A stretch of DNA of 64,000 bases, from contig JAFXUX010000009.1 of the NCBI GenBank assembly GCA_017524805.1, forward strand, positions 62,001 to 126,000, in the 5' to 3' direction. The position numbers were made by a program, and so were the translations under genes. The notes beneath the pieces are model-generated. The model made no database searches. It was not told the origin of the DNA and saw only the letters and a list, made by a program, of their open reading frames with translations. This stretch comes from Candidatus Methanomethylophilaceae archaeon (GTDB lineage Archaea > Thermoplasmatota > Thermoplasmata > Methanomassiliicoccales > Methanomethylophilaceae). Below are positions 1-64,000 of this stretch, one piece after another (the stretch's first letter is position 1; each line of letters begins with the position of its first letter).

Positions 1-171
1 CAGAAGCAGCCCATGATCCCGGGCAGCCGGGCCTGGGACAACAAAGACCTTGGGTTCTCGGATGATATCATAAAATGCAACCAGCCCGGGACCAGATGGC
101 AGAACCACTTCGAACATGCCGAAAAGATGGGGCTCGGAAACGGCGACTATTCTTTGATAGAAGTGAGATAA
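1..171 (+). CDS. C-terminal fragment of an unrecognised protein
   Basis: The reading frame is open from base 1 and stops at TAA (169-171), giving the last 56 residues of a protein that begins before the window. The piece is polar, contains one Cys, two Trp and two His, and has no membrane segment. I do not recognise the family. Codon use (G/C-ending) matches neighbouring genes, so it is probably real coding sequence. The next 270 bases are A/T-rich and hold the promoter of the following gene. Confidence 0.6.
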   Translation, partial: QKQPMIPGSRAWDNKDLGFSDDIIKCNQPGTRWQNHFEHAEKMGLGNGDYSLIEVR

Positions 172-409
172 AAATAACCGCAATTTGCGAAACCCCTTCC
201 TTCCGCCTCCTTTCTACATAGAAAGTTGGCATTATGAGTAATCTGAATCAACCTCCCGCAGTCAATTTACCAACCGCAATAATTCCGCCATAGAATCAAA
301 ATTGGCTTATTTGGCCAATTTATATTTTTGTACAATTACAATTCATTTTTTCCTAATTCAATAGCAAAATAATTGACGCTTGCATTAACTATCAAACGAA
401 TCCATCATA

Positions 410-444
410 TCATTATTTAACGTACATTATCGTTGTCCCGCCCG
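410..444 (+). promoter_or_regulatory. TATA-type promoter of the first Sel1 gene
   Basis: An A/T-rich box (TATTTAAC, near 412-420) lies about 26-30 bases before the ATG at 445, the spacing expected for an archaeal leaderless transcript. No Shine-Dalgarno sequence precedes the ATG. The remainder of 172-410 is A/T-rich with no coding frame that I can support. Confidence 0.45.
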
Positions 445-2262
445 ATGGAAACCTTAGAGCAATTGATTTCCAAGGCCGAAGCAGGGGACGTGCAGTCCTG
501 CTTCGAGCTAGGGCAGAGATATGCGCTCGGTGAGGGCACCGATGCGGATGAGAAAGCGGCATTCGATTGGTACCTTCGCGCTGCCAGAGGAGGCAACGTC
601 ATGGCCCAAAAGGCGGTAGGCATCTGTTATGCCAATGGCATAGCCACAGATGCCAACTGGGATGAAGCAGCCATGTGGTACCTCCGCGCCCTCATGAAGG
701 GCGACCCGGAAGCGTTCCGCACCCTGTCTGACTATTACGAAACGCACGAAACACCGGCCGACGGTGCCATTCTCGAATATTACCGCAGCGCGTCCGAAAA
801 GGACGATGCAGATGCCAACTATATGTTGGGCAGGCTGTATGAGCTCGGCGTCGGCACCGCATTCGATCCGGAAAACGCATTCGAATCGTACAAAAAAGCA
901 TGCGAGAAAGGCCACATCGATGCCAAAGTCAAAGTCGCGACCTGCATCCTCGAAGGATTGGGAACGAGCAGAGACCGCGAAAAAGGAGCGTCGATGATCT
1001 CCAAGCTCTGGGACGAAGGATGTGTCTCAGCGGGATCCGCCCTCGCCAAATGCTACGAGTACGGAACCGGAGTCAAACGCGACCACTCCAAAGTCTTCTC
1101 CATCTACGACCAGATGGTAAGCAAAGGATCGGTCGAAGGGATGTACAACCTCGGAAGATGCTACATGGACGGAATCGGAGTCCCTAAGGACGGCAACTAT
1201 TCGTTCTCCTGGTTCACCGCGGCTGCCATGAGGAACTCCCGCGATGGCATATACGGTCTCGCCAGATGCTATATGGGAGGCATCGGGGTTGACAAAAACA
1301 AGGACACCGGCTTGAAGCTCCTCGAGAACGCATCGAAGCTCGGTCAGACCGACGCCATGATCATGCTGGGACAATTGTACAGCAAAGGCAAGCTCGTGCC
1401 GAAGAACGCCCAGATCTCCGCAGAGAATTTCAAGAGATCTGCCGACCTCGGAGATTCCTACGCCCAGCTGACCACCGGCGACAACTACGCCAACGGAACG
1501 GGCGTCAAGAAAGACGGCAGAGCCGCGCTGAAATACTACATGATGTCCGCCGCGCACGGAAACACCGTCGCCTGCTACAATGTGGGAACCGCTTACGCGC
1601 TCGGAAATGGGGTCAAGAAGAATGAGGAGGCCTCGTTCGAATGGCTCTCCAGAGCTGCCGAGGACAACTTCATGAAAGCGCAGTTCTCCATAGCCGAGGC
1701 ATACTCCAAGGGAAGGGGAACCAAGAAGGACCCCGAGAAAGCCTTCGAGATCCACAAGAACCTCGCCGAGAACGGATTCGGCAAGTCGCAATATCATGTG
1801 GCATACTCCTATTTCGAAGGGATCGGCACCGAGAAGAACGATGCCCTTGCCTACGAATGGTTCCAGAAGGGAGCCCAGAACGGCAACGTCCTGTGCCAGT
1901 ATTATGCTGGATACTGCCTGTGGAATGGGATCGGCGTCGAAGCCGACCAAGACAAAGCCATCGAATGGTACAAGCGCGCCGCAGAGCAGGGACACGTGGT
2001 TTCCAGGCAGATCGTCGAGGAGGTCACCGGAGAGAAGATCAAATCCAAGGACGAGGAATCGCCTTTCGAATCCTATCTCCGCAAAGCCAAGAACGGCGAC
2101 GCCGAAGCCATGTTCATCGCCGGCCGCTGCTATCTGGACGGAGTCGGCACCGAGAAGAACGCCGATGAAGCCATGAAATGGTTCAACAAAGCGGCCAAAG
2201 CTGGGAACCAGGCTTCCGCCAGGATTCTCAACCAGATGAAGAAGCAGCAGAAAGCAGAATGA
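445..2262 (+). CDS. Sel1-repeat protein (about 605 aa)
   Basis: Nearly the whole protein is built of Sel1-like tetratricopeptide-type repeats of about 36 residues. The units carry the usual signs: an A-x-x-x-LG-x-x-Y segment, a G-x-G-V/T turn followed by K/D-rich residues, and A-x-x-W/Y-x-x-x-A-A. Sel1 proteins form alpha-solenoid scaffolds for protein-protein contacts. There is no signal peptide or membrane segment, so it is probably cytoplasmic. A TTG at 433 is in frame, but ATG 445 fits a TATA box about 27 bases upstream. The binding partner cannot be told from sequence. Two more Sel1-type genes occur at 56.4 and 62.6 kb. Confidence 0.9.
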   Translation: METLEQLISKAEAGDVQSCFELGQRYALGEGTDADEKAAFDWYLRAARGGNVMAQKAVGICYANGIATDANWDEAAMWYLRALMKGDPEAFRTLSDYYETHETPADGAILEYYRSASEKDDADANYMLGRLYELGVGTAFDPENAFESYKKACEKGHIDAKVKVATCILEGLGTSRDREKGASMISKLWDEGCVSAGSALAKCYEYGTGVKRDHSKVFSIYDQMVSKGSVEGMYNLGRCYMDGIGVPKDGNYSFSWFTAAAMRNSRDGIYGLARCYMGGIGVDKNKDTGLKLLENASKLGQTDAMIMLGQLYSKGKLVPKNAQISAENFKRSADLGDSYAQLTTGDNYANGTGVKKDGRAALKYYMMSAAHGNTVACYNVGTAYALGNGVKKNEEASFEWLSRAAEDNFMKAQFSIAEAYSKGRGTKKDPEKAFEIHKNLAENGFGKSQYHVAYSYFEGIGTEKNDALAYEWFQKGAQNGNVLCQYYAGYCLWNGIGVEADQDKAIEWYKRAAEQGHVVSRQIVEEVTGEKIKSKDEESPFESYLRKAKNGDAEAMFIAGRCYLDGVGTEKNADEAMKWFNKAAKAGNQASARILNQMKKQQKAE

Positions 2263-2270
2263 TCGGAAAC

Positions 2271-2293
2271 GGGGGGAATCCCCCCAATTTTTT
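2271..2293 (+). terminator. Hairpin plus T-tract after the Sel1 gene
   Basis: A GGGGGG/CCCCCC stem with an AAT loop (2271-2285) is followed by a run of T (2288-2293), just after the stop codon at 2262. The reverse-strand small gene at 2308 also points at this site, so it may serve both. Confidence 0.6.
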
Positions 2294-2307
2294 ATGTAGT
2301 TTTATCC

Positions 2308-2415
2308 TCAGAATACTTTGAGGTAGATCAGCATCCCGACGATGGCTATCGACAGGATGCCCACCAAAGGCAAAAGATTGACGAGCCTGTCTTGGGTGGA
2401 AATCTTGCTGTTCAT
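2308..2415 (-). CDS. Small single-pass membrane protein (35 aa)
   Basis: The frame runs from ATG (2415) to TGA (2308-2310). The first 11 residues are polar, followed by about 20 hydrophobic residues (LLPLVGILSIAIVGMLIYL) and a short KVF tail, which is a clear single transmembrane helix. A TATA-like TTATATTAA at 2435-2443 sits about 24 bases before the ATG, fitting leaderless transcription. The function is unknown. Support comes from the promoter spacing, the membrane helix and the lack of any other gene in the gap; conservation would be needed to be certain. Confidence 0.5.
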   Translation of the reverse strand: MNSKISTQDRLVNLLPLVGILSIAIVGMLIYLKVF

Positions 2416-2515
2416 GCCACTGGAACGGTTTCCATTATATTAACTGTGCCAATTATCTCCGCCGAATTCGAAGCGGCTGACATGATTTATATCCCATCCG
2501 CCCCATGGTCCGGCC

Positions 2516-2989
2516 ATGAGAGTGCGGAGGGTCAAAGTTCTTTTCGTCTGCTACGGCAACATATGCCGCAGCCCCATGGCCGAGTATGTGTTCAGAGACT
2601 TGGTTGAGCGCGAGGGGCTTTCCGAGGCCGTCTCCTGCGCCTCCTGCGGGACCAGCGCCGAGCATTTGGGGCAGGGGCCAGACCCCAGGACGGCAGCCAC
2701 CCTCGCTAAGCGCGGGATATCTTGCGCGGATAAGAAGGCAAGAAGGCTTCTGAGCTCGGACTTCTCGGAATACGATTACATAATCGCGATGGACCACTGG
2801 AATCTGGAATACATCAGAGCGATGAGCCCGGGCGACGGCTTCTCGGAGATCGCCCTCCTGATGTCTTTCGCAGGGGGAGGCGACGTTGCCGACCCTTGGT
2901 ACACAGGTAATTTCGAACGCACTTACAGAGATGTTGTCGCGGGCTGCGAAGGGCTTCTGAATCATATCAAACAAAAGGAGGCGATTTGA
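2516..2989 (+). CDS. Low-molecular-weight protein tyrosine phosphatase
   Basis: This 157-residue protein has the phosphate-binding loop of the family near the N terminus, C-x5-R-S (CYGNICRS, residues 12-19), and the conserved DPWYTGNF containing the general-acid Asp near residue 123. It would remove phosphate from protein tyrosine, or arginine, residues in the cytoplasm. Its length is normal for LMW-PTPs. The stop overlaps the start of thpR by four bases, so the two are cotranscribed and translationally coupled. The natural substrate is unknown. Confidence 0.92.
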   Translation: MRVRRVKVLFVCYGNICRSPMAEYVFRDLVEREGLSEAVSCASCGTSAEHLGQGPDPRTAATLAKRGISCADKKARRLLSSDFSEYDYIIAMDHWNLEYIRAMSPGDGFSEIALLMSFAGGGDVADPWYTGNFERTYRDVVAGCEGLLNHIKQKEAI

Positions 2990-3528
2990 CGCCTCTTATC
3001 CGCGTATTCATCTCCATCCCGATACCTGACCCATCTCCGCTGGGATGCATGACCTCCGAATTGAAGGGCATCAAAGGCGTCAGGATCTCGCCGGAGAATC
3101 AGATCCATCTGACGCTGAAATTCATAGGGGACATCGACAGCGGCAAGATCCCGAAAATCTCCGAAGCCGTGAGGAAGGCCGTACAAGGTGAGAAGCCGTT
3201 CGAAATCGTGCTGAAAGGGGTTGGTGCCTTCCCGAAGGAAAAGAACGCCCGCGTAATTTGGGTCGGAGCCGAACCGGCTGACATCCTGCGCAGGATCTCT
3301 GACAGGATCGGTGCCAATCTCGGAGGGATTCCCTTCGACCAAAAGCCGTTCAAGAGCCACATAACCGTCGGACGCTGCTCCGATCCCAGGGATGTATCCG
3401 GATTCTTGGAAGGCTACCGGGAGAAGGAATTCCTGCGCTTCGGATGCGGGGAGATTCTCGTCATGAAGAGCGAACTTCTGAAAACCGGGGCGAAACACAG
3501 CGTTCTGGAGCGCATTTCCCTGACATAA
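2986..3528 (+). CDS. thpR: RNA 2',3'-cyclic phosphodiesterase (2'-5' RNA ligase family)
   Basis: This 180-residue member of the 2H phosphoesterase family has both catalytic H-x-T/S motifs, HLTLKFIG near residue 41 and SHITVGR near residue 125. ThpR enzymes open 2',3'-cyclic phosphate RNA ends and can ligate tRNA halves in vitro. The start is a TTG at 2986 overlapping the stop of the phosphatase gene, which carries AAAGGAGG just upstream as ribosome binding site. Length and motif spacing are normal. Confidence 0.92.
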   Translation: MTPLIRVFISIPIPDPSPLGCMTSELKGIKGVRISPENQIHLTLKFIGDIDSGKIPKISEAVRKAVQGEKPFEIVLKGVGAFPKEKNARVIWVGAEPADILRRISDRIGANLGGIPFDQKPFKSHITVGRCSDPRDVSGFLEGYREKEFLRFGCGEILVMKSELLKTGAKHSVLERISLT

Positions 3529-3585
3529 CGTGCGCGCACCGTATCCGATTTAAATCTTTTCAAAGCCAAATCACCTCCGAGCGAT

Positions 3586-4041
3586 ATGAAACTCAATAAG
3601 CTCGGAATGGATAGGAAAGGAAGTGTGGAAGGACTGCCGCTGCAGTTCATGATCATGATGATCGTGGCCGTCGCAGCGATAGGGATACTGAGCGGATGGA
3701 TGGCCGGGATCGAAACCCCCCACTCCATCAGCGACGTAGAGGTTCTCTCTGCGGAGGGCCTCGCCGACCCAGATGGAAACATAGACCCCGTCAGCGTCCG
3801 CGTCAGGGACCAGGACGGAAACCCTCTCGAGGGAGCGACCGTCTACCTCAGCGGGCTCGGAATCAGAACCGTAGACGGCGGAAAAGCGATCGGATATACC
3901 GACGAGAATGGGATCGCCCAGATCGGCGACCTCGTGGTCACGCCTCCGAGAGGAGCGTTCGGAACCGTCACCGTAAACGTGATGAAGACCGGATATGGCG
4001 AGCTGTGCAGCACAGAATTCGCCGTGATCAACTATACCTGA
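3586..4041 (+). CDS. Pilin-like secreted protein with Ig-like domain
   Basis: The 151-residue protein starts with a short charged leader (MKLNKLGMDRKGSVEG) directly followed by about 20 hydrophobic residues. This resembles archaeal class III (type IV pilin/archaellin) signal peptides. The rest is a beta-rich domain like carboxypeptidase-regulatory or Big-type domains (VRVRDQDGNPLEGATVYL). It heads a cluster of three small envelope genes at 3586, 4053 and 4460. A TATA-like ATTTAAATC at 3548-3556 lies about 30 bases upstream. It is probably a surface appendage or pseudopilin subunit; the exact role is unknown. Confidence 0.65.
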   Translation: MKLNKLGMDRKGSVEGLPLQFMIMMIVAVAAIGILSGWMAGIETPHSISDVEVLSAEGLADPDGNIDPVSVRVRDQDGNPLEGATVYLSGLGIRTVDGGKAIGYTDENGIAQIGDLVVTPPRGAFGTVTVNVMKTGYGELCSTEFAVINYT

Positions 4042-4052
4042 GAGGCCCTTCG

Positions 4053-4463
4053 ATGATAGGAATGCCGCTGAAGATAATGGTGTCATTCCTGTTGATCGGC
4101 CTGATGATACCGACGATAGCCGGCATGGTGTCCGTGGTCGAGGAGCAATCCTCGGAAACGGGCGCCGAAACCGGCTGCGCCGCCGTCGAGGACTGCATAT
4201 ACAGGGTCTTCCGCTCTGGGTCGGGATCCATGGAGACCGTCCACGTGGAGCTGAAGCCTGAGAACTGCATAGTCCTCGGCGGAACCGGCGCCGATGCCCA
4301 TTCGATACGCCTGACGGGAAATGGAGAGATCCTCAAAACGGTGTATCTGGACAAGGCGCCGGTGGCGCTGTCGGAAAAGATCTCCACGATCTCAGGGAAA
4401 CAGGACATCACGTTCGTCTGCAGATCGGTGGACCGCGCTCTGATCGTCGAGGTGGTGGAATGA
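4053..4463 (+). CDS. Small secreted or membrane-anchored pilin-like protein
   Basis: The 136-residue protein begins with a hydrophobic helix (MPLKIMVSFLLIGLMIPTIAG) after three residues, then a polar domain with two close Cys residues (GCAAVEDCIY) that could form a disulfide. It lies 11 bases after the previous gene and overlaps the next by four bases, so the three form an operon. I see no family motif. ATG 4053 was chosen over upstream in-frame codons because it places the membrane helix at the N terminus and directly follows the preceding stop. Confidence 0.6.
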   Translation: MIGMPLKIMVSFLLIGLMIPTIAGMVSVVEEQSSETGAETGCAAVEDCIYRVFRSGSGSMETVHVELKPENCIVLGGTGADAHSIRLTGNGEILKTVYLDKAPVALSEKISTISGKQDITFVCRSVDRALIVEVVE

Positions 4464-4843
4464 TAGAGTTCACCGCATCCAGGATCGTCCTCTGCATCTG
4501 CGGGACGATCCTTCTCTCCGCCACATCTGGCATCATGGTTTCGTATCAGGATAGCGCCGAATCAAACATGGAGGAGAGCCTGGCGGATGACATCGCGTCG
4601 ATGCTCGATTCGTTCTGGGACTCGGAAACCCAGGAGATGACTTTGGACGGATCGCGGATTCTGCCGTCGCCCGGCCACACCCTGAGAGTCGGGTCGCACA
4701 TGGTCAGCCTGGAGAAAAACGGAAAAACCCATTCATCGCCGACGAGATTCGAATCGGAATTCGAGCTTTGGTATGGAGAGACCGTTACCATCTCGAAATT
4801 CGGTCCCCGAATGTCTCGGCGATCTCGCGCAGGGCGTCCGTGA
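4460..4843 (+). CDS. Small membrane-anchored pilin-like protein
   Basis: The 127-residue protein has an N-terminal hydrophobic helix (IVLCICGTILLSATSGIMV, residues 9-27) and a polar domain. It overlaps the preceding gene by four bases (ATGA), suggesting translational coupling. Its last 19 codons run antisense into the 3' end of the cysteine desulfurase gene, giving a basic tail rich in Arg that is probably not conserved. It resembles the minor pseudopilins of archaeal pilus clusters, but no ATPase or platform gene is near. Confidence 0.55.
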   Translation: MIEFTASRIVLCICGTILLSATSGIMVSYQDSAESNMEESLADDIASMLDSFWDSETQEMTLDGSRILPSPGHTLRVGSHMVSLEKNGKTHSSPTRFESEFELWYGETVTISKFGPRMSRRSRAGRP

Positions 4844-6005
4844 AGACGTCTATCTCCTTCTCGCTGTTATAGAGGTAGGTGGATGCCCTCGCACTCCCTT
4901 TGATGCCGCGGGAAGAATAGAAAGGATGAGCGCAATGCATGCCTGAACGGATCATGACTCCGGCCATGCTGTCTGCCATCATCGCTATGTCATGCGGACT
5001 CAGACCATTTATGTTGAACGAGAATACGCTGCCGCGTTTCGATGGGTCTGATGGGCCTACCAAACGCAGATTCCTGACATCCTCGAGATTGCCCATGATG
5101 CGCGCCATGAGCTTGGAATCCCATTTCATTATCTCATCCATGCCTATGCGCGAAAGATAATCTATGGCCGCCTTCGTCCCTATAATCCCCGCATAATTGC
5201 CGAGACCCGCTTCGAATCTGTCAGGGTATGGGGCCATGGTGAAATCGGAATAAGTGGCAAGTCCGACGGTGCCGCCACCGACTTCCAAAGGCCGGAGACG
5301 CCCGAGAGTCTCTTCGCTGCCGTACATGACGCCCATCCCGGTAGGGCCCAGCATCTTGTGGATGGAAAAGCAATATATGTCCGCGCCGAGCCTCTTCAGA
5401 TCGACGGGCATATGGGGAGCCGCTTGGGCCCCGTCCACTATGACCGTTGCGCCATAATCGTGCGCTATCTCCGCCACATCCCTTACGGGGACGGTGCAAC
5501 CTGTGACATTGCTGGCGTGCTGCACGGAAACCGCTTTCACGCTTCTGTCCATGCAGCCTTTGAAAGATTCGATGTCAAACTCACCGTCAGGAGAAGAACG
5601 GGACATCCTCCTCACGATTCCGACAGACCTCTGCAGATTGAGCCAAGGGACATGGTTCGAATTGTGCTCCGTGTCTGTGGTGACAACCGCGTCCCCTTTC
5701 CTCAGCCCGAGACCGTATGCCGCCGTGTTGAGGCCTTCGGTGCAATTCTTCATGAACGCATAGCACATCGGATCGTCTGTCCCGAAGAAATGCGCCAGCG
5801 CCTCGCGGGTCTCATCCATCGCGATCGATACTTTGGAAGCCATGGAATGAACGCTGCGACCGCCGCAGGCAGGATAGTTTTCGTAATAGTCCACCATCGC
5901 GGCTATGACCGAATCGGGTTTCAACGACTGGCATGCGCTGTCCAGATAAATTCCAGTACCTTTCCTCAAGGTCGGAAAATCGTTGCGAACCGAATCGGAC
6001 ACCAT
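4785..6005 (-). CDS. Cysteine desulfurase, SufS/CsdA type
   Basis: This PLP-dependent class V aminotransferase fold protein (about 406 aa) would release sulfur from cysteine as a protein persulfide for iron-sulfur cluster or thio-cofactor assembly. The PLP-binding Lys is in SIHKMLGPTG (near residue 223), the PLP-contacting Asp in VDGAQAA, and the catalytic Cys in RSGMHCAHP (near residue 362), the group II (SufS) arrangement. GTG 6011 and ATG 6005 are both possible starts. A TATA-like ATATTATTAAT lies about 25-35 bases upstream. No suf genes are adjacent. Confidence 0.9.
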   Translation of the reverse strand: MVSDSVRNDFPTLRKGTGIYLDSACQSLKPDSVIAAMVDYYENYPACGGRSVHSMASKVSIAMDETREALAHFFGTDDPMCYAFMKNCTEGLNTAAYGLGLRKGDAVVTTDTEHNSNHVPWLNLQRSVGIVRRMSRSSPDGEFDIESFKGCMDRSVKAVSVQHASNVTGCTVPVRDVAEIAHDYGATVIVDGAQAAPHMPVDLKRLGADIYCFSIHKMLGPTGMGVMYGSEETLGRLRPLEVGGGTVGLATYSDFTMAPYPDRFEAGLGNYAGIIGTKAAIDYLSRIGMDEIMKWDSKLMARIMGNLEDVRNLRLVGPSDPSKRGSVFSFNINGLSPHDIAMMADSMAGVMIRSGMHCAHPFYSSRGIKGSARASTYLYNSEKEIDVFTDALREIAETFGDRISRW

Positions 6006-6297
6006 GCGCACCTCATGCGCTTGGGATTAATAATATTGTGATGGCTCGACGTCGAACTGTGGGCGGCCAAACGCCAGCATTATTAACCGATGCGGCCAGA
6101 CTGAAGCCTCGTTTGATGCATAGACGTCCGAACAGGAAGACACTGCCGACCCAAAGAATCGACAGCGAGCCGATGTTCCCGATAAAATCGATGACAGATG
6201 ATACAAGAAGCGAAGGCGGCAGCATGCTCCCGAACGCTCCCTAATTATATGTGGCGGAAACGACGTCTGGTGCGATACTGTTCAAAGAGGTGAAAAA

Positions 6298-6654
6298 ATG
6301 GCTAGCGAATGGGAGGAGCTGGAGAAGCTCACCAAGGATGAACTCATTATCGAGCTTGTGAGACAGAGATGGCTGTACAAAGACCTCAAGCTGCTGCTCA
6401 GGCAAATGTCCGAGGAAGAGGGGACATACGCCGGAGCTCCCGGGCAGGTCCCTCCGAGGGAATGGCAGATAAAGATCGCCGAGTACGTATTCCCCACCGT
6501 CGAAGAGGGGGAGTACGCATACGAGGACCTGACGACCTGGGGCGTAGACGAGGAGGTCGGAGAGGCCCTCTTCGACGAGTATTTCGACGAGAACGGAAGA
6601 ATGAAGGCCAGACCGTCCCAGCCATCTTCGGAAAGCCGCATCGAACAGAAATAA
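6298..6654 (+). CDS. Conserved-looking small acidic protein (118 aa)
   Basis: A good ribosome binding site (GAGGTGA, 6286-6292) precedes the ATG. The protein is highly acidic, with a Lys/Glu-rich helical N-terminal half and a C-terminal half full of Glu/Asp and Tyr. I do not recognise a family and see no membrane segment. It stands alone ahead of pyrD, with a TATA-like TAATTATAT near 6242-6250. Codon use matches its neighbours, which supports a real gene. Confidence 0.7.
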   Translation: MASEWEELEKLTKDELIIELVRQRWLYKDLKLLLRQMSEEEGTYAGAPGQVPPREWQIKIAEYVFPTVEEGEYAYEDLTTWGVDEEVGEALFDEYFDENGRMKARPSQPSSESRIEQK

Positions 6655-6715
6655 TCCTGATGGCGTCCAGCTGGTTCCACGCCTGTTATAATACAATGAA
6701 AGCGATTGGGATGCT

Positions 6716-7621
6716 ATGGTTTCACTGAGAACGAAGGTCGGGAAGCTGATCCTCGACAGACCAGGCATGGTGGCATCCGGGATCATGGACGAAACCGGAG
6801 CGTCCATGGTCCGCATGCTGGATCTGGGTGCCGGTGCCGTCGTAAGCAAATCCGTCGGGACCGAACCCAACGAAGGCCATGCGAACCCGTGTTTCACGGA
6901 GACGGAAAGCGGGCTGATCAACGCCATGGGCCTGCCGAATCCGGGGATCGATCTGTTCAAAGAAGAGATGGAATTCGCGGTGCCTCACGGCAAGATAATC
7001 GGTTCGATATATGGCGCGGGCCCCGAAGAATTCAGCGCCCTCGCCGGAAAAATGGAGGACTACGGGGCATGCGCCGTGGAGCTGAACCTTTCATGCCCCC
7101 ACGCCAAAGGGTATGGGATGGAAGTCGGGACTGACCCGTCCATGGTGAAATCCATAGTGTCTGCCGTAAAATCCGCCGTCGAAATCCCCGTTTGGGCCAA
7201 GCTTACGCCGAACACGCATATCCTGACGGACATCGGCGCTGCGGTGCAGGATGCCGGAGGCGATGCCGTTGTAGCCATCAACACGCTGAAAGCGATGGCG
7301 ATATCGCCGGAGATGGCCAGACCCATATTGAGCAACAGATTCGGAGGCCTTTCCGGGCAGGGGATCAAGCCGGTTGGAGTCAGGGCTGTGTACGACCTCA
7401 GAACCGCGCTGGACATTCCGATAGTCGGCGTGGGAGGCATATCCGATTGGAGGGACGCCGCCGAATACATAATGGCGGGAGCTTCCGCATTCCAGGTGGG
7501 AAGCGCCATCATGACGGAGGGCATAGACGTGTTCAAAAAGATAAACGCTGGATTGGAATCGTTCATGGAAGAATATGGCTACGATTCCATAGCATCCATG
7601 GAAGGTGCGGCCCATGAGTGA
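6716..7621 (+). CDS. pyrD: Dihydroorotate dehydrogenase, class 1B catalytic subunit
   Basis: The 301-residue FMN enzyme oxidises dihydroorotate to orotate in pyrimidine synthesis. The family signature is seen in ELNLSCPHAKGYG with the catalytic Cys near residue 126, and the FMN-phosphate loop in VGVGGISDWRDAAEYIMAGAS. Class 1B enzymes pass electrons to NAD through a PyrK subunit, and the next gene is pyrK, overlapping by eight bases. Length is normal for the family. Confidence 0.95.
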   Translation: MVSLRTKVGKLILDRPGMVASGIMDETGASMVRMLDLGAGAVVSKSVGTEPNEGHANPCFTETESGLINAMGLPNPGIDLFKEEMEFAVPHGKIIGSIYGAGPEEFSALAGKMEDYGACAVELNLSCPHAKGYGMEVGTDPSMVKSIVSAVKSAVEIPVWAKLTPNTHILTDIGAAVQDAGGDAVVAINTLKAMAISPEMARPILSNRFGGLSGQGIKPVGVRAVYDLRTALDIPIVGVGGISDWRDAAEYIMAGASAFQVGSAIMTEGIDVFKKINAGLESFMEEYGYDSIASMEGAAHE

Positions 7622-8381
7622 GACGACGTCAAGAATCGAAAAGATCATTGACGAAGCGTATGACACCAAGACATTCGTCTTCGGATGGGACGCGGAGATC
7701 AGACCCGGGCAGTTCGCGATGGTCTGGGTCCCCGGCGTCGACGAGATACCCATGTCGATTTCGGGGATAAACGCGAGGACCAAAAGCATCACCGTCAAAG
7801 CGATCGGAGAAGCGACGAGAAAACTCCATGAGCTGAAAGTGGGCGATGCCATCAGGGTCCGTGGTCCTTACGGCAAAGGGTTCGACCTTTCCAGAGGGGA
7901 GATGCTCATCATCGGAGGGGGAGTCGGAACGGCCGCCGTGATGCCGGCGATCGTCCAGACCGGGGCCGACGCCATAATCGCCGCTCGCTCCGAAAAGGAC
8001 GTGATCATGGACGGCCTCGCCGAGAGATACTCCAAGAACCTTCGCATCGCGACCGACGACGGCTCGAAGGGATTCCACGGCAACGCGGTCCAGCTACTGA
8101 AGGAAATGGCCAAAGAGAAGCATTACGACTGCGTCCTGGCCTGCGGCCCCGAAGTCATGCTGCATTTCACCTACGAGGCCTGCAAAGAGCTCGGCCTGGG
8201 ATGCCAGCTGTCGATGGAGCGCCTCATGAAATGCGGAGCGGGAGCCTGCGGGTGCTGCGTCATGGACGGCATGCGCGTATGCAAGGACGGCCCCGTGTTC
8301 GATGAGACCCAGATACCCGCCCTCACCGAATTCTGGAGATCGAAAAGGGACGGCTGCGGACGTTCCGTCAAACTCAGATGA
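7614..8381 (+). CDS. pyrK: Dihydroorotate dehydrogenase electron-transfer subunit
   Basis: This 255-residue ferredoxin-reductase-like protein carries FAD and a [2Fe-2S] cluster and links PyrD to NAD. An FAD/NAD region (RPGQFAMVWVPG, then GGGVGTAAVMP) is followed by a C-terminal Cys cluster (CGAGACGCC and a later C in RVCKDG), as in PyrK. ATG 7614 overlaps the pyrD stop, so the subunits are translationally coupled. Confidence 0.94.
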   Translation: MSETTSRIEKIIDEAYDTKTFVFGWDAEIRPGQFAMVWVPGVDEIPMSISGINARTKSITVKAIGEATRKLHELKVGDAIRVRGPYGKGFDLSRGEMLIIGGGVGTAAVMPAIVQTGADAIIAARSEKDVIMDGLAERYSKNLRIATDDGSKGFHGNAVQLLKEMAKEKHYDCVLACGPEVMLHFTYEACKELGLGCQLSMERLMKCGAGACGCCVMDGMRVCKDGPVFDETQIPALTEFWRSKRDGCGRSVKLR

Positions 8382-8390
8382 TTTTTCTTA

Positions 8391-8418
8391 TCCCCCAGGA
8401 TCGATCGATTCCGGGGGA
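8391..8418. terminator. G/C hairpin after pyrK
   Basis: A TCCCCC/GGGGGA stem enclosing a second paired element (GGATC...GATTCC) follows the pyrK stop by about ten bases. No T-run follows on the plus strand (one precedes it), so it may be a processing or transcript-stabilising hairpin rather than a classical terminator. Confidence 0.35.
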
Positions 8419-8516
8419 CACCTATATACCCGCACCCACCGAAATGGATCTAAAACGATCCCGTCTTCAACTCCCATCAAAGCAAGTGTTATCACTGCCC
8501 CAAGCGATTCCTGATC

Positions 8517-9320
8517 ATGGAAAACCTTAGAAAATTCGTGGCTGTGCATGATCAGCTCATTCTTGAATTGCAGGCGGACCATGCGAACGGATGCGGATGG
8601 GAAATCGAATCCAACGATGGCATAGAATGCTATAGCTGGTTCGATGATGAAGAGCAGCCAAGAAAACCGGGGAGCGAGGGGAAGATCCAGAAGTTTGCCT
8701 TTGCATCTGATGAGACAGGGACGTTCAGGATTCTGTTCAAAAACAAACGCGACGCATCGGATACGTTTGAATTGGAGCTGGTAGTCCACCCCGAATGCGA
8801 GATGGATTATGCGAATACAGCGGAAGGATTCGAAGAATGCTTTATCCTGGAAGATGAAAGCAGCCAAAAATGGAAAGTTGAGGATGACGACGGGGTCGAA
8901 TGCAGGATCGGAACCAAAGACGGACGCCCAGCGCTGTTCATGGCCTGCGACACCCAAGGAGAATACAGAATACTCCTGTCCTCGAAGGAGAAATGGCGCC
9001 TTATCAAACTGAGCGTCAGACCCGTTAACATTCGCGTGCGCTTGGAAACAGCCCCAGGCAAAAAAGTGATTTATGACGTGAAGGCCAACGCCACAACAGG
9101 ATTCATGTGGAAGGTCGTGGATGATGGCGGACTCAGATGCAATGACCGCTACAAGCCCGACCCTAACCCTGGCTTCATGTGCGGCAAGGGCGGAAGGCAC
9201 ATCTTCGAGATCATTGCGGACAAACCAGGGACCTACATAGTCCGCGCGACATATTCTCGCCCGTGGGAGAAAGGCTTCATCAGTTCATTGGAGATCACCG
9301 TGGATGTGAAAAATCCATAA
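8517..9320 (+). CDS. Protein with three chagasin-like (I42 inhibitor) domains
   Basis: The 267-residue protein consists of three consecutive beta-sandwich-like units of about 85 residues. The last (residues about 178-266) has all the chagasin (MEROPS I42) loop motifs: ATTGFMW (NPTTGYxW-like), a Gly-rich GFMCGKGGRH and YSRPWE. The first two keep the fold pattern (GxxW, DG, Phe/Leu-rich strands) but have lost these inhibitor loops. Chagasins inhibit papain-family cysteine proteases. There is no signal peptide, so it would act inside the cell. It is monocistronic, with a hairpin after it. Confidence 0.7.
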   Translation: MENLRKFVAVHDQLILELQADHANGCGWEIESNDGIECYSWFDDEEQPRKPGSEGKIQKFAFASDETGTFRILFKNKRDASDTFELELVVHPECEMDYANTAEGFEECFILEDESSQKWKVEDDDGVECRIGTKDGRPALFMACDTQGEYRILLSSKEKWRLIKLSVRPVNIRVRLETAPGKKVIYDVKANATTGFMWKVVDDGGLRCNDRYKPDPNPGFMCGKGGRHIFEIIADKPGTYIVRATYSRPWEKGFISSLEITVDVKNP

Positions 9321-9334
9321 CCTGACCAGACAAA

Positions 9335-9359
9335 TGGAGGCTGCCGATTATGGCCTCCA
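9335..9359 (+). terminator. Hairpin after the chagasin-like gene
   Basis: TGGAGGC pairs with GCCTCCA around an 11-base loop, 14 bases after the stop codon, followed by a weak T-containing stretch. Confidence 0.4.
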
Positions 9360-9405
9360 CAATTTCTGATCTGGATGGCGGATGATTCGTGATTTCAGCA
9401 AAAAT

Positions 9406-9414
9406 ATTTTTATA
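9406..9414 (+). promoter_or_regulatory. TATA box of the tRNA gene
   Basis: TTTTTATAT lies about 25-33 bases before the first base of the tRNA at 9439, the usual archaeal distance. Confidence 0.5.
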
Positions 9415-9438
9415 TTGTTCCGTCATTGAAGCGGTGCT

Positions 9439-9509
9439 GTCGGGATAACACAGAGGCTATGTGACGGACTGCAGATCCGTATACGGGGGTTCGATTCCCT
9501 CTCCCGACC
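9439..9509 (+). tRNA. tRNA-Cys (anticodon GCA)
   Basis: The cloverleaf is readable. A 7-bp acceptor stem is formed by GTCGGGA and TCCCGAC; a 5-bp anticodon stem ACGGA/TCCGT encloses the loop CTGCAGA with anticodon GCA; a T-arm GGGGG-TTCGATT-CCCTC follows. The D-stem is weak (three pairs). After the acceptor strand comes C-TCCA. Archaeal tRNA-Cys normally has U73 before CCA, so here an extra C sits between C72 and a genomically encoded T-CCA. No intron is seen. Confidence 0.85.
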
Positions 9510-9622
9510 TCCATTTTTATGTCTTTGCGCTTTTGCCATTATATATACGCCCACAATACTTAATTAAATACTAAAACAAAAGATTTATAAATAGTATATA
9601 AATGACCCAAGTAGGTGTTACA

Positions 9623-10171
9623 GTGGCCAAGAAAAACATCGAAAATGTCGTCGCGTCTACTTCCCTCGAACAGGAGCTCGACCTCAACAAAATCCAGAGC
9701 TCCCTCCCAGGAGCGGAATACAACCCGCAGCAGTTCCCCGGACTCGTATACAGGCTTCAGGAACCTAAGACCGCGACTTTGATTTTCAGAAGCGGCAAAG
9801 TCGTCTGCACCGGCGCAAAATGTCGCGAAGATGTGAAAGTGGCCATCAGCAAAGTCGCCAAAGACCTGGAGAAAGCTGACATCAAAATCACGATCGAACC
9901 CAAGATCGAGGTCCAAAACATAGTCGCATCCTCCGATCTTGAGCAGGAGATCAACCTTAACACTGTCGCCATCACCCTCGGACTAGAAAGAGTGGAGTAC
10001 GAACCCGAACAGTTCCCCGGACTCGTCTACAGGCTGGATGACCCCAAAGTCGTCGTGCTTCTGTTCGGCTCCGGAAAGATGGTCTGCACCGGCGCCAAAG
10101 TCCCGGAGGATGTGGACCGCGCCGTCGACAAGATAGCTAATGAACTGAGAGAAGCAGGACTGATGTCCTGA
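9623..10171 (+). CDS. tbp: TATA-box-binding protein
   Basis: This is the general archaeal transcription factor that recognises TATA boxes and recruits TFB and RNA polymerase. The two direct half-repeats are plain: each has a VVAS/IVAS-x-x-LEQE start, an EQFPGLVYRL segment and a GSGK-VCTGAK segment. I prefer GTG 9623, which follows AGGTG by five bases and gives the usual 182-residue length. An in-frame ATG at 9602 would add seven residues. A/T-rich boxes at 9561-9571 and 9584-9593 form the promoter. Confidence 0.96.
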   Translation: MAKKNIENVVASTSLEQELDLNKIQSSLPGAEYNPQQFPGLVYRLQEPKTATLIFRSGKVVCTGAKCREDVKVAISKVAKDLEKADIKITIEPKIEVQNIVASSDLEQEINLNTVAITLGLERVEYEPEQFPGLVYRLDDPKVVVLLFGSGKMVCTGAKVPEDVDRAVDKIANELREAGLMS

Positions 10172-10189
10172 TTTCCGAGCGACGCAAAT

Positions 10190-10225
10190 GGGGCGAAGCG
10201 AAAGCCTAGCCCCAACTCATTTTTT
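10190..10225 (+). terminator. Terminator of tbp
   Basis: GGGGC pairs with GCCCC (10190-10194 with 10209-10213) and is followed by six T (10220-10225), about 20 bases after the tbp stop. Confidence 0.5.
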
Positions 10226-10303
10226 CGGCATTTTTTCTCTTTTTCCACTTCGTTGGTTTGTTGAAGCGATGTATTTTGCCCGCCGTAGGGCTGCTGTTTC
10301 CAT

Positions 10304-10333
10304 AGACTATAGTTCTAAATCAGACTATAGTCT
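10304..10333. promoter_or_regulatory. Paired AGACTATAGT palindromic elements
   Basis: The roughly 300-base gap between tbp and cysE (convergent genes) holds AGACTATAGTTCT (10304-10316) and, 18 bases further on, the perfect palindrome AGACTATAGTCT (10322-10333). The repeat looks like a protein-binding site, but it lies between two gene ends, not before a start that I can identify. The rest of the gap shows no credible coding frame. Confidence 0.35.
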
Positions 10334-10449
10334 TACTTATTACAAAAACACCGATAAAGCCAGAGGTATTCAAAGTATCACTATACACCTACCAAATAGA
10401 TTGAACGCAATGTGTTTCGTTCGAGTGGGACTGCAGAGCGAGAAACTTC

Positions 10450-10478
10450 AAAAATAAAGGGCGAGGCTGGTTCGCCTC
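10450..10478 (-). terminator. Terminator of the cysE operon
   Basis: Read on the minus strand, GAGGC/GCCTC forms a hairpin with a six-base loop overlapping the cysE stop. It is followed by CCTTTATTTTT, a T-rich tract. Confidence 0.5.
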
Positions 10479-11145
10479 AGTTTATGCGCTTGGAAAGCTC
10501 TTCGATCATCGACCTGAGATCGGAGATCTCCTTCTCCATGCTGCTGATCTTCTCTTTCACCGGATCGGGAAGCTGGTTGTGCATATTGTCGCACTCCAAC
10601 TTGATTCCAGCGTGCCTGACTATGCGCCCAGGGACGCCGACTACCGTGCACCCGTCAGGGATATCGTTGATGACCACGGCTCCGGACCCTATTCTGACGT
10701 TGTTGCCTATGGTTATATCTCCCAGAACAGAAGCGTTGCACCCCACGACTACGTGGTCTTTGATTGTGGGGTGCCTCTTCCCTTTGCTGGTGGAAACGCC
10801 TCCGAGAGTCACGCCTTGGTAGATGGATACGTTGTCCCCGATGATAGTGGTCTCCCCTATGACGACGCCGGTAGCATGATCGATGAAAAATCTCTTCCCG
10901 ATGGTCGCGCCGGGATGGATGTCGCACCCGGTCAGATGATGGGCATAATAATTCAGCTCGCGGGCCTCTTTCTTTTTGCCCTCGAGCCAAAGCTTGTGGC
11001 TCATCCTGTAATAGCAAACCGCGTGGAATCCGGTATGATATTTTCTGGCGTCTTCCTCGTCGACGATGGCCGGATCCTTCTCTATGACAGCCTCCAAATC
11101 GTCGGGATCGACTTCCATCTCTCTCATGTGCATGATATCTGTCAT
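10477..11145 (-). CDS. cysE: Serine O-acetyltransferase
   Basis: The 222-residue enzyme makes O-acetylserine from serine and acetyl-CoA, the first step of bacterial-type cysteine synthesis. It has an N-terminal helical domain and the left-handed beta-helix hexapeptide repeats typical of CysE (DIHPGATIG, GVVIGETTIIG, then HPTIKDHVVVG and ITIGNNVRIGSG). The final 35 residues form a short coiled coil. It overlaps the upstream PAPS-reductase-like gene by four bases, placing it in a sulfur-assimilation operon. No O-acetylserine sulfhydrylase is in the window. Confidence 0.94.
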   Translation of the reverse strand: MTDIMHMREMEVDPDDLEAVIEKDPAIVDEEDARKYHTGFHAVCYYRMSHKLWLEGKKKEARELNYYAHHLTGCDIHPGATIGKRFFIDHATGVVIGETTIIGDNVSIYQGVTLGGVSTSKGKRHPTIKDHVVVGCNASVLGDITIGNNVRIGSGAVVINDIPDGCTVVGVPGRIVRHAGIKLECDNMHNQLPDPVKEKISSMEKEISDLRSMIEELSKRIN

Positions 11146-13070
11146 TGCTCGAACTCCTCCCCCTTAGCGAAATTGACCGATGGGCATGGCCCAAAGCAGT
11201 CCTTACAGAATATGCAGTCATCCTCGCGGATGTGGACTTTGCCGCCTTCCATATACAATGCGCCTTCCGTGCATCTAGCGGCGCACAGACCGCATCCTAC
11301 GCATTGCTCCGCGCGCATTATCACCTGGAATGCCTCGTCCATATGCGCCGAAGCGTCGTTCTTCACGTTGGACTTGCATATTATGGATCCTTCGCGATAT
11401 ATGGTAGTGTAATCCGCGGATATGTATTCGCCCTCCGGATCCTCTTCGACGACCCAGCCTATGGCGTGGCAGAACGGCTTCACTTTCTTCAGATCGATCG
11501 GCCTGGAAAGAGCGGCTTCAACGCTGTATCCGATGACGCAAGGAGAATAGCCCTCCTGGACCTTTATCGTCAGAGGCCCGGATTCCGGGGCTTTGGTCTG
11601 CCTCGTCAATTCGGACACCTCTTTGCCGGTTATCCTGTGGACTTCCTCCCTTATGGATTTGGGCGCATCCTTCCATCTCCAGAGAGCATAATCCTTCCAT
11701 TCCTGGGGAAGCCCGCGGTCTTCCATGTATGAATCCAGATATTCGTTCCATTGCTCCCATCTGGAGCTCCCTCCGGAGACGACATCGAATTCGGCGAGAT
11801 CGGATGCGGGGCAGAGGAAACATCCTATCCTGTCCAATCCGCGGGTGTACCAGACGTTGTAAGGCTCCTTCCTCATGAATATGTACATCCAAACGTGCAT
11901 CGCGCACCAGTTCTGGATCGGCGACGCGCCTATCTGGCCGGGAGTCCAGGGATTCTGCCAGACGCGGGGCTTGGAATTCCTGGCCTCGGATTCGTATTTC
12001 CTCTGACCTATGAAAGACAAGACTCCGCCCGGGAAATTCTTGGTGATCGCTCCGACGGTGGGCCCGAGCTTGTTGGTCTTGCAGCACCATCTGTAGTCCT
12101 TGGCGGGAGGCCCGAAGTAGACGAGATTCCCGAAGAAGGCATCGGTGGGAGCTTTCTCCTCTATGAGCTGGAGGCCATGTCTCTCGCAGGTTTCGCGGAC
12201 ATGATTCACCGTCTCGTCGAATTCCAATCCGGTATCGACGAACAATACCGGAAGCTTAAGGCCTGCGTCTATCGTAAGAAGGAGCGTAGCGAGGCTGTCC
12301 TTGCCTCCCGAAAACGATACTATCGCAGGCACATCATGCATTTCGATCGTATTCTTGATGAACCCTACAGCTTCTGCGACCCTCTTCTCTATGACGGCCC
12401 TGTTGGCTTCGACGGCTTCATCCCATGAATGGGGCGTATGTGGGCCGGTGCGTTCCTCCGGTCTGTACCATCTGGTCCTTACTGCCATGCCCTTGTCCGC
12501 GGCGACCATCTCCGGGCCCGACATGCGCGCGGTACCCGTTGCGATCGGCTTCCTGTCGGCGGTCACGATTATTATCTCGTCTCCGACCTTGATGCCAGGG
12601 TCGGCATCGATGACGCCGGGAGCCATGAGATTCTTGCTTTCCTGCAGGAATGGGGCCGCGCTCGGATCGCAGACGACGTATCCTTTGGTATACGCTTCGG
12701 CAATCCTGTAGGCGCCCTGCATGCGCGACACGAATTTCCATCCGGAGCCTATGTCATACCTCATGGTGGCAATGATGTCGCCGTCGATGACGACCTCGTC
12801 CATGCGATCCAATCCAGGAGCCTTGCTCATGATCACTACGTGCCCATCTGGGATGACAGCTTTTCCAGTGCCTTCCCCATAATCCCTGTCAAGAATTCTG
12901 CGCATCAGCTCTATGTCATATTCGAATGCGGGCCTGGCATCCCCAGGCGGGGTGAGCGGCACCTCAACAGTCTTCCCACCGCATACAGGGCATTCTTTGG
13001 ACTCTAAAATGGGCAGGTTGCATGAGTGGCACCATCTGAGATGGTTCTTTCCCAATCTGATCGCAGGCAT
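11142..13070 (-). CDS. PAPS-reductase-like ATP-pyrophosphatase fused to zinc ribbon, PUA and ferredoxin domains
   Basis: This 642-residue fusion has four parts. An N-terminal zinc ribbon (CHSCN ... CPVCGG, residues 14-31) is followed by a PUA-like domain (about 120-205). An adenine-nucleotide alpha-hydrolase domain carries the pyrophosphate loop SFSGGKDS (about residue 254) with several Cys. The C-terminal ferredoxin domain has two 4Cys motifs (CVGCGLCAARC, CIFCKDCFGPC). Fusions of this type are known in methanogens and are annotated as phosphoadenosine phosphosulfate reductase. The coupling to cysE supports a sulfur role, but the PUA and zinc-ribbon domains would also suit tRNA thiolation. 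The precise substrate is open. Confidence 0.85.
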   Translation of the reverse strand: MPAIRLGKNHLRWCHSCNLPILESKECPVCGGKTVEVPLTPPGDARPAFEYDIELMRRILDRDYGEGTGKAVIPDGHVVIMSKAPGLDRMDEVVIDGDIIATMRYDIGSGWKFVSRMQGAYRIAEAYTKGYVVCDPSAAPFLQESKNLMAPGVIDADPGIKVGDEIIIVTADRKPIATGTARMSGPEMVAADKGMAVRTRWYRPEERTGPHTPHSWDEAVEANRAVIEKRVAEAVGFIKNTIEMHDVPAIVSFSGGKDSLATLLLTIDAGLKLPVLFVDTGLEFDETVNHVRETCERHGLQLIEEKAPTDAFFGNLVYFGPPAKDYRWCCKTNKLGPTVGAITKNFPGGVLSFIGQRKYESEARNSKPRVWQNPWTPGQIGASPIQNWCAMHVWMYIFMRKEPYNVWYTRGLDRIGCFLCPASDLAEFDVVSGGSSRWEQWNEYLDSYMEDRGLPQEWKDYALWRWKDAPKSIREEVHRITGKEVSELTRQTKAPESGPLTIKVQEGYSPCVIGYSVEAALSRPIDLKKVKPFCHAIGWVVEEDPEGEYISADYTTIYREGSIICKSNVKNDASAHMDEAFQVIMRAEQCVGCGLCAARCTEGALYMEGGKVHIREDDCIFCKDCFGPCPSVNFAKGEEFEQ

Positions 13071-13323
13071 GATTCTCTTTAGAACCTACATTCTGGCATA
13101 GTTAAACTTTTCCCCCGAAACCGATCGATAACATGCTGTCTTGCTGCGAGAGAAGGACGGATGCGGGCGGATGATGTGGCAAGCCAGTCCGCCAGCGCTC
13201 AACCTGAAAAATCAAAAGAACAAGGGATCGCGAAGACTCGGACTGAATCTCCGCGAATCCCCGATAGCAAATAGGGCTGGCGTCTTACAGGATGCGATCT
13301 CCCGGCTTAGAAACCGGAAACAT

Positions 13324-14589
13324 TCATTCCAGCGTAGCCTTCCTATAAAGGGACAGATCGGATCCCAAAGGAATCGTCGCGTCGTATCCCACCTTCCAGG
13401 TCGTCTTTCCATGGGAGCTGGGATCCAGCGATGAGCCTGCGGCACCGGGAATCATGAGTATCCTGTCTGCTTGCATCCTGGTGGCGACTGCCCATTCTAC
13501 CTGCCTATCGTCGAATATGTCGATGTCATCATCCACGATGATCACCTGCTTCATCGAGGGATGCCCGGTGAATGCGGCCATTATCGCGTTGACGCCGTCG
13601 CCTTCTTTGTTCTTCGATATCGAGACGACCCCGTTCAGCCAGCAGCACCCGCCTTCGGTGAGACGCACATTCCTGACCTTGGGAACTGCCTGCCTCACCG
13701 TCTTAAGGATCATGGGCTCCCTTGGAAGTCCCATAAGCATGTAGTGCTCGTATCCCCCCGGCAGAACCAGATGGAATGCCGGGTGCTCGCAGGTCCAGAC
13801 CTTATCCACCTCTATTATCGGTTGCATACGCTCGAAATCGTATGTCCCGGTGATGTCCACGAACGGCCCTTCCTTGGTCTCCTCCAAAGTAATGCGCGCC
13901 TCGAAGACGTAATCGCAATCGGCCGGAACCAAGATGCCGTTGTTGCATCTGCCAACTTTGAGGGGCGCCCCATGGCCTTTGATGTGCATCGCAGACGCCA
14001 CTTCCAATTCATCCGCGCCGAAATCCATCGACGTGGCGGCAGCCAGCAGAACCTCGGCCCCAGCGCCCACGCATATGGATACGTTCAGCTCCTTGCCGGC
14101 CGCTTTGGCCTCTTTGTAAAGAGTGAAAAGATGCCTGGGAACCAGCCTTACGGCGATCCTGGAATCGTCCATCAGCATCATCCTATGGAAAGATACATTC
14201 TTCTTACCGCCGAATTCGGCGATAATGACGCCTGCTGTGATGTAGCGCCCCCCATCTTTCGGGAAATATTTGGGCACAGGGAGCGACATGAGCTTGACTT
14301 CCCTTTTGCATGCGCGAAACTCTGGATTCTCAACAGTCTCGCAAGGCATGGGAGACGTTATGGCGTCCAGCAGATGCCCGACAATGCCTTCTTTGGGAAC
14401 CCCGAGAGCGGACGCGATCTTGTCTCTGGTCGAGAATCTGTTTCCAACGGCCATTCCGCCGTTGAGATCCTCGAAAAGGACCGTTCTCTCCTGATTCTCA
14501 GACATTATTCTGGTTGCGTCTCCAGACTCGCTATCTATGCGGCCTTTTATGCGGAAAGCATCCGAGCCGAGCGTTTTCATCACTGCCAT
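13324..14589 (-). CDS. UbiD-family decarboxylase
   Basis: The 421-residue protein matches the UbiD family of prenylated-FMN-dependent (de)carboxylases. Visible family features include FEDLNGG near the N terminus, PVPKYFPKDGGRYITAG and HRMMLMDDSRIAVR in the first half, and the metal/cofactor region around KGHGAPLKVGRCN. In archaea such enzymes act in menaquinone-like, aromatic or mevalonate-phosphate pathways; several methanogens use a UbiD homologue as phosphomevalonate-linked decarboxylase. The substrate cannot be told here, and no UbiX flavin prenyltransferase is adjacent. The gap 13071-13323 before it contains no supported gene. Confidence 0.88.
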   Translation of the reverse strand: MAVMKTLGSDAFRIKGRIDSESGDATRIMSENQERTVLFEDLNGGMAVGNRFSTRDKIASALGVPKEGIVGHLLDAITSPMPCETVENPEFRACKREVKLMSLPVPKYFPKDGGRYITAGVIIAEFGGKKNVSFHRMMLMDDSRIAVRLVPRHLFTLYKEAKAAGKELNVSICVGAGAEVLLAAATSMDFGADELEVASAMHIKGHGAPLKVGRCNNGILVPADCDYVFEARITLEETKEGPFVDITGTYDFERMQPIIEVDKVWTCEHPAFHLVLPGGYEHYMLMGLPREPMILKTVRQAVPKVRNVRLTEGGCCWLNGVVSISKNKEGDGVNAIMAAFTGHPSMKQVIIVDDDIDIFDDRQVEWAVATRMQADRILMIPGAAGSSLDPSSHGKTTWKVGYDATIPLGSDLSLYRKATLE

Positions 14590-14747
14590 GATTCCGCATC
14601 GGAAAATGCGTAGTTATTGGTTGCGAATCGGAACAGACAGAACAGCTCGGATTATCTATGACACTGCTGAGAACAGATGGCCATTGATAGATGCTGGCGA
14701 TCAGCCACGAATCGCCATTTTAATATCGACCTTCTGGATGAGGGTTT

Positions 14748-15368
14748 ATGAAAGCGCTTCTCGTCAATGGAAGCCCCCATCCCAGGGGATGCACCTACAC
14801 AGCCCTCTGCGAGGTGGCAAAAGGACTCGAATCTGAGGGCATAGAATACGAAATATTCCACCTTGGCAGCGGGGATGTCCCGGGATGCAGAGGTTGCGGA
14901 TACTGCAAGGACAAGGGGCTCTGCGTGATCGAAGACAAAGTGAACGAGATCGCATCCAAATTGGAGGAGTTCGACGGATTCGTCTTCGGCTCCCCCGTTT
15001 ATTATGCCGGGCCGGCCGGGCAGCTCACCGCCTTCATGGACAGGCTTTTCTACTCGAACGGCAGGAAAATGGCTTACAAACCCGGAGCGGCAATTGTCTC
15101 GTGCCGCAGAGGCGGATCGACGGCATCCTTGGACCGCCTGAACAAATACTTCACCATCTCCAACATGCCCGTGGTCCCATCCCTGTATTGGAACCAAGTC
15201 CATGGGAACGCCCCCGAAGAAGTCAAGCAGGACTTGGAAGGGATGCAGATCATGCGCACTCTCGGAAAGAACATGGGATGGATGATGAAATGCATCGATG
15301 CAGGCAAGAAAGCTGGCGTATCCATTCCAGCTCCCGAACCTCGCGCAAGGACCAATTTCATCCGTTGA
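14748..15368 (+). CDS. Iron-sulfur flavoprotein (NADPH-dependent FMN reductase fold)
   Basis: The 206-residue flavodoxin-like protein has the FMN-phosphate loop near its start (NGSPHPRGCTYTAL), then the compact C-x2-C-x2-C-x5-C cluster (CRGCGYCKDKGLC, residues 46-58) that binds a [4Fe-4S] cluster in methanogen Isf proteins. GSPVYYAGPAGQL is the second FMN-contact loop. Such proteins move electrons between ferredoxin and small acceptors or oxygen species. TTTTAATAT at 14718-14726 suits a TATA box. gltX follows closely in the same direction. Confidence 0.88.
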   Translation: MKALLVNGSPHPRGCTYTALCEVAKGLESEGIEYEIFHLGSGDVPGCRGCGYCKDKGLCVIEDKVNEIASKLEEFDGFVFGSPVYYAGPAGQLTAFMDRLFYSNGRKMAYKPGAAIVSCRRGGSTASLDRLNKYFTISNMPVVPSLYWNQVHGNAPEEVKQDLEGMQIMRTLGKNMGWMMKCIDAGKKAGVSIPAPEPRARTNFIR

Positions 15369-15400
15369 ATGCCTCCACAATAAATAGCAGCAGAGGATTG

Positions 15401-17089
15401 ATGCGACCCATGGCAGAAGATATGGAAGATACGATAAGGAAATTCGCGCTCCAGAACGCGGTTTTCTTCAAAGGGAAAGCAAACCCCAAAGCGGTCGTCG
15501 GGAAGATACTGGGGGGAGTCCCGGAGCTCAGAAGCAAAGCGGCCGAGATCACGCCGCTGATCAATCAGATAGTCGAGGAAGTCAACGGGATGGGATTGGA
15601 AGCCCAGACCAAAGCCCTGCAGGAGATGGACGCATCCCTTCTCGTCAAAGAGAAGAAAGAGCGCAAATACGAGCTCCCGGAACTCAAAAACGTGGATGGG
15701 AAGGTAGTCATGCGCATTGCCCCCGGACCCTCCGGACCTCTCCACATCGGGCACACCAGAGTGTCCATCCTCAACGACGAGTACGTTAAGAGATACAGCG
15801 GAGACCTCGTCCTGAGATTCGAAGACACCAACCCCGAAAAGATAGACCCCGACGCGTATGACATGATCCCGGAGGACTTGGATTGGCTCGGCGTCAAATG
15901 CACCAAGAAGTTCATCCAATCGGAAAGGTTCGAGCTCTATTACGGATACACCCGCAAACTTGTGGAGCAAGGGAACGCCTACGTTTGCACATGCGATGCC
16001 GACCACTGGAGAGAGCTTAAGGAGAAGAAGACCGCCTGCCCCTGCAGGGACCTTCCCGCGGAGACGCAGCTCGAAAGGCTCGACAAATTCTTCGAAGGCA
16101 AATACTCCGACGGAGAGGCTGTTGTCGTGGTGAAGACTGACATCTGCCACCCCAACCCAGCCGTCAGGGATTTCGTCGCTCTGAGGTTGGTTTCCCACCC
16201 CCATCCCAGGACAGGGACCAAATACATCGCGTACCCTATGATGAACCTCTCCGTAGCCATCGATGACCACGAGATGGGTATGACGCATGTCATACGCGGA
16301 AAAGACCACCTGAACAACACATTCAGGCAGGAGTACATCTTCGACTATTTCGGATGGAAGAAGCCCGAATACTACCACTATGGCTTGGTCAACATCCCCG
16401 ACACCGTCCTCAAAACGTCCATCATCAAGCAGAACATCGCCGACGGACAATACACAGGATGGGACGATGTCAGGACTGGGACGGTCAGGGCAATGAAGCG
16501 CCGCGGAATCAGGCCCGAAGCCATCAGAAGGTATTGGGTCGAATCCGGGATAAAATCGGTGGACATCCAATTCTCCTGGGACAATCTTTACGGCATGAAC
16601 CGCGACGTCATAGACGACATCTCAAACAGATATTTCTTCGTCAAAAACCCGGTCAGGTACGATATCGACGGCATCGATGAGATAAAAGGCGGAGCGCCGC
16701 TCCATCCTGACCATCCAGAAAGGGGGAGCAGGGATTACTGCCTCAAAGATCCTCGCACGATATTCATCTCTGACGACGATTCGTCCGAGTTCGCCTCGGC
16801 CGGAAGGATCAGGCTGAAAGACCTGTGCAACATAGGGTATTCGCTTCCGGCGAAATACATCGGAAACGATGTCGGAATCCTCAAGACCGGCGTGAAAGCC
16901 GTCCAATGGGTCGGAAGGGACTCGATGGACGCCGAATTGCTGATGCCGGACGGGACGATCGAGAAAGGGCTGATAGAGAAAGCCGCGTTCTCCGAGAAAA
17001 GCGAGATGGTCCAGCTGGAAAGGATCGGATTCGCCAGGATAGAGAGGAGAGACGCCGGCAATATCGGCTTGGTATTCGCTCATCGCTGA
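15401..17089 (+). CDS. gltX: Glutamyl-tRNA synthetase (archaeal, discriminating or non-discriminating)
   Basis: The class I synthetase of about 562 residues has the HIGH motif as HIGH in GPLHIGHTR (near residue 115) and a variant KMSKS as KTSIIKQ. It has the archaeal-type N-terminal helical extension and an all-beta C-terminal anticodon domain. It charges tRNA-Glu in the cytoplasm. ATG 15401 follows AGAGGATTG, a reasonable ribosome binding site; ATG 15410 is an alternative. The 3' end overlaps the convergent DtxR-family gene by ten bases. Confidence 0.95.
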   Translation: MRPMAEDMEDTIRKFALQNAVFFKGKANPKAVVGKILGGVPELRSKAAEITPLINQIVEEVNGMGLEAQTKALQEMDASLLVKEKKERKYELPELKNVDGKVVMRIAPGPSGPLHIGHTRVSILNDEYVKRYSGDLVLRFEDTNPEKIDPDAYDMIPEDLDWLGVKCTKKFIQSERFELYYGYTRKLVEQGNAYVCTCDADHWRELKEKKTACPCRDLPAETQLERLDKFFEGKYSDGEAVVVVKTDICHPNPAVRDFVALRLVSHPHPRTGTKYIAYPMMNLSVAIDDHEMGMTHVIRGKDHLNNTFRQEYIFDYFGWKKPEYYHYGLVNIPDTVLKTSIIKQNIADGQYTGWDDVRTGTVRAMKRRGIRPEAIRRYWVESGIKSVDIQFSWDNLYGMNRDVIDDISNRYFFVKNPVRYDIDGIDEIKGGAPLHPDHPERGSRDYCLKDPRTIFISDDDSSEFASAGRIRLKDLCNIGYSLPAKYIGNDVGILKTGVKAVQWVGRDSMDAELLMPDGTIEKGLIEKAAFSEKSEMVQLERIGFARIERRDAGNIGLVFAHR

Positions 17090-17775
17090 GCTTCTTCCCG
17101 CCCTTCGGGGCGGACATTCAATTCTTCCGCATCGACGAATATGCAGGAGGAATATCTGGAATCGACGGCCACGGACGAATCCCCCATCTTGATGATCTGA
17201 GGGCCGTTCTCGATCGCAGTCTCTACAATCACCTCTTTCCCAGGCACGAATCCCATCATCACGAGCTTCTTGACGACAGCCGAATCGTTCGATAACACGT
17301 GGGAGATGTAGCCGCGGCTTCCGGTGGGCATCTTCTCCAGAGGCGTGATCTTCACGATGCCCTCGGTAGCGGTCTTGCATGGATCAGAGCATCCACAGCA
17401 ATCCTCATCAATGCGGGGGCCCATCATGCGGCACATCTTTATGGCCGATTCGTCGGAGATGGCGTGCTCCATCTTCCCGGCTTCGTCATGGGCGGTCTTG
17501 TGGTCCACATCCAAGTAATCTGTCAAAAAACGCTCCAGAACATGGTGCTTCTTGCGGATTTGGCGGGCGTATATGAGGCCCTTTTCCGTCAAAGCCATGC
17601 CCCTGTACTTCTCGTATTTGACATAGCCTTCGGCAGAAAGGACTTTGACCATCTCGCTCACGCTTGCCGGAGACACGCCCATGAACTCGGCGAGTTCAGT
17701 GGTCTTCGCGGCCCCTTTGCCTTCGGTGAGCCTCAGAATGCTGATAAGATAGTCTTCACGGTTTTCCGTCGCCAT
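17080..17775 (-). CDS. DtxR-family metal-dependent transcriptional regulator with FeoA domain
   Basis: The 231-residue protein has an N-terminal winged helix (TTELAEFMGVSPASVSEMVKVL, the recognition helix region; written here as one motif near residues 25-46). A dimerisation/metal-binding domain follows with candidate ligands in MCRMMGP, ERFLTDYL and HDEAGKMEHAIS, then a CCGCSDPC Cys patch and a C-terminal SH3-like FeoA domain. DtxR/MntR proteins repress iron or manganese genes when metal is bound. A perfect inverted repeat overlaps its own promoter, pointing to autoregulation. The metal cannot be decided from sequence. Confidence 0.9.
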   Translation of the reverse strand: MATENREDYLISILRLTEGKGAAKTTELAEFMGVSPASVSEMVKVLSAEGYVKYEKYRGMALTEKGLIYARQIRKKHHVLERFLTDYLDVDHKTAHDEAGKMEHAISDESAIKMCRMMGPRIDEDCCGCSDPCKTATEGIVKITPLEKMPTGSRGYISHVLSNDSAVVKKLVMMGFVPGKEVIVETAIENGPQIIKMGDSSVAVDSRYSSCIFVDAEELNVRPEGREEAQR

Positions 17776-17806
17776 CGAATCGGCATTGCGTTCAATATTT
17801 AAAATA

Positions 17807-17824
17807 TTTTAGAGAATCCTAAAA
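17807..17824. promoter_or_regulatory. Candidate operator of the DtxR-family gene
   Basis: TTTTAG and CTAAAA arms flank a six-base spacer, 32 bases upstream of the regulator's ATG and next to a TATA-like AATATTTAAAATATT (17794-17808). Arm sequence and geometry resemble TTTAGG/CCTAAA-type boxes bound by archaeal DtxR relatives such as MDR1. The assignment is an inference from position and symmetry. Confidence 0.45.
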
Positions 17825-17934
17825 ATGTTTCTATCTTTTCACCAAAGATTTAGGGAACACTTGCGCACTGACTTTAGCTAGAAAAAATCTGCAGAAATTT
17901 CAAAGAACAAAAAATTGGCAAGAAAAATGTTTGA

Positions 17935-17950
17935 GGGAGGTTTCCCTCCC
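17935..17950 (-). terminator. Terminator of the glyA operon
   Basis: On the minus strand GGGAGG/CCTCCC forms a hairpin with a four-base loop just after the small gene at 17959, followed by TCAAACATTTTTC. Confidence 0.5.
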
Positions 17951-17958
17951 CGGAAAAA

Positions 17959-18264
17959 TCATTTCTTGAAAGCGTCGAGCTGAGATTTGAATCCGGCGAT
18001 CGTCGATTTGATCTCTTTCACTTTCTCGATAAGATCCTGGATGCTGGAGATGTCGAAGGAACCGTCCTCTCCGATGCCATCGATGACCTTCTTCCCAATC
18101 TCGGAGGCGAGACCGTCGAGCTCTTTCTCCTGCCCTTTGATCTGAGACTCGATCTTCGCGGCGTCGATTTTGTCGTCGATTTTGTCGTCCACGCTGGAGA
18201 CGCCGTCTTTGATTTTGTTGCCTGCGTCTTTGAGCGTGTCGCCTACTTTGTCTATTAGTCCCAT
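17959..18264 (-). CDS. Small helical protein (101 aa), glyA-linked
   Basis: A strong ribosome binding site (AAAGGAGCGG) precedes the ATG at 18264, and the gene starts 14 bases after the glyA stop, so they share a transcript. The protein is almost wholly amphipathic helix with alternating Lys/Asp/Glu and no Cys or membrane segment. It opens with MGLIDKVGDTLKDAGNKIKD, much like the start of the zinc-ribbon protein at 21.6 kb (MGLFDKFVKDAVDKV). Such starts recall membrane-surface-binding or apolipoprotein-like helices. The function is unknown. Confidence 0.7.
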   Translation of the reverse strand: MGLIDKVGDTLKDAGNKIKDGVSSVDDKIDDKIDAAKIESQIKGQEKELDGLASEIGKKVIDGIGEDGSFDISSIQDLIEKVKEIKSTIAGFKSQLDAFKK

Positions 18265-18278
18265 ATTATCCGCTCCTT

Positions 18279-19562
18279 TCAATCGACGAGCTTGCGGTAC
18301 TCGTAGGCAGGCTCGCCCGCATTGAAGCAATATTGGATAGTGGCATACTGCTTTTTTAATTCTTTCACGTCTTCCTTCACTTTGGCGGGGTCTTCCTTGT
18401 CCTTGATGATCCTAGCGATGAATGAAGCGACCTCTTTCATCTCTGATTCCTTCATTCCGATGCGGGTCATCTCCTGAGCGCCGAGCCTGAGGCCGGAAGG
18501 CCTGACGGAGCTGGTGTCCTGGGGAAGCATGTTCTTGTTGCAGATGATGTTGGCATCCTCGAGGAGCTTGGCGCAATCTTTGCCGCCTCCGAACTGGGAC
18601 ACATCGACGGCTATGGCGTGGGATCTGGTGAATCCGAGGTCGGGGCAAAGGACCGGGACTCCAAGCTCATACAGAGCCTCTCCCAAAGCGCGGGCGTTCT
18701 TGCATGCCTGAGCAGCGTATTCCTTGCCGAACACGTCCATCTCGGCGAGAGTGACTGCCAGAGCGGCCATCGCGTGGAGGTGGTGGCTGGAAGTGACGCC
18801 GGGGAATACGGCCTTCTGGATCTTCTTCTCCTGCTCGTCGGTGAGGTTCTGGCCGAGGATCATTCCGTGGTTAGGGCCGGGGAACGTCTTGTGGGTCGAC
18901 GAAGACACGATGTTCACGCCTTCCCTGAGGGGGTCGTGGAACTGGCCGCCGGCGATGAGACCGAGGACATGGGCACAATCCTCCCAGACAAGGCATCCGA
19001 TCTCGTTGAAAGTATCCTGGAGCTCTTTGAGCGGCGGGGGGAACAGGAACACCGAGAGCCCGAACTGAGCGATCTTCGGCTTCACCTGCTTCAGCAGCTT
19101 GATCGTGCCGTCTACATCCAGGTTCATGTCCTCGACGTTGAACGGATAGTTGACGGAGTTGACGGCCCTCTGGCCGAACGCGCCGAATTCGCAGGTAGAA
19201 ATGTGGGCCCCCTGAGCGAGCGCGCAGGTAGTGATCGTATCGCCGGGGTTAGCGAAAGCAAACAGAACAGCCATGTTGGCCACCGTTCCGGAGATGGGCC
19301 TGACGTCGGCGAAATCGGCTTTGAAAACTTTCTTCGCCAGCTCTATGGCTTTGAGCTCGACCTGGTCGACGTAGATGTTCCCCTGGTAATAGCGCTTGCC
19401 GGGAAGGCCTTCAGCATATCTGTCAGCGAAATCGGAGATGAGCATCTCTTTGGCGAGAGGGCTCATGAGATTCTCGGAGGCGATCATGGGGATGCTCTCC
19501 TCGAACCATTTGTTATGGGCCATGACCTTCTCTCTGATGTATTTGGCATCCTCTGATGTCAT
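18279..19562 (-). CDS. glyA: Serine hydroxymethyltransferase
   Basis: The 427-residue PLP enzyme interconverts serine and glycine using a pterin one-carbon carrier (tetrahydromethanopterin or tetrahydrofolate). The PLP Lys lies in VSSSTHKTFPGPNHG (near residue 232), and the substrate-binding YxxGxPGxRYYxG region is seen as YAEGLPGKRYYQG. ATG 19562 was chosen because a TATA-like CTTTATATG lies about 30 bases upstream; the longer frame has no such support. Confidence 0.94.
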   Translation of the reverse strand: MTSEDAKYIREKVMAHNKWFEESIPMIASENLMSPLAKEMLISDFADRYAEGLPGKRYYQGNIYVDQVELKAIELAKKVFKADFADVRPISGTVANMAVLFAFANPGDTITTCALAQGAHISTCEFGAFGQRAVNSVNYPFNVEDMNLDVDGTIKLLKQVKPKIAQFGLSVFLFPPPLKELQDTFNEIGCLVWEDCAHVLGLIAGGQFHDPLREGVNIVSSSTHKTFPGPNHGMILGQNLTDEQEKKIQKAVFPGVTSSHHLHAMAALAVTLAEMDVFGKEYAAQACKNARALGEALYELGVPVLCPDLGFTRSHAIAVDVSQFGGGKDCAKLLEDANIICNKNMLPQDTSSVRPSGLRLGAQEMTRIGMKESEMKEVASFIARIIKDKEDPAKVKEDVKELKKQYATIQYCFNAGEPAYEYRKLVD

Positions 19563-19751
19563 AAATATCGGATGAGTGAAAACGCAGTCACCATATAAAG
19601 GTTGATAATGGCTGGAAATATGCCTAGACAATTATAGACAGCGAGCGCGGTATCCCGCATAGCAGTCGCTTGAAATGACTGCGAAAATGGTTCCTGCGAG
19701 ATTCGCCGATGCTGATTAATTCTCGCATGCAATAGCGAACGCCGGGATCGG

Positions 19752-20210
19752 ATGATCGGCAGACAGACGATAGAGCTCAAAAAGAAGTGGGAGCTGGAAG
19801 AGCTTCGCAAGCATCTGGAATCGAGGTGGGACGGCAGCGTCGGTCCGGCGCCGAAGAGATTCGAAAAGATGGTCATAGGGGATTATCTCGTTCTCCCGGC
19901 CACCCCCAGATTCGTCGTTCTCATATACCCCAACCGCAAAGGGGTTGTTCTCACGACTTATCCGGGAGTGGAAAGCTGGGCCGCGCAGTTGGCTTCCACC
20001 ATACCCGCACGCAGCATAGTCTCCGGTTACTACCAGATCAGCGCCGTTCTGGACAAAGAACGCGAAAGGAAAGGGCCGGCGGAAGAGATGCTGCTGAAAT
20101 ATACCGGGATTGTCAGAGCGATCCTCGAAGAATCGGAGCGAAATCAGACGAACCTTATCTTCAGCACGAAACTGTCCGCTGGGATCCGGTCGCCGAAAGG
20201 CCTCACATAA
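19752..20210 (+). CDS. Hypothetical protein (152 aa)
   Basis: The N-terminal third is a charged helix (KKKWELEELRKHLES) and the middle is beta-rich with several Val/Leu strands (YLVLPATPRFVVLIYP). There is no signal peptide, no Cys and no recognised motif. Its last 67 bases overlap the 3' end of the convergent chagasin-like gene. The final residues, antisense to that gene, may not be conserved. Codon use in the first 110 residues looks like neighbouring genes. Confidence 0.6.
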   Translation: MIGRQTIELKKKWELEELRKHLESRWDGSVGPAPKRFEKMVIGDYLVLPATPRFVVLIYPNRKGVVLTTYPGVESWAAQLASTIPARSIVSGYYQISAVLDKERERKGPAEEMLLKYTGIVRAILEESERNQTNLIFSTKLSAGIRSPKGLT

Positions 20211-20548
20211 TCGAATGCCAGCTCATATTCCCCCGGGATATCCGAGGTTATGGGGAAAGTCTCTGTCCCTCCCAGACCGCAGACCGGCTGCTCTGACGGA
20301 TGCTGTTTATAAGATGGTTCGCCCACCGTCGCCCCTCCGTCGGATCTCAATGACCAGGAGTATCCGGTGGTCGGGTTGGATTCCAGCTCAAGATAGTATG
20401 TATCCCCTGCGCTGATCGCTGCGATGCCATCGCCGGCATCCGACGACGTATGCGATTGGCCTCCCGACATACACAAAAAAGCGACCGCGACGGCAGCCAC
20501 GATCGCTATTGGAATGAAATAGGAGGGCCGGAACCCTCCGGCGCTCAT
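20144..20548 (-). CDS. Membrane-anchored chagasin-like cysteine protease inhibitor
   Basis: The 134-residue protein has an N-terminal transmembrane anchor (YFIPIAIVAAVAVAFLCM, residues 10-27), leaving a C-terminal I42 (chagasin) domain outside the cell. All three inhibitory loops are present: NPTTGYSW (near residue 58), GLGGTETF (near 90) and YVRPFG (near 115). Chagasins block papain-like proteases, so it could protect the cell surface from host or microbial proteases. Its ATG overlaps the stop of the upstream zinc-ribbon gene by four bases. Confidence 0.85.
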   Translation of the reverse strand: MSAGGFRPSYFIPIAIVAAVAVAFLCMSGGQSHTSSDAGDGIAAISAGDTYYLELESNPTTGYSWSLRSDGGATVGEPSYKQHPSEQPVCGLGGTETFPITSDIPGEYELAFDYVRPFGDRIPADSFVLKIRFV

Positions 20549-21624
20549 CCGAACAGACCTCCGAACAGCCCTTTCGGCTTCTGTTTGGGCGGCTCTTTCG
20601 GAGCGTTCCTCTTCTTTTCGAGGTCCTCGAGCTTTTTTATGTAATCGTTTCTGATCGCGAACGAAACATAGAAAGGATCATCGTCCGAGCCGCGGTCCAT
20701 GTTGGCCTGGCAGAACACGTAGCATGTGCCGTCTATGACCTTGCAAAGGGTCTCGTCCCAGCCATCGTCGCCATATGGGTTCACGAATCCGTTCTGCCTC
20801 AGCAGCTCGGTGTACTTTCTGAGGGCTTGCTCCTTGGAAGGGGCGATGGCGCTGAACAACGCAAGATCTCTGCCCTCGTCGCCATAATCTTCGTCCCTGG
20901 CTTCCAGCTCGAAATCGGATCCGCCGCCGTTCCATCTGGGGAATTGCGGCAGTATGCTCTCCCAAGAGTCCAGCGTCTTCTCGTCCATGCGGGCGCTGTG
21001 CATCTCCTCGAGAACGACCCAAGGAAGCTTCTCGCCGCACTGGGAACACTCCCTTGCTTCCATGGAGCTCTTGGATCCGCATTTGGGGCAGGTGATGCAT
21101 TCCAGCATGTTCTTGTCTGGAAGCTTGGATCCGCATTTGGGGCACGTTTCGCCTGCGGATTCCACGACATCCCCGCACTCTATGCAGTATTTCGTCTTCG
21201 CGAGCTTCTTCTCCATCATCCCCGATAACACTGCGTCGGCCCTCTTCCAATCCTCATCGGATATCTTTGAGAGCTCCTCGTTGGCCTTGGCCAGATCGGC
21301 TTTGATGCTTTCGATCTGGGGCGTGGTCTCTCCGGACCCTCCCAATAATGCTCTCATGGTGGCTTTGTCTTCCTCGGAGATCTCAGAAAAAGCCTTTCCT
21401 GCCTCGGAAAAAGCCGCATCGGCCTCTTCCAAAGACCTCTTGGCCTCGTCCATCTCCTTATCCATCTGCTCGGAGAATTCGTCGGAAGCTTTCTCCACGA
21501 CCTTTTCGGCCGCGTCTTCCGCCGCTTTGTCGACGGCTTTGTCAACCTCGCGTTCGGCGGCTTTCTTCACCTCGCTGCTGACCTTGTCGACGGCATCCTT
21601 CACAAACTTGTCGAATAATCCCAT
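20545..21624 (-). CDS. Coiled-coil protein with tandem zinc ribbons
   Basis: The 359-residue protein begins with about 150 residues of charged helix and coiled coil (VKKAAEREVDKAVDKAAEDA). Two zinc ribbons follow (CIECGD...CPKCGS and CITCPKCGS...CSQCGEKLP, residues about 150-210), then a mixed domain with aromatic residues and a basic Gly/Phe tail. I know no function. It is the first gene of a two-gene operon with the membrane chagasin. ATG 21624 was chosen because it gives the MGLFDKF start shared with the glyA-linked protein; upstream codons in frame lie in promoter-like sequence. Confidence 0.75.
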   Translation of the reverse strand: MGLFDKFVKDAVDKVSSEVKKAAEREVDKAVDKAAEDAAEKVVEKASDEFSEQMDKEMDEAKRSLEEADAAFSEAGKAFSEISEEDKATMRALLGGSGETTPQIESIKADLAKANEELSKISDEDWKRADAVLSGMMEKKLAKTKYCIECGDVVESAGETCPKCGSKLPDKNMLECITCPKCGSKSSMEARECSQCGEKLPWVVLEEMHSARMDEKTLDSWESILPQFPRWNGGGSDFELEARDEDYGDEGRDLALFSAIAPSKEQALRKYTELLRQNGFVNPYGDDGWDETLCKVIDGTCYVFCQANMDRGSDDDPFYVSFAIRNDYIKKLEDLEKKRNAPKEPPKQKPKGLFGGLFG

Positions 21625-21809
21625 TGACAACCACCCAACAGAAAACATGCGTTTAGGATATTTAATGGAAATCATCTCGACATGCGCATCTATCCTATGC
21701 CGCCGATGAAACAATAACGGCGGATCTGATGCGACGCGGATATCTGCTGATTCTATACTGGCGGCCTATAGTCCCTTAATTCATCATCCATCATCGCACA
21801 CGATTTTAT

Positions 21810-21823
21810 GAATAATATTATTC
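21810..21823. promoter_or_regulatory. Perfect palindrome upstream of the symporter
   Basis: GAATAATATTATTC reads the same on both strands and lies about 65 bases before the symporter ATG and upstream of a TATA-like AATTATACG (21846-21854). The location suits an activator or repressor site. The A/T-only centre means chance symmetry is possible. Confidence 0.35.
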
Positions 21824-21887
21824 CTCATTGGTTTTTCAATTAACAAATTATACGTGAAAGCCATAACTTCCACCATCCAGTGATCAG

Positions 21888-23306
21888 ATGTCATTCGAAT
21901 CGTTGATGGATGCGATCTGGGAGTTCGACGACTACCTCTGGTATATCCCGTTCGCCTTGATCATTTGCCTGGGCTTGTGTTCGACCTTCATGCTGAAGGG
22001 AATACAATTCACGCGCCTGGCCGAGATGTTCAAAATAACATTCTCCACCGAGAAAACCGGGAAAGATAAGGTATCGCCGTTCCAGATTTTTTGCATGAGC
22101 ATGGGGAACCGCATCGGCGTAGGGAACATAGCCGGGCCTGTCACCGCGCTTTTGATGGGGGGCCCAGGAGCCATTTTCTGGATGTGGGTATTCGCAACTT
22201 TGGGAGGCGCTACCAGCTTCGTAGAAACAACTGTCGGTCAGATTTTCAAAAAGCGCGACGAAAATGGAGATTTCGTGGGAGGCCCCGCATACAACGTCTT
22301 CAACGGCATCGGATCCAAACAATTGGGAGTCCTTCTGGCTCTCCTGATGATAGCCGTGTATATCTGCGGCTTCGTCCTTTCTGAAATCTCTACCATCTCG
22401 ACCTCGTTCACCGGCGCCTACGATTTCGAATACAACAGCTTGGTCATCGCCTTCATCCTTCTGGTGATAGCAACCCTGGTGGTTACCGGAGGATTCAAAC
22501 GCGTTGCTAAGGCGTCGGCAGTTATCGTCCCTGCGATGGCCCTGCTTTGGATAGCCATATGCATCGCGGTCATTCTGCTGAACGCGAGCGGGATTCCCAA
22601 TGCGATCGCGTCCATTTTTGCCTGCGCATTCAACGTCCCGGCAACCGTCGGAGGAGGCGTCGGCGCCATGCTGACCATCGCCATGAGAAGGGGGATCTGG
22701 TCCAACGAAGCAGGAGAAGGCACCATCACGAACATCTCATCCTCAGCTGATGTACCGCACCCCGTGAAGCAGGGGCTGTCCCAATCGCTGGGAGTCCTGT
22801 TCGACACTCTGATAAGCACCATGACCGCCCTCGTCATACTGAGCTTCTTCGCGGATTACGACGCGATGATCGCTGCCGAGAGCATGGATTCCATGGTGCT
22901 GCTGGAGCATGTGATGAGCGAAACCATCGGCGATATAGCGCCCACCATCGTATTCGCATTCATGTTCCTGTTCGCCATCACCAGCTTCATGGGCGACTAC
23001 GTCATAGGAGCCAACAACCTGAAGCTGATCACCGACAACAAGAAAGCGAAGACGGGACTCATCGTCCTGACCTTAATCGTGGTCTTCCTCTCCGCTTATT
23101 TCGGGACCGACGGTCTGTACGCCATCATGGATGTCCTTTTGGCCATATGCGGAGTTGTAAACTGCTTCGTGATATTGAAACTGGGAAAATACGCCTTGGA
23201 AGCTTACGACGACTACAGGAAACAGAAATCTGAGGGCATCGAAGACCCTGTGTTCCACAAAAGCTGCCTCTCGGATCCGTCCGGAGTCACCGCCTGGGAC
23301 GATTGA
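21888..23306 (+). CDS. Sodium:alanine (AGCS-family) symporter
   Basis: The 472-residue membrane protein has about ten to eleven hydrophobic segments. The AGCS family signature is clear: GNRIGVGNIAGP (near residue 72), GPGAIFWMWVFATLGGATSFVE (here residues 86-107), GGPAYN, and the RRGIWSNEAGEGT loop (near 265). These carriers import alanine, glycine or similar amino acids with sodium. The gene stands alone with its own promoter. The canonical GNGNIAG is GNRIGVGNIAG here, within family variation. Confidence 0.93.
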   Translation: MSFESLMDAIWEFDDYLWYIPFALIICLGLCSTFMLKGIQFTRLAEMFKITFSTEKTGKDKVSPFQIFCMSMGNRIGVGNIAGPVTALLMGGPGAIFWMWVFATLGGATSFVETTVGQIFKKRDENGDFVGGPAYNVFNGIGSKQLGVLLALLMIAVYICGFVLSEISTISTSFTGAYDFEYNSLVIAFILLVIATLVVTGGFKRVAKASAVIVPAMALLWIAICIAVILLNASGIPNAIASIFACAFNVPATVGGGVGAMLTIAMRRGIWSNEAGEGTITNISSSADVPHPVKQGLSQSLGVLFDTLISTMTALVILSFFADYDAMIAAESMDSMVLLEHVMSETIGDIAPTIVFAFMFLFAITSFMGDYVIGANNLKLITDNKKAKTGLIVLTLIVVFLSAYFGTDGLYAIMDVLLAICGVVNCFVILKLGKYALEAYDDYRKQKSEGIEDPVFHKSCLSDPSGVTAWDD

Positions 23307-23407
23307 AATCTTTTGGCGGAGCGATGCCTGCCCCATCCTCCGTCATACCTTTCTCATTACTGCCTGAACAGCAGAATCCGCGCCAAAGATGGGCTGAATC
23401 GCATCCA

Positions 23408-23425
23408 TTACCAAAATACGGGTAA
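23408..23425. promoter_or_regulatory. Inverted repeat in the riboflavin operon promoter
   Basis: TTACC and GGTAA arms are separated by eight bases and lie directly upstream of a TATA-like TTATTTTTATGG (23437-23448). Archaeal riboflavin operons are often controlled by RbkR, a regulator/riboflavin kinase that binds a palindrome near the promoter. Whether this is its site is an inference. No rbkR gene is in the window and no FMN riboswitch fold was noticed. Confidence 0.4.
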
Positions 23426-23478
23426 CTACAATCCAGTTATTTTTATGGGATACTTCTCGGACGCCATAAGTGATAGAA

Positions 23479-24189
23479 ATGGGATTGGACAAAGCGCTGG
23501 AAGACATCAGAAACGGCAAACCCATTCTCGTCTACGATTTCGACGACAGAGAAAGGGAATCTGACATGACCGTCGCATCCCAGTTCGTAACGCCAGAGAT
23601 CATCAGGAAGATGAGGAAGGATGCGGGAGGCCTCATATGCACGACCACCCCCTACAAAGTCGCGGAGACTCTGGGACTTCCGTTCATGAGCGACGTCTAT
23701 TGGGACGACTGCAAAAAGTATCCTCTGCTCGCGATGATGGCGCCCACGGACATCCCGTATGACAGGACGAAATCATCCTTCGGTATAACGATCAACCACA
23801 GGAAGACATACACCGGGATAACCGACAAAGATCGCGCCATGACCATAAAGGCATACGCCGATACGATTTTCCAGGACAAATCCGCGGAAGACATCAGAAA
23901 AGACATGGCGTATAACTTCCGCGCCCCCGGCCACGTCCACCTCCTGAACACCAGCGAAAGGATTCTGGAGAACCGCCATGGGCATACCGAGCTGTGCACC
24001 GCACTGATGTATATGGCCGGCGTGAAACCTTCGGCGACGATCTGCGAGATGATGGGCGACGACGGAGGCTCGATGGGGAAAGATGACGTGAAAAAATATG
24101 CCGATGCGAATGGGATAGCCATGATAACCGGAGACGAAGTCCAGAAGGCTTGGGCCACATGGAAAGCCGAGCACGGCCCGGAACAGTGA
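23479..24189 (+). CDS. ribB: 3,4-dihydroxy-2-butanone 4-phosphate synthase
   Basis: The enzyme of about 236 residues converts ribulose 5-phosphate to the four-carbon unit of riboflavin. Typical features are VYDFDDRERESDM near residue 20 (the acidic DDEDRE-type metal/substrate loop), ITDKDRAMTI and the C-terminal HTELCTALMYMAGVKPSA with the catalytic HTE. A GTG at 23470 is an alternative start. It is the first gene of a ribB-ribL-ribC-ribH operon with gaps of less than 12 bases. Confidence 0.94.
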   Translation: MGLDKALEDIRNGKPILVYDFDDRERESDMTVASQFVTPEIIRKMRKDAGGLICTTTPYKVAETLGLPFMSDVYWDDCKKYPLLAMMAPTDIPYDRTKSSFGITINHRKTYTGITDKDRAMTIKAYADTIFQDKSAEDIRKDMAYNFRAPGHVHLLNTSERILENRHGHTELCTALMYMAGVKPSATICEMMGDDGGSMGKDDVKKYADANGIAMITGDEVQKAWATWKAEHGPEQ

Positions 24190-24193
24190 TCTA

Positions 24194-24618
24194 ATGGTTC
24201 GCGTGATGGCGTCCGGGGTATTCGACCTGATCCATACCGGACACATATCCTATCTGGAGCAGGCTAAATCCTACGGGGACGAACTTGTGGCGGTAGTCGC
24301 ATGCGATTCCACCGTCAGAGCGAAGAAGCATGAGCCGATCACGCCTGAGAGCATGCGCGTCAGGATCGTGGGGGCGCTCAAACCCGTGGACAGAGCCATC
24401 ATCGGAGGGACCGGAGACATATTCGACACCGTGAGGGAGGTGGATCCCGACATCATCGTCCTGGGTTTCGACCAGAAATTCGACCCGGAAGAGCTGGAGA
24501 GGGAGCTGGCAGAGCACGGGATGGGCGACATCAGAGTCGTACGCGCTGAAGAATGCGCCGAAGATCTCAACGCCACCCGCCGGATCGTCAAGAAAATACG
24601 CGAAATGGGGCTGAAAGA

Positions 24619-24622
<4 letters not shown>
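24194..24622 (+). CDS. ribL: FAD synthetase, archaeal cytidylyltransferase type
   Basis: This 142-residue nucleotidyltransferase has the HxGH motif as HTGH (near residue 14) and a variant of the ISST motif region (KIREM end), like the archaeal FAD synthetase RibL, which adds AMP to FMN. The location between ribB and ribC strongly favours FAD synthesis over glycerol-phosphate cytidylyl transfer, which has the same fold. Its TGA overlaps the ATG of ribC. Confidence 0.88.
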
Positions 24623-25089
<467 letters not shown>

Positions 25090-25100
25090 AAGGTGCTCAA

Positions 25101-25514
25101 ATGAGAAAATACAATATCGGAATGGTAGCGGCGGAGTTCAACTACGAAGTGACCTCGCTGATGATGGAGAGGGCCAAAGCTGAGGCGGATTTCCTCGGAG
25201 TCGAAATATCCAAGACCATAATGGTGCCCGGAGCGTTCGAAATCCCGATGGCGGTGAAGAAACTCCTGGAACAGGAAGACATCGACGCCGTGATCACCGT
25301 CGGAGCTGTGATCACCGGAGAGACGAAACATGACGAAGTGGTGATCGCCCAATCCTCGAGGAAAATAATGGATCTCGGGCTCGAATACGGCAAACCGGTC
25401 GGATTCGGGATAACCGGGCCCGGAATGACCGAGCTCCAAGCGATGGACCGCATCGAAAAAGGACGCGATGTGGTCGATACCGTGGTCAAAATGCTTCAGA
25501 GGCTCGACTTCTGA
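25101..25514 (+). CDS. ribH: 6,7-dimethyl-8-ribityllumazine synthase
   Basis: The 137-residue lumazine synthase condenses the RibB product with the pyrimidine precursor. Hallmarks are AEFNYEVT near the start, VPGAFEIPMAVKKL, and GAVITGETKHDEVV with the catalytic His (near residue 77). ATG 25101 has AAGGTG eight bases upstream and gives the usual length; ATG 25086 is also in frame. It is the last gene of the operon, followed by a terminator. Confidence 0.94.
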   Translation: MRKYNIGMVAAEFNYEVTSLMMERAKAEADFLGVEISKTIMVPGAFEIPMAVKKLLEQEDIDAVITVGAVITGETKHDEVVIAQSSRKIMDLGLEYGKPVGFGITGPGMTELQAMDRIEKGRDVVDTVVKMLQRLDF

Positions 25515-25524
25515 GCTGTTCTGC

Positions 25525-25552
25525 GGGGAGGGAAAAACCTCCCCGATCTTTT
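25525..25552 (+). terminator. Terminator of the riboflavin operon
   Basis: A seven-base stem GGGGAGG/CCTCCCC with a six-base A-rich loop is followed by GATCTTTT, ten bases after the ribH stop. Confidence 0.65.
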
Positions 25553-25573
25553 CCCATGGATCGCAGGCCAAAA

Positions 25574-26011
25574 TCACATCTTGACTTTGACGTCGCCGAC
25601 TGTGGACCTCACTATGTCGAACACAGTTGAAAGCGGGATCCCGGTGCTCATGGCGATGACAACGCAGCCGCTGCCTTTGGAATACAGCTTCAGGACCTTA
25701 TCGGCGGAAGTGGATTGGGAAGCGCGCCTGAGCTTAGGGTGATCGCCATAATCCGAGTTCCAAGAGCGGGTCTTGCACGAAGGGCATCTTAGCGGAGTGG
25801 ATTGGGTCCTCGGATACCACAGGTGCCCGCACATCTGACATTCGAAAAGATCCGGAGGTTTGTCCCAGCAATGAGAACCGCATGAGGGACATCTCACAGG
25901 GGACTTCACATTGCTGAACCATGTATAACCGCATCTGCTGCACGACTTAAGATTGGCCATGCGATTCCCCGTGTCGCGGAATTCGCTTCCCACCTCTGCT
26001 GAGCTCTCCAT
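25574..26011 (-). CDS. Double zinc-ribbon protein with possible HTH
   Basis: The 145-residue protein has two similar zinc ribbons in a row (CSRCGYTW...CPSCGSHCW and CQMCGHLW...CPSCKTRSW), each C-x2-C...C-x2-C. A linker leads to a C-terminal segment of about 45 residues that could be a helix-turn-helix (GSGCVVIAMSTGIPLSTVFDIV region). It might be a DNA- or RNA-binding regulator. The start is uncertain: ATG 26011 or GTG 26044. A run of A/T around 26048-26075 supplies the promoter. No target is known. Confidence 0.7.
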   Translation of the reverse strand: MESSAEVGSEFRDTGNRMANLKSCSRCGYTWFSNVKSPVRCPSCGSHCWDKPPDLFECQMCGHLWYPRTQSTPLRCPSCKTRSWNSDYGDHPKLRRASQSTSADKVLKLYSKGSGCVVIAMSTGIPLSTVFDIVRSTVGDVKVKM

Positions 26012-26178
26012 GGTATCACTGTATTGGCAGTATAATCCATTCACATTTATGTTGCCTTATTATTTTAATTTTAAGTTTATTGGATTTGTTTTATTGGCAA
26101 TTATTCATCGATTATAGAATAATAAAAGCGATAATACGACCTGAATACCATTATAAATCGGACGGGCAATCCGACAAC

Positions 26179-27339
26179 ATGGCCAACAGGATCGTGCCCC
26201 ATGCGAGCGTAAGGATAGTGAAGCACGCTTTCGGATGGCGCTACGGCCTGGCTGCGGCCACCCGCCGGCATAAACTCTACAACAGAGCCGTGACCAAAGC
26301 TCTGTTCGACGGCGATGAAATGATAGTCCTGCCGAAAGACAGGACGACCAAAAGAAAAGTGATAGAAACGGACATATCCGCGGAGGACCCCTCAGCCAGG
26401 ACGGTGCTCCCAAGCGATGTCGTGAAAAGGATTCTCCGCAGATCGGAGCACATTTTCATCATGAACTTCTGCATCTGCAGGAGATCGGCTGGGTGCGAAG
26501 ATTACCCCAGAGACATGGGTTGCATATTCCTCGGGAACGGGACCCTTCGGATACCCGACGATTTCGGTCATATAGCCACCTTCGAAGAGGCATCGGAATA
26601 CATAGACCGGTGCGGGGAATTGGGTTTGGTCCACATAATAGGAAAGAACCGCCTTGATTCTGTATGGCTGAACACCGGGAAAAAGAACGACCTGATGACC
26701 ATCTGCAACTGCTGCCCTTGCTGCTGCCTTTGGAACTTCGTCCGCGACGTTTCTGACGAGATAGGGTCCGTGTACAGAAAAATGGAATCGGTGGAAGTCC
26801 GCGCCGACCCTGACAAATGCGTTGGATGCGGGATCTGCACGGAATCCTGCTTCGTCCGCGCCATAGCTATAAAAGACGGAAAATGCTCGATAGATTCAGA
26901 CAGATGCAGGGGATGCGGCCGCTGCGCGGATATATGCCCCAAAGACGCCATATCCGTCACATTCGATCCCGCCGCGGTTGGGATAGAGACCGAAAGGCTG
27001 TCGGTTCTCATGGGCAAAGAACGATGGGCTGAAACTGGTTCTGAAAACCGCGATAACCGCGGCAAAAACGATTCTTTCCGATGTCCCAATAAAACATTTG
27101 GATCGCTAGAAATATTTGGAAGGAGGCCGGAGCCCCCTTCGGATCAGCTCCACCAATCGCCTTTGCGGTCGATGGTTTCGTCTCTGTCCGGCCCGACGCT
27201 TATGATGTCAGCGGGAACCTTCAGATATCTCTCCATGAACTCGATGTATTCCCTCATCTCTCCGGGAAGGCCGTCATATCCGCCTTTGACCATCGCAGCG
27301 GTGTCTTTCCAGGCTTTCCAGCCTCTGAGGGTCTCGTAG
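26179..27339 (+). CDS. 4Fe-4S ferredoxin-type protein with Cys-rich domain; 3' end uncertain
   Basis: The protein has a Cys-rich middle (FCICRRSAGC and CNCCPCCC, residues about 98-185) and two C-terminal ferredoxin motifs (CVGCGICTESC and CRGCGRCADICP, residues about 214-255). Proteins with this layout occur widely in methanogens and are presumed redox or scaffold proteins. A TATA box TATAAAT at 26152-26158 lies about 24 bases before the ATG, so the transcript looks leaderless. After residue about 290 the sequence loses family character and runs 195 bases antisense into purA. The genuine end is probably near 27060-27140. Confidence 0.75.
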   Translation: MANRIVPHASVRIVKHAFGWRYGLAAATRRHKLYNRAVTKALFDGDEMIVLPKDRTTKRKVIETDISAEDPSARTVLPSDVVKRILRRSEHIFIMNFCICRRSAGCEDYPRDMGCIFLGNGTLRIPDDFGHIATFEEASEYIDRCGELGLVHIIGKNRLDSVWLNTGKKNDLMTICNCCPCCCLWNFVRDVSDEIGSVYRKMESVEVRADPDKCVGCGICTESCFVRAIAIKDGKCSIDSDRCRGCGRCADICPKDAISVTFDPAAVGIETERLSVLMGKERWAETGSENRDNRGKNDSFRCPNKTFGSLEIFGRRPEPPSDQLHQSPLRSMVSSLSGPTLMMSAGTFRYLSMNSMYSLISPGRPSYPPLTIAAVSFQAFQPLRVS

Positions 27340-28448
27340 ACAGGCTTCGCCCTCCCCAGCTTCGCTATTGACGCGGGGAAATGCTTGACCTCCTCGCCAT
27401 CGATCTCGTATGCCACGCAGACTGGGATCTCCTCCAATCCGTTCAGGACGTCCAGCTTGGTTATGCCCATGGAAGTGAATCCGCACATCCTCTTGGCATG
27501 CTCGCAGACGACGAGATCGAGCCATCCGCATCTTCTCCCCCTTCCCGTGGTGACTCCGAATTCTCCTCCTTTCCTCTGGAGCTCCTCGCCTTCCTTCCCG
27601 AAAAGCTCGGATACGAACGGCCCCTCTCCCACGCGGGTGGTGTATGCTTTCACGACCCCGAGAACCTTGTCCAGCCTGTTAGGAGCTATTCCGGATCCGG
27701 AGCAGACTCCGCCTCCGCAGGTGGAGGACGAAGTCACGTAGGGGTAAGTCCCATGGTCTATGTCCAGCATGGCGCCCTGAGCCCCCTCGAAGAGGACGTT
27801 CTTGCCCTCGTCCAGAGAATCGTTGATGAGGACGGAAGTATCGCAGATGCGGCCTCCGATGACTTCCTTCCAGCCGGACATCTTGTTGTAGAGGGTATCA
27901 TCGGTGCAGGAGCATTTCTCGGCCCCCATCATGTCCATGAGGTCTTTCTTGTAAGGAAGGATGAACGAGATCTTCTCTCTGAGGAGTTCGTCCTCCAGCA
28001 GATCTCCGACTCTGAACCCTATCCTGGCGATCTTGTCCTGGTATGTGGGACCGATACCTTTCTTCGTGGTCCCCACGGCGCTCTTGCCACGGTATTTCTC
28101 CTCGGCGCCATCCAATTTCTTGTGGTAATTCATGATGAGATGGGCCCTGTCTGAAATTCTGAGGCCGTCGATCGTCCCTCCGGCATCCAGAACCTGCTTG
28201 ATCTCCTCGCCCAAATCGTCCAGATTCACGACGACTCCGTTGCCTATGACAGCCAATTTCCCAGGCCTGACGACCCCGGAAGGAAGCCCATGGAGCTTGA
28301 ACGTCTTCCCATCGGCGACGATGGTGTGTCCCGCGTTGTTGCCCCCCTGGAAACGAACGATAAGATCCGCTTTCTCATCCAGATAATCGGTGATCTTTCC
28401 TTTTCCCTCGTCGCCCCATTGGGCTCCGATGATTGCTAGACTGGGCAT
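27144..28448 (-). CDS. purA: Adenylosuccinate synthetase
   Basis: This 434-residue GTP-dependent enzyme joins IMP and aspartate in AMP synthesis. The signature GAQWGDEGKGKI (residues 7-18) is present, with the catalytic Asp and the NNAGHT motif (near residue 38), the GIGPTYQDKI segment, and TTGRGRRCGW near residue 300. Length is normal. It is transcribed downstream of trm1 and the NTPase gene, all on the minus strand. Confidence 0.96.
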   Translation of the reverse strand: MPSLAIIGAQWGDEGKGKITDYLDEKADLIVRFQGGNNAGHTIVADGKTFKLHGLPSGVVRPGKLAVIGNGVVVNLDDLGEEIKQVLDAGGTIDGLRISDRAHLIMNYHKKLDGAEEKYRGKSAVGTTKKGIGPTYQDKIARIGFRVGDLLEDELLREKISFILPYKKDLMDMMGAEKCSCTDDTLYNKMSGWKEVIGGRICDTSVLINDSLDEGKNVLFEGAQGAMLDIDHGTYPYVTSSSTCGGGVCSGSGIAPNRLDKVLGVVKAYTTRVGEGPFVSELFGKEGEELQRKGGEFGVTTGRGRRCGWLDLVVCEHAKRMCGFTSMGITKLDVLNGLEEIPVCVAYEIDGEEVKHFPASIAKLGRAKPVYETLRGWKAWKDTAAMVKGGYDGLPGEMREYIEFMERYLKVPADIISVGPDRDETIDRKGDWWS

Positions 28449-28481
28449 TTGTTCGCACCTGCGGATACGTAAAGTGCGCGA

Positions 28482-29603
28482 TTATTTAGATTGTGCCAGC
28501 CGGGAATCCGGGGAGAACTCCCTGTAAAGCGGGATCAGGTCATCCAAGGCTATGTCCGTCTTGAAAGATGACGGGCAGACATGGGACTTGGCGGCATGGC
28601 CATGTTCGTTCAGGAAAACCATGAAATCGTCGATCTTCGGAGGGGACGTCTTGAGATGCGAAGAGAGCTCGCTCATGTCGTAGACGAAAGGCTCGGTGTC
28701 GATCTCACCCCTCCAAAGCCCGAGATATTTTGATGCGCGCCTCTCCTCAGCCAAACCAGAGGGTTCCATCCTGGAGAGGAACTCCTTGTCATGCAGCGGA
28801 CCCAGCCAGAACGGCCCGTATGGGTGCTCCTTGTCCTTGTCGAAGGAGACCGACCTCTCCAGCGTCTCGGTATCATATTGCATGTATCCGAGCTTCGAAA
28901 GCGCCCTGTCGGCGGCCTCCGCGCCCTCCTCTATCTGGATGTACGTCCTGAAATAATGGTCGGCATAGAACGAGAGGATGGGTTTCATGCCCCGGTCGAA
29001 TTTGGCCAATTCGCGGACGATGCTGCACATCAGTATCCTGAGGCCGCCTTCGTGGCACATGTATCCTCTGATAGGCTCCGATTGGTATCTGCGCCTGCAT
29101 TTGACGGCATGGGCACCAGCCAAAGGGGCGGTATCCGTGGCGGTCACGGCAAGAATGCCTTTCCGCCTGCATCCGCGTATGGCGGACTGGGTGAACGGGA
29201 CCGGCGAGCCGAAAGGATCGAGGTCGACATAATCGTAGGAATGCTCCGCGAACAGGGAATGCATGTTCATGTTGGAGCTGACGCAATTGCTCAGGCCGTT
29301 GAGTTCGATGTTTGCGTCTATGTATGATACAGCATCGGCGCTGATGTCATTCGCTGTCACCTGGACCCCGGGAACCTCGTTGGCTATCCTGACGGATCTG
29401 GAGCCGGTGGCAGCCATCGCGTCGGCTACGGTCAGGTCCCTCCCGACTGCGCGGAGGAGCATGACGCTTACGTCGCGGTTGAAAGCCATCTGCTCATTGA
29501 AAAAAACAGTTCCCTGGATCTTCCCGGGCCCATGGGAGGAGTGGTCTTTCGGAACGATGATGTCCGTTTGGCCCTCTCTGATCGCCGTTCCAAGCGGAAT
29601 CAA
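28482..29603 (-). CDS. trm1: tRNA (guanine26-N2)-dimethyltransferase
   Basis: The 373-residue enzyme is the archaeal/eukaryotic Trm1, which dimethylates G26 of tRNAs using S-adenosylmethionine. Visible features are the FFNEQMAFNRDVSV segment (near residue 32), the SAM-binding ATGSRSVRIANE, and the catalytic motif DLDPFGSPVPF (near residue 128). The TTG start overlaps the stop of the NTPase gene, so the two are coupled. An internal GTG/ATG start is less likely because conserved N-terminal residues would be lost. Confidence 0.94.
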   Translation of the reverse strand: MIPLGTAIREGQTDIIVPKDHSSHGPGKIQGTVFFNEQMAFNRDVSVMLLRAVGRDLTVADAMAATGSRSVRIANEVPGVQVTANDISADAVSYIDANIELNGLSNCVSSNMNMHSLFAEHSYDYVDLDPFGSPVPFTQSAIRGCRRKGILAVTATDTAPLAGAHAVKCRRRYQSEPIRGYMCHEGGLRILMCSIVRELAKFDRGMKPILSFYADHYFRTYIQIEEGAEAADRALSKLGYMQYDTETLERSVSFDKDKEHPYGPFWLGPLHDKEFLSRMEPSGLAEERRASKYLGLWRGEIDTEPFVYDMSELSSHLKTSPPKIDDFMVFLNEHGHAAKSHVCPSSFKTDIALDDLIPLYREFSPDSRLAQSK

Positions 29604-30241
29604 ATGTTCTCACCGTTTATCAGGCGGACGACTTTGTAAGGCAGGATGTTCCTGTTTGTCGGCGTGACCTCCAAGATTCTGACGTCGTCCCTGCGCCTGA
29701 TATCTTGCAGAAGAGGGTTCCTGGATTTTTTGTGCAAAGTGATTATCATCGGTTTCTCGGCGTCCAAAGCCTCTTTCACGGCTTCGACGAATGCTTCGCT
29801 CTCGACCTCGGTCTTTCCGACCTCATCGATGACTATGACATCGCATTCCTCGAAATCGGGGTCTCCCATATCTTCGGCCTTTCTGCATGCATCTTTAATC
29901 GCTTTGACGCCGACTTCCTCGAACTTGGAAAGATCTATCCCGATTTTGCCGACAGTGATTTTGCTTTCGATGCCGACCGCGCCATACTGGATGGATTCAC
30001 CCGTCATGATATCCCTCACCGTGAATCCTATCCTGCGCTTCCCTTTGACGGCCGTTTTATAGCTTCCGTCTTTTGGGGCATCCTCTTCCTGGGCACTGCT
30101 GTCGCCATCGAAAACTGGCTCATTGACCATGCCGCCGAGAACGATGCCTTCCTCGCGCAGCATCTCTATAATGCGGAGTAGGGTCGACGTCTTTCCGGAG
30201 CCTGGCAACCCTGTAATGCCGATTTTAATGTCGGAAACCAC
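29600..30241 (-). CDS. Nucleoside-triphosphatase, THEP1 family
   Basis: The 213-residue P-loop protein has Walker A GLPGSGKTST (residues 11-20) and Walker B VIVIDEVGKTE (near residue 138), matching the NTPase_1/THEP1 family that hydrolyses several NTPs. An acidic insertion (SSAQEEDAPKDG) after strand two is unusual in length. It lies directly before trm1 with a four-base overlap. Its physiological role is not established for the family. Confidence 0.88.
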   Translation of the reverse strand: MVSDIKIGITGLPGSGKTSTLLRIIEMLREEGIVLGGMVNEPVFDGDSSAQEEDAPKDGSYKTAVKGKRRIGFTVRDIMTGESIQYGAVGIESKITVGKIGIDLSKFEEVGVKAIKDACRKAEDMGDPDFEECDVIVIDEVGKTEVESEAFVEAVKEALDAEKPMIITLHKKSRNPLLQDIRRRDDVRILEVTPTNRNILPYKVVRLINGENI

Positions 30242-30360
30242 TTCCCAACCTCCCTTGCATCTTGGGGTATGCTTTTCTTTGTTTATAATGCATTGCAGTT
30301 AATTTCGTATAGATTTAAATAATATGACAAGAGAAATCATCGTTTTTGATATGACCAACT

Positions 30361-30744
30361 TCATTCTTCCGTAATGGATGATACATACATCAGCGGATAT
30401 CTGAGATCTTCGTCGTAGCGCATCTCGGCTGTCACCCTCCATTTTCCGAGTGATATCCTCACCACAGCGTCCAGCATATCCCCGGTGAGAGAGATGTAAG
30501 AATAGCGGTCCCTGTCGGCTGGGAAAACCGATCTGTCTATGCGGACGTCCGCCCACTGCACATATGGCTGGACGCCTATGGCTTCCGAGATCGCCTTCTC
30601 CAGACCGGGCGCCGTATCCCTGTTGACCGGCGTGCCGACGAACTGATGGTAAATCGTGGCCATCTTTATCCCAGCCTCGAACACGGCTCTCTCACGGTCG
30701 CTGCATGCGAATTTGGCGGATGCGATCTCCTCTCTTGCTGGCAT
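30361..30744 (-). CDS. mptD: Dihydroneopterin aldolase, archaeal MptD type
   Basis: The 127-residue protein matches archaeal MptD (PF04038), which cleaves dihydroneopterin to 6-hydroxymethyl-dihydropterin during methanopterin synthesis. The conserved FEAGIKMATIYHQFVGTPV is present in the N-terminal third, and VQWADVRID and YISLTGDMLDAVV follow. Length is typical. The ATG at 30744 lies inside the 3' end of the upstream YbjN-like gene, giving a 79-base overlap. The assignment rests on family motifs. Confidence 0.85.
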   Translation of the reverse strand: MPAREEIASAKFACSDRERAVFEAGIKMATIYHQFVGTPVNRDTAPGLEKAISEAIGVQPYVQWADVRIDRSVFPADRDRYSYISLTGDMLDAVVRISLGKWRVTAEMRYDEDLRYPLMYVSSITEE

Positions 30745-31247
30745 CGCCAACCAATAACGCCAACAAACGATATAATCAATGCCCCAGCTCGGCCGTACAT
30801 CACATCCCTCTTGAGGCTGTATTTCCGCACCAATTCCTTGAGCTTCCCATCGTTGACGTCGACCGTCGCGAACGATATGCCCATCAGATGCTGTATCAGC
30901 CTGACGGAAGGGACCTTTCCATAATAGCTCTGGATCACTTTGAAGCATATCCTGGGCGGCCCTAGAGCCATGAAGAAGCTGCCGTTGTTCACCGCGTTGT
31001 TCAGGCCGTTTATTTCTGACGAAAGCTTCTCCACGGAATCCTCCGGCACCTCGAACAGAAGATGGCAATAGATGTTGAGTGTGAAGCATTGCGGATCCAC
31101 GGCGATGGTCATGGCTATGGGAAGATCGTCGCCCATCGCCTTTATCAGGAATGCGCCGTTCTCCATCACGCTGTATTCCAGATCGGATGCTATCAGCGCT
31201 TTCTCCACGTTCCTTCTGACGGACTCTGGCTTCCTCCCACCCAGCAT
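30666..31247 (-). CDS. YbjN-like protein
   Basis: The protein of about 193 residues resembles the YbjN/bacterial sensory-transduction-like fold, with alternating strands and a central LNNAVNNGSFFMA helix-strand segment (near residue 85). This fold is also that of type III secretion chaperones and binds protein partners. A GTG at 31295 would add 16 residues. The C-terminal 25 residues overlap mptD and look like out-of-frame sequence rather than conserved protein. The function is unknown. Confidence 0.6.
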   Translation of the reverse strand: MLGGRKPESVRRNVEKALIASDLEYSVMENGAFLIKAMGDDLPIAMTIAVDPQCFTLNIYCHLLFEVPEDSVEKLSSEINGLNNAVNNGSFFMALGPPRICFKVIQSYYGKVPSVRLIQHLMGISFATVDVNDGKLKELVRKYSLKRDVMYGRAGALIISFVGVIGWRCQQERRSHPPNSHAATVREPCSRLG

Positions 31248-31315
31248 ATCGCGCCATTTCCTATGCCGCCTTTTATCATTGGCGACGGCGCGCACGCTGC
31301 ATCAATGCCGAGGCC

Positions 31316-32668
31316 TTACGGCCTGTCCTCGAGGCCCACGTATTCGCGCTCATCCAGAGTGTTCACGTACGCGGGACGGAGGATCTTGTTGGAAGTGATC
31401 AGCTCCTCGATGCGATGGGCGCTCCAACCGACTATCCTGGCTATGGCGAAGAACGGAGTGTAAAGCTCGCGGGGGATGTCCAACATGTCGTATACCAAAC
31501 CGCTGTAGAAGTCGACGTTGGCGCATACGCCGTTCTTGTTCTTTTTCTTGGCCATTATCAGGCCCGGCGCGACCTTCTCTATCGTGCTGTACATCCTGAA
31601 ATCCGCCTGCCTGTGCTTCTCGACGGCAAGCTTCTCCACGTATCCCCTGAACACTTCGGCCCTCGGATCGGATATGGTATAGATCGCATGGCCCATGCCA
31701 TAGATGAGGCCCTGATGATCGAAAGCCTTCTTGTCGAGTATCTTCCCCAGATATGCCGAGATCTCTTTCTCGTCCTCGACATTGTGGACATGCTTCCTGA
31801 TGTCGTCCATCATGTCCATGACTTTCAGATTGGCTCCGCCATGTTTGGGGCCTTTGAGCGAAGACATCGCCGCGGCAATCACAGCATAGGTGTCAGATCC
31901 GCTGGAAGTAGTCACGCGGGTCGTGAATGTGGAGTTGTTCCCTCCGCCGTGCTCCATGTGAAGAACCAACGCCAAATCCAGCACGGTCGCCTCCAGATAA
32001 GTGTATGACTTGTCTGGCCTGAGCATCCTGAGGATGTTCTCCGCGGTCGTGAGGCTGGGATCGGGGCGGTGGATGTACATGCTCTCGTCGTTGATGTAGT
32101 GGTTGTAAGCGTGATAGCTGTAGACTGTCAGCATAGGGAAGACGCTGATCAGGTAGATGCATTGCCGGAGCACGTTCGGAATCGAATTGTCCATGGCCTT
32201 CTTGTCGTATGAGGACAGGAACAGCACGCTCCTGGTCATGGAGTTCATGATGTCCTTGCTGGCAGCCTTCATTATTATGTCCCTGGTGAATGTCTGCGGA
32301 AGCTTGCGCTCCTCGGAGATGTGGGCTTTGAACTCTGCCAATTGGGCGGCATTGGGCAGAGAGCCGAAAAGCAGGAGGTATGCGGTTTCCTCGAACCCGA
32401 ACCTTTTGTTGGCGAACCCTTCGCATATCTTTTTGATGTCGTATCCGCGATAGCAAAGCTTCCCGGGGCATTGGATCTTCTCCCCGTCGACATACTACGA
32501 GCCGTCCACCTGTGAGACTCTGGTCAGGCCTACGATGACCCCGTTGCCTTGGGAGTCGCGAAGCCCTTTCTTGACGTCGTATTTCGAATAGAGGTCCGGA
32601 GAGAATGCGTCGCTCTCGATGCAAAGCTGGCACTGCCTCTCTATGTAGCTCTTGTATCCGTTCCTCAT
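31316..32668 (-). CDS. Citrate synthase with in-frame TAG, probable pyrrolysine
   Basis: The frame gives 57 residues, a TAG at 32495-32497, then 392 residues to TAA. The total of 450 is right for the large citrate/2-methylcitrate synthase subgroup. Before the TAG is KKGLRDSQGNGVIVGLTRVSQVDG, a conserved start (split here: KKGLRDSQGNG, then VIVGLTRVS). After it come CPGKLCYRGYDI, the His in LHMEHGGGNNSTF, GPKHGGAN, and GMGHAIY with an Asp-containing DPRA. All active-site elements lie after the TAG, so termination there would abolish the enzyme. ATG 32668 has GGGGA eight bases upstream. It condenses oxaloacetate and acetyl-CoA. Confidence 0.88.
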
Positions 32669-32755
32669 CTTGTCCCCAACTGAAATCTGGCATCGGCCAA
32701 TTTCAATGGCCCCTATCGACAAAGGATATATAAGATTCTGGAAAAAGTGGAAGGG

Positions 32756-32776
32756 AGCTCCCCGATTGGGGGAGCT
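32756..32776 (-). terminator. Hairpin between the surface-protein gene and citrate synthase
   Basis: AGCTCCCC pairs with GGGGAGCT around a five-base loop, 19 bases after the stop of the large repeat protein on the minus strand. It is followed by CCCTTCC, not a strong T-tract. A TATATA element at 32727-32733 just beyond it is the citrate synthase promoter. Confidence 0.45.
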
Positions 32777-32794
32777 GTTTATTGATGGGATTGC

Positions 32795-35107
32795 TCAAAG
32801 CTTGAGCGTATCCATCCTGAGCGTCACATCTTTGATGACCTGGAACTCGTACTCAGTTCCGAACCAAATCGGTTCCGAAATTCCATCCTCATACCATCCT
32901 GCCAAAGCGTAGCCAGTAACAGGTTGGGCATAGATTTTGATGGTATCTTTGTCATCGACTGTGACGGTCAAAGAAGAGCCTACATTGGCGCCCTTGTAAA
33001 TCAGGTTTCCATTGTCTATGGAGACTTTGACCGTATGGGACTCATTCTTGACCATTATAGCCTCGGCGTTCACATGCTCGGTCCCCATGGTGATCTCCAC
33101 GATCTGGTAATTACTGATCTCGCCATCGATGACCCAATGGTCGAAATGATAACCAGCAGACGGGATTGCGGTCAGCTTGTATTTCTGGCCGAGAGGAGCT
33201 ATGATATCTTTCGAATCGCCGACATTGTCTTCGCCAACTTTTACTGTACCGTTCGTGGCAGTGATGTGAAGAGTGGCGTCATCCATCGGGGAGCAATAGG
33301 CCACCGCTTCGATGTCCTCAGATCCCATCGTGATCTTGATGCTCTGATAGCTCTGACCATATTTCTTGCCGTTCAGATCCCATTCGGAGAACGTGTTCCC
33401 CGAACTTGGGGCGGCGTTGACGGTCAAAGACTCGCCCTCATACAGCCTGGTCGAATAGGTTGAGCCGATGTTGAAGTTATCAATGATCAAGCCGCCGTTC
33501 ACCGCAGTCACGTTGAGAGTGCGGAGAGTCGATTCGACGACCGCCCTTACCGTTCTGTCGCCGGTGACGACGAACTCATAAGTCTCGCTGATCGAGACGA
33601 CCTTGTCGCCTTCCATCCATCCTCTGAACTTATGCCCATAAGATGGTTCGACGACCAAAGTGACCGTTTCTCCCTGCTCAAAGGATCCGGAGAAAGACTT
33701 GGCTGGATCTGACCCGTTTGCGGTCACAGTTCCGGCATCGGCGTACGCCACGATCGTGCGCGGCGGAACCTTGCTCATGTAAGCTACCGCGTTGATATCC
33801 CCGTTGACGTTCGTGACGGTTATCTTCGAAGAGTTGTAGGTAGCTCCGTTCATGACCCATCTTTCGAACTCATACCCTATATCGGGCACAGCCTCGAAGA
33901 CTATAGTGGAACCCTCGGCGATGGCGCCGGAATACACTTGCCCTTTGTTCTCTCCGTTTACGATGACGGTTCCGTCGTTGGCGGAGATGCTGGCTGCGAA
34001 TATGCTGTTGGATGTCTTGGCCACATAGGAACGGTCCTCCATGCCCATCGTCACCACATATTGGGGAGATGTTGATACAGCATTCCCGTTCAGGTACCAT
34101 GCAATGAACTTGTATCCCTCGGCGGGAGTCGCGGTTATGGTCGCGGTCATCCCTTCCTTCACGTTTTTGGAAGAAACGGATGCCCCATCGATGGCGACGG
34201 TTCCGTTGTCGATAGAGACCGATAGGACATGGGACGGAGACGGAGCGAAGACCGCTGTCACGTCGAGATCCGAATTCCCGACCGTGAGACTCATAGGCTT
34301 CCCTTCATAGGATGTGCCGCCCATCACCCAACGATCGAATCTGTATCCGGCGGCCGGATTGGCGGAAAGCTTGATGACCGTCCCGGGCAGATAATATGCG
34401 GAATAAGATGTGCCAACCGCGGTTCCGTCGATGGAGACAGACCCATAGTCAGATGAGACCTCCCCTTCGAGAATCGCGTTGACGCTGACTCTGACGGAAC
34501 CGACCGGCGCGACCTCTTTCACGGTGACTTTGCATGAAGCGGTCTTGCCTCCGTCCACGGTGGTGGCAGTTATGGTCGCTTCGCCTTTTAAGACGCCTGT
34601 GACGACCCCGTTATCCACCTTGGCAATAGAAGCGTCGCTGGATGACCAGACTATTCCTTTGTTGGTAGCGTTGGTCGGCAAAACGGTTGCCTTGATGGTA
34701 GTGGTAGATCCGGCATCAACCTCAGCGCTCTCCTTGTCAAGAGTGATTCCTATGACCGGAATGGTCTCAGGCGATGCGACGGACTTTATCAGAATCCCGG
34801 AGGCGCCCATCTTGAATGTGTATGTTGAATTGGAAGAAAGCAAAGTGCTTCCTTTGTAATACCCGGTGAATTCATATCCCTGGTTCGGAACCGAGACGAT
34901 AGTTATCGATTCGCCTTCTTTGAAATCCCCGGTGAAATCCGTCCTGGATTCCCCTCCGTTGACCGTGAACGAAGTGTTCTCGGACGATATGGAGAGTGCG
35001 TATTTCTCGCTCCCCCCTCCGCCGTTGCTGAGAAGCGCGTATGCTCCCACGGCAGCTATGGCGATTATCGCTATAGCGACCACGGCGATCAGAATTTTCT
35101 TGTCCAT
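32795..35107 (-). CDS. Large membrane-anchored repeat surface protein (Big2 and InlB-type repeats)
   Basis: The 770-residue protein starts with an N-terminal membrane anchor (ILIAVVAIAIIAIAAVGAYALL, about residues 5-26), then an extracellular region of beta repeats. One bacterial Ig-like (Big_2) domain is clear near residues 115-195 (ITLDKESAEVDAGSTTTI, VWSSSDASIAKVDNGVVTG). About eight InlB-B-type repeats of about 75 residues surround it, each with a GY-x-F-x-x-W core (GYRFDRWVMGG, GYKFIAWYLNG, GYEFERWVMNG). Such proteins are adhesin-like. ATG 35107 has AAGGAG upstream. It is monocistronic, and the repeats make recombination likely. Confidence 0.85.
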   Translation of the reverse strand: MDKKILIAVVAIAIIAIAAVGAYALLSNGGGGSEKYALSISSENTSFTVNGGESRTDFTGDFKEGESITIVSVPNQGYEFTGYYKGSTLLSSNSTYTFKMGASGILIKSVASPETIPVIGITLDKESAEVDAGSTTTIKATVLPTNATNKGIVWSSSDASIAKVDNGVVTGVLKGEATITATTVDGGKTASCKVTVKEVAPVGSVRVSVNAILEGEVSSDYGSVSIDGTAVGTSYSAYYLPGTVIKLSANPAAGYRFDRWVMGGTSYEGKPMSLTVGNSDLDVTAVFAPSPSHVLSVSIDNGTVAIDGASVSSKNVKEGMTATITATPAEGYKFIAWYLNGNAVSTSPQYVVTMGMEDRSYVAKTSNSIFAASISANDGTVIVNGENKGQVYSGAIAEGSTIVFEAVPDIGYEFERWVMNGATYNSSKITVTNVNGDINAVAYMSKVPPRTIVAYADAGTVTANGSDPAKSFSGSFEQGETVTLVVEPSYGHKFRGWMEGDKVVSISETYEFVVTGDRTVRAVVESTLRTLNVTAVNGGLIIDNFNIGSTYSTRLYEGESLTVNAAPSSGNTFSEWDLNGKKYGQSYQSIKITMGSEDIEAVAYCSPMDDATLHITATNGTVKVGEDNVGDSKDIIAPLGQKYKLTAIPSAGYHFDHWVIDGEISNYQIVEITMGTEHVNAEAIMVKNESHTVKVSIDNGNLIYKGANVGSSLTVTVDDKDTIKIYAQPVTGYALAGWYEDGISEPIWFGTEYEFQVIKDVTLRMDTLKL

Positions 35108-35295
35108 TGTTTTGGCTCCTTGTCTTATGCCGATAGGGGCAATCAAACGAACCGCTAACGACGGTATGATTAAATAAAAGTTGACAAAGAACTCTGTTCC
35201 CGCTGGGCCGCCGAACATGGGCCGCATTGGCAAACCTACGGCTTACTGCGGTATTCCTGGGAAAGGATTAATCTTCGCGCCGACGATTTGCCATT

Positions 35296-35571
35296 ATGGC
35301 CAGGATACTCCTCAACGGAAAGCCTGTGGAAGTGCCCAGCGGAATTTCGATCGAAGCGGCGGCAGCATCGGCCGGCCTGCGCCCGAACGCTTATATCTTC
35401 CTAATAGGCGGGAAACCGGTGCCGATGGACTCGACGGTCCCCGGGGATGCCGAGATAACGGCGATGAGGGTCGCTTCTGGAGGGCGATCGCGAGCGGGCA
35501 ATCTCTTCCAGAGACGCGAAATCGAATCCGGAGGCTTCCGCCGCATCCGTCAGCTCATCGATGTTGCTTAG
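35296..35571 (+). CDS. ThiS/MoaD-like sulfur carrier, with unexpected C-terminal extension
   Basis: The first 63 residues look like a ubiquitin-fold sulfur carrier: LLNGKPVEVPSGISIEAAA start, a central FLIGGKPVPMDSTV and a Gly-Gly end (MRVASGG). ThiS, MoaD and SAMP proteins must end in Gly-Gly to be thiolated, but here the frame continues for 28 Arg-rich residues. The codon after GG is CGA, one base from TGA. The extension is antisense to the CobQ-like gene. Either the stop was lost or the tail is removed. A TATA-like GGATTAATC lies near 35265. Confidence 0.6.
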   Translation: MARILLNGKPVEVPSGISIEAAAASAGLRPNAYIFLIGGKPVPMDSTVPGDAEITAMRVASGGRSRAGNLFQRREIESGGFRRIRQLIDVA

Positions 35572-36321
35572 GAAAGCTTCGCGCAATGTTGCTCCCTCCA
35601 GCTTCCCGCTGGAATCGGAGCAGGAATCCTCTTCCGGGAACCTCAGATGGACGTAGGGCAGCACTCCGAGACATTTCATGCCCGTGAGCTCTTCGATCCT
35701 ATCCAGGCCCTCGCCCAGAATGGATGCGTCCCCTCTGAACCTGTTTATTACGAATCCTTTGAGCCTCGGCTTCAGATGGTCCGGGATCAGCCTCCAAGTC
35801 CCATAGATGGCGGCGAATACCCCTCCCCTCTCGATGTCGCCGACTATTATGGCCGGTATATCTGTCGCTTCCATAAGGCCGGTATTCGCCAGATCCTTGT
35901 CCATCAGATTGATTTCGGCAGGAGAGCCGGAGCCTTCGCAGATGATGAAGCCATGCTTCTCTGAGAGCCTCCGATACGCTTTGAGCGCCTCGCCCATGAC
36001 GGCTTCCCTGTCAAGCTCCTTCCCTTTCCCGTAGTCCAAGTAAGGCCGGCCGTTGACTACCGCCTGCATCATGCCTCCGCCGCTTGGTTTGAGAAGGACC
36101 GGATTCATATCGGTGGCTGGCTCCAATCCCGCGGACCAAGCCTGGAAAGCCTGACCCATCCCGATCTCTCCCCCATCCTTCGTCGCGTACGAATTCAGAG
36201 ACAGATTAGACGCCTTGAACGGGACGGGATCCTTGCCTTCCCTCATGAAATGCCTGCAGAGCATCGCGCAGAGGGTTGTCTTTCCCGCAGCCGAGGATGT
36301 GCCCAGAACCAGCAGCCTCAT
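35401..36321 (-). CDS. CobQ-like synthetase domain protein without glutaminase domain
   Basis: The protein of about 306 residues matches the N-terminal ATP-binding half of cobyric acid synthase (CobQ/CbiP). It has a P-loop GTSSAAGKTT (residues 7-16), KASNLSLNSYAT (Mg/ATP contact), EGSGSPAEINLMDKDLAN, and a conserved NRFRGD. The glutamine amidotransferase domain of the neighbouring full-length CobQ is missing. The last 40 residues overlap the ThiS-like gene and look non-homologous, and the frame ends in TAG. Its ATG overlaps the CobQ stop, so both are cotranscribed. It may act with another amidotransferase, or be a degenerate duplicate. Confidence 0.75.
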   Translation of the reverse strand: MRLLVLGTSSAAGKTTLCAMLCRHFMREGKDPVPFKASNLSLNSYATKDGGEIGMGQAFQAWSAGLEPATDMNPVLLKPSGGGMMQAVVNGRPYLDYGKGKELDREAVMGEALKAYRRLSEKHGFIICEGSGSPAEINLMDKDLANTGLMEATDIPAIIVGDIERGGVFAAIYGTWRLIPDHLKPRLKGFVINRFRGDASILGEGLDRIEELTGMKCLGVLPYVHLRFPEEDSCSDSSGKLEGATLREAFLSNIDELTDAAEASGFDFASLEEIARSRSPSRSDPHRRYLGIPGDRRVHRHRFPAY

Positions 36322-38132
36322 GCTTTCCCCTCCAATATGGCCATCAGCTTTCCCATGTCGAGATTGCTCTCGAAAGCGTTCGCCAGCGCCTCCAAACTCT
36401 CCTCCAAGGATTCGCCATAGCTCTTCATCGACATATCCGCGGCGGCTTCGCCGAAGAATGACAGGAAATACTTTCTGAACGGCTGGGCATCGAAGCATCC
36501 GTGGAGATATGTGCCGAACAGCTTCTCATCCTCTCTGACCGAACCTTCGTTCCAGGACGGCGCGAACATGCTGTCTATCCTGAACAGCGGCTCCTCCGTG
36601 ACCTCGGTCTGGCCCATGTGAAGCTCATATCCGGTCAGATTCCCTCCCTTGCCTTTCAGCAGGACGGCATCGCGGTTGGCCACCGTCTTTTTGTATTCGG
36701 CGAAGACGGTTTTGTTCCCGAAGAATCCGAGACCTTCGATGACAGCCTTCTTCCCGCCTTCTATCCCCAGCGAATCATCCATCGTCGCGCCCATCATCTG
36801 ATATCCGCCGCATATCCCCAATATCGGCAGCTTTCCCCTGAGCTCCGAGAGCCTGTCTGCGATGCCTCTCTCGCGCATCCAGAGGTAATCCAGAACCGTG
36901 TTCTTCGTCCCGGGAAGTATGACGGCGCTGACCCCGTCCAGATCCTTCGGTGATTCGACGTAGACGACCTGTATTCCGTCCAGGACGAGAGGGTCGATGT
37001 CGGTGAAATTGGCTATGCGCGGGAATTTCACGACGCCCACGCGTATCCTGCCTTCGCCTTTGCCCTTGGAATCCCTGAGAGCCTCGGAGTCCTCGGAAGG
37101 CAGGGCCACATTCACGTGAGGGATTATCCCGATGACCGGGATGCCTAGGATTTCGCTCAGAGTGCCGGCGCCGGAGCGCACTTTCTCGGGGTCCCCGCGG
37201 ACGTTGTTCAGGATTATGCCTTTGATTCTTTTCCTGTCCTTCTCCGGGATCAATTCAACCGTCCCCAGCGCATATGCGTAAGCGCCGCCCCATTCCACGT
37301 TGACCACCAGGATCACGCTGGCATCGGCGATCTCGGCCGCCTTCATGTTGGCGATGTCCTTGTCGTAGATGTTGATCTCGGCAGGGGAGCCGGCGCCCTC
37401 CATTATCACGAAATCATACCGCTTCCTCATGAAATCGACGTGCTCCCTCACTATCTCGATCCCAGGTCCCGGAACGAATTCGCTGTAGTATTCTTTGACC
37501 CTGTAATCGGCGAAAGACTTCCCGCAGACTATGACCTGCGATATGTCGTCGCCTTTGGGCTTCAGAAGGATGGGATTCATGTGCGCGTCCGGGTTCGTGA
37601 GGCCGGCAGCCTGAGCTTGGAGGGTCTGTATCATCGCGATCTCGGCGCCCCCGCGGGTGACCTTGGAATTCAGGCTCATGTTCTGGGATTTGAAAGGCGC
37701 GACGAGGTACCCTTTCCTGTGCAGGATCCTGCATAATGCGGCCACCGTGACCGATTTTCCGGCGTCGGAAGTCGCGCCCACGACCATCAGAGCCTTCCCC
37801 ATGCGCCAATAGTTCTTTTTCGTCTCCTCGAATATCCCTCTGAGACGTTCGTCGGAATAGTCGGTGATGCCCATGCGCTTTATCTCGGACATTATGTGGG
37901 AAGCGACCTCCGGCCTGTGGATGAAGAGGCAGTCAGAGCAGTTCCAGACTTTCCTCCCCCTTTTCCCGTCCAACTCCCACCCCAGATCCTCATCGCCGCA
38001 AGGGTAGAACGGGCAATAGCAGAAGGTGCAATCCTGGCCGGTGAAATGGCTGGGATGGTAATCGCATGCGAGATTGGGACCGATATGGCCCCTTTCGATC
38101 TCCTCGTTCACCTTCTTGCCTATGTTCTTCAT
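36318..38132 (-). CDS. cobQ: Cobyric acid synthase with N-terminal Cys-rich domain
   Basis: The enzyme amidates four side chains of adenosyl-cobyrinic acid a,c-diamide in cobamide synthesis. An extra N-terminal domain (residues 1-90) carries CTFCYCPFYPCGD and CSDC, matching the small Cys-rich domain (PF04071) often linked to cobalamin genes. Then come the synthetase P-loop GATSDAGKS, the KSQNMSLNS and EGAGSPAEINIYDKDIAN motifs, and the amidotransferase domain with catalytic Cys in LGICGGYQMMG and His in TYLHGCFD. ATG 38132 lies about 30 bases after a TATA box (TATTTATTATGG), fitting leaderless transcription. Total about 604 residues. Confidence 0.92.
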   Translation of the reverse strand: MKNIGKKVNEEIERGHIGPNLACDYHPSHFTGQDCTFCYCPFYPCGDEDLGWELDGKRGRKVWNCSDCLFIHRPEVASHIMSEIKRMGITDYSDERLRGIFEETKKNYWRMGKALMVVGATSDAGKSVTVAALCRILHRKGYLVAPFKSQNMSLNSKVTRGGAEIAMIQTLQAQAAGLTNPDAHMNPILLKPKGDDISQVIVCGKSFADYRVKEYYSEFVPGPGIEIVREHVDFMRKRYDFVIMEGAGSPAEINIYDKDIANMKAAEIADASVILVVNVEWGGAYAYALGTVELIPEKDRKRIKGIILNNVRGDPEKVRSGAGTLSEILGIPVIGIIPHVNVALPSEDSEALRDSKGKGEGRIRVGVVKFPRIANFTDIDPLVLDGIQVVYVESPKDLDGVSAVILPGTKNTVLDYLWMRERGIADRLSELRGKLPILGICGGYQMMGATMDDSLGIEGGKKAVIEGLGFFGNKTVFAEYKKTVANRDAVLLKGKGGNLTGYELHMGQTEVTEEPLFRIDSMFAPSWNEGSVREDEKLFGTYLHGCFDAQPFRKYFLSFFGEAAADMSMKSYGESLEESLEALANAFESNLDMGKLMAILEGKA

Positions 38133-38266
38133 ATGATCGACTTGATAAGCATCTGCGCCATAATAAATAGCACGGACGTCCGCGAAGAAATTTCGCCTGA
38201 TTATTGGGCGGACGCGCCATGCGAGCATAGTGCTGGTTTTATTTACAGGCCCGATATCGGGACGAT

Positions 38267-39433
38267 ATGGGCGATTTCAAATTCATCCACTGCGCCGACA
38301 TCCATCTCGGCTCGCGCTTCAAAGGCGTGGAGACCGAGGATGCCGCGGAAATGCTGAGGATGAGAGAAGCACCGGCTAAATCGCTCGGAAAAATAATCGA
38401 TCTCGCCTTGTCGGAGAAGGCCTCGTTCATCGTCATATCGGGAGACTTATTCGAGAAAACTGCCCAACCTTCCGACCGCAAATTCTTCTGCGAGGAAGCG
38501 GCGCGCGCGAAGATCCCCATCTTCATCTCCAAAGGGAACCACGACGTCGAAAGGCCATGGGATTCTGCGATGCCATATCCCTCAAACGTCAGAGTGTTCC
38601 CCACAGAACCCGAATCGATCTTCCTGAAGGCGAACAGCACGGAAGTCGAGGTCGTAGGCATCAGTTTCTCAGGTAAGCGGGAGAACCGCAACATCGTCTC
38701 GATGCTGTCCGGTACCCCCGGAATATTCACCGTGGCATGCGTCCACTGCTATGTGGAAGAGATCGGCGAAGGCCACCCCACAGCAGTATGCAGCATGCAG
38801 GATTTCCTTGGGAAGAACGTCGATTACTGGGCGCTTGGCCATGTCCATAGGCGCGTAGTCATCAGGGAGCACCCCCATGCGGTATATCCGGGGAATGCCC
38901 AAGGCAGAAACGGCAAAGAAACCGGGCCAAAAGGCGCCTATGTGGTGGAAGTATCGGAGGGGAAAGTCTCAAAGATGACGTTCGCAGAGACCCAGAGCAT
39001 ACAGTGGAGGAACCTAAGAGCGGACGTCACGGACCTGAGCTTTGAAAGGCTGAGATCGGAGCTGTCCAAGGTGTTCTCTCCGGGAGACATACTGTCGATA
39101 TCGTTCAGAGGGTCCGGAGCGCTCGCGAATCACATATGCTCCGACCCTGGAGCTTTCTCCGCGGAGCTCCAAAAATCATTGGGAACAAGGATCTGGGAGA
39201 TCTCCTGCGACAAATGCTCGAGAACCATTGAGGATGATCTGCAGAAAGATGTGTCTGACGCTGAAAAAGCGCTGATATCCGGCGGGCGCCAGACCTTAGA
39301 GGAAGCTTTGGACGGCGCCGGATTCCTGAGAGCCCACAGAAACTCCGTCGCATCTATGTCTGAAAAAGAATTGATCAGAGCGGCGAATGAGGCTGCCTCC
39401 TATCTTCTGAGGGAAATCGGAGGGCATAAATGA
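38267..39433 (+). CDS. Metallophosphoesterase, Mre11/SbcD/YhaO-like nuclease
   Basis: The 388-residue protein has the phosphoesterase motifs in order: DIHLGS (near residue 10), GDLFEK (near 60), GNHD (near 90) and GHVHRR (near 190). A C-terminal capping region follows. The genuine archaeal Mre11 lies with herA-nurA; this protein instead pairs with a YhaN-like ATPase with a four-base overlap, the layout of bacterial yhaO-yhaN. It is probably a DNA-end processing nuclease. A TATA-like TTTTATTTAC lies about 25 bases before the ATG. Confidence 0.88.
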   Translation: MGDFKFIHCADIHLGSRFKGVETEDAAEMLRMREAPAKSLGKIIDLALSEKASFIVISGDLFEKTAQPSDRKFFCEEAARAKIPIFISKGNHDVERPWDSAMPYPSNVRVFPTEPESIFLKANSTEVEVVGISFSGKRENRNIVSMLSGTPGIFTVACVHCYVEEIGEGHPTAVCSMQDFLGKNVDYWALGHVHRRVVIREHPHAVYPGNAQGRNGKETGPKGAYVVEVSEGKVSKMTFAETQSIQWRNLRADVTDLSFERLRSELSKVFSPGDILSISFRGSGALANHICSDPGAFSAELQKSLGTRIWEISCDKCSRTIEDDLQKDVSDAEKALISGGRQTLEEALDGAGFLRAHRNSVASMSEKELIRAANEAASYLLREIGGHK

Positions 39434-41445
39434 GAATAGTGCGCGCGACCGTGGATCTGTACGGGCCGATCGAAGATCGCGTGTTCAAGTTCGCATCTGG
39501 CCTGAACGTCTTCTCCGGGCCGAACGGATGCGGAAAGACCGCTTTGGCGGAATTCCTTGCCGCATGCATGGTACCATCCGCCGGAAAGGCATTCCCTGAG
39601 CGCGGAAAGGACGATTCCGGAAGCATGACGGCCGATGACGACGGAACGGAGGCTTCGATAAGGATCAGAGGCCCGTACCGCATCGGACGCGTCCCTGAAT
39701 GCCTTCTGAGCATGGGTACCGATCTCTACAGAGGCGTATACTTCATCGGAAAGGATACTGTCGAAGACCTGTCGTTCCTGGAGAGCGCTTTCGCCGGGAC
39801 GAAGCATTCGACGCATCCTGAGCTTGCCATGGCTTCTGAGAAGGCCAGAGAAGCTGCCGAGTGTGCTTTGGGACAAGAGCTCGAAGAGATCGACGTTCTG
39901 ATCGCGGAGACGGAATCCGCCGCCGAAAAGCTCGAAGAAGAAGCCAACCGCTTCGGTGAATATGCGTCGCAGGCCGAGGCCATAAGAAGAATGATCCGCA
40001 TGGAAACCGAAGATTCGCCGGAAGCCGAGGAACTCAGAGAGCATACGAACCTCCGCGAGACATACAGGCCGTACTACGACCGCCTCTCCGATCTGGCGGC
40101 CTCCCGCAAAGCACTCGAAAGCTTCGAATGGGTAGGAAGAAGCGATGTCGCCGTCTACCAGGAATTGGTAGAGAAACTGAGGGAAGCAACGGAAGCGTCG
40201 GAATCCATGGATGAGATGATGTACGGACCGCTGACCGAGCTCGGAAACAACGGCCCGAACGATATTTTTGCCCATGCCACTGAAATAAAGAAATTGGCCG
40301 AGGGCAGGGAATCCTACGCCAGAAACTCCAAAGAGCTCCGCGACAGGAAAACAGAGCTGGCAGGAGCCAAAATGGGCATCCCCAAAAAGAAAACGACCCT
40401 GTTCGGGCTCGGAGGCGCAAACAAAGGCGAAGCCTTGGACATACCCGCGCTGACCCGCCGCATAGACGACCTGACCCGCATGACGGAATCCTACGAGGAA
40501 TCGGCGTCCAGCGTTTCGTTCGCCCTCGGCATCATGATGACGGATACTGAGCAGGCGGTGGCGGAGATGGTCCGCATGATGAACGCGGCGGACATCCTTA
40601 GCAAGAACGGCGACGCCATGAACGATTCGAAAGCCAAGCTGGAGAATGCGAAGATTGCGCTCGAAAGATTTCTAGAGCGGTTTGGCGGGGAGAAAGGGTT
40701 CGCCGAATGCGCCAAGAAGACGGAGGATGCGCGCGACATCGACAGCGAGACCTCGGAGATCAGAAGGATCCTGAGCGAAGCCGGGCTGAACCCAGATGAG
40801 ACCATATGCGCGACGGAATATCTGGGCGCGGCGGGAAACGTTGACAACCTGAAAAAGAGGCTATATTACCTCGAAGGCAAGATGGCCAGGATACTGGGCT
40901 CAGGAGAGCTGGAGTCGCTTATGGACAGGAAATCCGCCCTGAAAGCCAAAAGGGATTCCGTCATCCGCAAAGGCATCTCCTACGCGCTGGCTTACGCTAT
41001 CGCCAACAGAATCGGCGAAGGGGAATCCGCTGGGATCCGGCCGGATCTGGATGTCGCCAGCGGCTATCTGTCAGAGATGGCAAGAAGGGAGTGCAAGATC
41101 TCCTGGGAGGACGGCTTCCGCATATCAGACGGCGGCCCTCCGCAGACCATGGCATCCGTCGGCAGCGGAATGAGGATCTTGGCGTCTATATCGCTGAAAC
41201 TGGCCGCGGCCGAATCCGCATCCTCCTGCGACATCCCCATGATATTGGACGAGCCGTTCGCGGGATTGGATACTGAGAGCAAATCAGGCGCCTGCAGAGC
41301 CATACGCAACGCGGCCAGGAAGCTGCAGATCATAGTCTTCACATGCGACCGCGAGACGAACGAGATATTCTCTTCGATGAGCGGAGCGGCGATAATCAAT
41401 ATGGGAATGCCTCACCGCAATGGAACCCCCCACGCAACTTTATAA
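39430..41445 (+). CDS. SMC/Rad50-like AAA ATPase, YhaN type
   Basis: The 671-residue protein has Walker A GPNGCGKTA (residues 31-39), a long central coiled coil rich in Ala, Glu and Arg (residues about 130-520), and near the C terminus a signature-like segment followed by Walker B MILDEPFAGLD (near residue 610). There is no CxxC zinc hook in the coiled coil, unlike Rad50, so it is nearer to YhaN-type proteins. It would power the nuclease encoded just upstream. Confidence 0.88.
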   Translation: MRIVRATVDLYGPIEDRVFKFASGLNVFSGPNGCGKTALAEFLAACMVPSAGKAFPERGKDDSGSMTADDDGTEASIRIRGPYRIGRVPECLLSMGTDLYRGVYFIGKDTVEDLSFLESAFAGTKHSTHPELAMASEKAREAAECALGQELEEIDVLIAETESAAEKLEEEANRFGEYASQAEAIRRMIRMETEDSPEAEELREHTNLRETYRPYYDRLSDLAASRKALESFEWVGRSDVAVYQELVEKLREATEASESMDEMMYGPLTELGNNGPNDIFAHATEIKKLAEGRESYARNSKELRDRKTELAGAKMGIPKKKTTLFGLGGANKGEALDIPALTRRIDDLTRMTESYEESASSVSFALGIMMTDTEQAVAEMVRMMNAADILSKNGDAMNDSKAKLENAKIALERFLERFGGEKGFAECAKKTEDARDIDSETSEIRRILSEAGLNPDETICATEYLGAAGNVDNLKKRLYYLEGKMARILGSGELESLMDRKSALKAKRDSVIRKGISYALAYAIANRIGEGESAGIRPDLDVASGYLSEMARRECKISWEDGFRISDGGPPQTMASVGSGMRILASISLKLAAAESASSCDIPMILDEPFAGLDTESKSGACRAIRNAARKLQIIVFTCDRETNEIFSSMSGAAIINMGMPHRNGTPHATL

Positions 41446-41593
41446 ATGAGTTCATCGATTGCGCCGCAAGGAAAGAGATCTTTCCTGTTCACTATATCAC
41501 AGTCATCACGGAGCCGCGAGCTCCTAAAGCCAATCGGAATCCGGGCGCTGAGGAATGCGCCTACGACAGCGAATCCCGATGCAAATCACCACT

Positions 41594-41608
41594 CCGGCAC
41601 GATGCCGG
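41594..41608. other. Perfect hairpin between the ATPase gene and dnaG
   Basis: CCGGCA-CGA-TGCCGG forms a 6-bp stem with a 3-base loop in the 235-base gap upstream of dnaG. It could end the previous transcript, but no T-tract follows. The only other feature noticed in the gap is a ribosome binding site (AAAGGAG) close to the dnaG ATG. Confidence 0.3.
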
Positions 41609-41680
41609 AACATGCCATGGCGGCACATTGGATAGTGCAAGCAGGACAGATTTTTTCCTACACCCCAAAGGAGTGTTCAC

Positions 41681-43357
41681 ATGAATATCGATCCGAATAC
41701 AACGAAATACATGGTTAAAGCGAAGATCACCGCCGACGGGATCATTGAGAAACCTGACGTCGTCGGCGCCATCTTCGGCCAGACCGAGGGGCTTCTTGGC
41801 GACGAGCTCGACCTCAGAGACCTCCAGAAATCCGGAAGAATCGGCAGGATAGAGGTGGAAGTCGTCTCGAAAGGAGGCAAATCCGAGGGTATCATCTATA
41901 TGTCCTCCAGTTTGGACCAGGTCGAGACAGTCATCCTCGCATCCGCTCTGGAAACGGTCGACCGCGTAGGGCCCTGCAAAGCGGGCATCCGCGTTCTGGG
42001 AATCGAGGACGTAAGGGTCACAAAGAGGGAGAAGGTCGTCGAACGCGCCAAAGAGCTTCTCAATGAGCTCATCAAACAGTCCAAGGGATCCAGCTACGAC
42101 CTCATGGACAGCGTCAGGCAGAGCGTCCAGATAGAGGAAATTACTTCGTACGGAAAAGACAGGTGCCCCGCCGGGCCCGACGTGAAGAATTCGGACACCC
42201 CCATCATCATCGTCGAAGGCAGATCCGACGTCCTCAACCTTCTGAAAGCCGGCATCAAGAACGCCATTGCCGTAGAGGGGACCAACATCCCCAAGACCGT
42301 CCAGGACCTTTCCAGAGAAAGGGTCGCCACCGCTTTCGTGGACGGGGACAGAGGCGGAGAGCTGATCCTCAGAGAGCTCTTCCAAGTCGCCGAAGTCGAT
42401 TTCATCGCCCGCGCGCCTCGCGCCCACGAGGTCGAGGAGCTCACTTCCAAACAGATCATAAAATGCCTCCGCAACAAAATCCCCGGCGACCAATACATGG
42501 AGATGAACGGCCTCATCACCGAGGAGGGAGCACTGGAGGAAGAGCTGGAAGAGCCCGAATACGAGTCGGAATACCGCGAGCGCAAAGAGAGGGACAGGCG
42601 CGACAAGTACGAGGACCGCGACGACGAGAGGCGCGACCGCAGAGACAAGCGCGATGAAAGCCGCCGCGACAGGAAGGACAGGCGCGACAAGTACGAGGAC
42701 CGCGACGACGAGAGGCGCGACCGCAGAGACAGGAAGGACAGGCGCGACAAGTACGAGGACCGCGACGAGGAGGAAGACCACAGGAAGCCTCGCTTCGACG
42801 ACTCCGCCATCGACAAATACAAGAAAAAGAAGGACGAAAGCGAATCCCTGTCCATGATCGAAGGGCCCGAGGCCCCGGCCATGATCGGTGCGGCCGAGGA
42901 GAAGATCCTCATAGAGGCCGCCGAAACCCCCGATATGATCGCGGAGCCCGCCAAAGAGATCGATGATTCCAAAGAACCTGTATCCGAAGAGAAGAAGCCT
43001 GCCGAGAAACCTAAAACCAGAAGGACTCTCCGCGGAAAGAAGAGCTCCGACAAGGTTCTTACCCCCGAGCAGACCGAGTTCCGCGACATGCTCCTGGATC
43101 TCTCGACTACCCACAACGCGAAGATCCTGGGCGAGGGCAACGCTCTGATCAGAGAGGTTGCAGTCAAAAACCTGGTCAATTCCCTCAAAGAGGATTCCGG
43201 CGGGGCCATCGCCATCGTCTTCGACGGCGTGATCTCCCAGAGGATCCTCGACATCTCCGCCGAGAAAGGCATATACACCGTGATCGGAACCCGCAAAGGA
43301 AACATATCCAAGATGCCCGCGGAAATCACAATCCTCACCAAAGAGGACCTCTACTGA
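41681..43357 (+). CDS. dnaG: Archaeal DnaG-like protein with charged repeat insert
   Basis: The 558-residue protein contains a TOPRIM domain with IIIVEGRSDVLNL (near residue 181) and AFVDGDRGG (near 226), as in archaeal DnaG, which is associated with the exosome and has primase activity. The N-terminal 150 residues and the final 90 (from EQTEFRDML) fit the archaeal family. Between them lies an insert (residues about 297-375) almost wholly Arg, Asp, Glu and Lys, built of a repeated RRDKYEDRDDERRDR unit, then a Pro/Glu-rich linker. Family members are usually 400-450 residues. The gene after it follows within three bases. Confidence 0.93.
   Translation: MNIDPNTTKYMVKAKITADGIIEKPDVVGAIFGQTEGLLGDELDLRDLQKSGRIGRIEVEVVSKGGKSEGIIYMSSSLDQVETVILASALETVDRVGPCKAGIRVLGIEDVRVTKREKVVERAKELLNELIKQSKGSSYDLMDSVRQSVQIEEITSYGKDRCPAGPDVKNSDTPIIIVEGRSDVLNLLKAGIKNAIAVEGTNIPKTVQDLSRERVATAFVDGDRGGELILRELFQVAEVDFIARAPRAHEVEELTSKQIIKCLRNKIPGDQYMEMNGLITEEGALEEELEEPEYESEYRERKERDRRDKYEDRDDERRDRRDKRDESRRDRKDRRDKYEDRDDERRDRRDRKDRRDKYEDRDEEEDHRKPRFDDSAIDKYKKKKDESESLSMIEGPEAPAMIGAAEEKILIEAAETPDMIAEPAKEIDDSKEPVSEEKKPAEKPKTRRTLRGKKSSDKVLTPEQTEFRDMLLDLSTTHNAKILGEGNALIREVAVKNLVNSLKEDSGGAIAIVFDGVISQRILDISAEKGIYTVIGTRKGNISKMPAEITILTKEDLY
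42580..42790 (+). repeat. In-frame direct repeats inside dnaG
   Basis: Three imperfect copies of a unit encoding RRDKYEDRD(D/E) and RRDRRD segments lie in tandem, with near-identical DNA such as GCGCGACAAGTACGAGGACC at about 42600, 42681 and 42744. The spacing is 81 and 63 bases, so the copies differ by whole codons and keep the frame. Confidence 0.75.
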
Positions 43358-43359
43358 AA

Positions 43360-44892
43360 ATGATCGAAATGACAGAGAAAATAGCCGCAGAATCCTGGAG
43401 CGTCGTCGAGAAGATGCGCTCCACCGAAGAGATCCTCATCCCGTCCGATCCCCTTGACAGGGTCCTCGGACAGGAGGAAGCGATAGATCTCGCCAAAATA
43501 GCAGCCCGCCAGCGCAGGCATCTGCTCTTGGTGGGTCCGCCGGGCACTGGGAAATCCATGATAGCCCGCGCCCTCTCCATGAATCTCCCGACACCCTCCC
43601 ACGAAGTGAGGGTCGTGGAGAACCCAGAGAACGCCGAGAGGCCCTTCATCGAGATCCTCGACAGAGAGGAGGTCGAAAAGGAAGAGGCCCTCAGAAGCGA
43701 GCCCATAGGAGTGCTGGAAGATCCGGAAGATGCGCCTCCCGGCGTGGCGGAGCACCTCGGATACAGATGCAAAAACTGCGGGAAGATATCCCAGCCAACC
43801 GATCTCAGCTGCCCCTACTGCAACTACAGCAAAATGAGCGGAGGAGGGAGAGGCAACCCGTTCCAGGACCTGATGGGAAACATCGGCGGCCTCCTCGGCG
43901 AATCCGTCGGCCAGCTGACCGCCGGAAAGGAGAAAGTCCGCACCACCCGCACCACGAACGGTTACGAGGAGACCGTGATCTTCGAGCGCGCCGGAGAGAA
44001 GATACGCATGCTCGACCAGGCGGCAATCGACAAGAGGAGCGAGCTCACCCGCACATCCAACGAGAAGACCTTGGTCAAGCTCAACAGGAACCCCTTCGTC
44101 CTCGCCACAGGAGCATCGGAGACCGAGCTGCTGGGGGACGTGAGGCACGACCCATACGGAGGCCACGAAAAGCTCGGCACCCCAGCGTACGAAAGGGTCA
44201 TCGCGGGATCCATCCACGAAGCCCATGAAGGCGTGCTGTTCGTGGACGAGATATCCCATCTCGGAGACCTCCAGAGATACATACTCACCGCGATGCAGGA
44301 GAAATCCTTCCCCATCATGGGCAGGAACCCCCAATCCGCGGGAGCCAGCGTCAAAGTGGAGGACGTTCCGTGCGACTTCATCCTGGTGGCCGCATGCAAC
44401 ATGCAGGACATCGAGAACATCCTGTCCCCTCTCAGATCCAGGATCATAGGGAACGGATACGAGATACTCGTGGACATCGCGATGCCCGACAACGACCGCA
44501 ACAGAGCCAAATACGCCCAATTCGTGGCCCAGGAAGTCAACCTTGACGGGCACATACCCCACGCGGACATAGAGGCGGTAAAGCTCATAATCGAAGAGGG
44601 CAAACGCCGCGCCAGAGACGACAACCAATCCAACTCCCTCACCCTCAGGCTCAGGGAGCTGGGAGGGCTGATAAGATCTGCCGGAGACATAGCGGTGATG
44701 GAAGGCTCCGAGCTCATCACCGCCGACCACATACGCAGAGCCCTCAGAAGATCCCGCCCCGTGGAGGACCAGATCCGCGAAAGGTACGGATCGTACACCT
44801 CAGGCCTCTCCAAAGACGTATCTTCCGCACAGAAGGAAAGATCCGGATACTATTACCAGACAGACCACGTCGACGACAGCATGTTCTCGTGA
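43360..44892 (+). CDS. LonB-like AAA+ ATPase lacking the protease domain
   Basis: The 510-residue protein has the LonB-type AAA+ module: Walker A VGPPGTGKS (near residue 59), Walker B GVLFVDEISHL (near 290), a sensor region AACNMQ and a C-terminal helical lid ending in SRPVEDQIRERYG. Where LonB carries two transmembrane helices it has instead a zinc ribbon (CKNCGK...CPYCNY, near residues 136-154) and a Gly-rich linker. The Lon serine-lysine protease domain is absent: the frame stops shortly after the lid. It may be an unfoldase or remodelling factor. It is cotranscribed with dnaG. Confidence 0.87.
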   Translation: MIEMTEKIAAESWSVVEKMRSTEEILIPSDPLDRVLGQEEAIDLAKIAARQRRHLLLVGPPGTGKSMIARALSMNLPTPSHEVRVVENPENAERPFIEILDREEVEKEEALRSEPIGVLEDPEDAPPGVAEHLGYRCKNCGKISQPTDLSCPYCNYSKMSGGGRGNPFQDLMGNIGGLLGESVGQLTAGKEKVRTTRTTNGYEETVIFERAGEKIRMLDQAAIDKRSELTRTSNEKTLVKLNRNPFVLATGASETELLGDVRHDPYGGHEKLGTPAYERVIAGSIHEAHEGVLFVDEISHLGDLQRYILTAMQEKSFPIMGRNPQSAGASVKVEDVPCDFILVAACNMQDIENILSPLRSRIIGNGYEILVDIAMPDNDRNRAKYAQFVAQEVNLDGHIPHADIEAVKLIIEEGKRRARDDNQSNSLTLRLRELGGLIRSAGDIAVMEGSELITADHIRRALRRSRPVEDQIRERYGSYTSGLSKDVSSAQKERSGYYYQTDHVDDSMFS

Positions 44893-44907
44893 TCGCCGAA
44901 ACCCATT

Positions 44908-44935
44908 CCTCCCCTCGGAGGCTTTCCTTTTTATG
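44908..44935 (+). terminator. Terminator of the dnaG operon
   Basis: CCTCC/GGAGG with a four-base loop is followed by CTTTCCTTTTT, 16 bases after the stop. The T-tract overlaps the stop codon of the convergent acetyltransferase gene. Confidence 0.55.
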
Positions 44936-45386
44936 ACGCTCTGCAGCCAGACGAGAAAGCCACCATGCGATAGGCGTCTCCGCCGTCCCCGTAGAAATGC
45001 GGCAGAAACTCGGAGCACACGAATCCGCGCTTTTTGTAGAACGCTATGGCATTGGAATTCGCGGTGCGGACTTCCAATTGGATGGTGCCATACCCGTCCA
45101 TGAAGCATCTCCTGCGGAATGCGTCCAGTAGCATCCCGCCTACCCCCTTGCCACGAAAAGAAGACTCCACGGCGAAGAGGGAAATGGATGCCCTCCCCCC
45201 GTCAAGTCTGGAGCCGCAGATGGCACCGAGGGCATTGCCGAAGACATCCTCGGCGATGAACTGGCCATGCGGCCACTGCGACATGAAAAAGGCTATGACA
45301 TCGGGCGAGAAATAATCGTCGAGGTTCCCATTGATGATGGAGCAAACCTTCTCGAAATCTTTCTCGCCCGCCTGTCTGATTATCAC
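44931..45386 (-). CDS. GNAT-family N-acetyltransferase
   Basis: The 151-residue protein has the acetyl-CoA-binding signature of the family, SSFRGKGVGGMLLDA (near residue 76, R-x-x-G-x-G type), followed by VRTANSNAIAFYKKRGF, the usual N-x-x-A-x-x-F-Y motif. The substrate is unknown; the N-terminal half has RimI-like spacing. It follows the phospholipase-D-like gene by four bases on the minus strand, so it is probably in the same operon. Confidence 0.88.
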   Translation of the reverse strand: MIIRQAGEKDFEKVCSIINGNLDDYFSPDVIAFFMSQWPHGQFIAEDVFGNALGAICGSRLDGGRASISLFAVESSFRGKGVGGMLLDAFRRRCFMDGYGTIQLEVRTANSNAIAFYKKRGFVCSEFLPHFYGDGGDAYRMVAFSSGCRAS

Positions 45387-45390
45387 CGGA

Positions 45391-47412
45391 TCATCTCTTC
45401 AGTCTGGAAAGCCCGATCAGAGCGACGAACAGGATGATTATCCCGATGGCGGCGTATTTCAGCCAACCTCCGGAACCGCTTCCGTCATCGGAATTCTGGC
45501 TCTCGCCGGATGGCTGCACCACGTATTTCTCTGAGGCGCTGGCCGAATCTCCGGAGGAATCGGATACGGTCACTTTCAAGATATGAGAACCTTCCTTTAC
45601 CGTGACCGTAGCGCTCGGGACCTTGGTGGTCTTGGTCTGGCCGTCGCCGAAATCCCAATCGTAAGTGTACGTTCCGGCAGGGGTCACGCTGACCTTGAAC
45701 GTCACCGTCTTTCCAAGCTCGTATGTCTTGTCGGTGGTCGTTATCGTGACGGAAAGACCCTCGTACGCGTAATTCTTATCGAAATCGCTCTCGAATACGC
45801 TGGCGAAATAGCCGGCCACATCCGAGGAAAGTATCGCGACGCCCACTTCCCTGTTGGTAGTGAACGAAGGGTAAGTCCAATTCACCGACGACACTATGGC
45901 AACGTCATCGCAAACCAATCCTTTGTTGTGCACATAGGGCTTATCCATGGCGGCGGCATCTATCATGCTGCCCTTGTTTACGCTCTCGACGTAATTTTCA
46001 ACATAAACCCGATCGTTTTCGCTTCCGGAATTCAGGATGAGCCTGACGTCTGCCCCCGAAATAGCTTTGGAATTCAGATGATACAGAGGCGAAGAAGACT
46101 CGGTCCAGTCCTCATATGACTGGTCCAAAGATTGCTGCTGGACATAGATGCGATCGACCGCCCTGTCGATCCAATACATCTCGCTGTCCCACGAGTTGTT
46201 AGGCGATAATATGGGGCAGACCGACGCCGAATAAGACTTGAAATTCCCGCTCTGCGGCTTGCTGTACCGAAGACTCGCTGGGGTGACGTTGGAATAGCTC
46301 ATCTCAGAGAAATCTCTGACATCCTTGCCGCTGATGTCGGCTGAGAAAACGCCCTCCATATAGGAGGCATAATCCTTGCTCTCGATTATAGCTCCCCATC
46401 CGCGGTTGCCATAGTCTTCGCTGTATGTGCCGTTCATGATTTTGCCGTTGAGATTGTCTACGGTCCAGTTCTCGGAAGTGACGATGGTCGTCTTGCCGTC
46501 GACGATAGCGTATTTCGCATGGACGAGATTGAAGCGGTCTCCGGACATCCCTCCGATCAGTTTCACCTCGCCGCCTGCGTTCACAAGCGCCTTCAAACTG
46601 GGTGCGACCCCGGACTGATCGGATTTGTAAGGGTTGGATTCCAGCAGGAGAGTGACTTCGACTCCCTTCTCGGCCAAATCGCACAGGAGCGCGTACATGT
46701 TCTTGTTGGTGAGCTGATACATCTCGATGTGCACCGAACTCTTGGCAGAGCTTATGGCCTCATAGATCGGGACCCCGCCGCTGTCAGGGAAAACGAAAGG
46801 TGTGACGGTGGCCCGATATTGCAGGCTGGGATCGAACTCATATCCGGCCGACGCGCCGTTTGTGATCTTCCAGTCAGAGGCTGTGTCAGAATCCACGGAG
46901 CCGTTCCTGACCGCGTAAACGTCGCTTCCAGAAATCGTTAAAGAACTCCCGCTCCAGATCGATGCGTCGTCGATGGTCTTGCTGCCGTAGCACAATGCAT
47001 CCACACAGAAGCCGGAGGAATCATACAGGTAAACCTGGTCCCCGCCATTTGCGAAGAGATATTGGCTATCCGCTTTCAGAACGGCGCTGTCGACGTCGAT
47101 CACATTTTCGCGGTCGGCAAAGGAGCTCTTCGGACTGCTGTCCGGCCTGACGACAGTGACCGAACTCTTGGCGTCCAGCCTATAGTATGAGAAAACGCAT
47201 TTGCCTTCTCCGTCGCTCAGATACCAACCGTTCAGGTCGACGGCTTTTTCGCCGTAATTGGTCAATGTGACCCCTTCCCAATCGAAGGGATTGAACTCGC
47301 TGATGAGCACCCCGTACGAGACATCCGCATCCGAACCGGATTCGGAAATCTGAGTCGCGCATAGCGCCGCGATCAGAGCCGCCGCGAGGGCCGATAGCTT
47401 CTTCGCATCCAT
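45391..47412 (-). CDS. Secreted phospholipase-D-like protein with lamin-tail and PKD domains (copy 2)
   Basis: The 673-residue protein has an N-terminal signal or anchor helix, a lamin-tail-like domain (residues about 30-150; LISEFNPFDWEGVTLTNYG and LNGWYLSD), then two phospholipase D-like halves with the H-x-K-x4-D motifs HAKYAIVDG (near residue 300) and HNKGLVCDD (near 500). Next comes a PKD-like domain (YTYDWDFGDGQTK), and last a C-terminal transmembrane helix (YAAIGIIILFVALIGL) and a basic LKR end. It is therefore probably exposed outside the cell. The substrate may be lipid, nucleic acid or another phosphodiester. It is paralogous to the next gene upstream. Confidence 0.85.
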   Translation of the reverse strand: MDAKKLSALAAALIAALCATQISESGSDADVSYGVLISEFNPFDWEGVTLTNYGEKAVDLNGWYLSDGEGKCVFSYYRLDAKSSVTVVRPDSSPKSSFADRENVIDVDSAVLKADSQYLFANGGDQVYLYDSSGFCVDALCYGSKTIDDASIWSGSSLTISGSDVYAVRNGSVDSDTASDWKITNGASAGYEFDPSLQYRATVTPFVFPDSGGVPIYEAISSAKSSVHIEMYQLTNKNMYALLCDLAEKGVEVTLLLESNPYKSDQSGVAPSLKALVNAGGEVKLIGGMSGDRFNLVHAKYAIVDGKTTIVTSENWTVDNLNGKIMNGTYSEDYGNRGWGAIIESKDYASYMEGVFSADISGKDVRDFSEMSYSNVTPASLRYSKPQSGNFKSYSASVCPILSPNNSWDSEMYWIDRAVDRIYVQQQSLDQSYEDWTESSSPLYHLNSKAISGADVRLILNSGSENDRVYVENYVESVNKGSMIDAAAMDKPYVHNKGLVCDDVAIVSSVNWTYPSFTTNREVGVAILSSDVAGYFASVFESDFDKNYAYEGLSVTITTTDKTYELGKTVTFKVSVTPAGTYTYDWDFGDGQTKTTKVPSATVTVKEGSHILKVTVSDSSGDSASASEKYVVQPSGESQNSDDGSGSGGWLKYAAIGIIILFVALIGLSRLKR

Positions 47413-47437
47413 GCACCCGAATTGCTGGACATGATAA

Positions 47438-49441
47438 TTACATATCGCCTCTGACCTGCTTGTAATGCCTCGCCAGGGCATATACAACTGCCAAAACAAT
47501 AGTCACGGCCGCTAAAGCAAAATATGAGGGAAGGAGACCGAAACCATCCAGCAGACCGGAGATCCCACCCGCGATTGATGGGTCCTTGTCGGAGGAATAA
47601 GCGGCAGACGCGGTGCAGGAGAAACCCGATCCGTCGGATACCGTAACCACCATCATGTGCTCCCCTTCAGAAGGCCAGAACGACATGCGCGGAATCGAGG
47701 TGACCCTCACCCTGCCATCCCCCAGATCCCATTCGTAGGAATAATCGCCGATGGCCGACATCGTTACCGAGAAAACGGCCTCCTCCCCATAGCGATACCT
47801 GCTTTTCATCTCCGTTATCTCGGCCGTGAATCCCTCATAAAGATAACATCTGGCATGATCCCTGAGGAAAGCTTCGGCGAAGAATCCTGCCACATCCGCC
47901 GACTCTATCGCCACGCCGAATTCCCTGTTCATCGAGAACGAATTGTCCGTCCAATTCACTGACGCGACGATGGCGACGTCATCGCATACCAGCCCTTTAT
48001 TGTGGACGTATGGGACCCTCATCGATGCCGCCTTGATCAGCGTCTCGGCGCAAAGCTCATCCGAATAGCTTCCGGCCGATAATTCGCAGATTATCAGCCT
48101 GGTGTCCACGCCTCTGGAAGCGGCCTGAGCCATGCACCAGATAGGCGAGCCTTCGGCGACGTCCCTCATGGACGACCCTATGCTTTGCTGCTGAGAGTAT
48201 ACCCTCTCCGCGGAGATGCCCATGTAATATGATTCGGCTTCGAACGAACCGTCCGGAGAAAGGAAAGGCAGCACGGACGCTTGGAATGCTTCGCCATATT
48301 CGCCTTCCGGAGATGAATAAACGAGATTGCCGGCTGCCCTCGCATTCGGATACGCATCTACGAATTTCCTGACGTCTCCGTAACCCATGTCGATGTCGTT
48401 GGAGAAAATCTGCTCCATGAAGAACGCCAGGTCTGCGCTGTCTATTACGGCGCCCCACCCTCTGTTTCCGGTATCGTCCCCGTAAGAGCACGGACGGACG
48501 TTGCCGTTCAGATTGTCTGACGTCCAATTCTCGGTCAAAATGATGGTCCTATACCCGTCGATGATTGCGTATTTGGCATGCATATATGGGAAGCGCTCGC
48601 CGTCGCCTCCTATCAGATATATCTCGCCCCCGTGGTTCGCTAAAGCTTTCATCAGAGGCAGATAAGCTATCAGATCGATCCCAAGAGGATTCGCTTCCAG
48701 AAGGAGCGTGACATCTACTCCCCTATCCTCCAAATCGCACAGAAGGGAGAATATATTCTTGCTGCTGAGCAGATAAAGCGCTATCTGCACCCTTTCCTCG
48801 GCTGCTTCCAATGCCCTGTAGATGGGAACGCCTCCGCTGTCTGGGAACAGGAAGGGGGTCACTTCTGCCTGATACGTGATTTTAGGATCGAAATCGACTT
48901 CGGTAACGCCCGGACGGCGGGTTGCCCAATCTTCCGCGGTATTGGTGTCCCCTCCGACCCTGAGCGTATAGTATCCCTTTTTAACATCGGCGGGAGGCCC
49001 GGACCATATGTCTCCCTCATCGATCTTCTTGTTCCCATAGCAGACGGCATCGATCACCGCCCCATCCTTCATCAGATAGATCTCGTCGCCGGTATTGTTG
49101 AGCACAAGGGAGCCTTTGCCCTTTGAGAATCCTTCTTCGCCTAGAACTACGATGTGGTACCTTCCGCCGAACGATTCGCATTTCGGATCGGATGAGAATG
49201 CGACTGTCGAACCCGCGGGAATGATGAACGATTCTTTGAATGCCCAAGTCCCTTCTCCATCTGTCAGGGAAAATTCAAAAAGATCGGCGGTTCCAGGACC
49301 TGGGTTGGACACTGCGATGGCTTCCCCATAGGGATCGAAAGCACGGATCAGCAGAGTTGGCGAAGCCCCGTCAGAATCCCATGATACAGAAGCCGGAATC
49401 AGGAGCATCAGCAACACGACCAAGGCCATCTTAGCGTCCAT
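47438..49441 (-). CDS. Secreted phospholipase-D-like protein with lamin-tail and PKD domains (copy 1)
   Basis: The 667-residue protein has the same order as its downstream paralogue: signal helix (MALVVLLMLLIPASVS), lamin-tail-like domain (residues about 25-150), two H-x-K-x4-D halves (HAKYAIIDG near 290 and HNKGLVCDD near 490), PKD-like domain (YSYEWDLGDGRVR) and C-terminal membrane helix (YFALAAVTIVLAVVYALA) with a basic end. Both H-x-K motifs are followed by the S/T-x-N element (TENWT, ASVNWT). The two genes are 25 bases apart in tandem, a local duplication followed by clear divergence. Confidence 0.85.
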   Translation of the reverse strand: MDAKMALVVLLMLLIPASVSWDSDGASPTLLIRAFDPYGEAIAVSNPGPGTADLFEFSLTDGEGTWAFKESFIIPAGSTVAFSSDPKCESFGGRYHIVVLGEEGFSKGKGSLVLNNTGDEIYLMKDGAVIDAVCYGNKKIDEGDIWSGPPADVKKGYYTLRVGGDTNTAEDWATRRPGVTEVDFDPKITYQAEVTPFLFPDSGGVPIYRALEAAEERVQIALYLLSSKNIFSLLCDLEDRGVDVTLLLEANPLGIDLIAYLPLMKALANHGGEIYLIGGDGERFPYMHAKYAIIDGYRTIILTENWTSDNLNGNVRPCSYGDDTGNRGWGAVIDSADLAFFMEQIFSNDIDMGYGDVRKFVDAYPNARAAGNLVYSSPEGEYGEAFQASVLPFLSPDGSFEAESYYMGISAERVYSQQQSIGSSMRDVAEGSPIWCMAQAASRGVDTRLIICELSAGSYSDELCAETLIKAASMRVPYVHNKGLVCDDVAIVASVNWTDNSFSMNREFGVAIESADVAGFFAEAFLRDHARCYLYEGFTAEITEMKSRYRYGEEAVFSVTMSAIGDYSYEWDLGDGRVRVTSIPRMSFWPSEGEHMMVVTVSDGSGFSCTASAAYSSDKDPSIAGGISGLLDGFGLLPSYFALAAVTIVLAVVYALARHYKQVRGDM

Positions 49442-49565
49442 GCAATCCGATTTCCGATCCGAAGGATAAGCGATTGCGTCTTTCCCTAAGATTGCTAAAA
49501 TGGGCCCGCTATCAATGGAAGCTACGTTCCGCAAGATTTATACGAATCGCGCATCTCAAGACGGC

Positions 49566-50756
49566 ATGGCCGACAAAGGATTGGGCCGCCGTGCGCTTCT
49601 GTTTCTGATACTGGTGCTCAGCATATTCGGCCCGCTGTCCACCGACATGTTCCTGTCTGGCCTGCCCAAAATGACCGTGGATTTCAGCGCGCCTGAGAGC
49701 GTAATGAACATGTCCCTGTACCTGTTCATGCTGGCGTTCGCCATCAGCATCCTGGTTCTGGGACCGCTGAGCGACAAATACGGCAGAAGAAAGATCCTGT
49801 TGATAACCATGTCCATCTATGCCGTAGCCAGCGTCGCCTGCTGCCTTACAGACAACGTATGGGCGTTCATCGCATTCAGGATTGTTCAGGCTTTCGGAGG
49901 CGGAGGCGCAATGTGCACTGCGTTCGCGCTGATCAAAGACTGCTTCACGGGAGAGGAGATGAAGTCGGCCCTTTCAATAACCGCCGCCCTGGGAATATTG
50001 GGGCCCATATTGGCGCCGGTCATAGGCACGGTCCTGATCAACATCTCAGGATGGAGAGCGACGTTCTGGGCCCTCACGGCAGTCTCTCTGCTCTGCCTGT
50101 CGATGGGGTGCCTTCTACCAGGGAACCTCCCCGAAGAGCGCCATGAGGGCTCTGTGATAGGTGCGCTGTCGCGGATTAAAGTGGTCGCCGGCGACAGGCA
50201 TTTCGTGCTGTTCATGGTGATGATGTGCGTTTTCATGGCGGGCCAGCTGGCATACATCTCTGTCTCGGCTTACGTGTTCGAAATCCGCTTCGGGCTTGGC
50301 ACAACGGAATACAGCCTGGTCCTGGCCGCGTCCTGCATATTCGGTCTGATGTTGGCGGCGGCGATCGGTCGCTTGAAACTGTCGCCGAGAAAAAGCGTGG
50401 CGGCGATTTTGCTGCTGGGGCTGTCTAGCTTCGCGCTGATGCTCGCGATCGGAGGGATCCATTGGGCTGGGCTCCTTCTGGCGATAATACCGTGCTGCGC
50501 CGTATCCACCATAACCCGTTCCTTCGGATTCGGCATATTGATGGGGCAAAGGGACGGTGACAACGGCTCTGTGTCGTCGACCCTCAATTTCACCGGATTC
50601 ATCGCGGCGTTCTTCGGCATGATCATCGCATCCTCTTTCCCATCGGATCTGTTCGTGGAAGGCATCGCGACTACCCTAGGGATCTGCTGCCTCATCTATC
50701 TGGCTTGCTGGGCCGCTCTTCGCAAGGATGGATACCCATTGAAAGGATTGGAATGA
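49566..50756 (+). CDS. MFS multidrug exporter, Bcr/CflA type
   Basis: The 396-residue protein has about 12 hydrophobic segments and the drug-efflux MFS signatures: PLSTDMFLSGLPKM in the first helix, GPLSDKYGRRKILL (motif A, near residue 75), and a GxxxGPxxxPxxG-like motif C (ILGPILAPVIGTVL). It would export small molecules using the proton gradient. ATG 49566 lies about 25 bases after a TATA-like TTTATAC (49537-49543), giving a leaderless transcript; the upstream ATG 49515 would add residues from the promoter. Confidence 0.9.
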   Translation: MADKGLGRRALLFLILVLSIFGPLSTDMFLSGLPKMTVDFSAPESVMNMSLYLFMLAFAISILVLGPLSDKYGRRKILLITMSIYAVASVACCLTDNVWAFIAFRIVQAFGGGGAMCTAFALIKDCFTGEEMKSALSITAALGILGPILAPVIGTVLINISGWRATFWALTAVSLLCLSMGCLLPGNLPEERHEGSVIGALSRIKVVAGDRHFVLFMVMMCVFMAGQLAYISVSAYVFEIRFGLGTTEYSLVLAASCIFGLMLAAAIGRLKLSPRKSVAAILLLGLSSFALMLAIGGIHWAGLLLAIIPCCAVSTITRSFGFGILMGQRDGDNGSVSSTLNFTGFIAAFFGMIIASSFPSDLFVEGIATTLGICCLIYLACWAALRKDGYPLKGLE

Positions 50757-50795
50757 AGGTCCCAGCCAGAAACGGCAGGCTGGAACCTATTGTTT

Positions 50796-52655
50796 TCACT
50801 TCTTCTCGTAGATCGAAGTGCGCATGCATCTCATCGAATTGAGGATGGCTATTATCGCCACTCCCACGTCTCCGATGACTGCGATCCACATGCTGGCTAT
50901 GCCCACGACGGAAAGAGCCAGGATGGCGAATTTGACGCCCAGCGCGAACACGATGTTCTGCTTGACGATGCCGTTGGTGCGCTTCGCGATCTTTATCGTC
51001 GTGGCGACTTTCTCCGGCTTATCGTCCATGATGACGACGTCGGCGGCCTCGATTGCGGCGTCCGACCCCAGCCCTCCCATGGCGACTCCGATATCCGCGC
51101 GGGATATGGATGGGGCATCGTTTATCCCGTCCCCGACAAAGATCACATTAGTTTTCTCCGGCTTGGAATCGATTATCCTTTCGAGATGGCTGATCTTGTC
51201 TGCCGGAAGCAGCTCGCATTGGGCTTCGTCCAAACCGACTCTGGCCGCCACTTCCTCCCCGATGGATCTGGAATCGCCGGTGAGCATGATTGTCCTGCTT
51301 ATGCCCACGGACTTCAGTTCCCCTACCATCTCTTTGGCCCCTTCTTTGAGCATGTCAGATAGGATAATGCGCCCGAGATATTGGCCGTCCCTCGCCAAAT
51401 AGACAGTGGTGAATATGCTCTCGTCGGTATCCACGTTTATGCCCTCCAGAGCCATCAGCTTCCTGTTCCCGGCTAAGACGGTCTTCCCGTCGATCACAGT
51501 GGCAATTCCCATTCCGGAGCGGTCCTCGGAGGAGCCTATGCGGCTGTAATCGAAACCTTCGGAGCACGCCTTCTTCAGGGATATGGCGATCGGATGGTTG
51601 GACCCGGATTCCGCCATGGCTGCCAGCTTGAGAAGCTCCTCTTCAGAGCACCCTACGGCTTCGATCTTGTCGATGCCGAACTTCCCCTCGGTCAAGGTGC
51701 CGGTCTTGTCGAACACGACAACTGAAGCGTGGGCCAAAGCCTCTAGATAGTTCCCGCCTTTGACAAGGATGCCCAGCTTGGATGCCGCCCCTATCCCGCA
51801 GAAGTATCCCAGAGGGACGGAGATGACCACGGCGCAGGGGCACGAAACCACCAGGAAGGTCAGAGCCCTGTATATCCAGACCTTGGGGTCCTGGCCGAAC
51901 AATAGGGGTATGATGGCGACGAATATGGCGGATATTATGACGGCTGGGGTGTAATATCTCGCGAATTTGGTAATGAACTTCTCGACCGGCGCTTTCCTCG
52001 ATATCGAATCCTCGACCAGCTCCAAAACTTTGGAGACAGTGGAATCCGCGTACTCTTTGGTTACGCAGATCTTCAGCTTTGCGCTGATGTTCACCGATCC
52101 GCTGAATACCTCTTCGCCGACGGACACGCTTCTCGGAACCGATTCCCCGGTCAAGGCGCTGGTATCCAGAGAAGAAGACCCTTCGACTATGCTCCCGTCC
52201 AGAGGTATCTTCTCCCCAGGCAGGACCTCGATCATATCGCCTATCATCACTTCCTCAGGATCCACGCGCTCGATGCCGTCCTCCGTGACGAGGTTGGCAT
52301 ATTCCGGCTGGATGTCCATGAGGTCTGAGATTGATTTCCTGGTCGAGTTCACGGCCCTGTCTTCAAACCACTCCCCCACCTGGAAGAACAGCATGACAGC
52401 CGTCCCTTCCTCGTATGACCCGATGATGAACGCGCCTATGCTGGCTACCATCATCAGGAATTTCTCGTCGAGGAAATTACCGCGCATGATGTTGCGGAAA
52501 GCACCCGCCAAAACATCGTATCCTATGATGAGATAGGCGGCCAAAAATATGGGCAGCTCCGCGGTCTCCGAAATGGAATGGGTATGATGGAGGACCATGC
52601 CCACGGCAAATATCGCCAGGGCAATGATTATCCTCTGGGCGAGCGTGACTTTCAC
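50796..52655 (-). CDS. Heavy-metal P1B-type ATPase (Zn/Cd/Pb type)
   Basis: The 619-residue pump has the P-type landmarks: TGES (near residue 180), the metal-transport SCPCA in a membrane helix (near 287), the phosphorylated Asp in DKTGTLTEG (near 330), the class-specific HP (SNHPIA), TGDS and GDGINDAP (near 525). It has no N-terminal metal-binding domain of its own, because the adjacent gene encodes one separately. Its GTG start overlaps that gene's TGA by three bases. The CPC motif with a soluble CxxC partner suits Zn, Cd or Pb export. Confidence 0.93.
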   Translation of the reverse strand: MKVTLAQRIIIALAIFAVGMVLHHTHSISETAELPIFLAAYLIIGYDVLAGAFRNIMRGNFLDEKFLMMVASIGAFIIGSYEEGTAVMLFFQVGEWFEDRAVNSTRKSISDLMDIQPEYANLVTEDGIERVDPEEVMIGDMIEVLPGEKIPLDGSIVEGSSSLDTSALTGESVPRSVSVGEEVFSGSVNISAKLKICVTKEYADSTVSKVLELVEDSISRKAPVEKFITKFARYYTPAVIISAIFVAIIPLLFGQDPKVWIYRALTFLVVSCPCAVVISVPLGYFCGIGAASKLGILVKGGNYLEALAHASVVVFDKTGTLTEGKFGIDKIEAVGCSEEELLKLAAMAESGSNHPIAISLKKACSEGFDYSRIGSSEDRSGMGIATVIDGKTVLAGNRKLMALEGINVDTDESIFTTVYLARDGQYLGRIILSDMLKEGAKEMVGELKSVGISRTIMLTGDSRSIGEEVAARVGLDEAQCELLPADKISHLERIIDSKPEKTNVIFVGDGINDAPSISRADIGVAMGGLGSDAAIEAADVVIMDDKPEKVATTIKIAKRTNGIVKQNIVFALGVKFAILALSVVGIASMWIAVIGDVGVAIIAILNSMRCMRTSIYEKK

Positions 52656-52879
52656 TTTATCCTTCTCACGGATTTGATGTCGTCTGCGACTCTCATGGCC
52701 TCTTTGGATACAGCCTCTACGACAGCATCCACGTCCTCCCTTTCGGTGGTGAACGACATTTTCTGGGTCATGAACGTCACGTTGACGTCGCTGACGCCAT
52801 CGATCTTGGACACGCTGTTCTCTATCTTGGAAGCGCAATTGGCGCAATCCAAACCTTCGAGCTTGAGCACTACTTTCAT
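52652..52879 (-). CDS. Free-standing heavy-metal-associated (HMA) domain
   Basis: The 75-residue protein is a single ferredoxin-fold HMA domain with the metal-binding CANC (GLDCANCASK, near residue 12). HMA domains deliver or sense soft metals. It is the first gene of a two-gene operon with the P-type ATPase, so the pump is split where others are fused. ATG 52879 immediately follows an operator palindrome. An ATG at 52900 would place the operator inside the gene and is less likely. Confidence 0.85.
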   Translation of the reverse strand: MKVVLKLEGLDCANCASKIENSVSKIDGVSDVNVTFMTQKMSFTTEREDVDAVVEAVSKEAMRVADDIKSVRRIK

Positions 52880-52927
52880 AATAGTTGAATAGCTGTTCAA
52901 CTATTAAAAATTGAATGGCGGTTCAAT
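52880..52927. promoter_or_regulatory. Tandem ArsR/SmtB-type operators
   Basis: Two palindromes lie directly upstream of the HMA gene. The first (52880-52905) has ten-base arms AATAGTTGAA and TTCAACTATT around six bases, and the second (52910-52927) has ATTGAA and TTCAAT arms around six bases. Their centres are 26 bases apart. TTGAA-n6-TTCAA matches the inner core of sites bound by ArsR/SmtB/CadC metal-sensing repressors. No such repressor is encoded close by. Confidence 0.65.
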
Positions 52928-52981
52928 AGATATGGAAGCGAAAAATGCCCGCAAACCTGATAAGATCTGCGGGAATGGATT

Positions 52982-53659
52982 TCAGATGTATCTCACGAGG
53001 TCGCGGAGAACCGCTTCCGGATCTGATGCTTTAACCACGCCGGAAGCCAGAAGAACCCCTTTGGCCCCCAATTCCAAGGCGGCGCGGACGTCTTCGCCTG
53101 TCTTGACGCCGGCCCCGCAAAGCACAGGGATGTTCGCGTCGACGGCTTCCACCGCGGAGACCGTGTCTTTGACGATCCCGGGATCGGCGGACGTTACGGA
53201 TGTGTCCCCTCCGATAAGCTCCGGCGGCTCGACGGCGATCATATCCGGCGAGAAGGCGGCCAGCTCTGCGGCTTTTGCGATGCTCTCGGCGCAGACGCAG
53301 GTTGTCAGGCCAAGCTCCCTGCACATAGAAACGCTGGCTTCGACCTGATCCGCAGGCTTCCTGTTCTCCGAATGGTTTATGAGGGAGCCGAAAGCGCCTG
53401 CCGCTTTGACGGCCGACGGAGTCGTGTATCCGGTTCCGGAACCGGGTTTCCTCGGATCGACGTTCTGAGAGAGCACAGGCAATGAAACCTGAGATGCGAC
53501 GTAAGACAGCTCAGCGGTGGGCGGGCATACCGCGATGGATGCTCCGGTCTCCTCGGCGACCTTCCCGCAAATCTTGGCGAGGCGGAGGGCTCCCTGTCCC
53601 TCCACCTGGCTGTAGACTTTGAAATTGACGATCACCGCGGGGTATCTGAGATCAGTCAA
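52982..53659 (-). CDS. tpiA: Triosephosphate isomerase (archaeal)
   Basis: The 225-residue protein is the short archaeal TIM. It has NFKVY (N and K of the active site, near residue 11), the catalytic His in INHSENR (near 94), the Glu in VEPPELIGG (near 143) and a phosphate loop LCGAGV and GVLLASGVV near the end. It interconverts the triose phosphates. The TTG start at 53659 overlaps the stop of the aldolase/phosphatase gene, so both gluconeogenic genes are translationally coupled. Confidence 0.94.
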   Translation of the reverse strand: MTDLRYPAVIVNFKVYSQVEGQGALRLAKICGKVAEETGASIAVCPPTAELSYVASQVSLPVLSQNVDPRKPGSGTGYTTPSAVKAAGAFGSLINHSENRKPADQVEASVSMCRELGLTTCVCAESIAKAAELAAFSPDMIAVEPPELIGGDTSVTSADPGIVKDTVSAVEAVDANIPVLCGAGVKTGEDVRAALELGAKGVLLASGVVKASDPEAVLRDLVRYI

Positions 53660-54794
53660 GGTCTTCGAACCTCGAGGTGAGCTCTTTGATGACTTCAGGC
53701 CTGGACGTGTATTCCATCTCCTCGGGACCGAGGATGGAAGGCATGAATGGGCCCTGGCTCCTGATGAACCTGCTGGCTTTGACCGCATTGGCGCGGGCCA
53801 CATCCCAGGTGTCGCTCTTGAAGAAGTCCACGGGTATGTGGTCCCCGTTCTTAGCTCCCAAAGGCTCGAGACCCTGGAGCTTGCCTCCGTTCAGCTGGAA
53901 TCCGAGGCAGCAGATTCTTGGGGGTCCGTCGAAATAGACGGGATCGGAGTCCTCAGGAGAGCAGGGGTAGAACGCTCCGTAGTGCGAGCCTCTCATCCAT
54001 CCCGCGACGAGCATGGGATTCATGAAGGGCTGCAGATACTCTCCGACGGAGGGAAGCCCGCTCTGGGCGCGGCAGATGCAGACAGGATCGTCCTTTCCGA
54101 TGTATTTCCCGGCGGTAAGGTTGAGTTTGTCGGTGGATACGACGCATGCCGGACCGATGCCGGACCTGGAGCAGATCCTCTTGATAGCGTATCTGGAAGT
54201 GTCTCCGAGAAGCGAGAGGATGCTCAGAGTCTCTTCGGGGGATTTCATGACGACTTTCTTGTTGTCGATGACGTCCTGGATTTCGACGCAGAATCCTTTC
54301 TTGGCCCTGGCATCGATTACCAGCCCGGTGGTGGTGAAAGGATCGAGGAAAATCTTGCTCAGAGGCAAGGAATATGCGGAAGGCTCGGTCTTGTCGGCCA
54401 TGAAGAACAGAAGGGGCTCGGAACCCCTCTCTTCGAACGACATCTCTGCGGAACCTGGTCCAGCCCCTTTGACGTTCCCGGAGAAGGCATCGGTGAGGAT
54501 GTCCTGCCCGGCCGCGTAAAGCTTCATGGATTTCGCTATTTTAGCGGCCTTCTGGAAGCATTCCCAGGCAGCCCCATGGACGTCTTTGTTGCCTTTCCCC
54601 TTGTAGTGGGTCATATAAAGATTGATATCGTCTCCGACGCGGGTGACATAGAAGTCCTCGATGGTTCCCTGTTTCTGAGCGTCGGCGAGAATTTCCTTAC
54701 TGGCCTCCAGCATAGAAGGGTGGGGCCTGGAGTGACCTACGACGGAGCCAACATCCGCTTTGATCACTGAGACTGTGACTTTTTCTGCTGACAT
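53652..54794 (-). CDS. fbp: Fructose-1,6-bisphosphate aldolase/phosphatase
   Basis: The 380-residue protein is the type V bifunctional FBP aldolase/phosphatase, the ancestral gluconeogenic enzyme of archaea. Family features are VSVIKADVGSVVGHSRPHP near the N terminus, a metal-rich core with GDDINLYMTHYKG and DPFTTTGLV, and MRGSHYGAFYPCSP near the C-terminal third. ATG 54794 is preferred; GTG 54803 is possible. A TATA-like CTTAATATG lies about 40 bases upstream. It is followed directly by tpiA. Confidence 0.94.
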   Translation of the reverse strand: MSAEKVTVSVIKADVGSVVGHSRPHPSMLEASKEILADAQKQGTIEDFYVTRVGDDINLYMTHYKGKGNKDVHGAAWECFQKAAKIAKSMKLYAAGQDILTDAFSGNVKGAGPGSAEMSFEERGSEPLLFFMADKTEPSAYSLPLSKIFLDPFTTTGLVIDARAKKGFCVEIQDVIDNKKVVMKSPEETLSILSLLGDTSRYAIKRICSRSGIGPACVVSTDKLNLTAGKYIGKDDPVCICRAQSGLPSVGEYLQPFMNPMLVAGWMRGSHYGAFYPCSPEDSDPVYFDGPPRICCLGFQLNGGKLQGLEPLGAKNGDHIPVDFFKSDTWDVARANAVKASRFIRSQGPFMPSILGPEEMEYTSRPEVIKELTSRFEDLD

Positions 54795-54898
54795 ACGGTT
54801 CACGTATCCTTGATTTAGGTTAAGCGTAATTCCATATTAAGTATTGCGGGGAACAGCAATTCACAATCGAACCCGACTCGGAAATAATCGGCGCCTCC

Positions 54899-54940
54899 CA
54901 GCCATCTGAGGCTCGCAACGGACATCCCCAAAGATGGCTG
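54899..54940. terminator. Nine-base inverted repeat between the MATE and aldolase/phosphatase genes
   Basis: CAGCCATCT and AGATGGCTG pair over a 24-base loop, about 30 bases downstream of the MATE stop on the minus strand. There is no T-tract directly after it, so it could be a terminator or a protein-binding site. Confidence 0.35.
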
Positions 54941-54970
54941 CCCAAAAGCCGAATGCCTGGACGGGCCCTT

Positions 54971-56335
54971 TTACATACGTCGCGCGGAGTCTGCCATCTC
55001 CGAGAAAACCTTCTTTCTGACGCGTCTGGTTGCGGCCAGAATGATGGTGGCGCCGACTATGTGGCCGAAGAGCAGAGCCCAGAATATTGCCTGCAGAGAA
55101 TAGTGCCCCGCTATCCAGAAGAACGAAATGAGTACGGCATTCCTAAGCACCGCGCATACGACAGACATCTCCGGATGGCCGAGCGCTTGCAGATAGCCTG
55201 AGCATATAGGATTGAAAGAATAGAACGGCGCGTAAAGGCACAGTATCGTCAGCGCCTCGACCATCGCCGGGCGGTAATCCGATATCAGATCGGAATATGT
55301 GAACAGGGACATGGCCTGGCCCGGGAAAATCTCCAGCAACACTATCAGAGCGACGACCGACAGGATCCCGACCTTCAACGCATAAACGAACGCTTCGGAC
55401 ATGCGCCCGGAATCCTTCTGCCCATATGCCGACGAAGCTACAGGAACCAGCGCGGATCCGACGGCCATCGCCGGCACTACTATGGCTTCTATGACACGAT
55501 CCGGGGTCGAAAATATCGCCAGCCCATCGGATCCGGCGCACGCTATGACCAGATAGTTGAGGACGGCATCCATACCGTACAGGACGCAATACTCGAGCAT
55601 CTGGGGGATTCCCGCTGAGATGACCTCACCCATATGGGAGCCGTCATAGCGGAAGCTCTCCCGGGAATATCTCAGATAAGACTTCCTGGAAAGAAGGAAG
55701 TACAGCCCTATCACGAGAGAGATTACCGTGGAGATCACAGTGGCCGCAGAGGCCCCGGCTACGCCCATATCCATGGAATATATCAGGATCGGATCCAGGA
55801 CCATGTTGGAAAACGCCAGAGCCAGCATCATCGCCGTGGATTGGGTGGCGGCGCCCTGCCCGCTGAGAATCCCGGAGACGGTCCCGTTGACGATCAAAAG
55901 CAATATCGAAACGGAGAACGGAAGCATGTATTGCGACGATAACGACATCACATCCCCGGCTCCGACTGCGATCAGAAGCGGACTCTGGACGATCAGCATC
56001 GCCGGAGTCATGACGGCTCCGAACGACAAGGCAAAAACCAGAGACTGGGCGGCGCACACGGACGCGTCCTCTTTTTTCTTGGCGCCTATCATCCTGGAAA
56101 CCACAGCCGAAGCGCCGACTCCCAAGCCGCTTCCCAGACCGACGAACACATTGTAAAGCGGAGCCACGACAGCCACCGCCGCCAGCGTGTCCACGCCCAA
56201 GCCAGAGCACCATGCCCTGTCGACCAGAACATTGGCCTGCGACACCAGAAGAGCGAAGAAAAGCGGGATCGCGAGGCGCACGATTGCCTTCCTCGGGTTG
56301 CCCAGGAGAGCGACCACCTTCCCTTCCGCATCCAT
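54971..56335 (-). CDS. MATE-family efflux transporter
   Basis: The 454-residue membrane protein has about 12 hydrophobic segments in two similar halves, as in NorM/DinF-type MATE exporters (GLGSGLGVGASAVVSRMIGA after helix 2 and the matching GSALVPVASSAYGQKDSGRM in the second half). It would export drugs or metabolites with sodium or proton exchange. ATG 56335 is about 27 bases after a TATA box (ATTTTTATAC on the minus strand, 56358-56367), so the transcript appears leaderless. Confidence 0.92.
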   Translation of the reverse strand: MDAEGKVVALLGNPRKAIVRLAIPLFFALLVSQANVLVDRAWCSGLGVDTLAAVAVVAPLYNVFVGLGSGLGVGASAVVSRMIGAKKKEDASVCAAQSLVFALSFGAVMTPAMLIVQSPLLIAVGAGDVMSLSSQYMLPFSVSILLLIVNGTVSGILSGQGAATQSTAMMLALAFSNMVLDPILIYSMDMGVAGASAATVISTVISLVIGLYFLLSRKSYLRYSRESFRYDGSHMGEVISAGIPQMLEYCVLYGMDAVLNYLVIACAGSDGLAIFSTPDRVIEAIVVPAMAVGSALVPVASSAYGQKDSGRMSEAFVYALKVGILSVVALIVLLEIFPGQAMSLFTYSDLISDYRPAMVEALTILCLYAPFYSFNPICSGYLQALGHPEMSVVCAVLRNAVLISFFWIAGHYSLQAIFWALLFGHIVGATIILAATRRVRKKVFSEMADSARRM

Positions 56336-56434
56336 GTGGAGGGCCAGCATCAAAGCCGTATAAAAATCTGGATTCAGAGGCGCGATGTGCACGCACACGC
56401 TGGGATTAAAGCCGATGAGGGACAATCGGAAATC

Positions 56435-57262
56435 ATGGAAAGAATCACGGATGCTGAATCGCTGAAAGATGCGGTCCGCGCGGCCGAGAACGGAGACGGA
56501 AAAGCCCAGAAAGAGCTCGCCGGAATCGCCGGACGCGAACTAGAGAGGATCGGCATGGAATCGCTGGACAGTTTGGCGGCGGAAGAGAACTCCTGGGCGC
56601 TGCTCCTTATCGGACGCGCATACGAAGAGAGCAGAGAAATAGACGGCGATTTTGGGACCGCAATCACCGCTTATGAGGACTCGGCCGCAAAGGGCAACCC
56701 CTATGCGATGGCAGCACTGGCAAGGCTTTACGAAAAGGGAGATGGCAGAACGAAATCTCTCTACAACGCGTATCTCCTCCACAAGAAAGCCGCTTCCGAA
56801 GGGCTGAGCTCTTCCGTGGAATGGCTGAAAATGCATGGCGAGGATGCGGAAGAGCTGGGAAGAATCATCGACGGTTCCGAAAAGGGCGACGCGGATTCCA
56901 GATACAGGCTCGCGCTCGAATACGAAAAGGGAGAGCGCATCGAACGCTCGGCCACCAAAGCGCTGGCATTGATGACCACTGCTGCCAGCCAAGGCCATGA
57001 GGAGGTCGCGTTACATGCCGCAGATATGTTCCTGGAAGGCTTGGGAAACCCTGCGTTCCGCGGGATTGGCATCTGCATGCTGGCGACTCTGGCTGAAAAC
57101 GGATGCGAGAAAGCGCAGAAAAAAATCCGTTCGATGACACCATTCGATCTGAGCGAATGCGACGGCGAGGATCTGAGAAGGCTCGCATCGAAAGGTTCGT
57201 CATGGGCCGAAGCGATTGTTTCCATGATAGACGGGGAGGAACCGGACGAACATTTTTCATGA
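56435..57262 (+). CDS. Sel1-like repeat protein (275 aa)
   Basis: About five degenerate Sel1-type repeats are seen, such as AYEDSAAKGNPYAMAALARLYEKGDG and DSRYRLALEYEKGERIERS (cores AMAALARLYEKG and YRLALEYEKG). The G-x-G-V turns are weaker than in the Sel1 protein at 445. There is no signal peptide. The gene overlaps the following leucine-rich-repeat gene by four bases (ATGA), so the two products are probably made together. The role is unknown; adaptor function is inferred from the fold. Confidence 0.8.
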   Translation: MERITDAESLKDAVRAAENGDGKAQKELAGIAGRELERIGMESLDSLAAEENSWALLLIGRAYEESREIDGDFGTAITAYEDSAAKGNPYAMAALARLYEKGDGRTKSLYNAYLLHKKAASEGLSSSVEWLKMHGEDAEELGRIIDGSEKGDADSRYRLALEYEKGERIERSATKALALMTTAASQGHEEVALHAADMFLEGLGNPAFRGIGICMLATLAENGCEKAQKKIRSMTPFDLSECDGEDLRRLASKGSSWAEAIVSMIDGEEPDEHFS

Positions 57263-58545
57263 GAGCCAACGATTGGCGGAGCATGGGGAGGGCAGAAAAG
57301 TTCAGGGAGCTGTTCGGCATCGGTGGCCATCCGGCCGATCCCCTCATGATCCCGAGGCTGATGCAGTTCGGCGGCTTCGATCCCGAAGACGTGTATGCCG
57401 TCGAATCCGCCTGCGGCCTTTCCCCCCAAAAATTCGTTCTCTGCTATTCGTCCTCGGACCTCGCCGAAGCGTCCGTTGCCCTGAAGGAACTGTCGGAGGG
57501 GATCCAGAACATCGCGCCGATAGTTGCGGACATGAGGAAAGCGCGGGGCCTCGAGGCGATCCGCATGGAATCTGGGAAGGACAGGGCGTCCCTCCTGAAA
57601 TTGATGATCGAGGAATCCGGCAAGGAATCCCTGACTGAGAACCGCATGATGGATGCCGGGTTCCCGCTGGCGGACTGCCTGATGGTCGGATACATGGAAA
57701 GATGCTGCCGCAAAGCCTTCCTCAGGATGGCCTGGGATCAGGATCCGTCGGCGGCGAGGAAAGCGGCCGAATCGATAGCGGATGCCACCGGGCTCGACAT
57801 CAATGAATTGAGATCTTTCATGAGGGACCTCCGCGGAGATGAGCCTGAGGATACCGAAACGGAAGCCAAACCAGACCCAGGATTGAAATTCAAAAAGATA
57901 CGCGTCTCTGAGGCGGCGATAACCGGGTATGAGGGATCAGAAAAATGCGTCATCATACCTGAAACCGTCTCGGTCGGCGGGAAAGATCTGCGCGTGACAT
58001 CGATATCGGACAGCGCATTCGCGAGGAACAGAGAATTGGGAATGGTGAAGATGCCGGAAGGCACCGTGACCATCGGAAAATATGCGTTCTTCGGATGCGA
58101 ATCCCTCTCTGATGTGGATTTTCCCCCGACCCTCCGCGCCATAGGTGACGGAGCCTTCAGCAGATGCGGTTCCCTGAGGGAAATAAAGCTCCCGAGCTCT
58201 CTGGAATCGATAGGGGCCCAAGCGTTCCTTGGGGCGCCCATAGAGAAAGCCTTCATCCCGGGGAGCGTAATGCTCATCGGCCCGCATGCTTTCGGGTCTG
58301 GCACCAAGCTCTCCGGGAAAAAGCTCCGATCAGATGCAGCACTTCCTGATCTCCAGCGCCTGCTTGGCACGCCCAGGCGAAATCTTCCTGTTCTCCGGAT
58401 CCTTCAGATAGGCGATTACGTCGTCGATCACCATGATCTACCTCCTATCCGCGGATTCGCGCATGAGCGTGTATCTGACTTTGTTCCAATCGGTGAAGGA
58501 CCTGAGGGCGTAAGCCGCTTCGTTGGTCTCCGCCTTAGCGGATGA
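57259..58545 (+). CDS. BspA-type leucine-rich-repeat protein; 3' end uncertain
   Basis: The first 200 residues are helical and unrecognised. Residues about 205-350 form BspA/LRR_5-type repeats (ITSISDSAFARNRELGMVKMP, IGKYAFFGCESLSDVDFP, IGDGAFSRCGSLREIKLP, each I-x-x-x-A-F-x-x-C-x-x-L-x-x-V/I-x-x-P). The protein lacks a signal peptide, so it is probably intracellular, unlike classic BspA surface proteins. From about 58330 the frame runs antisense to the small gene and the end of the AIPR gene, so the last about 70 residues are probably read-through of a lost stop. Confidence 0.72.
   Translation: MRANDWRSMGRAEKFRELFGIGGHPADPLMIPRLMQFGGFDPEDVYAVESACGLSPQKFVLCYSSSDLAEASVALKELSEGIQNIAPIVADMRKARGLEAIRMESGKDRASLLKLMIEESGKESLTENRMMDAGFPLADCLMVGYMERCCRKAFLRMAWDQDPSAARKAAESIADATGLDINELRSFMRDLRGDEPEDTETEAKPDPGLKFKKIRVSEAAITGYEGSEKCVIIPETVSVGGKDLRVTSISDSAFARNRELGMVKMPEGTVTIGKYAFFGCESLSDVDFPPTLRAIGDGAFSRCGSLREIKLPSSLESIGAQAFLGAPIEKAFIPGSVMLIGPHAFGSGTKLSGKKLRSDAALPDLQRLLGTPRRNLPVLRILQIGDYVVDHHDLPPIRGFAHERVSDFVPIGEGPEGVSRFVGLRLSG
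58330..58434 (-). CDS. Small ORF (34 aa) or TAG-linked tail of the AIPR protein
   Basis: GGAGGT followed five bases later by ATG (58434) is a near-ideal ribosome binding site, and the frame ends at TGA (58330-58332). The product is charged and helical with a CC near its C terminus. The ATG is in the same frame as the AIPR gene, two codons after its TAG stop. The segment could therefore be a separate small protein or, if TAG is read as pyrrolysine, a 36-residue extension (TAG-Ile-Met onwards) of AIPR. No homologue is recognised. Confidence 0.45.
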   Translation of the reverse strand: MVIDDVIAYLKDPENRKISPGRAKQALEIRKCCI

Positions 58546-60357
58546 CGCAGCTATCCTCTCCGCGGACTGGGCGGAAGTCAGGCAATGGGCAAACGCCGCC
58601 GAATCGGTCGGTATCGCCATGGCAGAGAAGGATTCCCAGCACGTTTCGCGCCTGCATTCCTGAAGCGGATTCCCGCCTGCGTCCGAGATGTCCGAAAGGT
58701 ATTCCTGGAAGACTCTGCCCGCGGACAGCGCGAAGCGGACGAGGGATTCGTCGGCCGATTGCCTGTCCCAGATCTCGTCCCAATCTATCTCGTAACCCCT
58801 GTCCCTGATGGTGGATATGACCTTAGAAACGGCGTACGCGCAGATCTGGGGCCTCAGCGAGCCTTTGAACCAATCCGACTTTCCGATCGCGTCGTATGTA
58901 TCTCCGTACAGGATGGCCGCCGAGACTACGCGCTTGAAATAATCGGCGCCGAAAGACGACGGCTCCTCGGAGAACTCCTTCGCCACGGCCCTGGAGAAAT
59001 AGCTGTAGCAGGTCTGCCCGCCTTTGGAGATGATGTCCGGGCGGAGATCGATGAGATACCTGTACTTGGCGAAGTCTATCTTGTCTATGCGCCTGGATTT
59101 GTCGTAAGTCCTCCTGAACTTTGCGCGGTCATCCTCGGTGCCCTTCGACGAATCCTGCTCATACTGGCCTCTGGTACGCTCGTAATACCATTTCGCCTCG
59201 GAATTGGGGATCGAGCAGGAGCGGGAAGCGTTCTCCATGGCGATCTGGAACTCGCTGCTGGAGCTGAGATCGGATTCCTTCACCGCGTTCTGGGTGTTAA
59301 CGAAGATGGAGATATTTCTGACGATGTCGAAAGCGTCATCGGAAGACACGACGACGAGCTTCATCGGGACGTATATCTCGGATAGCTTGTCTTTGAATTT
59401 GGTTTTCAGCTCTTTGAAAAGGGATACCGTGGTCTGTCCGCCGTTGACTATCTGGAGGTTGGTGAACGAGGTTATTCCGCCGGGGCCGATCTCGACTTTC
59501 GAAGCCGTCAGCGCCACGCCGTTGTTGTACGCGAAGAACATCCCGGGATCCTCGCGGATGGTGTTGCGGATGCCTTTGTTCACCTTGGTCTTCACCGTGA
59601 GGAAAGACCTGACGTTGGATTCCAGAAGCCTGCTCCCATAGTCGCGGTAGATCAGGGCGAGGAAAAGCCCGGGGACAGAACCTATGTAGCTGTTGCACCC
59701 GTTGCTGGACCCGGCTTTGACGCATGGTATGGCGGAGAATCCGAAATCGGATACGTTGATTATGCGATCGTCATCCGGGCGGGAAGATCCCAAAGTCTCG
59801 CGGATGTATGCCATATCTATCAGGCGGAGAAGGACCGGCTTCCCTCCGAGATCCCTGTCTTTGATCTCCCTGAACCTTACGCTGCGAAGCCTGTCCGTGA
59901 CCACGTAGATGAAAATACGGTCATACCTGTGGTATCCCATGCGGATGTGCTTGGCCAAACCGTGGCCTGCGCTGTCTGGGTCTGAAGCTGCCTCTATGGA
60001 TCCGTCCGCGGATTCCTCGATGAAAGCCAAGCAACGCCTGGCATAATCGTTGAATTCGGTCTCTGTCATCCTGGGGGGGTCCGGCTCTCCGGAATAGTCG
60101 CAGGCGAAGATGCTTAAGGTGCAATCGCTCAGACCGCCTTCCCCGTCGGTATCGGCGTATCCATGGACTTCGATGGCCCTGTTGCGCTTTCCCGTGCCGC
60201 GATAGAAGCACGGTTCGGCCTCGGGGCACACATCGTATGCGGCCATCTCTTTGGTGGCCTCAGCCAAGAACCTCTCCGATGCCTTGGCCCCAGTAGCGTT
60301 CGCGTCCGCTTTTATGTCTTCAAGATACTGCCTGCGGAAAGATTCGATGTCGTCCAT
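58438..60357 (-). CDS. AIPR-family (abortive infection/phage resistance) protein
   Basis: The 639-residue protein matches the AIPR family (PF10592). The central block shows NVRSFLTVKTKVNKGIRNTI and DPGMFFAYNNGVALTAS (cores NVRSFL, VNKGI and FFAYNNG), then LQIVNGGQTTVSLF and FVNTQNAVKESDL. AIPR proteins occur in anti-phage loci, often beside nucleases, helicases or methylases; their biochemistry is not settled. Here it is the third gene of an operon with two unrecognised proteins, ten bases after the second. The stop is TAG (58438-58440), rare in this window, and the frame continues for 36 codons beyond it. Confidence 0.85.
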   Translation of the reverse strand: MDDIESFRRQYLEDIKADANATGAKASERFLAEATKEMAAYDVCPEAEPCFYRGTGKRNRAIEVHGYADTDGEGGLSDCTLSIFACDYSGEPDPPRMTETEFNDYARRCLAFIEESADGSIEAASDPDSAGHGLAKHIRMGYHRYDRIFIYVVTDRLRSVRFREIKDRDLGGKPVLLRLIDMAYIRETLGSSRPDDDRIINVSDFGFSAIPCVKAGSSNGCNSYIGSVPGLFLALIYRDYGSRLLESNVRSFLTVKTKVNKGIRNTIREDPGMFFAYNNGVALTASKVEIGPGGITSFTNLQIVNGGQTTVSLFKELKTKFKDKLSEIYVPMKLVVVSSDDAFDIVRNISIFVNTQNAVKESDLSSSSEFQIAMENASRSCSIPNSEAKWYYERTRGQYEQDSSKGTEDDRAKFRRTYDKSRRIDKIDFAKYRYLIDLRPDIISKGGQTCYSYFSRAVAKEFSEEPSSFGADYFKRVVSAAILYGDTYDAIGKSDWFKGSLRPQICAYAVSKVISTIRDRGYEIDWDEIWDRQSADESLVRFALSAGRVFQEYLSDISDAGGNPLQECRRETCWESFSAMAIPTDSAAFAHCLTSAQSAERIAASSAKAETNEAAYALRSFTDWNKVRYTLMRESADRR

Positions 60358-60367
60358 TGTAAAAACC

Positions 60368-61504
60368 TCAGCTATCCCAGATAATCCTCAGAAAATGCTC
60401 TGCCTCCTCCAAAACGGGCCCGCTTATCCTGGGGCCGCAAGCATCTTCCTCGGAGAAAATGCCGTCGGCCACCGACCAATCGAACCCTTTCACATCGAGA
60501 AGCGGTTTGACCTTGCCGTATGGCGCCGCCATTATGCCAGGATCCAATGCCACGGCGACAGCATCGAAATAGCATGGGCGGTTCCTGAGCTGCGAGACGG
60601 ATTCGTCGCAAAGCTTGCGCATGATTATGACCTTATAGGATTCGCCGCTGCGCTCAGCCTTATACATGCTCGTAAGGCTGTCCCCCCAGATGCGTGTTGC
60701 CTTGTAACCGCTGAGATCCAAAGCCGTAACATATACGGTCTCTGCGGCGGCGAACCTGAAGCTCTCCGGAACTTTATCCTCGGCGCTGTCGACGCCTTCA
60801 GCCACCAGAATGCCGAAAGGATAGATAGAAGATGACATCTTAGACACCGCCGGATTGCCGTAGGGATCGGAAGCGACCAATACTCTGCTTCCGAAGGCGT
60901 GCTTGGCCCAATCAGGACAGCCGTATATGCGGCCGGATCTCACTTTGGTCGCCAAGAAGCCTGACATGAAACCGTCATCAGATACGCGCAGGTCCTCGGG
61001 GATGGATGCGCATCTGACGCACAGCCCCTTGTCGTCCACCGAAATCTCGGACGATGATGCCAAAGAATGCGATATGCCTGCTTTGTCAAGTACATCCGAA
61101 TAATGCCGGACCACATCCCAATTGTCAGACTCGAACCTTATGATGCCGTCCTCAGCCGAAGCGAGAAGGCCGTCTGCCACGCTGTCGCCGGTGACCCCCT
61201 CGTATTTGGGGATCGCTTCGGCGCCGCCGAGAAGCTTGGATGCCATCGAATCGGCGATCCTCGTCGGAACGTCTACCGGCTGGTGCTGCATCCTGCGTAT
61301 AGGCTCCGAAATCTTGCATGAAACCGTTCCAGAACCTTTCCCGACGATGTCGAACGGGCCTATCAGCTCATTTCCGCAGGACACGAATGCGCGGTCGGCC
61401 CCGTCAGCCGGGGATACGGCGAAACGGGACATCGCCGGAGCCACGCCTGTATAAAGGAAGGATGGCAACGCTTTCGAATCGATCGGAAGTATCACATACA
61501 CCAT
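60368..61504 (-). CDS. Unrecognised AIPR-linked protein (378 aa)
   Basis: The protein is of mixed alpha/beta type with no signal peptide, membrane segment, P-loop, zinc motif or nuclease signature that I can identify. A Gly-rich GPFDIVGKGSGTVSC region near residue 55 and FGSRVLVASDPYGNPAV near residue 215 stand out. Its ATG overlaps the TGA of the zinc-ribbon gene (TGATG) and its stop is ten bases before AIPR, so all three are one transcript. Its position suggests a sensor or effector in the same system. Confidence 0.75.
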   Translation of the reverse strand: MVYVILPIDSKALPSFLYTGVAPAMSRFAVSPADGADRAFVSCGNELIGPFDIVGKGSGTVSCKISEPIRRMQHQPVDVPTRIADSMASKLLGGAEAIPKYEGVTGDSVADGLLASAEDGIIRFESDNWDVVRHYSDVLDKAGISHSLASSSEISVDDKGLCVRCASIPEDLRVSDDGFMSGFLATKVRSGRIYGCPDWAKHAFGSRVLVASDPYGNPAVSKMSSSIYPFGILVAEGVDSAEDKVPESFRFAAAETVYVTALDLSGYKATRIWGDSLTSMYKAERSGESYKVIIMRKLCDESVSQLRNRPCYFDAVAVALDPGIMAAPYGKVKPLLDVKGFDWSVADGIFSEEDACGPRISGPVLEEAEHFLRIIWDS

Positions 61505-62391
61505 CAGATGCCCCTCCTGCGAAGGCTGCACATGTAATCCAGCATGGATGCCACCTTGACGTTCCCCTCCTGCTCGAAGTATTCCTCGAAGGGGGCTATA
61601 TCCTCGTCCGCGAAGCATTCCACCGAATCCTCTGCCACAAGTATGTCGCAATCGAATCCGCTCCTTTCGCGGATCTTCGATTCGTCTACTATAGGGCCGT
61701 ACGTCATCTCGACGCATTTGAAAGCCACTTTTCCAGGCCCCAACGATACGACGCCGGTGCATTCGGCCATGACCAGATCCAATAGCCTGAGCATGACCTT
61801 CTCGCGCATGGCCATGCCGATCTCATAGGCATACCTTCTGCCGCCGGCATTGCGCTCGAAACACTCCGGAACAGAATTCTCTGCGTCGCTGTACCTTATG
61901 AGCTCGTCCATATCGGTCGTACGAGGTTTTCCTTGGCTGTCGCAATATGCGGCGCAAAGCCATTCCCAGTGGTCGGAATAGATGCCGCGGAGCCATTCCC
62001 CGTCCTCGGCGCTGACGCATGTGCGGAGCGATTCGGAAAATGATGCCAATTCCGGCGAATCAGTCAGGCGATATCTCCCGTCATCTCCGATAACGATGGA
62101 ATAGCCTTCTTTCTTCATGGATCTCAGCGTCTCTCCCAGTTTGGGAACCACTGAGAAATAACGGCGTGTGGCGGGGCCTTCGGAGAGAGAATCGACAATG
62201 AAACGCTTTCTGGCGCCGATCCCCTCCGACATCGCTGCCCAAGCCTTCTGAACTTTGCCATGGCATGAATCGCATAAAATAAGCGGATCCGCACCCATAC
62301 TGTTGTAGCAGCTTTCCTGCGAGACCAAAGCGCCGCAACGCTCACATTGCAAAGGAATCCGCGAATTCCGGCGTGCGGGCGATTTATCCAT
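61504..62391 (-). CDS. Zinc-ribbon protein, first gene of the AIPR operon (295 aa)
   Basis: The N-terminal 50 residues are basic and hold a zinc-binding element CERCG...CDSC (residues 16-42). The rest is alpha/beta with several aromatic patches (SDHWEWLCAAYCDS) and an acidic C-terminal third. I do not recognise the family. Zinc ribbons of this sort often bind DNA or RNA. The ATG follows an A/T-rich promoter region near 62400-62425. It is coupled to the next gene by a TGATG overlap. Confidence 0.75.
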   Translation of the reverse strand: MDKSPARRNSRIPLQCERCGALVSQESCYNSMGADPLILCDSCHGKVQKAWAAMSEGIGARKRFIVDSLSEGPATRRYFSVVPKLGETLRSMKKEGYSIVIGDDGRYRLTDSPELASFSESLRTCVSAEDGEWLRGIYSDHWEWLCAAYCDSQGKPRTTDMDELIRYSDAENSVPECFERNAGGRRYAYEIGMAMREKVMLRLLDLVMAECTGVVSLGPGKVAFKCVEMTYGPIVDESKIRERSGFDCDILVAEDSVECFADEDIAPFEEYFEQEGNVKVASMLDYMCSLRRRGI

Positions 62392-62619
62392 GATATTGTT
62401 TATCTCTACTGTTATATAATTGTTAAGAATGAAGGATGAGTCAATGGATATTCTTTAAGGCATAAATGCCTGAAACGCTGCATAAACATTCAAATGACAA
62501 AAGTAAAGGGTTCGGTTGCATTATACTAAATAAATAGTTATAATCCAATCTACGACACTAGCGCGTCAGAAGATCAAAAGGCACGGAAGAGAAAGGCATA
62601 TCGAAACCCGGTGGAGCAG

Positions 62620-64000
62620 ATGGCGAACGATAAAAACAGGCATCATGGTCCGACAAGTGAATCCAAGGCGGAATCGCTTTACAGAACCGGAAGAAGTTTT
62701 GAGATGGGCAAAGGCTCAGACCAATCGTACCAAGAAGCCGTCTCTTACTATAGGCAAGCCGCTGAGCTTGGCCACAGCCGCGCCATGCACAGCCTCGGGA
62801 AATGCTACGAAAACGGCAAGGGCGTCAGGCGCTCGTATGAGGAAGCCGTCAAATGGTTCCAAAAAGCATCCGACTTGGGCAACAGCTACGCCATGCACAG
62901 CCTCGGGAAATGCTACGAAAACGGCAAAGGAATCCCCAGATCCTATGAGAAAGCCGCTGAGCTTTATGCGAAATCTGCCGACATGGGAAACATCTACGCC
63001 ATGCACAGCCTAGCGGAATGCTACGAGAAAGGGAAGGGCGTGGAGCAATCGTACGAGGAAGCCGTGAAATGGTACAGGAAAGGCGCCGACTGCGGCGATG
63101 CCAGATCCATCAGCGACATGGGAGATTGCTATTGCTACGGGCATGGCGTTAAAAAATCATTCGAAGAAGCCGTGAAATGGTACAGGAAAGGCATAGAATT
63201 GGGCGACACCTATTCCATGAACGGATTGGGATGGTGCTACTACCACGGAAAAGGCGTGGAGCAATCCTATGAGAAAGCCTTCGAGTGCTACATGAAGGCC
63301 GCTGAAAAAGGCAACACGTATGCCATGCATAGCATAGGCAGCTGCTACTATTACGGAAACGGTGTGAACAGATCCCTGGAAAAAGCCGCGGAATGGTACA
63401 AAAAAGCGGCGGACAGAGGGAACGCATACGCCACCCACAGCCTCGGATGGTGCTACATAAACGGAAAAGGCGTGGAGCAATCGTACGAGAAGGCAGTTGA
63501 GCTCTATGAAAAAGCCGCCAAAATGGGGAACAGCTATGCGATGTATGGCCTCGGTTGGTGCTACGAATATGGCAAAGGAGTCAAAAAATCATACGTGGAA
63601 GCTATAAACTGGTATGAGAGAGCAGCTGATCTGAAAAATTATTACGCCCTCCACAGCCTCGGGGAATGCTACGAGAAAGGGAAGGGAGTGGAGCAATCCT
63701 ACGAGACAGCGTTCAAGTACTACAAAATCGCGGCGGATCTGGGAGACCGCAAATCCTGGGGTAACCTTGGGGAATGCTACTATTATGGGCGCGGTGTAGA
63801 GCAATCTTACGAGAAAGCCGTTGAGAATTATAAGCAGGGCGTAGAGCTTGGAAGCTCATATTGCATGTATGGTATGGGATGGTGCTATTATTACGGCAAA
63901 GGCCTGGCAAAATCCTACGAAGAAGCCGTGAAATGGTACTCAAAAGCGGCAGAACTCGGGAACAGCTATGCGATGTACAGCCTAGGATGGTGCTATTACT
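62620..64000 (+). CDS. Sel1-repeat protein, cut by the window end
   Basis: The frame is open to base 64000, giving at least 460 residues made of about 12 very regular 36-residue Sel1 repeats. The unit is roughly KGVEQSYEEAVKWYRKAAELG (consensus pieces KGV-x-x-SYE-x-A and A-x-x-GN-x-YAMHSLG) then WCYYYGKG. The repeats are far more alike than in the other Sel1 proteins here. The start could be ATG 62620 or GTG 62611. A/T-rich sequence with ATACTAAATAAATAG (near 62523-62540) provides the promoter. No signal peptide is present. Confidence 0.88.
   Translation, partial: MANDKNRHHGPTSESKAESLYRTGRSFEMGKGSDQSYQEAVSYYRQAAELGHSRAMHSLGKCYENGKGVRRSYEEAVKWFQKASDLGNSYAMHSLGKCYENGKGIPRSYEKAAELYAKSADMGNIYAMHSLAECYEKGKGVEQSYEEAVKWYRKGADCGDARSISDMGDCYCYGHGVKKSFEEAVKWYRKGIELGDTYSMNGLGWCYYHGKGVEQSYEKAFECYMKAAEKGNTYAMHSIGSCYYYGNGVNRSLEKAAEWYKKAADRGNAYATHSLGWCYINGKGVEQSYEKAVELYEKAAKMGNSYAMYGLGWCYEYGKGVKKSYVEAINWYERAADLKNYYALHSLGECYEKGKGVEQSYETAFKYYKIAADLGDRKSWGNLGECYYYGRGVEQSYEKAVENYKQGVELGSSYCMYGMGWCYYYGKGLAKSYEEAVKWYSKAAELGNSYAMYSLGWCYY
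62720..64000 (+). repeat. 108-base tandem repeat array in the Sel1 gene
   Basis: DNA blocks recur at a 108-base period. CATGCACAGCCTCGGGAAATG occurs near 62787 and again near 62895 (core GCATGCACAGCCTC), and GGCGTGGAGCAATC recurs at about 63039, 63254 and 63470. Similarity at the DNA level shows recent expansion or ongoing conversion between units. Confidence 0.8.

Follow-up and report, generated by a model that had tools for sequence, protein, structure and literature searches.

We found that the gene directly behind dnaG in the window (the whole 64,000-nucleotide stretch of archaeal DNA analysed) encodes a relative of LonB that may be a proteasome motor not described before, with a link to DnaG. 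That the product is a conserved, soluble, LonB-related AAA+ ATPase with an intact core and a zinc ribbon, without a protease and linked to dnaG, is well supported. The first-pass annotation missed its C-terminal tail with an invariant penultimate aromatic residue, a feature that favours proteolysis in trans over a lack of proteolysis. Our main reading, to which we give a probability of about 45%, is that the protein is a soluble unfoldase of the LonB family that docks on the 20S proteasome by this tail and is tied to DnaG. The features discussed below are located in Table 1.

Table 1. Positions of the ATPase gene, its parts and the adjacent dnaG in the window
Feature	Position	Strand	Remarks
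dnaG (archaeal DnaG primase/exosome subunit)	41681..43357	+	NF003108, 514 bits
LonB-like AAA+ ATPase, protease domain absent	43360..44892	+	510 aa plus stop; ORF intact
Presumed Walker A, residues 59-66, GPPGTGKS	43534..43557	+	Invariant except residue 63
Insert, residues 100-242, at the site of the LonB membrane helices	43657..44085	+	Helix, zinc ribbon, Gly-rich linker, predicted beta meander
Zinc ribbon, C137-x2-C140...C151-x2-C154	43768..43821	+	Sequence pattern
Presumed Walker B, residues 292-297, D296 and E297	44233..44250	+	D and E invariant
LonB-type AAA+ lid, residues 401-476	44560..44787	+	Pfam LonB_AAA-LID
C-terminal tail, residues 477-510, where LonB runs on into its protease domain	44788..44889	+	
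C-terminal Met-Phe-Ser, penultimate aromatic, HbYX-like	44881..44889	+	Y/F at -2; PAN and Cdc48 tails as controls

The first-pass annotation had recognised the AAA+ module and lid as LonB-like, and the searches agreed. The LonB model TIGR00764 was the best named match of the ATPase (356.4 bits, E 3e-106), with a score below the equivalog cut-off of 516.6 bits, and Pfam LonB_AAA-LID matched residues 401-464 with 29.9 bits, above its own cut-off. The relatives in the PDB were the LonB structures 3k1j (E 6e-86) and 4zpx, which aligned over residues 15-100 and, separately, over residues 243-476. The motifs that we take to be Walker A and Walker B, together with the positions presumed to be the sensors and the arginine finger, were conserved in the family as in LonB. 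In addition, a stretch reading ELLGDxRHDPYGGH was conserved in the family where LonB has LLGDVRHDP; it is compatible with translocating pore loops, and we assume it to be a putative pore loop. The closest named relative, a protein from a Methanomassiliicoccaceae MAG, showed 96% identity to the ATPase across the full length, which suggests a genome of the Methanomassiliicoccales lineage. The structure model of the full-length ATPase was poor (mean pLDDT 59.5) and thus says nothing on the tail or the pore. A scan for promoters and terminators gave results near chance.

The protease domain, annotated as missing at first pass, is indeed absent. Lon_C was not among the 25 of 40 Pfam families listed for the ATPase, and the LonB tetrapeptide GDSA was present in 25 of 25 LonB rows of our alignment versus none of the 121 rows of the family. 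The single Lon_C domain of the genome lies inside a complete, genuine LonB on contig 31 (TIGR00764, 818 bits), with which residues 245-476 of the ATPase share 51% identity. Genuine LonB also scored above the cut-off in all 25 genomes checked, which were chosen from both Thermoplasmatota and Micrarchaeota. The search for a separate protease-domain gene or a genuine lonB, which had been suggested as a check, thus ended at a full LonB holding the sole Lon_C. This placement rules out a sequencing error or a split protease gene, and the presence of that LonB rules out a genome devoid of it.

At the place of the two transmembrane helices of LonB, the ATPase carries a cysteine-rich insert. The strict C-x2-C...C-x2-C pattern was found in 78 of the 80 Thermoplasmatota rows, the remaining two keeping four cysteines with altered spacing, and in 41 of 41 Micrarchaeota rows, versus 0 of 25 LonB rows. 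Membrane-helix hydropathy, defined as a Kyte-Doolittle 19-mer value of at least 1.6 within the first 320 residues, was reached in none of the 121 family rows versus all 25 LonB rows. Both the replacement of the helices by a ribbon and the solubility of the protein, proposed at first from a single sequence, are supported by these counts. Sequence searches with the insert returned only weak zinc-ribbon matches, and its structure model (mean pLDDT 70.6) had no match in the PDB at E <= 0.001. The open reading frame, the family-wide ribbon and the missing Lon_C and GDSA together show that this form of the ATPase is no product of chance or of faulty sequencing.

A family profile built from 13 members was searched against two phyla, Thermoplasmatota and Micrarchaeota. 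The ATPase was recovered in 148 of 389 Thermoplasmatota genomes at E <= 1e-144, clearly separated from LonB, whose matches reached 1e-86 at best, and in 64 of the 146 genomes of Micrarchaeota at E <= 1e-100. It was present in all 39 genomes of the window's family, in all 17 others of the order and in 74 of the 84 remaining class members (130 of the 140 class genomes in total), as well as in 18 of the 249 Thermoplasmatota genomes outside the class. We built an unrooted tree of 146 rows, comprising 80 Thermoplasmatota members (the window included), 41 Micrarchaeota members and 25 LonB rows taken only from these two phyla. A branch with full support (SH-aLRT 100) divided the family from LonB, and the Thermoplasmatota and Micrarchaeota members were grouped with supports of 97 and 77, respectively. 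The branches separating them from LonB were long, with 1.17 and 1.08 changes per column. Judged by its sequence, the ATPase belongs to an ancient family of paralogues distinct from LonB. The earlier proposal of a protein derived from LonB therefore stands as to the relationship, whereas the derivation itself is plausible and unproven, because the unrooted tree shows two sister groups. The annotation had also allowed for a standard and already characterised form. The form is indeed widespread; as to characterisation, no description of the family was found in the open-access literature, which lacks most subscription journals.

The ATPase starts 2 bases past the stop codon of dnaG. We read 80 loci (12 + 68), mostly one per genus and including two pairs with identical proteins, and found a same-strand dnaG match upstream in 77 of them, with gaps of -34 to +158 bases in 76 loci and 971 bases in one. 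The other three are L105, which has only 145 bases of upstream sequence, L113, with no dnaG within 3.9 kb, and L012, which belongs to Micrarchaeota. Among the Thermoplasmatota loci having upstream sequence, dnaG was therefore upstream in 77 of 78, making the coupling noted at first pass far stronger than a single window could show. No other neighbour cluster occurred in more than 21 of the 80 loci, leaving dnaG alone as a conserved neighbour in Thermoplasmatota. Of 40 further Micrarchaeota loci, 10 had a same-strand dnaG upstream (nine within 0.45 kb, one at about 1.7 kb), and one had dnaG on the opposite strand. These ten loci are spread over both main Micrarchaeota branches of the tree, suggesting that the link is probably old and was partly lost there. 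Mere co-occurrence with dnaG was discarded as evidence in Micrarchaeota, being uninformative where dnaG is near-universal (142 of 146 genomes at E <= 1e-20). A Lon-like ATPase goes unmentioned in the available part of a gene-context study of archaeal dnaG neighbours (PMC2643942).

Several other features of the neighbourhood were observed. The DnaG of the window has a long Arg/Asp/Lys/Glu-rich tract between its TOPRIM part and its C-terminus (42551-42797), which consists of tandem repeats of 21 and 42 bases, and many Thermoplasma-type DnaG proteins are about 100 aa shorter. Immediately before dnaG, in the same orientation, lie genes for a Mre11-like phosphoesterase and a Rad50/SbcC-like ATPase (38267-41445), and a Rad50-like gene was found near the dnaG-ATPase pair in 10 of the 80 loci. 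Farther out, a CobQ-like amidotransferase (36318-38228) contains an N-terminal cysteine-rich small domain (PF04071) within the same protein. On the minus strand, two adjacent genes at 45391-49534 encode large proteins in which PLD-like, lamin-tail and PKD domains occur, and the pair is probably a tandem duplication.

The tails of the Thermoplasmatota members are 30-42 residues long and end in x-(Tyr/Phe)-x. Residue -2 was aromatic in all 80 rows (62 Tyr, 18 Phe), which represent 78 distinct proteins from 25 taxonomic families. The background frequency among 483 neighbouring ORFs with a minimum length of 150 aa was 5.4% (26 ORFs), dnaG products as a matched control gave 3 of 72, and the top share among the other neighbour clusters with at least 5 members was 4 of 6. 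Entropy over the last 35 residues was lowest at position -2 (0.77 bits), the next lowest value being 1.94. We consider the tail a likely docking peptide, and the odds that its dock is the 20S proteasome would lie somewhat under even. A PIP-box-like PCNA motif (Q-x6-YY) was sought in the tail by eye and rejected, position 4 being mostly charged or polar.

Known proteasomal ATPases of the same phylum served as controls. All 36 PAN tails read (27 + 9; two PAN loci were unreadable) fitted (M/A/L)-(F/Y)-x and were mostly -MFA or -MFG. Of 12 Cdc48-type proteins, 10 ended in -LYx or -AYx: all eight from genomes of one PAN-less family (f8) had -LYx, two more had -AYR, and two were without the motif. 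In the genome of the window, PAN ends in -MFV and the ATPase in -MFS, and all 15 ATPase tails from the window's family follow a hydrophobic-aromatic-x pattern. Outside this family, most tails have Gly or Ser at -3 (Gly/Ser-Tyr-X), with Gly-Tyr-x the commonest variant; across the 80 rows, residue -3 was Gly in 30 and Ser in 22. Most tails are therefore not strict HbYX motifs. PAN tails remain -MFA in several families in which the ATPase tail is -GYx, and thus residue -3 does not vary together in the two proteins. The proteasome activator PbaB of P. furiosus ends in Gly-Tyr-Leu, and removal of its tail abolished 20S activation, according to the available part of that report (PMC3605417). Glycine at -3 is thus not disqualifying, though not strict HbYX. 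The C-terminus of the Micrarchaeota members reads [ED]-[VTI]-x and lacks an aromatic residue, and some of these members lie beside dnaG, so docking cannot hold for the whole family. Their C-terminus (L169-L208, whole loci) is conserved in its own way, often as -GPETA or -EVA.

In the docking reading, the ATPase would form a hexameric ring like LonB. Its ribbon domain would capture clients, which could be DnaG or proteins sitting on nucleic acid bound by DnaG, and the ring would thread them. The tails would exit at the face where LonB bears its own protease ring and dock in the pockets of the 20S alpha ring, as PAN and Cdc48 tails do, so that the built-in proteolysis of LonB would be replaced by proteolysis in trans. 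DnaG would then be a partner, an adaptor or a client of the unfoldase. The 20S alpha subunit was found in all 64 genomes (59 above the cut-off). Among 78 genomes, 32 had both the ATPase and PAN, 10 the ATPase only, 24 PAN only and 12 neither (Fisher p 0.45); replacement of PAN, for which a see-saw between the two was expected, was therefore rejected. This independence from PAN also counts against docking, as do the Gly or Ser at -3 in most tails and the missing aromatic in Micrarchaeota. The archaeal 20S-binding ATPases named in the available part of a review are PAN, Cdc48 and AMA (PMC4192671), and the portion of ProEnd available, a resource listing archaeal HbYX proteins, does not name this family (PMC11475706). 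In the accessible part of a Thermoplasma chromosome proteomics study, DnaG, VAT and both 20S subunits are listed together (PMC7325993). A further-reaching version, a further archaeal proteasomal ATPase beside these three that arose from LonB by swapping the protease for a 20S-docking tail and the membrane anchor for a zinc ribbon, and that is tied to DnaG and supplies the proteasome with proteins associated with primase or RNA, is tentative, and we lean slightly against it.

Nearly as good as 20S docking is a role in remodelling DnaG without proteolysis, which we regard as possible, if clearly on the short side of even odds. In the manner of helicase loaders and MoxR-type ATPases, the ring would load, unload or reshape DnaG on DNA or RNA, with the ribbon or the tail binding DnaG. 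The position of dnaG as the sole conserved neighbour in Thermoplasmatota fits such a role, as do the 10 of 40 Micrarchaeota loci, from both branches, in which dnaG lies upstream of an ATPase whose tail lacks the aromatic. Binding of nucleic acid or protein is common among zinc ribbons, which is also consistent with it. DnaG is present on isolated chromosomes of Thermoplasma acidophilum in the same partly available study (PMC7325993). However, remodelling alone leaves unexplained why, within the same genomes, the Thermoplasmatota tail resembles the PAN and Cdc48 tails.

It is unlikely that the ATPase is instead a motor for RNA-protein complexes bound to the archaeal exosome, with DnaG as a cap subunit. 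Other archaea have DnaG as a subunit of their exosome, as stated in the part available of an earlier report (PMC4227792). However, among the 19 ATPase-carrying genomes of the outer families, 12 passed the Rrp41 cut-off and seven did not (G020, G029, G036, G072, G076, G042 and G080), and in five of these seven, G020, G029, G036, G076 and G080, dnaG is still directly upstream of the ATPase (L107, L110, L112, L117 and L114, respectively). G042 has no dnaG within 3.9 kb (L113). The gene pair, being kept without a qualifying Rrp41, thus seems not to need the exosome, with the caveat that the draft genomes are incomplete. Rrp41 was above the cut-off in 52 of 64 genomes overall, most others falling only slightly below. 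Most of the outer genomes failing for Rrp41 showed a weak RNase PH-type match within a long PNPase-like ORF (assigned to PNPase from length and score), and a PNPase of bacterial type may stand in for the exosome in the five genomes that keep the pair. A dominant-negative or regulatory subunit that mixes into LonB rings is very improbable: the two proteins share an AAA+ family and genuine LonB was present in each of the 25 genomes checked, but the diverged core (the two long branches given above) and the absent membrane anchor make shared rings unlikely.

If the tail does dock on 20S, a motor of the Lon clade would have switched from cis to trans proteolysis, giving a rare look at compartmental proteases trading parts. 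Thermoplasma-type archaea, the source of the model 20S proteasome, have no PAN, and the ATPase would be a second candidate motor for them beside VAT. Furthermore, DnaG, the main role of which in archaea is still debated, would be linked to protein turnover. Should docking fail, the role of archaeal DnaG would still become directly testable through an AAA+ partner kept beside dnaG across the phylum.

Among known systems, the ATPase shares with archaeal LonB the AAA+ core and lid, and both proteins have their insert at an equivalent site of the ATPase module. However, it has a zinc ribbon and a predicted beta meander for the membrane helices, has no Ser-Lys protease domain, scores below the TIGR00764 cut-off and falls in a separate clade. 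With PAN, Cdc48 (VAT) and AMA, it has in common a penultimate-aromatic C-terminal tail on an AAA+ ATPase and a coexisting 20S proteasome. It differs from these in its LonB-type clade, its zinc-ribbon insert, the frequent Gly or Ser at -3 and its link to dnaG, and its binding to 20S is putative. PAN, with a coiled coil, an OB N-domain and a PAN-type AAA module, is another gene in the same genome, whereas the ATPase best matches the LonB type. PbaB has a Gly-Tyr-x C-terminus like the commonest tail of the family, but it is a non-ATPase of unrelated fold.

Follow-up and report, generated by a model that had tools for sequence, protein, structure and literature searches.

The AIPR gene and the codons around its internal TAG

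The window analysed here is a stretch of 64,000 nucleotides from the genome of a rumen-type Methanomethylophilaceae archaeon, represented by one draft assembly of 47 contigs with 55% GC. On its minus strand lies an AIPR gene that starts at 60357 and runs for 639 codons (60357-58441) to an in-frame TAG. The frame continues beyond the TAG with Ile-Met and 33 further residues, I + MVIDDVIAYLKDPENRKISPGRAKQALEIRKCCI, and then closes in TGA. The features of this locus are as follows.

58330..60357 (-): AIPR gene including the internal TAG, 675 codons plus TGA
58438..58440 (-): in-frame TAG, AIPR codon 640, read directly from the sequence
58333..58437 (-): AIPR codons 641-675, the native C-terminus as judged by homology and dN/dS
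58330..58332 (-): TGA stop, in register with orthologues
58440..58445 (-): GGAGGT, Shine-Dalgarno-like, overlapping the TAG
58432..58434 (-): ATG, AIPR codon 642, where translation of a 34-residue peptide may restart
58402..58446 (-): predicted helix, residues 638-652 (AlphaFold2), whose first turn includes residue 640
58336..58377 (-): predicted last helix, residues 661-674 (AlphaFold2 and alignment), with the conserved RAKQALEIR motif

An earlier note on this DNA described AIPR as ending in TAG with an open frame afterwards. The TAG and the open frame to the TGA are present, including the Ile-Met and 33 residues it listed, but the TAG is internal (codon 640) and not the end of the gene. The GGAGGT-n5-ATG arrangement was also found exactly as described, with GGAGGT at 58445-58440, five intervening nucleotides and ATG at 58434-58432 on the minus strand.

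The protein belongs to the AIPR family, with PF22879 at residues 30-185 and PF10592 at residues 245-539, the latter scoring 258.5 bits against a gathering score of 25. The AlphaFold2 model (mean pLDDT 85) places helices at residues 595-620, 624-633, 638-652 and 661-674, and termination at the TAG would take off the last two helices of this helical C-terminal domain. No structural relatives were found in the PDB at E<=0.001, the best match being a ParB-N domain (E 0.067). Directly upstream of AIPR are two conserved genes (window 60368-62391 (-)) for a CxxC-containing protein and a protein of ~380 residues, neither of which matched a Pfam, NCBIfam or PADLOC family. The order of these two genes and AIPR is kept in four relatives, and the three may form an undescribed AIPR operon. 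A viral source was considered and rejected, as only one distant relative was found in IMG/VR.

A convergent LRR_5 ORF (57259-58545, plus strand) runs antisense into AIPR. In two relatives the LRR orthologues are 349-354 residues long, so the ORF here has probably been over-extended past a real gene end near 58320, or else the stop of the gene has been lost. We rejected coding overlap with this ORF as the cause of the open AIPR frame because the LRR frame is unconstrained over the tail: against the nearest relative, the tail gave a dN/dS of 0.24 in the AIPR frame, where its pS equalled that of the body (0.47 and 0.48), whereas the antisense reading of the LRR ORF gave about 1.0. The 35-codon openness past the TAG is unremarkable on its own. 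In a smaller sample of gene calls, the frame stayed open for at least 35 codons after the stop in 35% of those ending in TGA and 47% of those ending in TAA, and the strand opposite the AIPR tail is likewise open. It is the homology of the segment after the TAG, in frame with AIPR, and not its openness, that goes beyond chance.

Homology of the segment beyond the TAG

The 34-residue peptide starting at the ATG was searched against 147 genomes of the order. It matched six genomes, all from the same genus, with E values from 5e-13 to 1e-5, and in five of these six the match was the end of the AIPR frame itself, with TGA at the same end. The sole short frame matching the peptide, in genome G084, sits at the edge of its contig, which shares a 15-base overlap with the contig carrying AIPR. 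Strong matches were found only in AIPR frames or at this contig end overlapping AIPR.

In the six close orthologues, codon 640 was GAC, GAT or GAG (Asp/Glu in 6/6) and never TAG, so the TAG is not conserved; all six run on from there in homologous sequence as far as TGA. Where the window has Met at codon 642, relatives have Ala, Gly, Glu or Asp. The nearest relative, MAG Tb.RUG.172, has an AIPR 90% identical to that of the window but split over two contigs, and its join across the TAG-equivalent site is deduced from a 15-base contig overlap. This overlap reads AGG AAG GAC ATC GCC, against AGG AGG TAG ATC ATG in the window. K639R, TAG640 and Met642 are all derived in the window's lineage, and jointly create the Shine-Dalgarno-like sequence and ATG.

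The wider AIPR alignment held 35 sequences, namely that of the window and 34 others (5 close, 29 more distant archaeal or bacterial). The earlier note had proposed comparison of AIPR homologues as the test that could refute it, and no aligned homologue ends exactly at the TAG position: all 34 extend beyond that column. The C-terminal module reads PKE...P.EKQ in bacteria and KD/KE...P.RAKQALEIRK here, with the TAG sitting on the E. The segment is present in bacterial AIPRs and also in Pyl-carrying relatives that have a sense codon at this position. Judged by this homology, the 35 codons past the TAG encode the C-terminus that AIPRs normally have rather than a new addition.

TAG within genes across the source genome

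A pyrrolysine-containing protein requires tRNA-Pyl, PylS and PylBCD. The genome encodes all of these, with pylT (tRNA-Pyl, anticodon CTA) followed by pylS, pylB, pylC and pylD, together on contig C25. It also requires homologous in-frame coding on both sides of the TAG, which we found for AIPR, and use of TAG as a sense codon elsewhere in the genome, which we also found. In a sample of 1.08 Mb of stretches from the same genome, TAG ended only 50 of ~958 scored gene calls, in line with the earlier note's remark that TAG stops are rare in the window; across the order, amber seldom serves as a stop (PMC3941956). Stops were considered testable when at least 15 in-frame codons followed without cover by another gene. 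A coding-like extension followed 23 of 34 testable TAGs compared with 24 of 240 TGAs (Fisher 9e-13) and 9 of 37 TAAs, counts that are approximate as the gene caller was home-made. AIPR, which the over-long LRR ORF overlaps, was left out of these 34 TAGs.

Pfam domains span a TAG in MtmB, MtbB, citrate synthase, lumazine synthase, HAD phosphatase, FeoB and TsaD. A TAG likewise interrupts an RNA polymerase A''-like subunit, upstream of its Pfam match. The window itself contains citrate synthase (PF00285, 2e-116; 31319-32668 (-)), with TAG at 32495-32497 (codon 58), and a lumazine synthase-like gene (PF00885; 24619-25089 (+)), with TAG at 24766-24768 (codon 50). The citrate synthase TAG occupies the same codon in five species of the genus (here and in four others), and an HAD-phosphatase gene has one TAG here and in four others. 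By contrast, tsaD (Kae1; contig C6:57447-58427 (-)) has an in-frame TAG at codon 119 that is private to the source genome, with none in nine relatives. AIPR finds its closest parallel in this private TAG, which sits in a universal gene whose function is indispensable. Three further TAG-interrupted genes of the same genome are possibly defence-related.

C5:35388-36686 (-): helicase-like gene, TAG inside
C28:7924-10158 (-): helicase-like gene, TAG inside
C10:30497-30889 (-): HNH endonuclease gene, TAG inside

On contig C21, around 720-1259 (+), a tandem TAG-TAG separates an upstream frame from the cysteine desulfurase that follows in frame. This arrangement resembles true termination; TAG thus seems not to serve purely as sense in the genome and may be ambiguous. 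Taken together, the gene sequences indicate that the genome probably reads TAG as pyrrolysine, the 22nd amino acid. In 2025, archaea that decode TAG as pyrrolysine genome-wide were reportedly described.

Decoding of codon 640 and relation to known systems

We consider it highly probable, on comparative sequence evidence, that the TAG is a sense codon inside a 675-residue AIPR, with pyrrolysine at residue 640 incidental to the genome's sense use of TAG. tRNA-Pyl (anticodon CUA), charged by PylS, would read TAG as pyrrolysine in many genes without a special signal. Codon 640, ancestrally Asp/Glu, would have drifted to TAG, which from GAG takes one substitution. The full 675-residue AIPR would then carry pyrrolysine at the start of its penultimate helix, within the first turn, whilst a release factor probably still ends a fraction of translation, leaving a product of 639 residues that lacks both final helices. 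According to a review (PMC8211752), no particular mRNA context is required for pyrrolysine to be inserted; the outcome depends on how tRNA-Pyl competes with release factor, and readthrough reaches up to 97% in methyltransferase genes. What we observed is that homology continues across the TAG, that the pyl genes are present and that other genes use TAG as sense; we infer insertion at codon 640, its efficiency and the lack of a special role. Such a role for pyrrolysine at residue 640 is unlikely because the TAG is not conserved among orthologues.

The earlier note's suggestion of a readthrough tail holds as regards readthrough, in line with homology across the TAG, the complete Pyl system and the other sense TAGs, but the segment is the normal C-terminus and not an added tail. 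Its proposal that pyrrolysine supply is linked to the activity of a defence effector found no support. In principle full-length AIPR depends on pyrrolysine, but essential genes such as tsaD share this dependence and it is thus not evidence for dedicated regulation.

Alternatively, AIPR could be split, with a stop at the TAG and re-initiation through GGAGGT at the ATG two codons on, and the resulting 34-residue peptide, bearing the last two helices, may dock in trans. GGAGGT-n5-ATG is exact and arose in the window's lineage (AGG TAG ATC ATG, against AAG GAC ATC GCC in the nearest relative), and GGAGG stands 3-10 nt upstream of only 124 of 8782 internal ATGs in the genome sample (1.4%). By rough arithmetic, the chance for any one TAG to be accompanied by a Shine-Dalgarno sequence plus an ATG within two codons is ~0.0008, or ~4% over 50 TAGs. 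However, GGAGG is present at only 11% of called starts, and the Pyl machinery would compete. An ATG within two codons followed ~3 of 25 sense-like TAGs against ~1.5 expected, pointing to no general arrangement, and TAG-ATG adjacency as a genome-wide stop-restart device was rejected as not above chance. The separate small protein envisaged in the earlier note is possible, given a genuine Shine-Dalgarno sequence and ATG, but the search of the 147 genomes of the order found no homologue standing alone as a gene. We regard the split as improbable. A newly evolved dual-decoding switch, in which charged pyrrolysine gives one-piece AIPR and its lack gives termination, coupled restart and a two-piece AIPR with the C-terminal helices in trans, seems very improbable; if true, the state of a defence protein would track pyrrolysine supply.

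The TAG could also be a recent nonsense mutation that truncated AIPR at 639 residues in this lineage, leaving the old C-terminus to decay. The tail differs at three of 16 otherwise invariant positions (K639R, R673C, V675I; R673C is radical) against 2/272 in the body (Fisher 0.0013, in a post hoc comparison chosen after being seen), an excess that gives a slight hint of relaxed constraint. Yet the tail has no frameshift or extra stop, its changes still favour third positions (7, 4 and 13 by codon position) and its AIPR-frame dN/dS is low as noted above (0.24). The tail also outpaces the body in several orthologue pairs, and TAG lies inside essential genes of the same genome. A nonsense mutation is quite improbable. 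Assembly or sequencing error at codon 640 is hardly credible: the draft comprises 47 contigs and the nearest relative has a contig break at the same spot, but three adjacent codons jointly differ from relatives in a clean frame and many other TAGs in the genome act alike. The ~4% coincidence of Shine-Dalgarno sequence and ATG and the 3/16 tail changes leave room for a restart peptide or relaxed constraint if readthrough is partial.

With the TAG read as sense, AIPR here likely adds a pyrrolysine-containing protein of defence type. Sense use of TAG in this archaeal lineage reaches ordinary and universal genes, including those for TsaD, citrate synthase and probably an RNA polymerase subunit, and standard gene calling therefore truncates or splits such proteins. 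Both Pfam domains score above cut-off, as in the AIPR family and the MzaE and AbiU-like abortive infection proteins, and the PADLOC profiles for MzaE (2e-75) and AbiU (1e-27) match. By contrast with MzaE of the MZA system, the protein scores 317 bits against an equivalog cut-off of 1050 (NCBIfam NF041935). In the methylamine methyltransferases MtmB, MtbB and MttB of the same genome the TAG lies inside a conserved domain, and pyrrolysine in these enzymes is established as catalytic and conserved (PMC8211752), whereas in AIPR the TAG occurs in a single genome, in place of Asp/Glu. A further likeness is found in ISO4-H5, also of the Methanomassiliicoccales, where 46 genes have in-frame amber codons, Cas3 among them (PMC5011839). 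As in AIPR, these ambers occur in a pyl-carrying archaeon, reach beyond the methylamine methyltransferases and include a defence gene; in our archaeon that gene is AIPR, whose TAG lies close to the C-terminal end and adjoins a Shine-Dalgarno-like sequence and an ATG.
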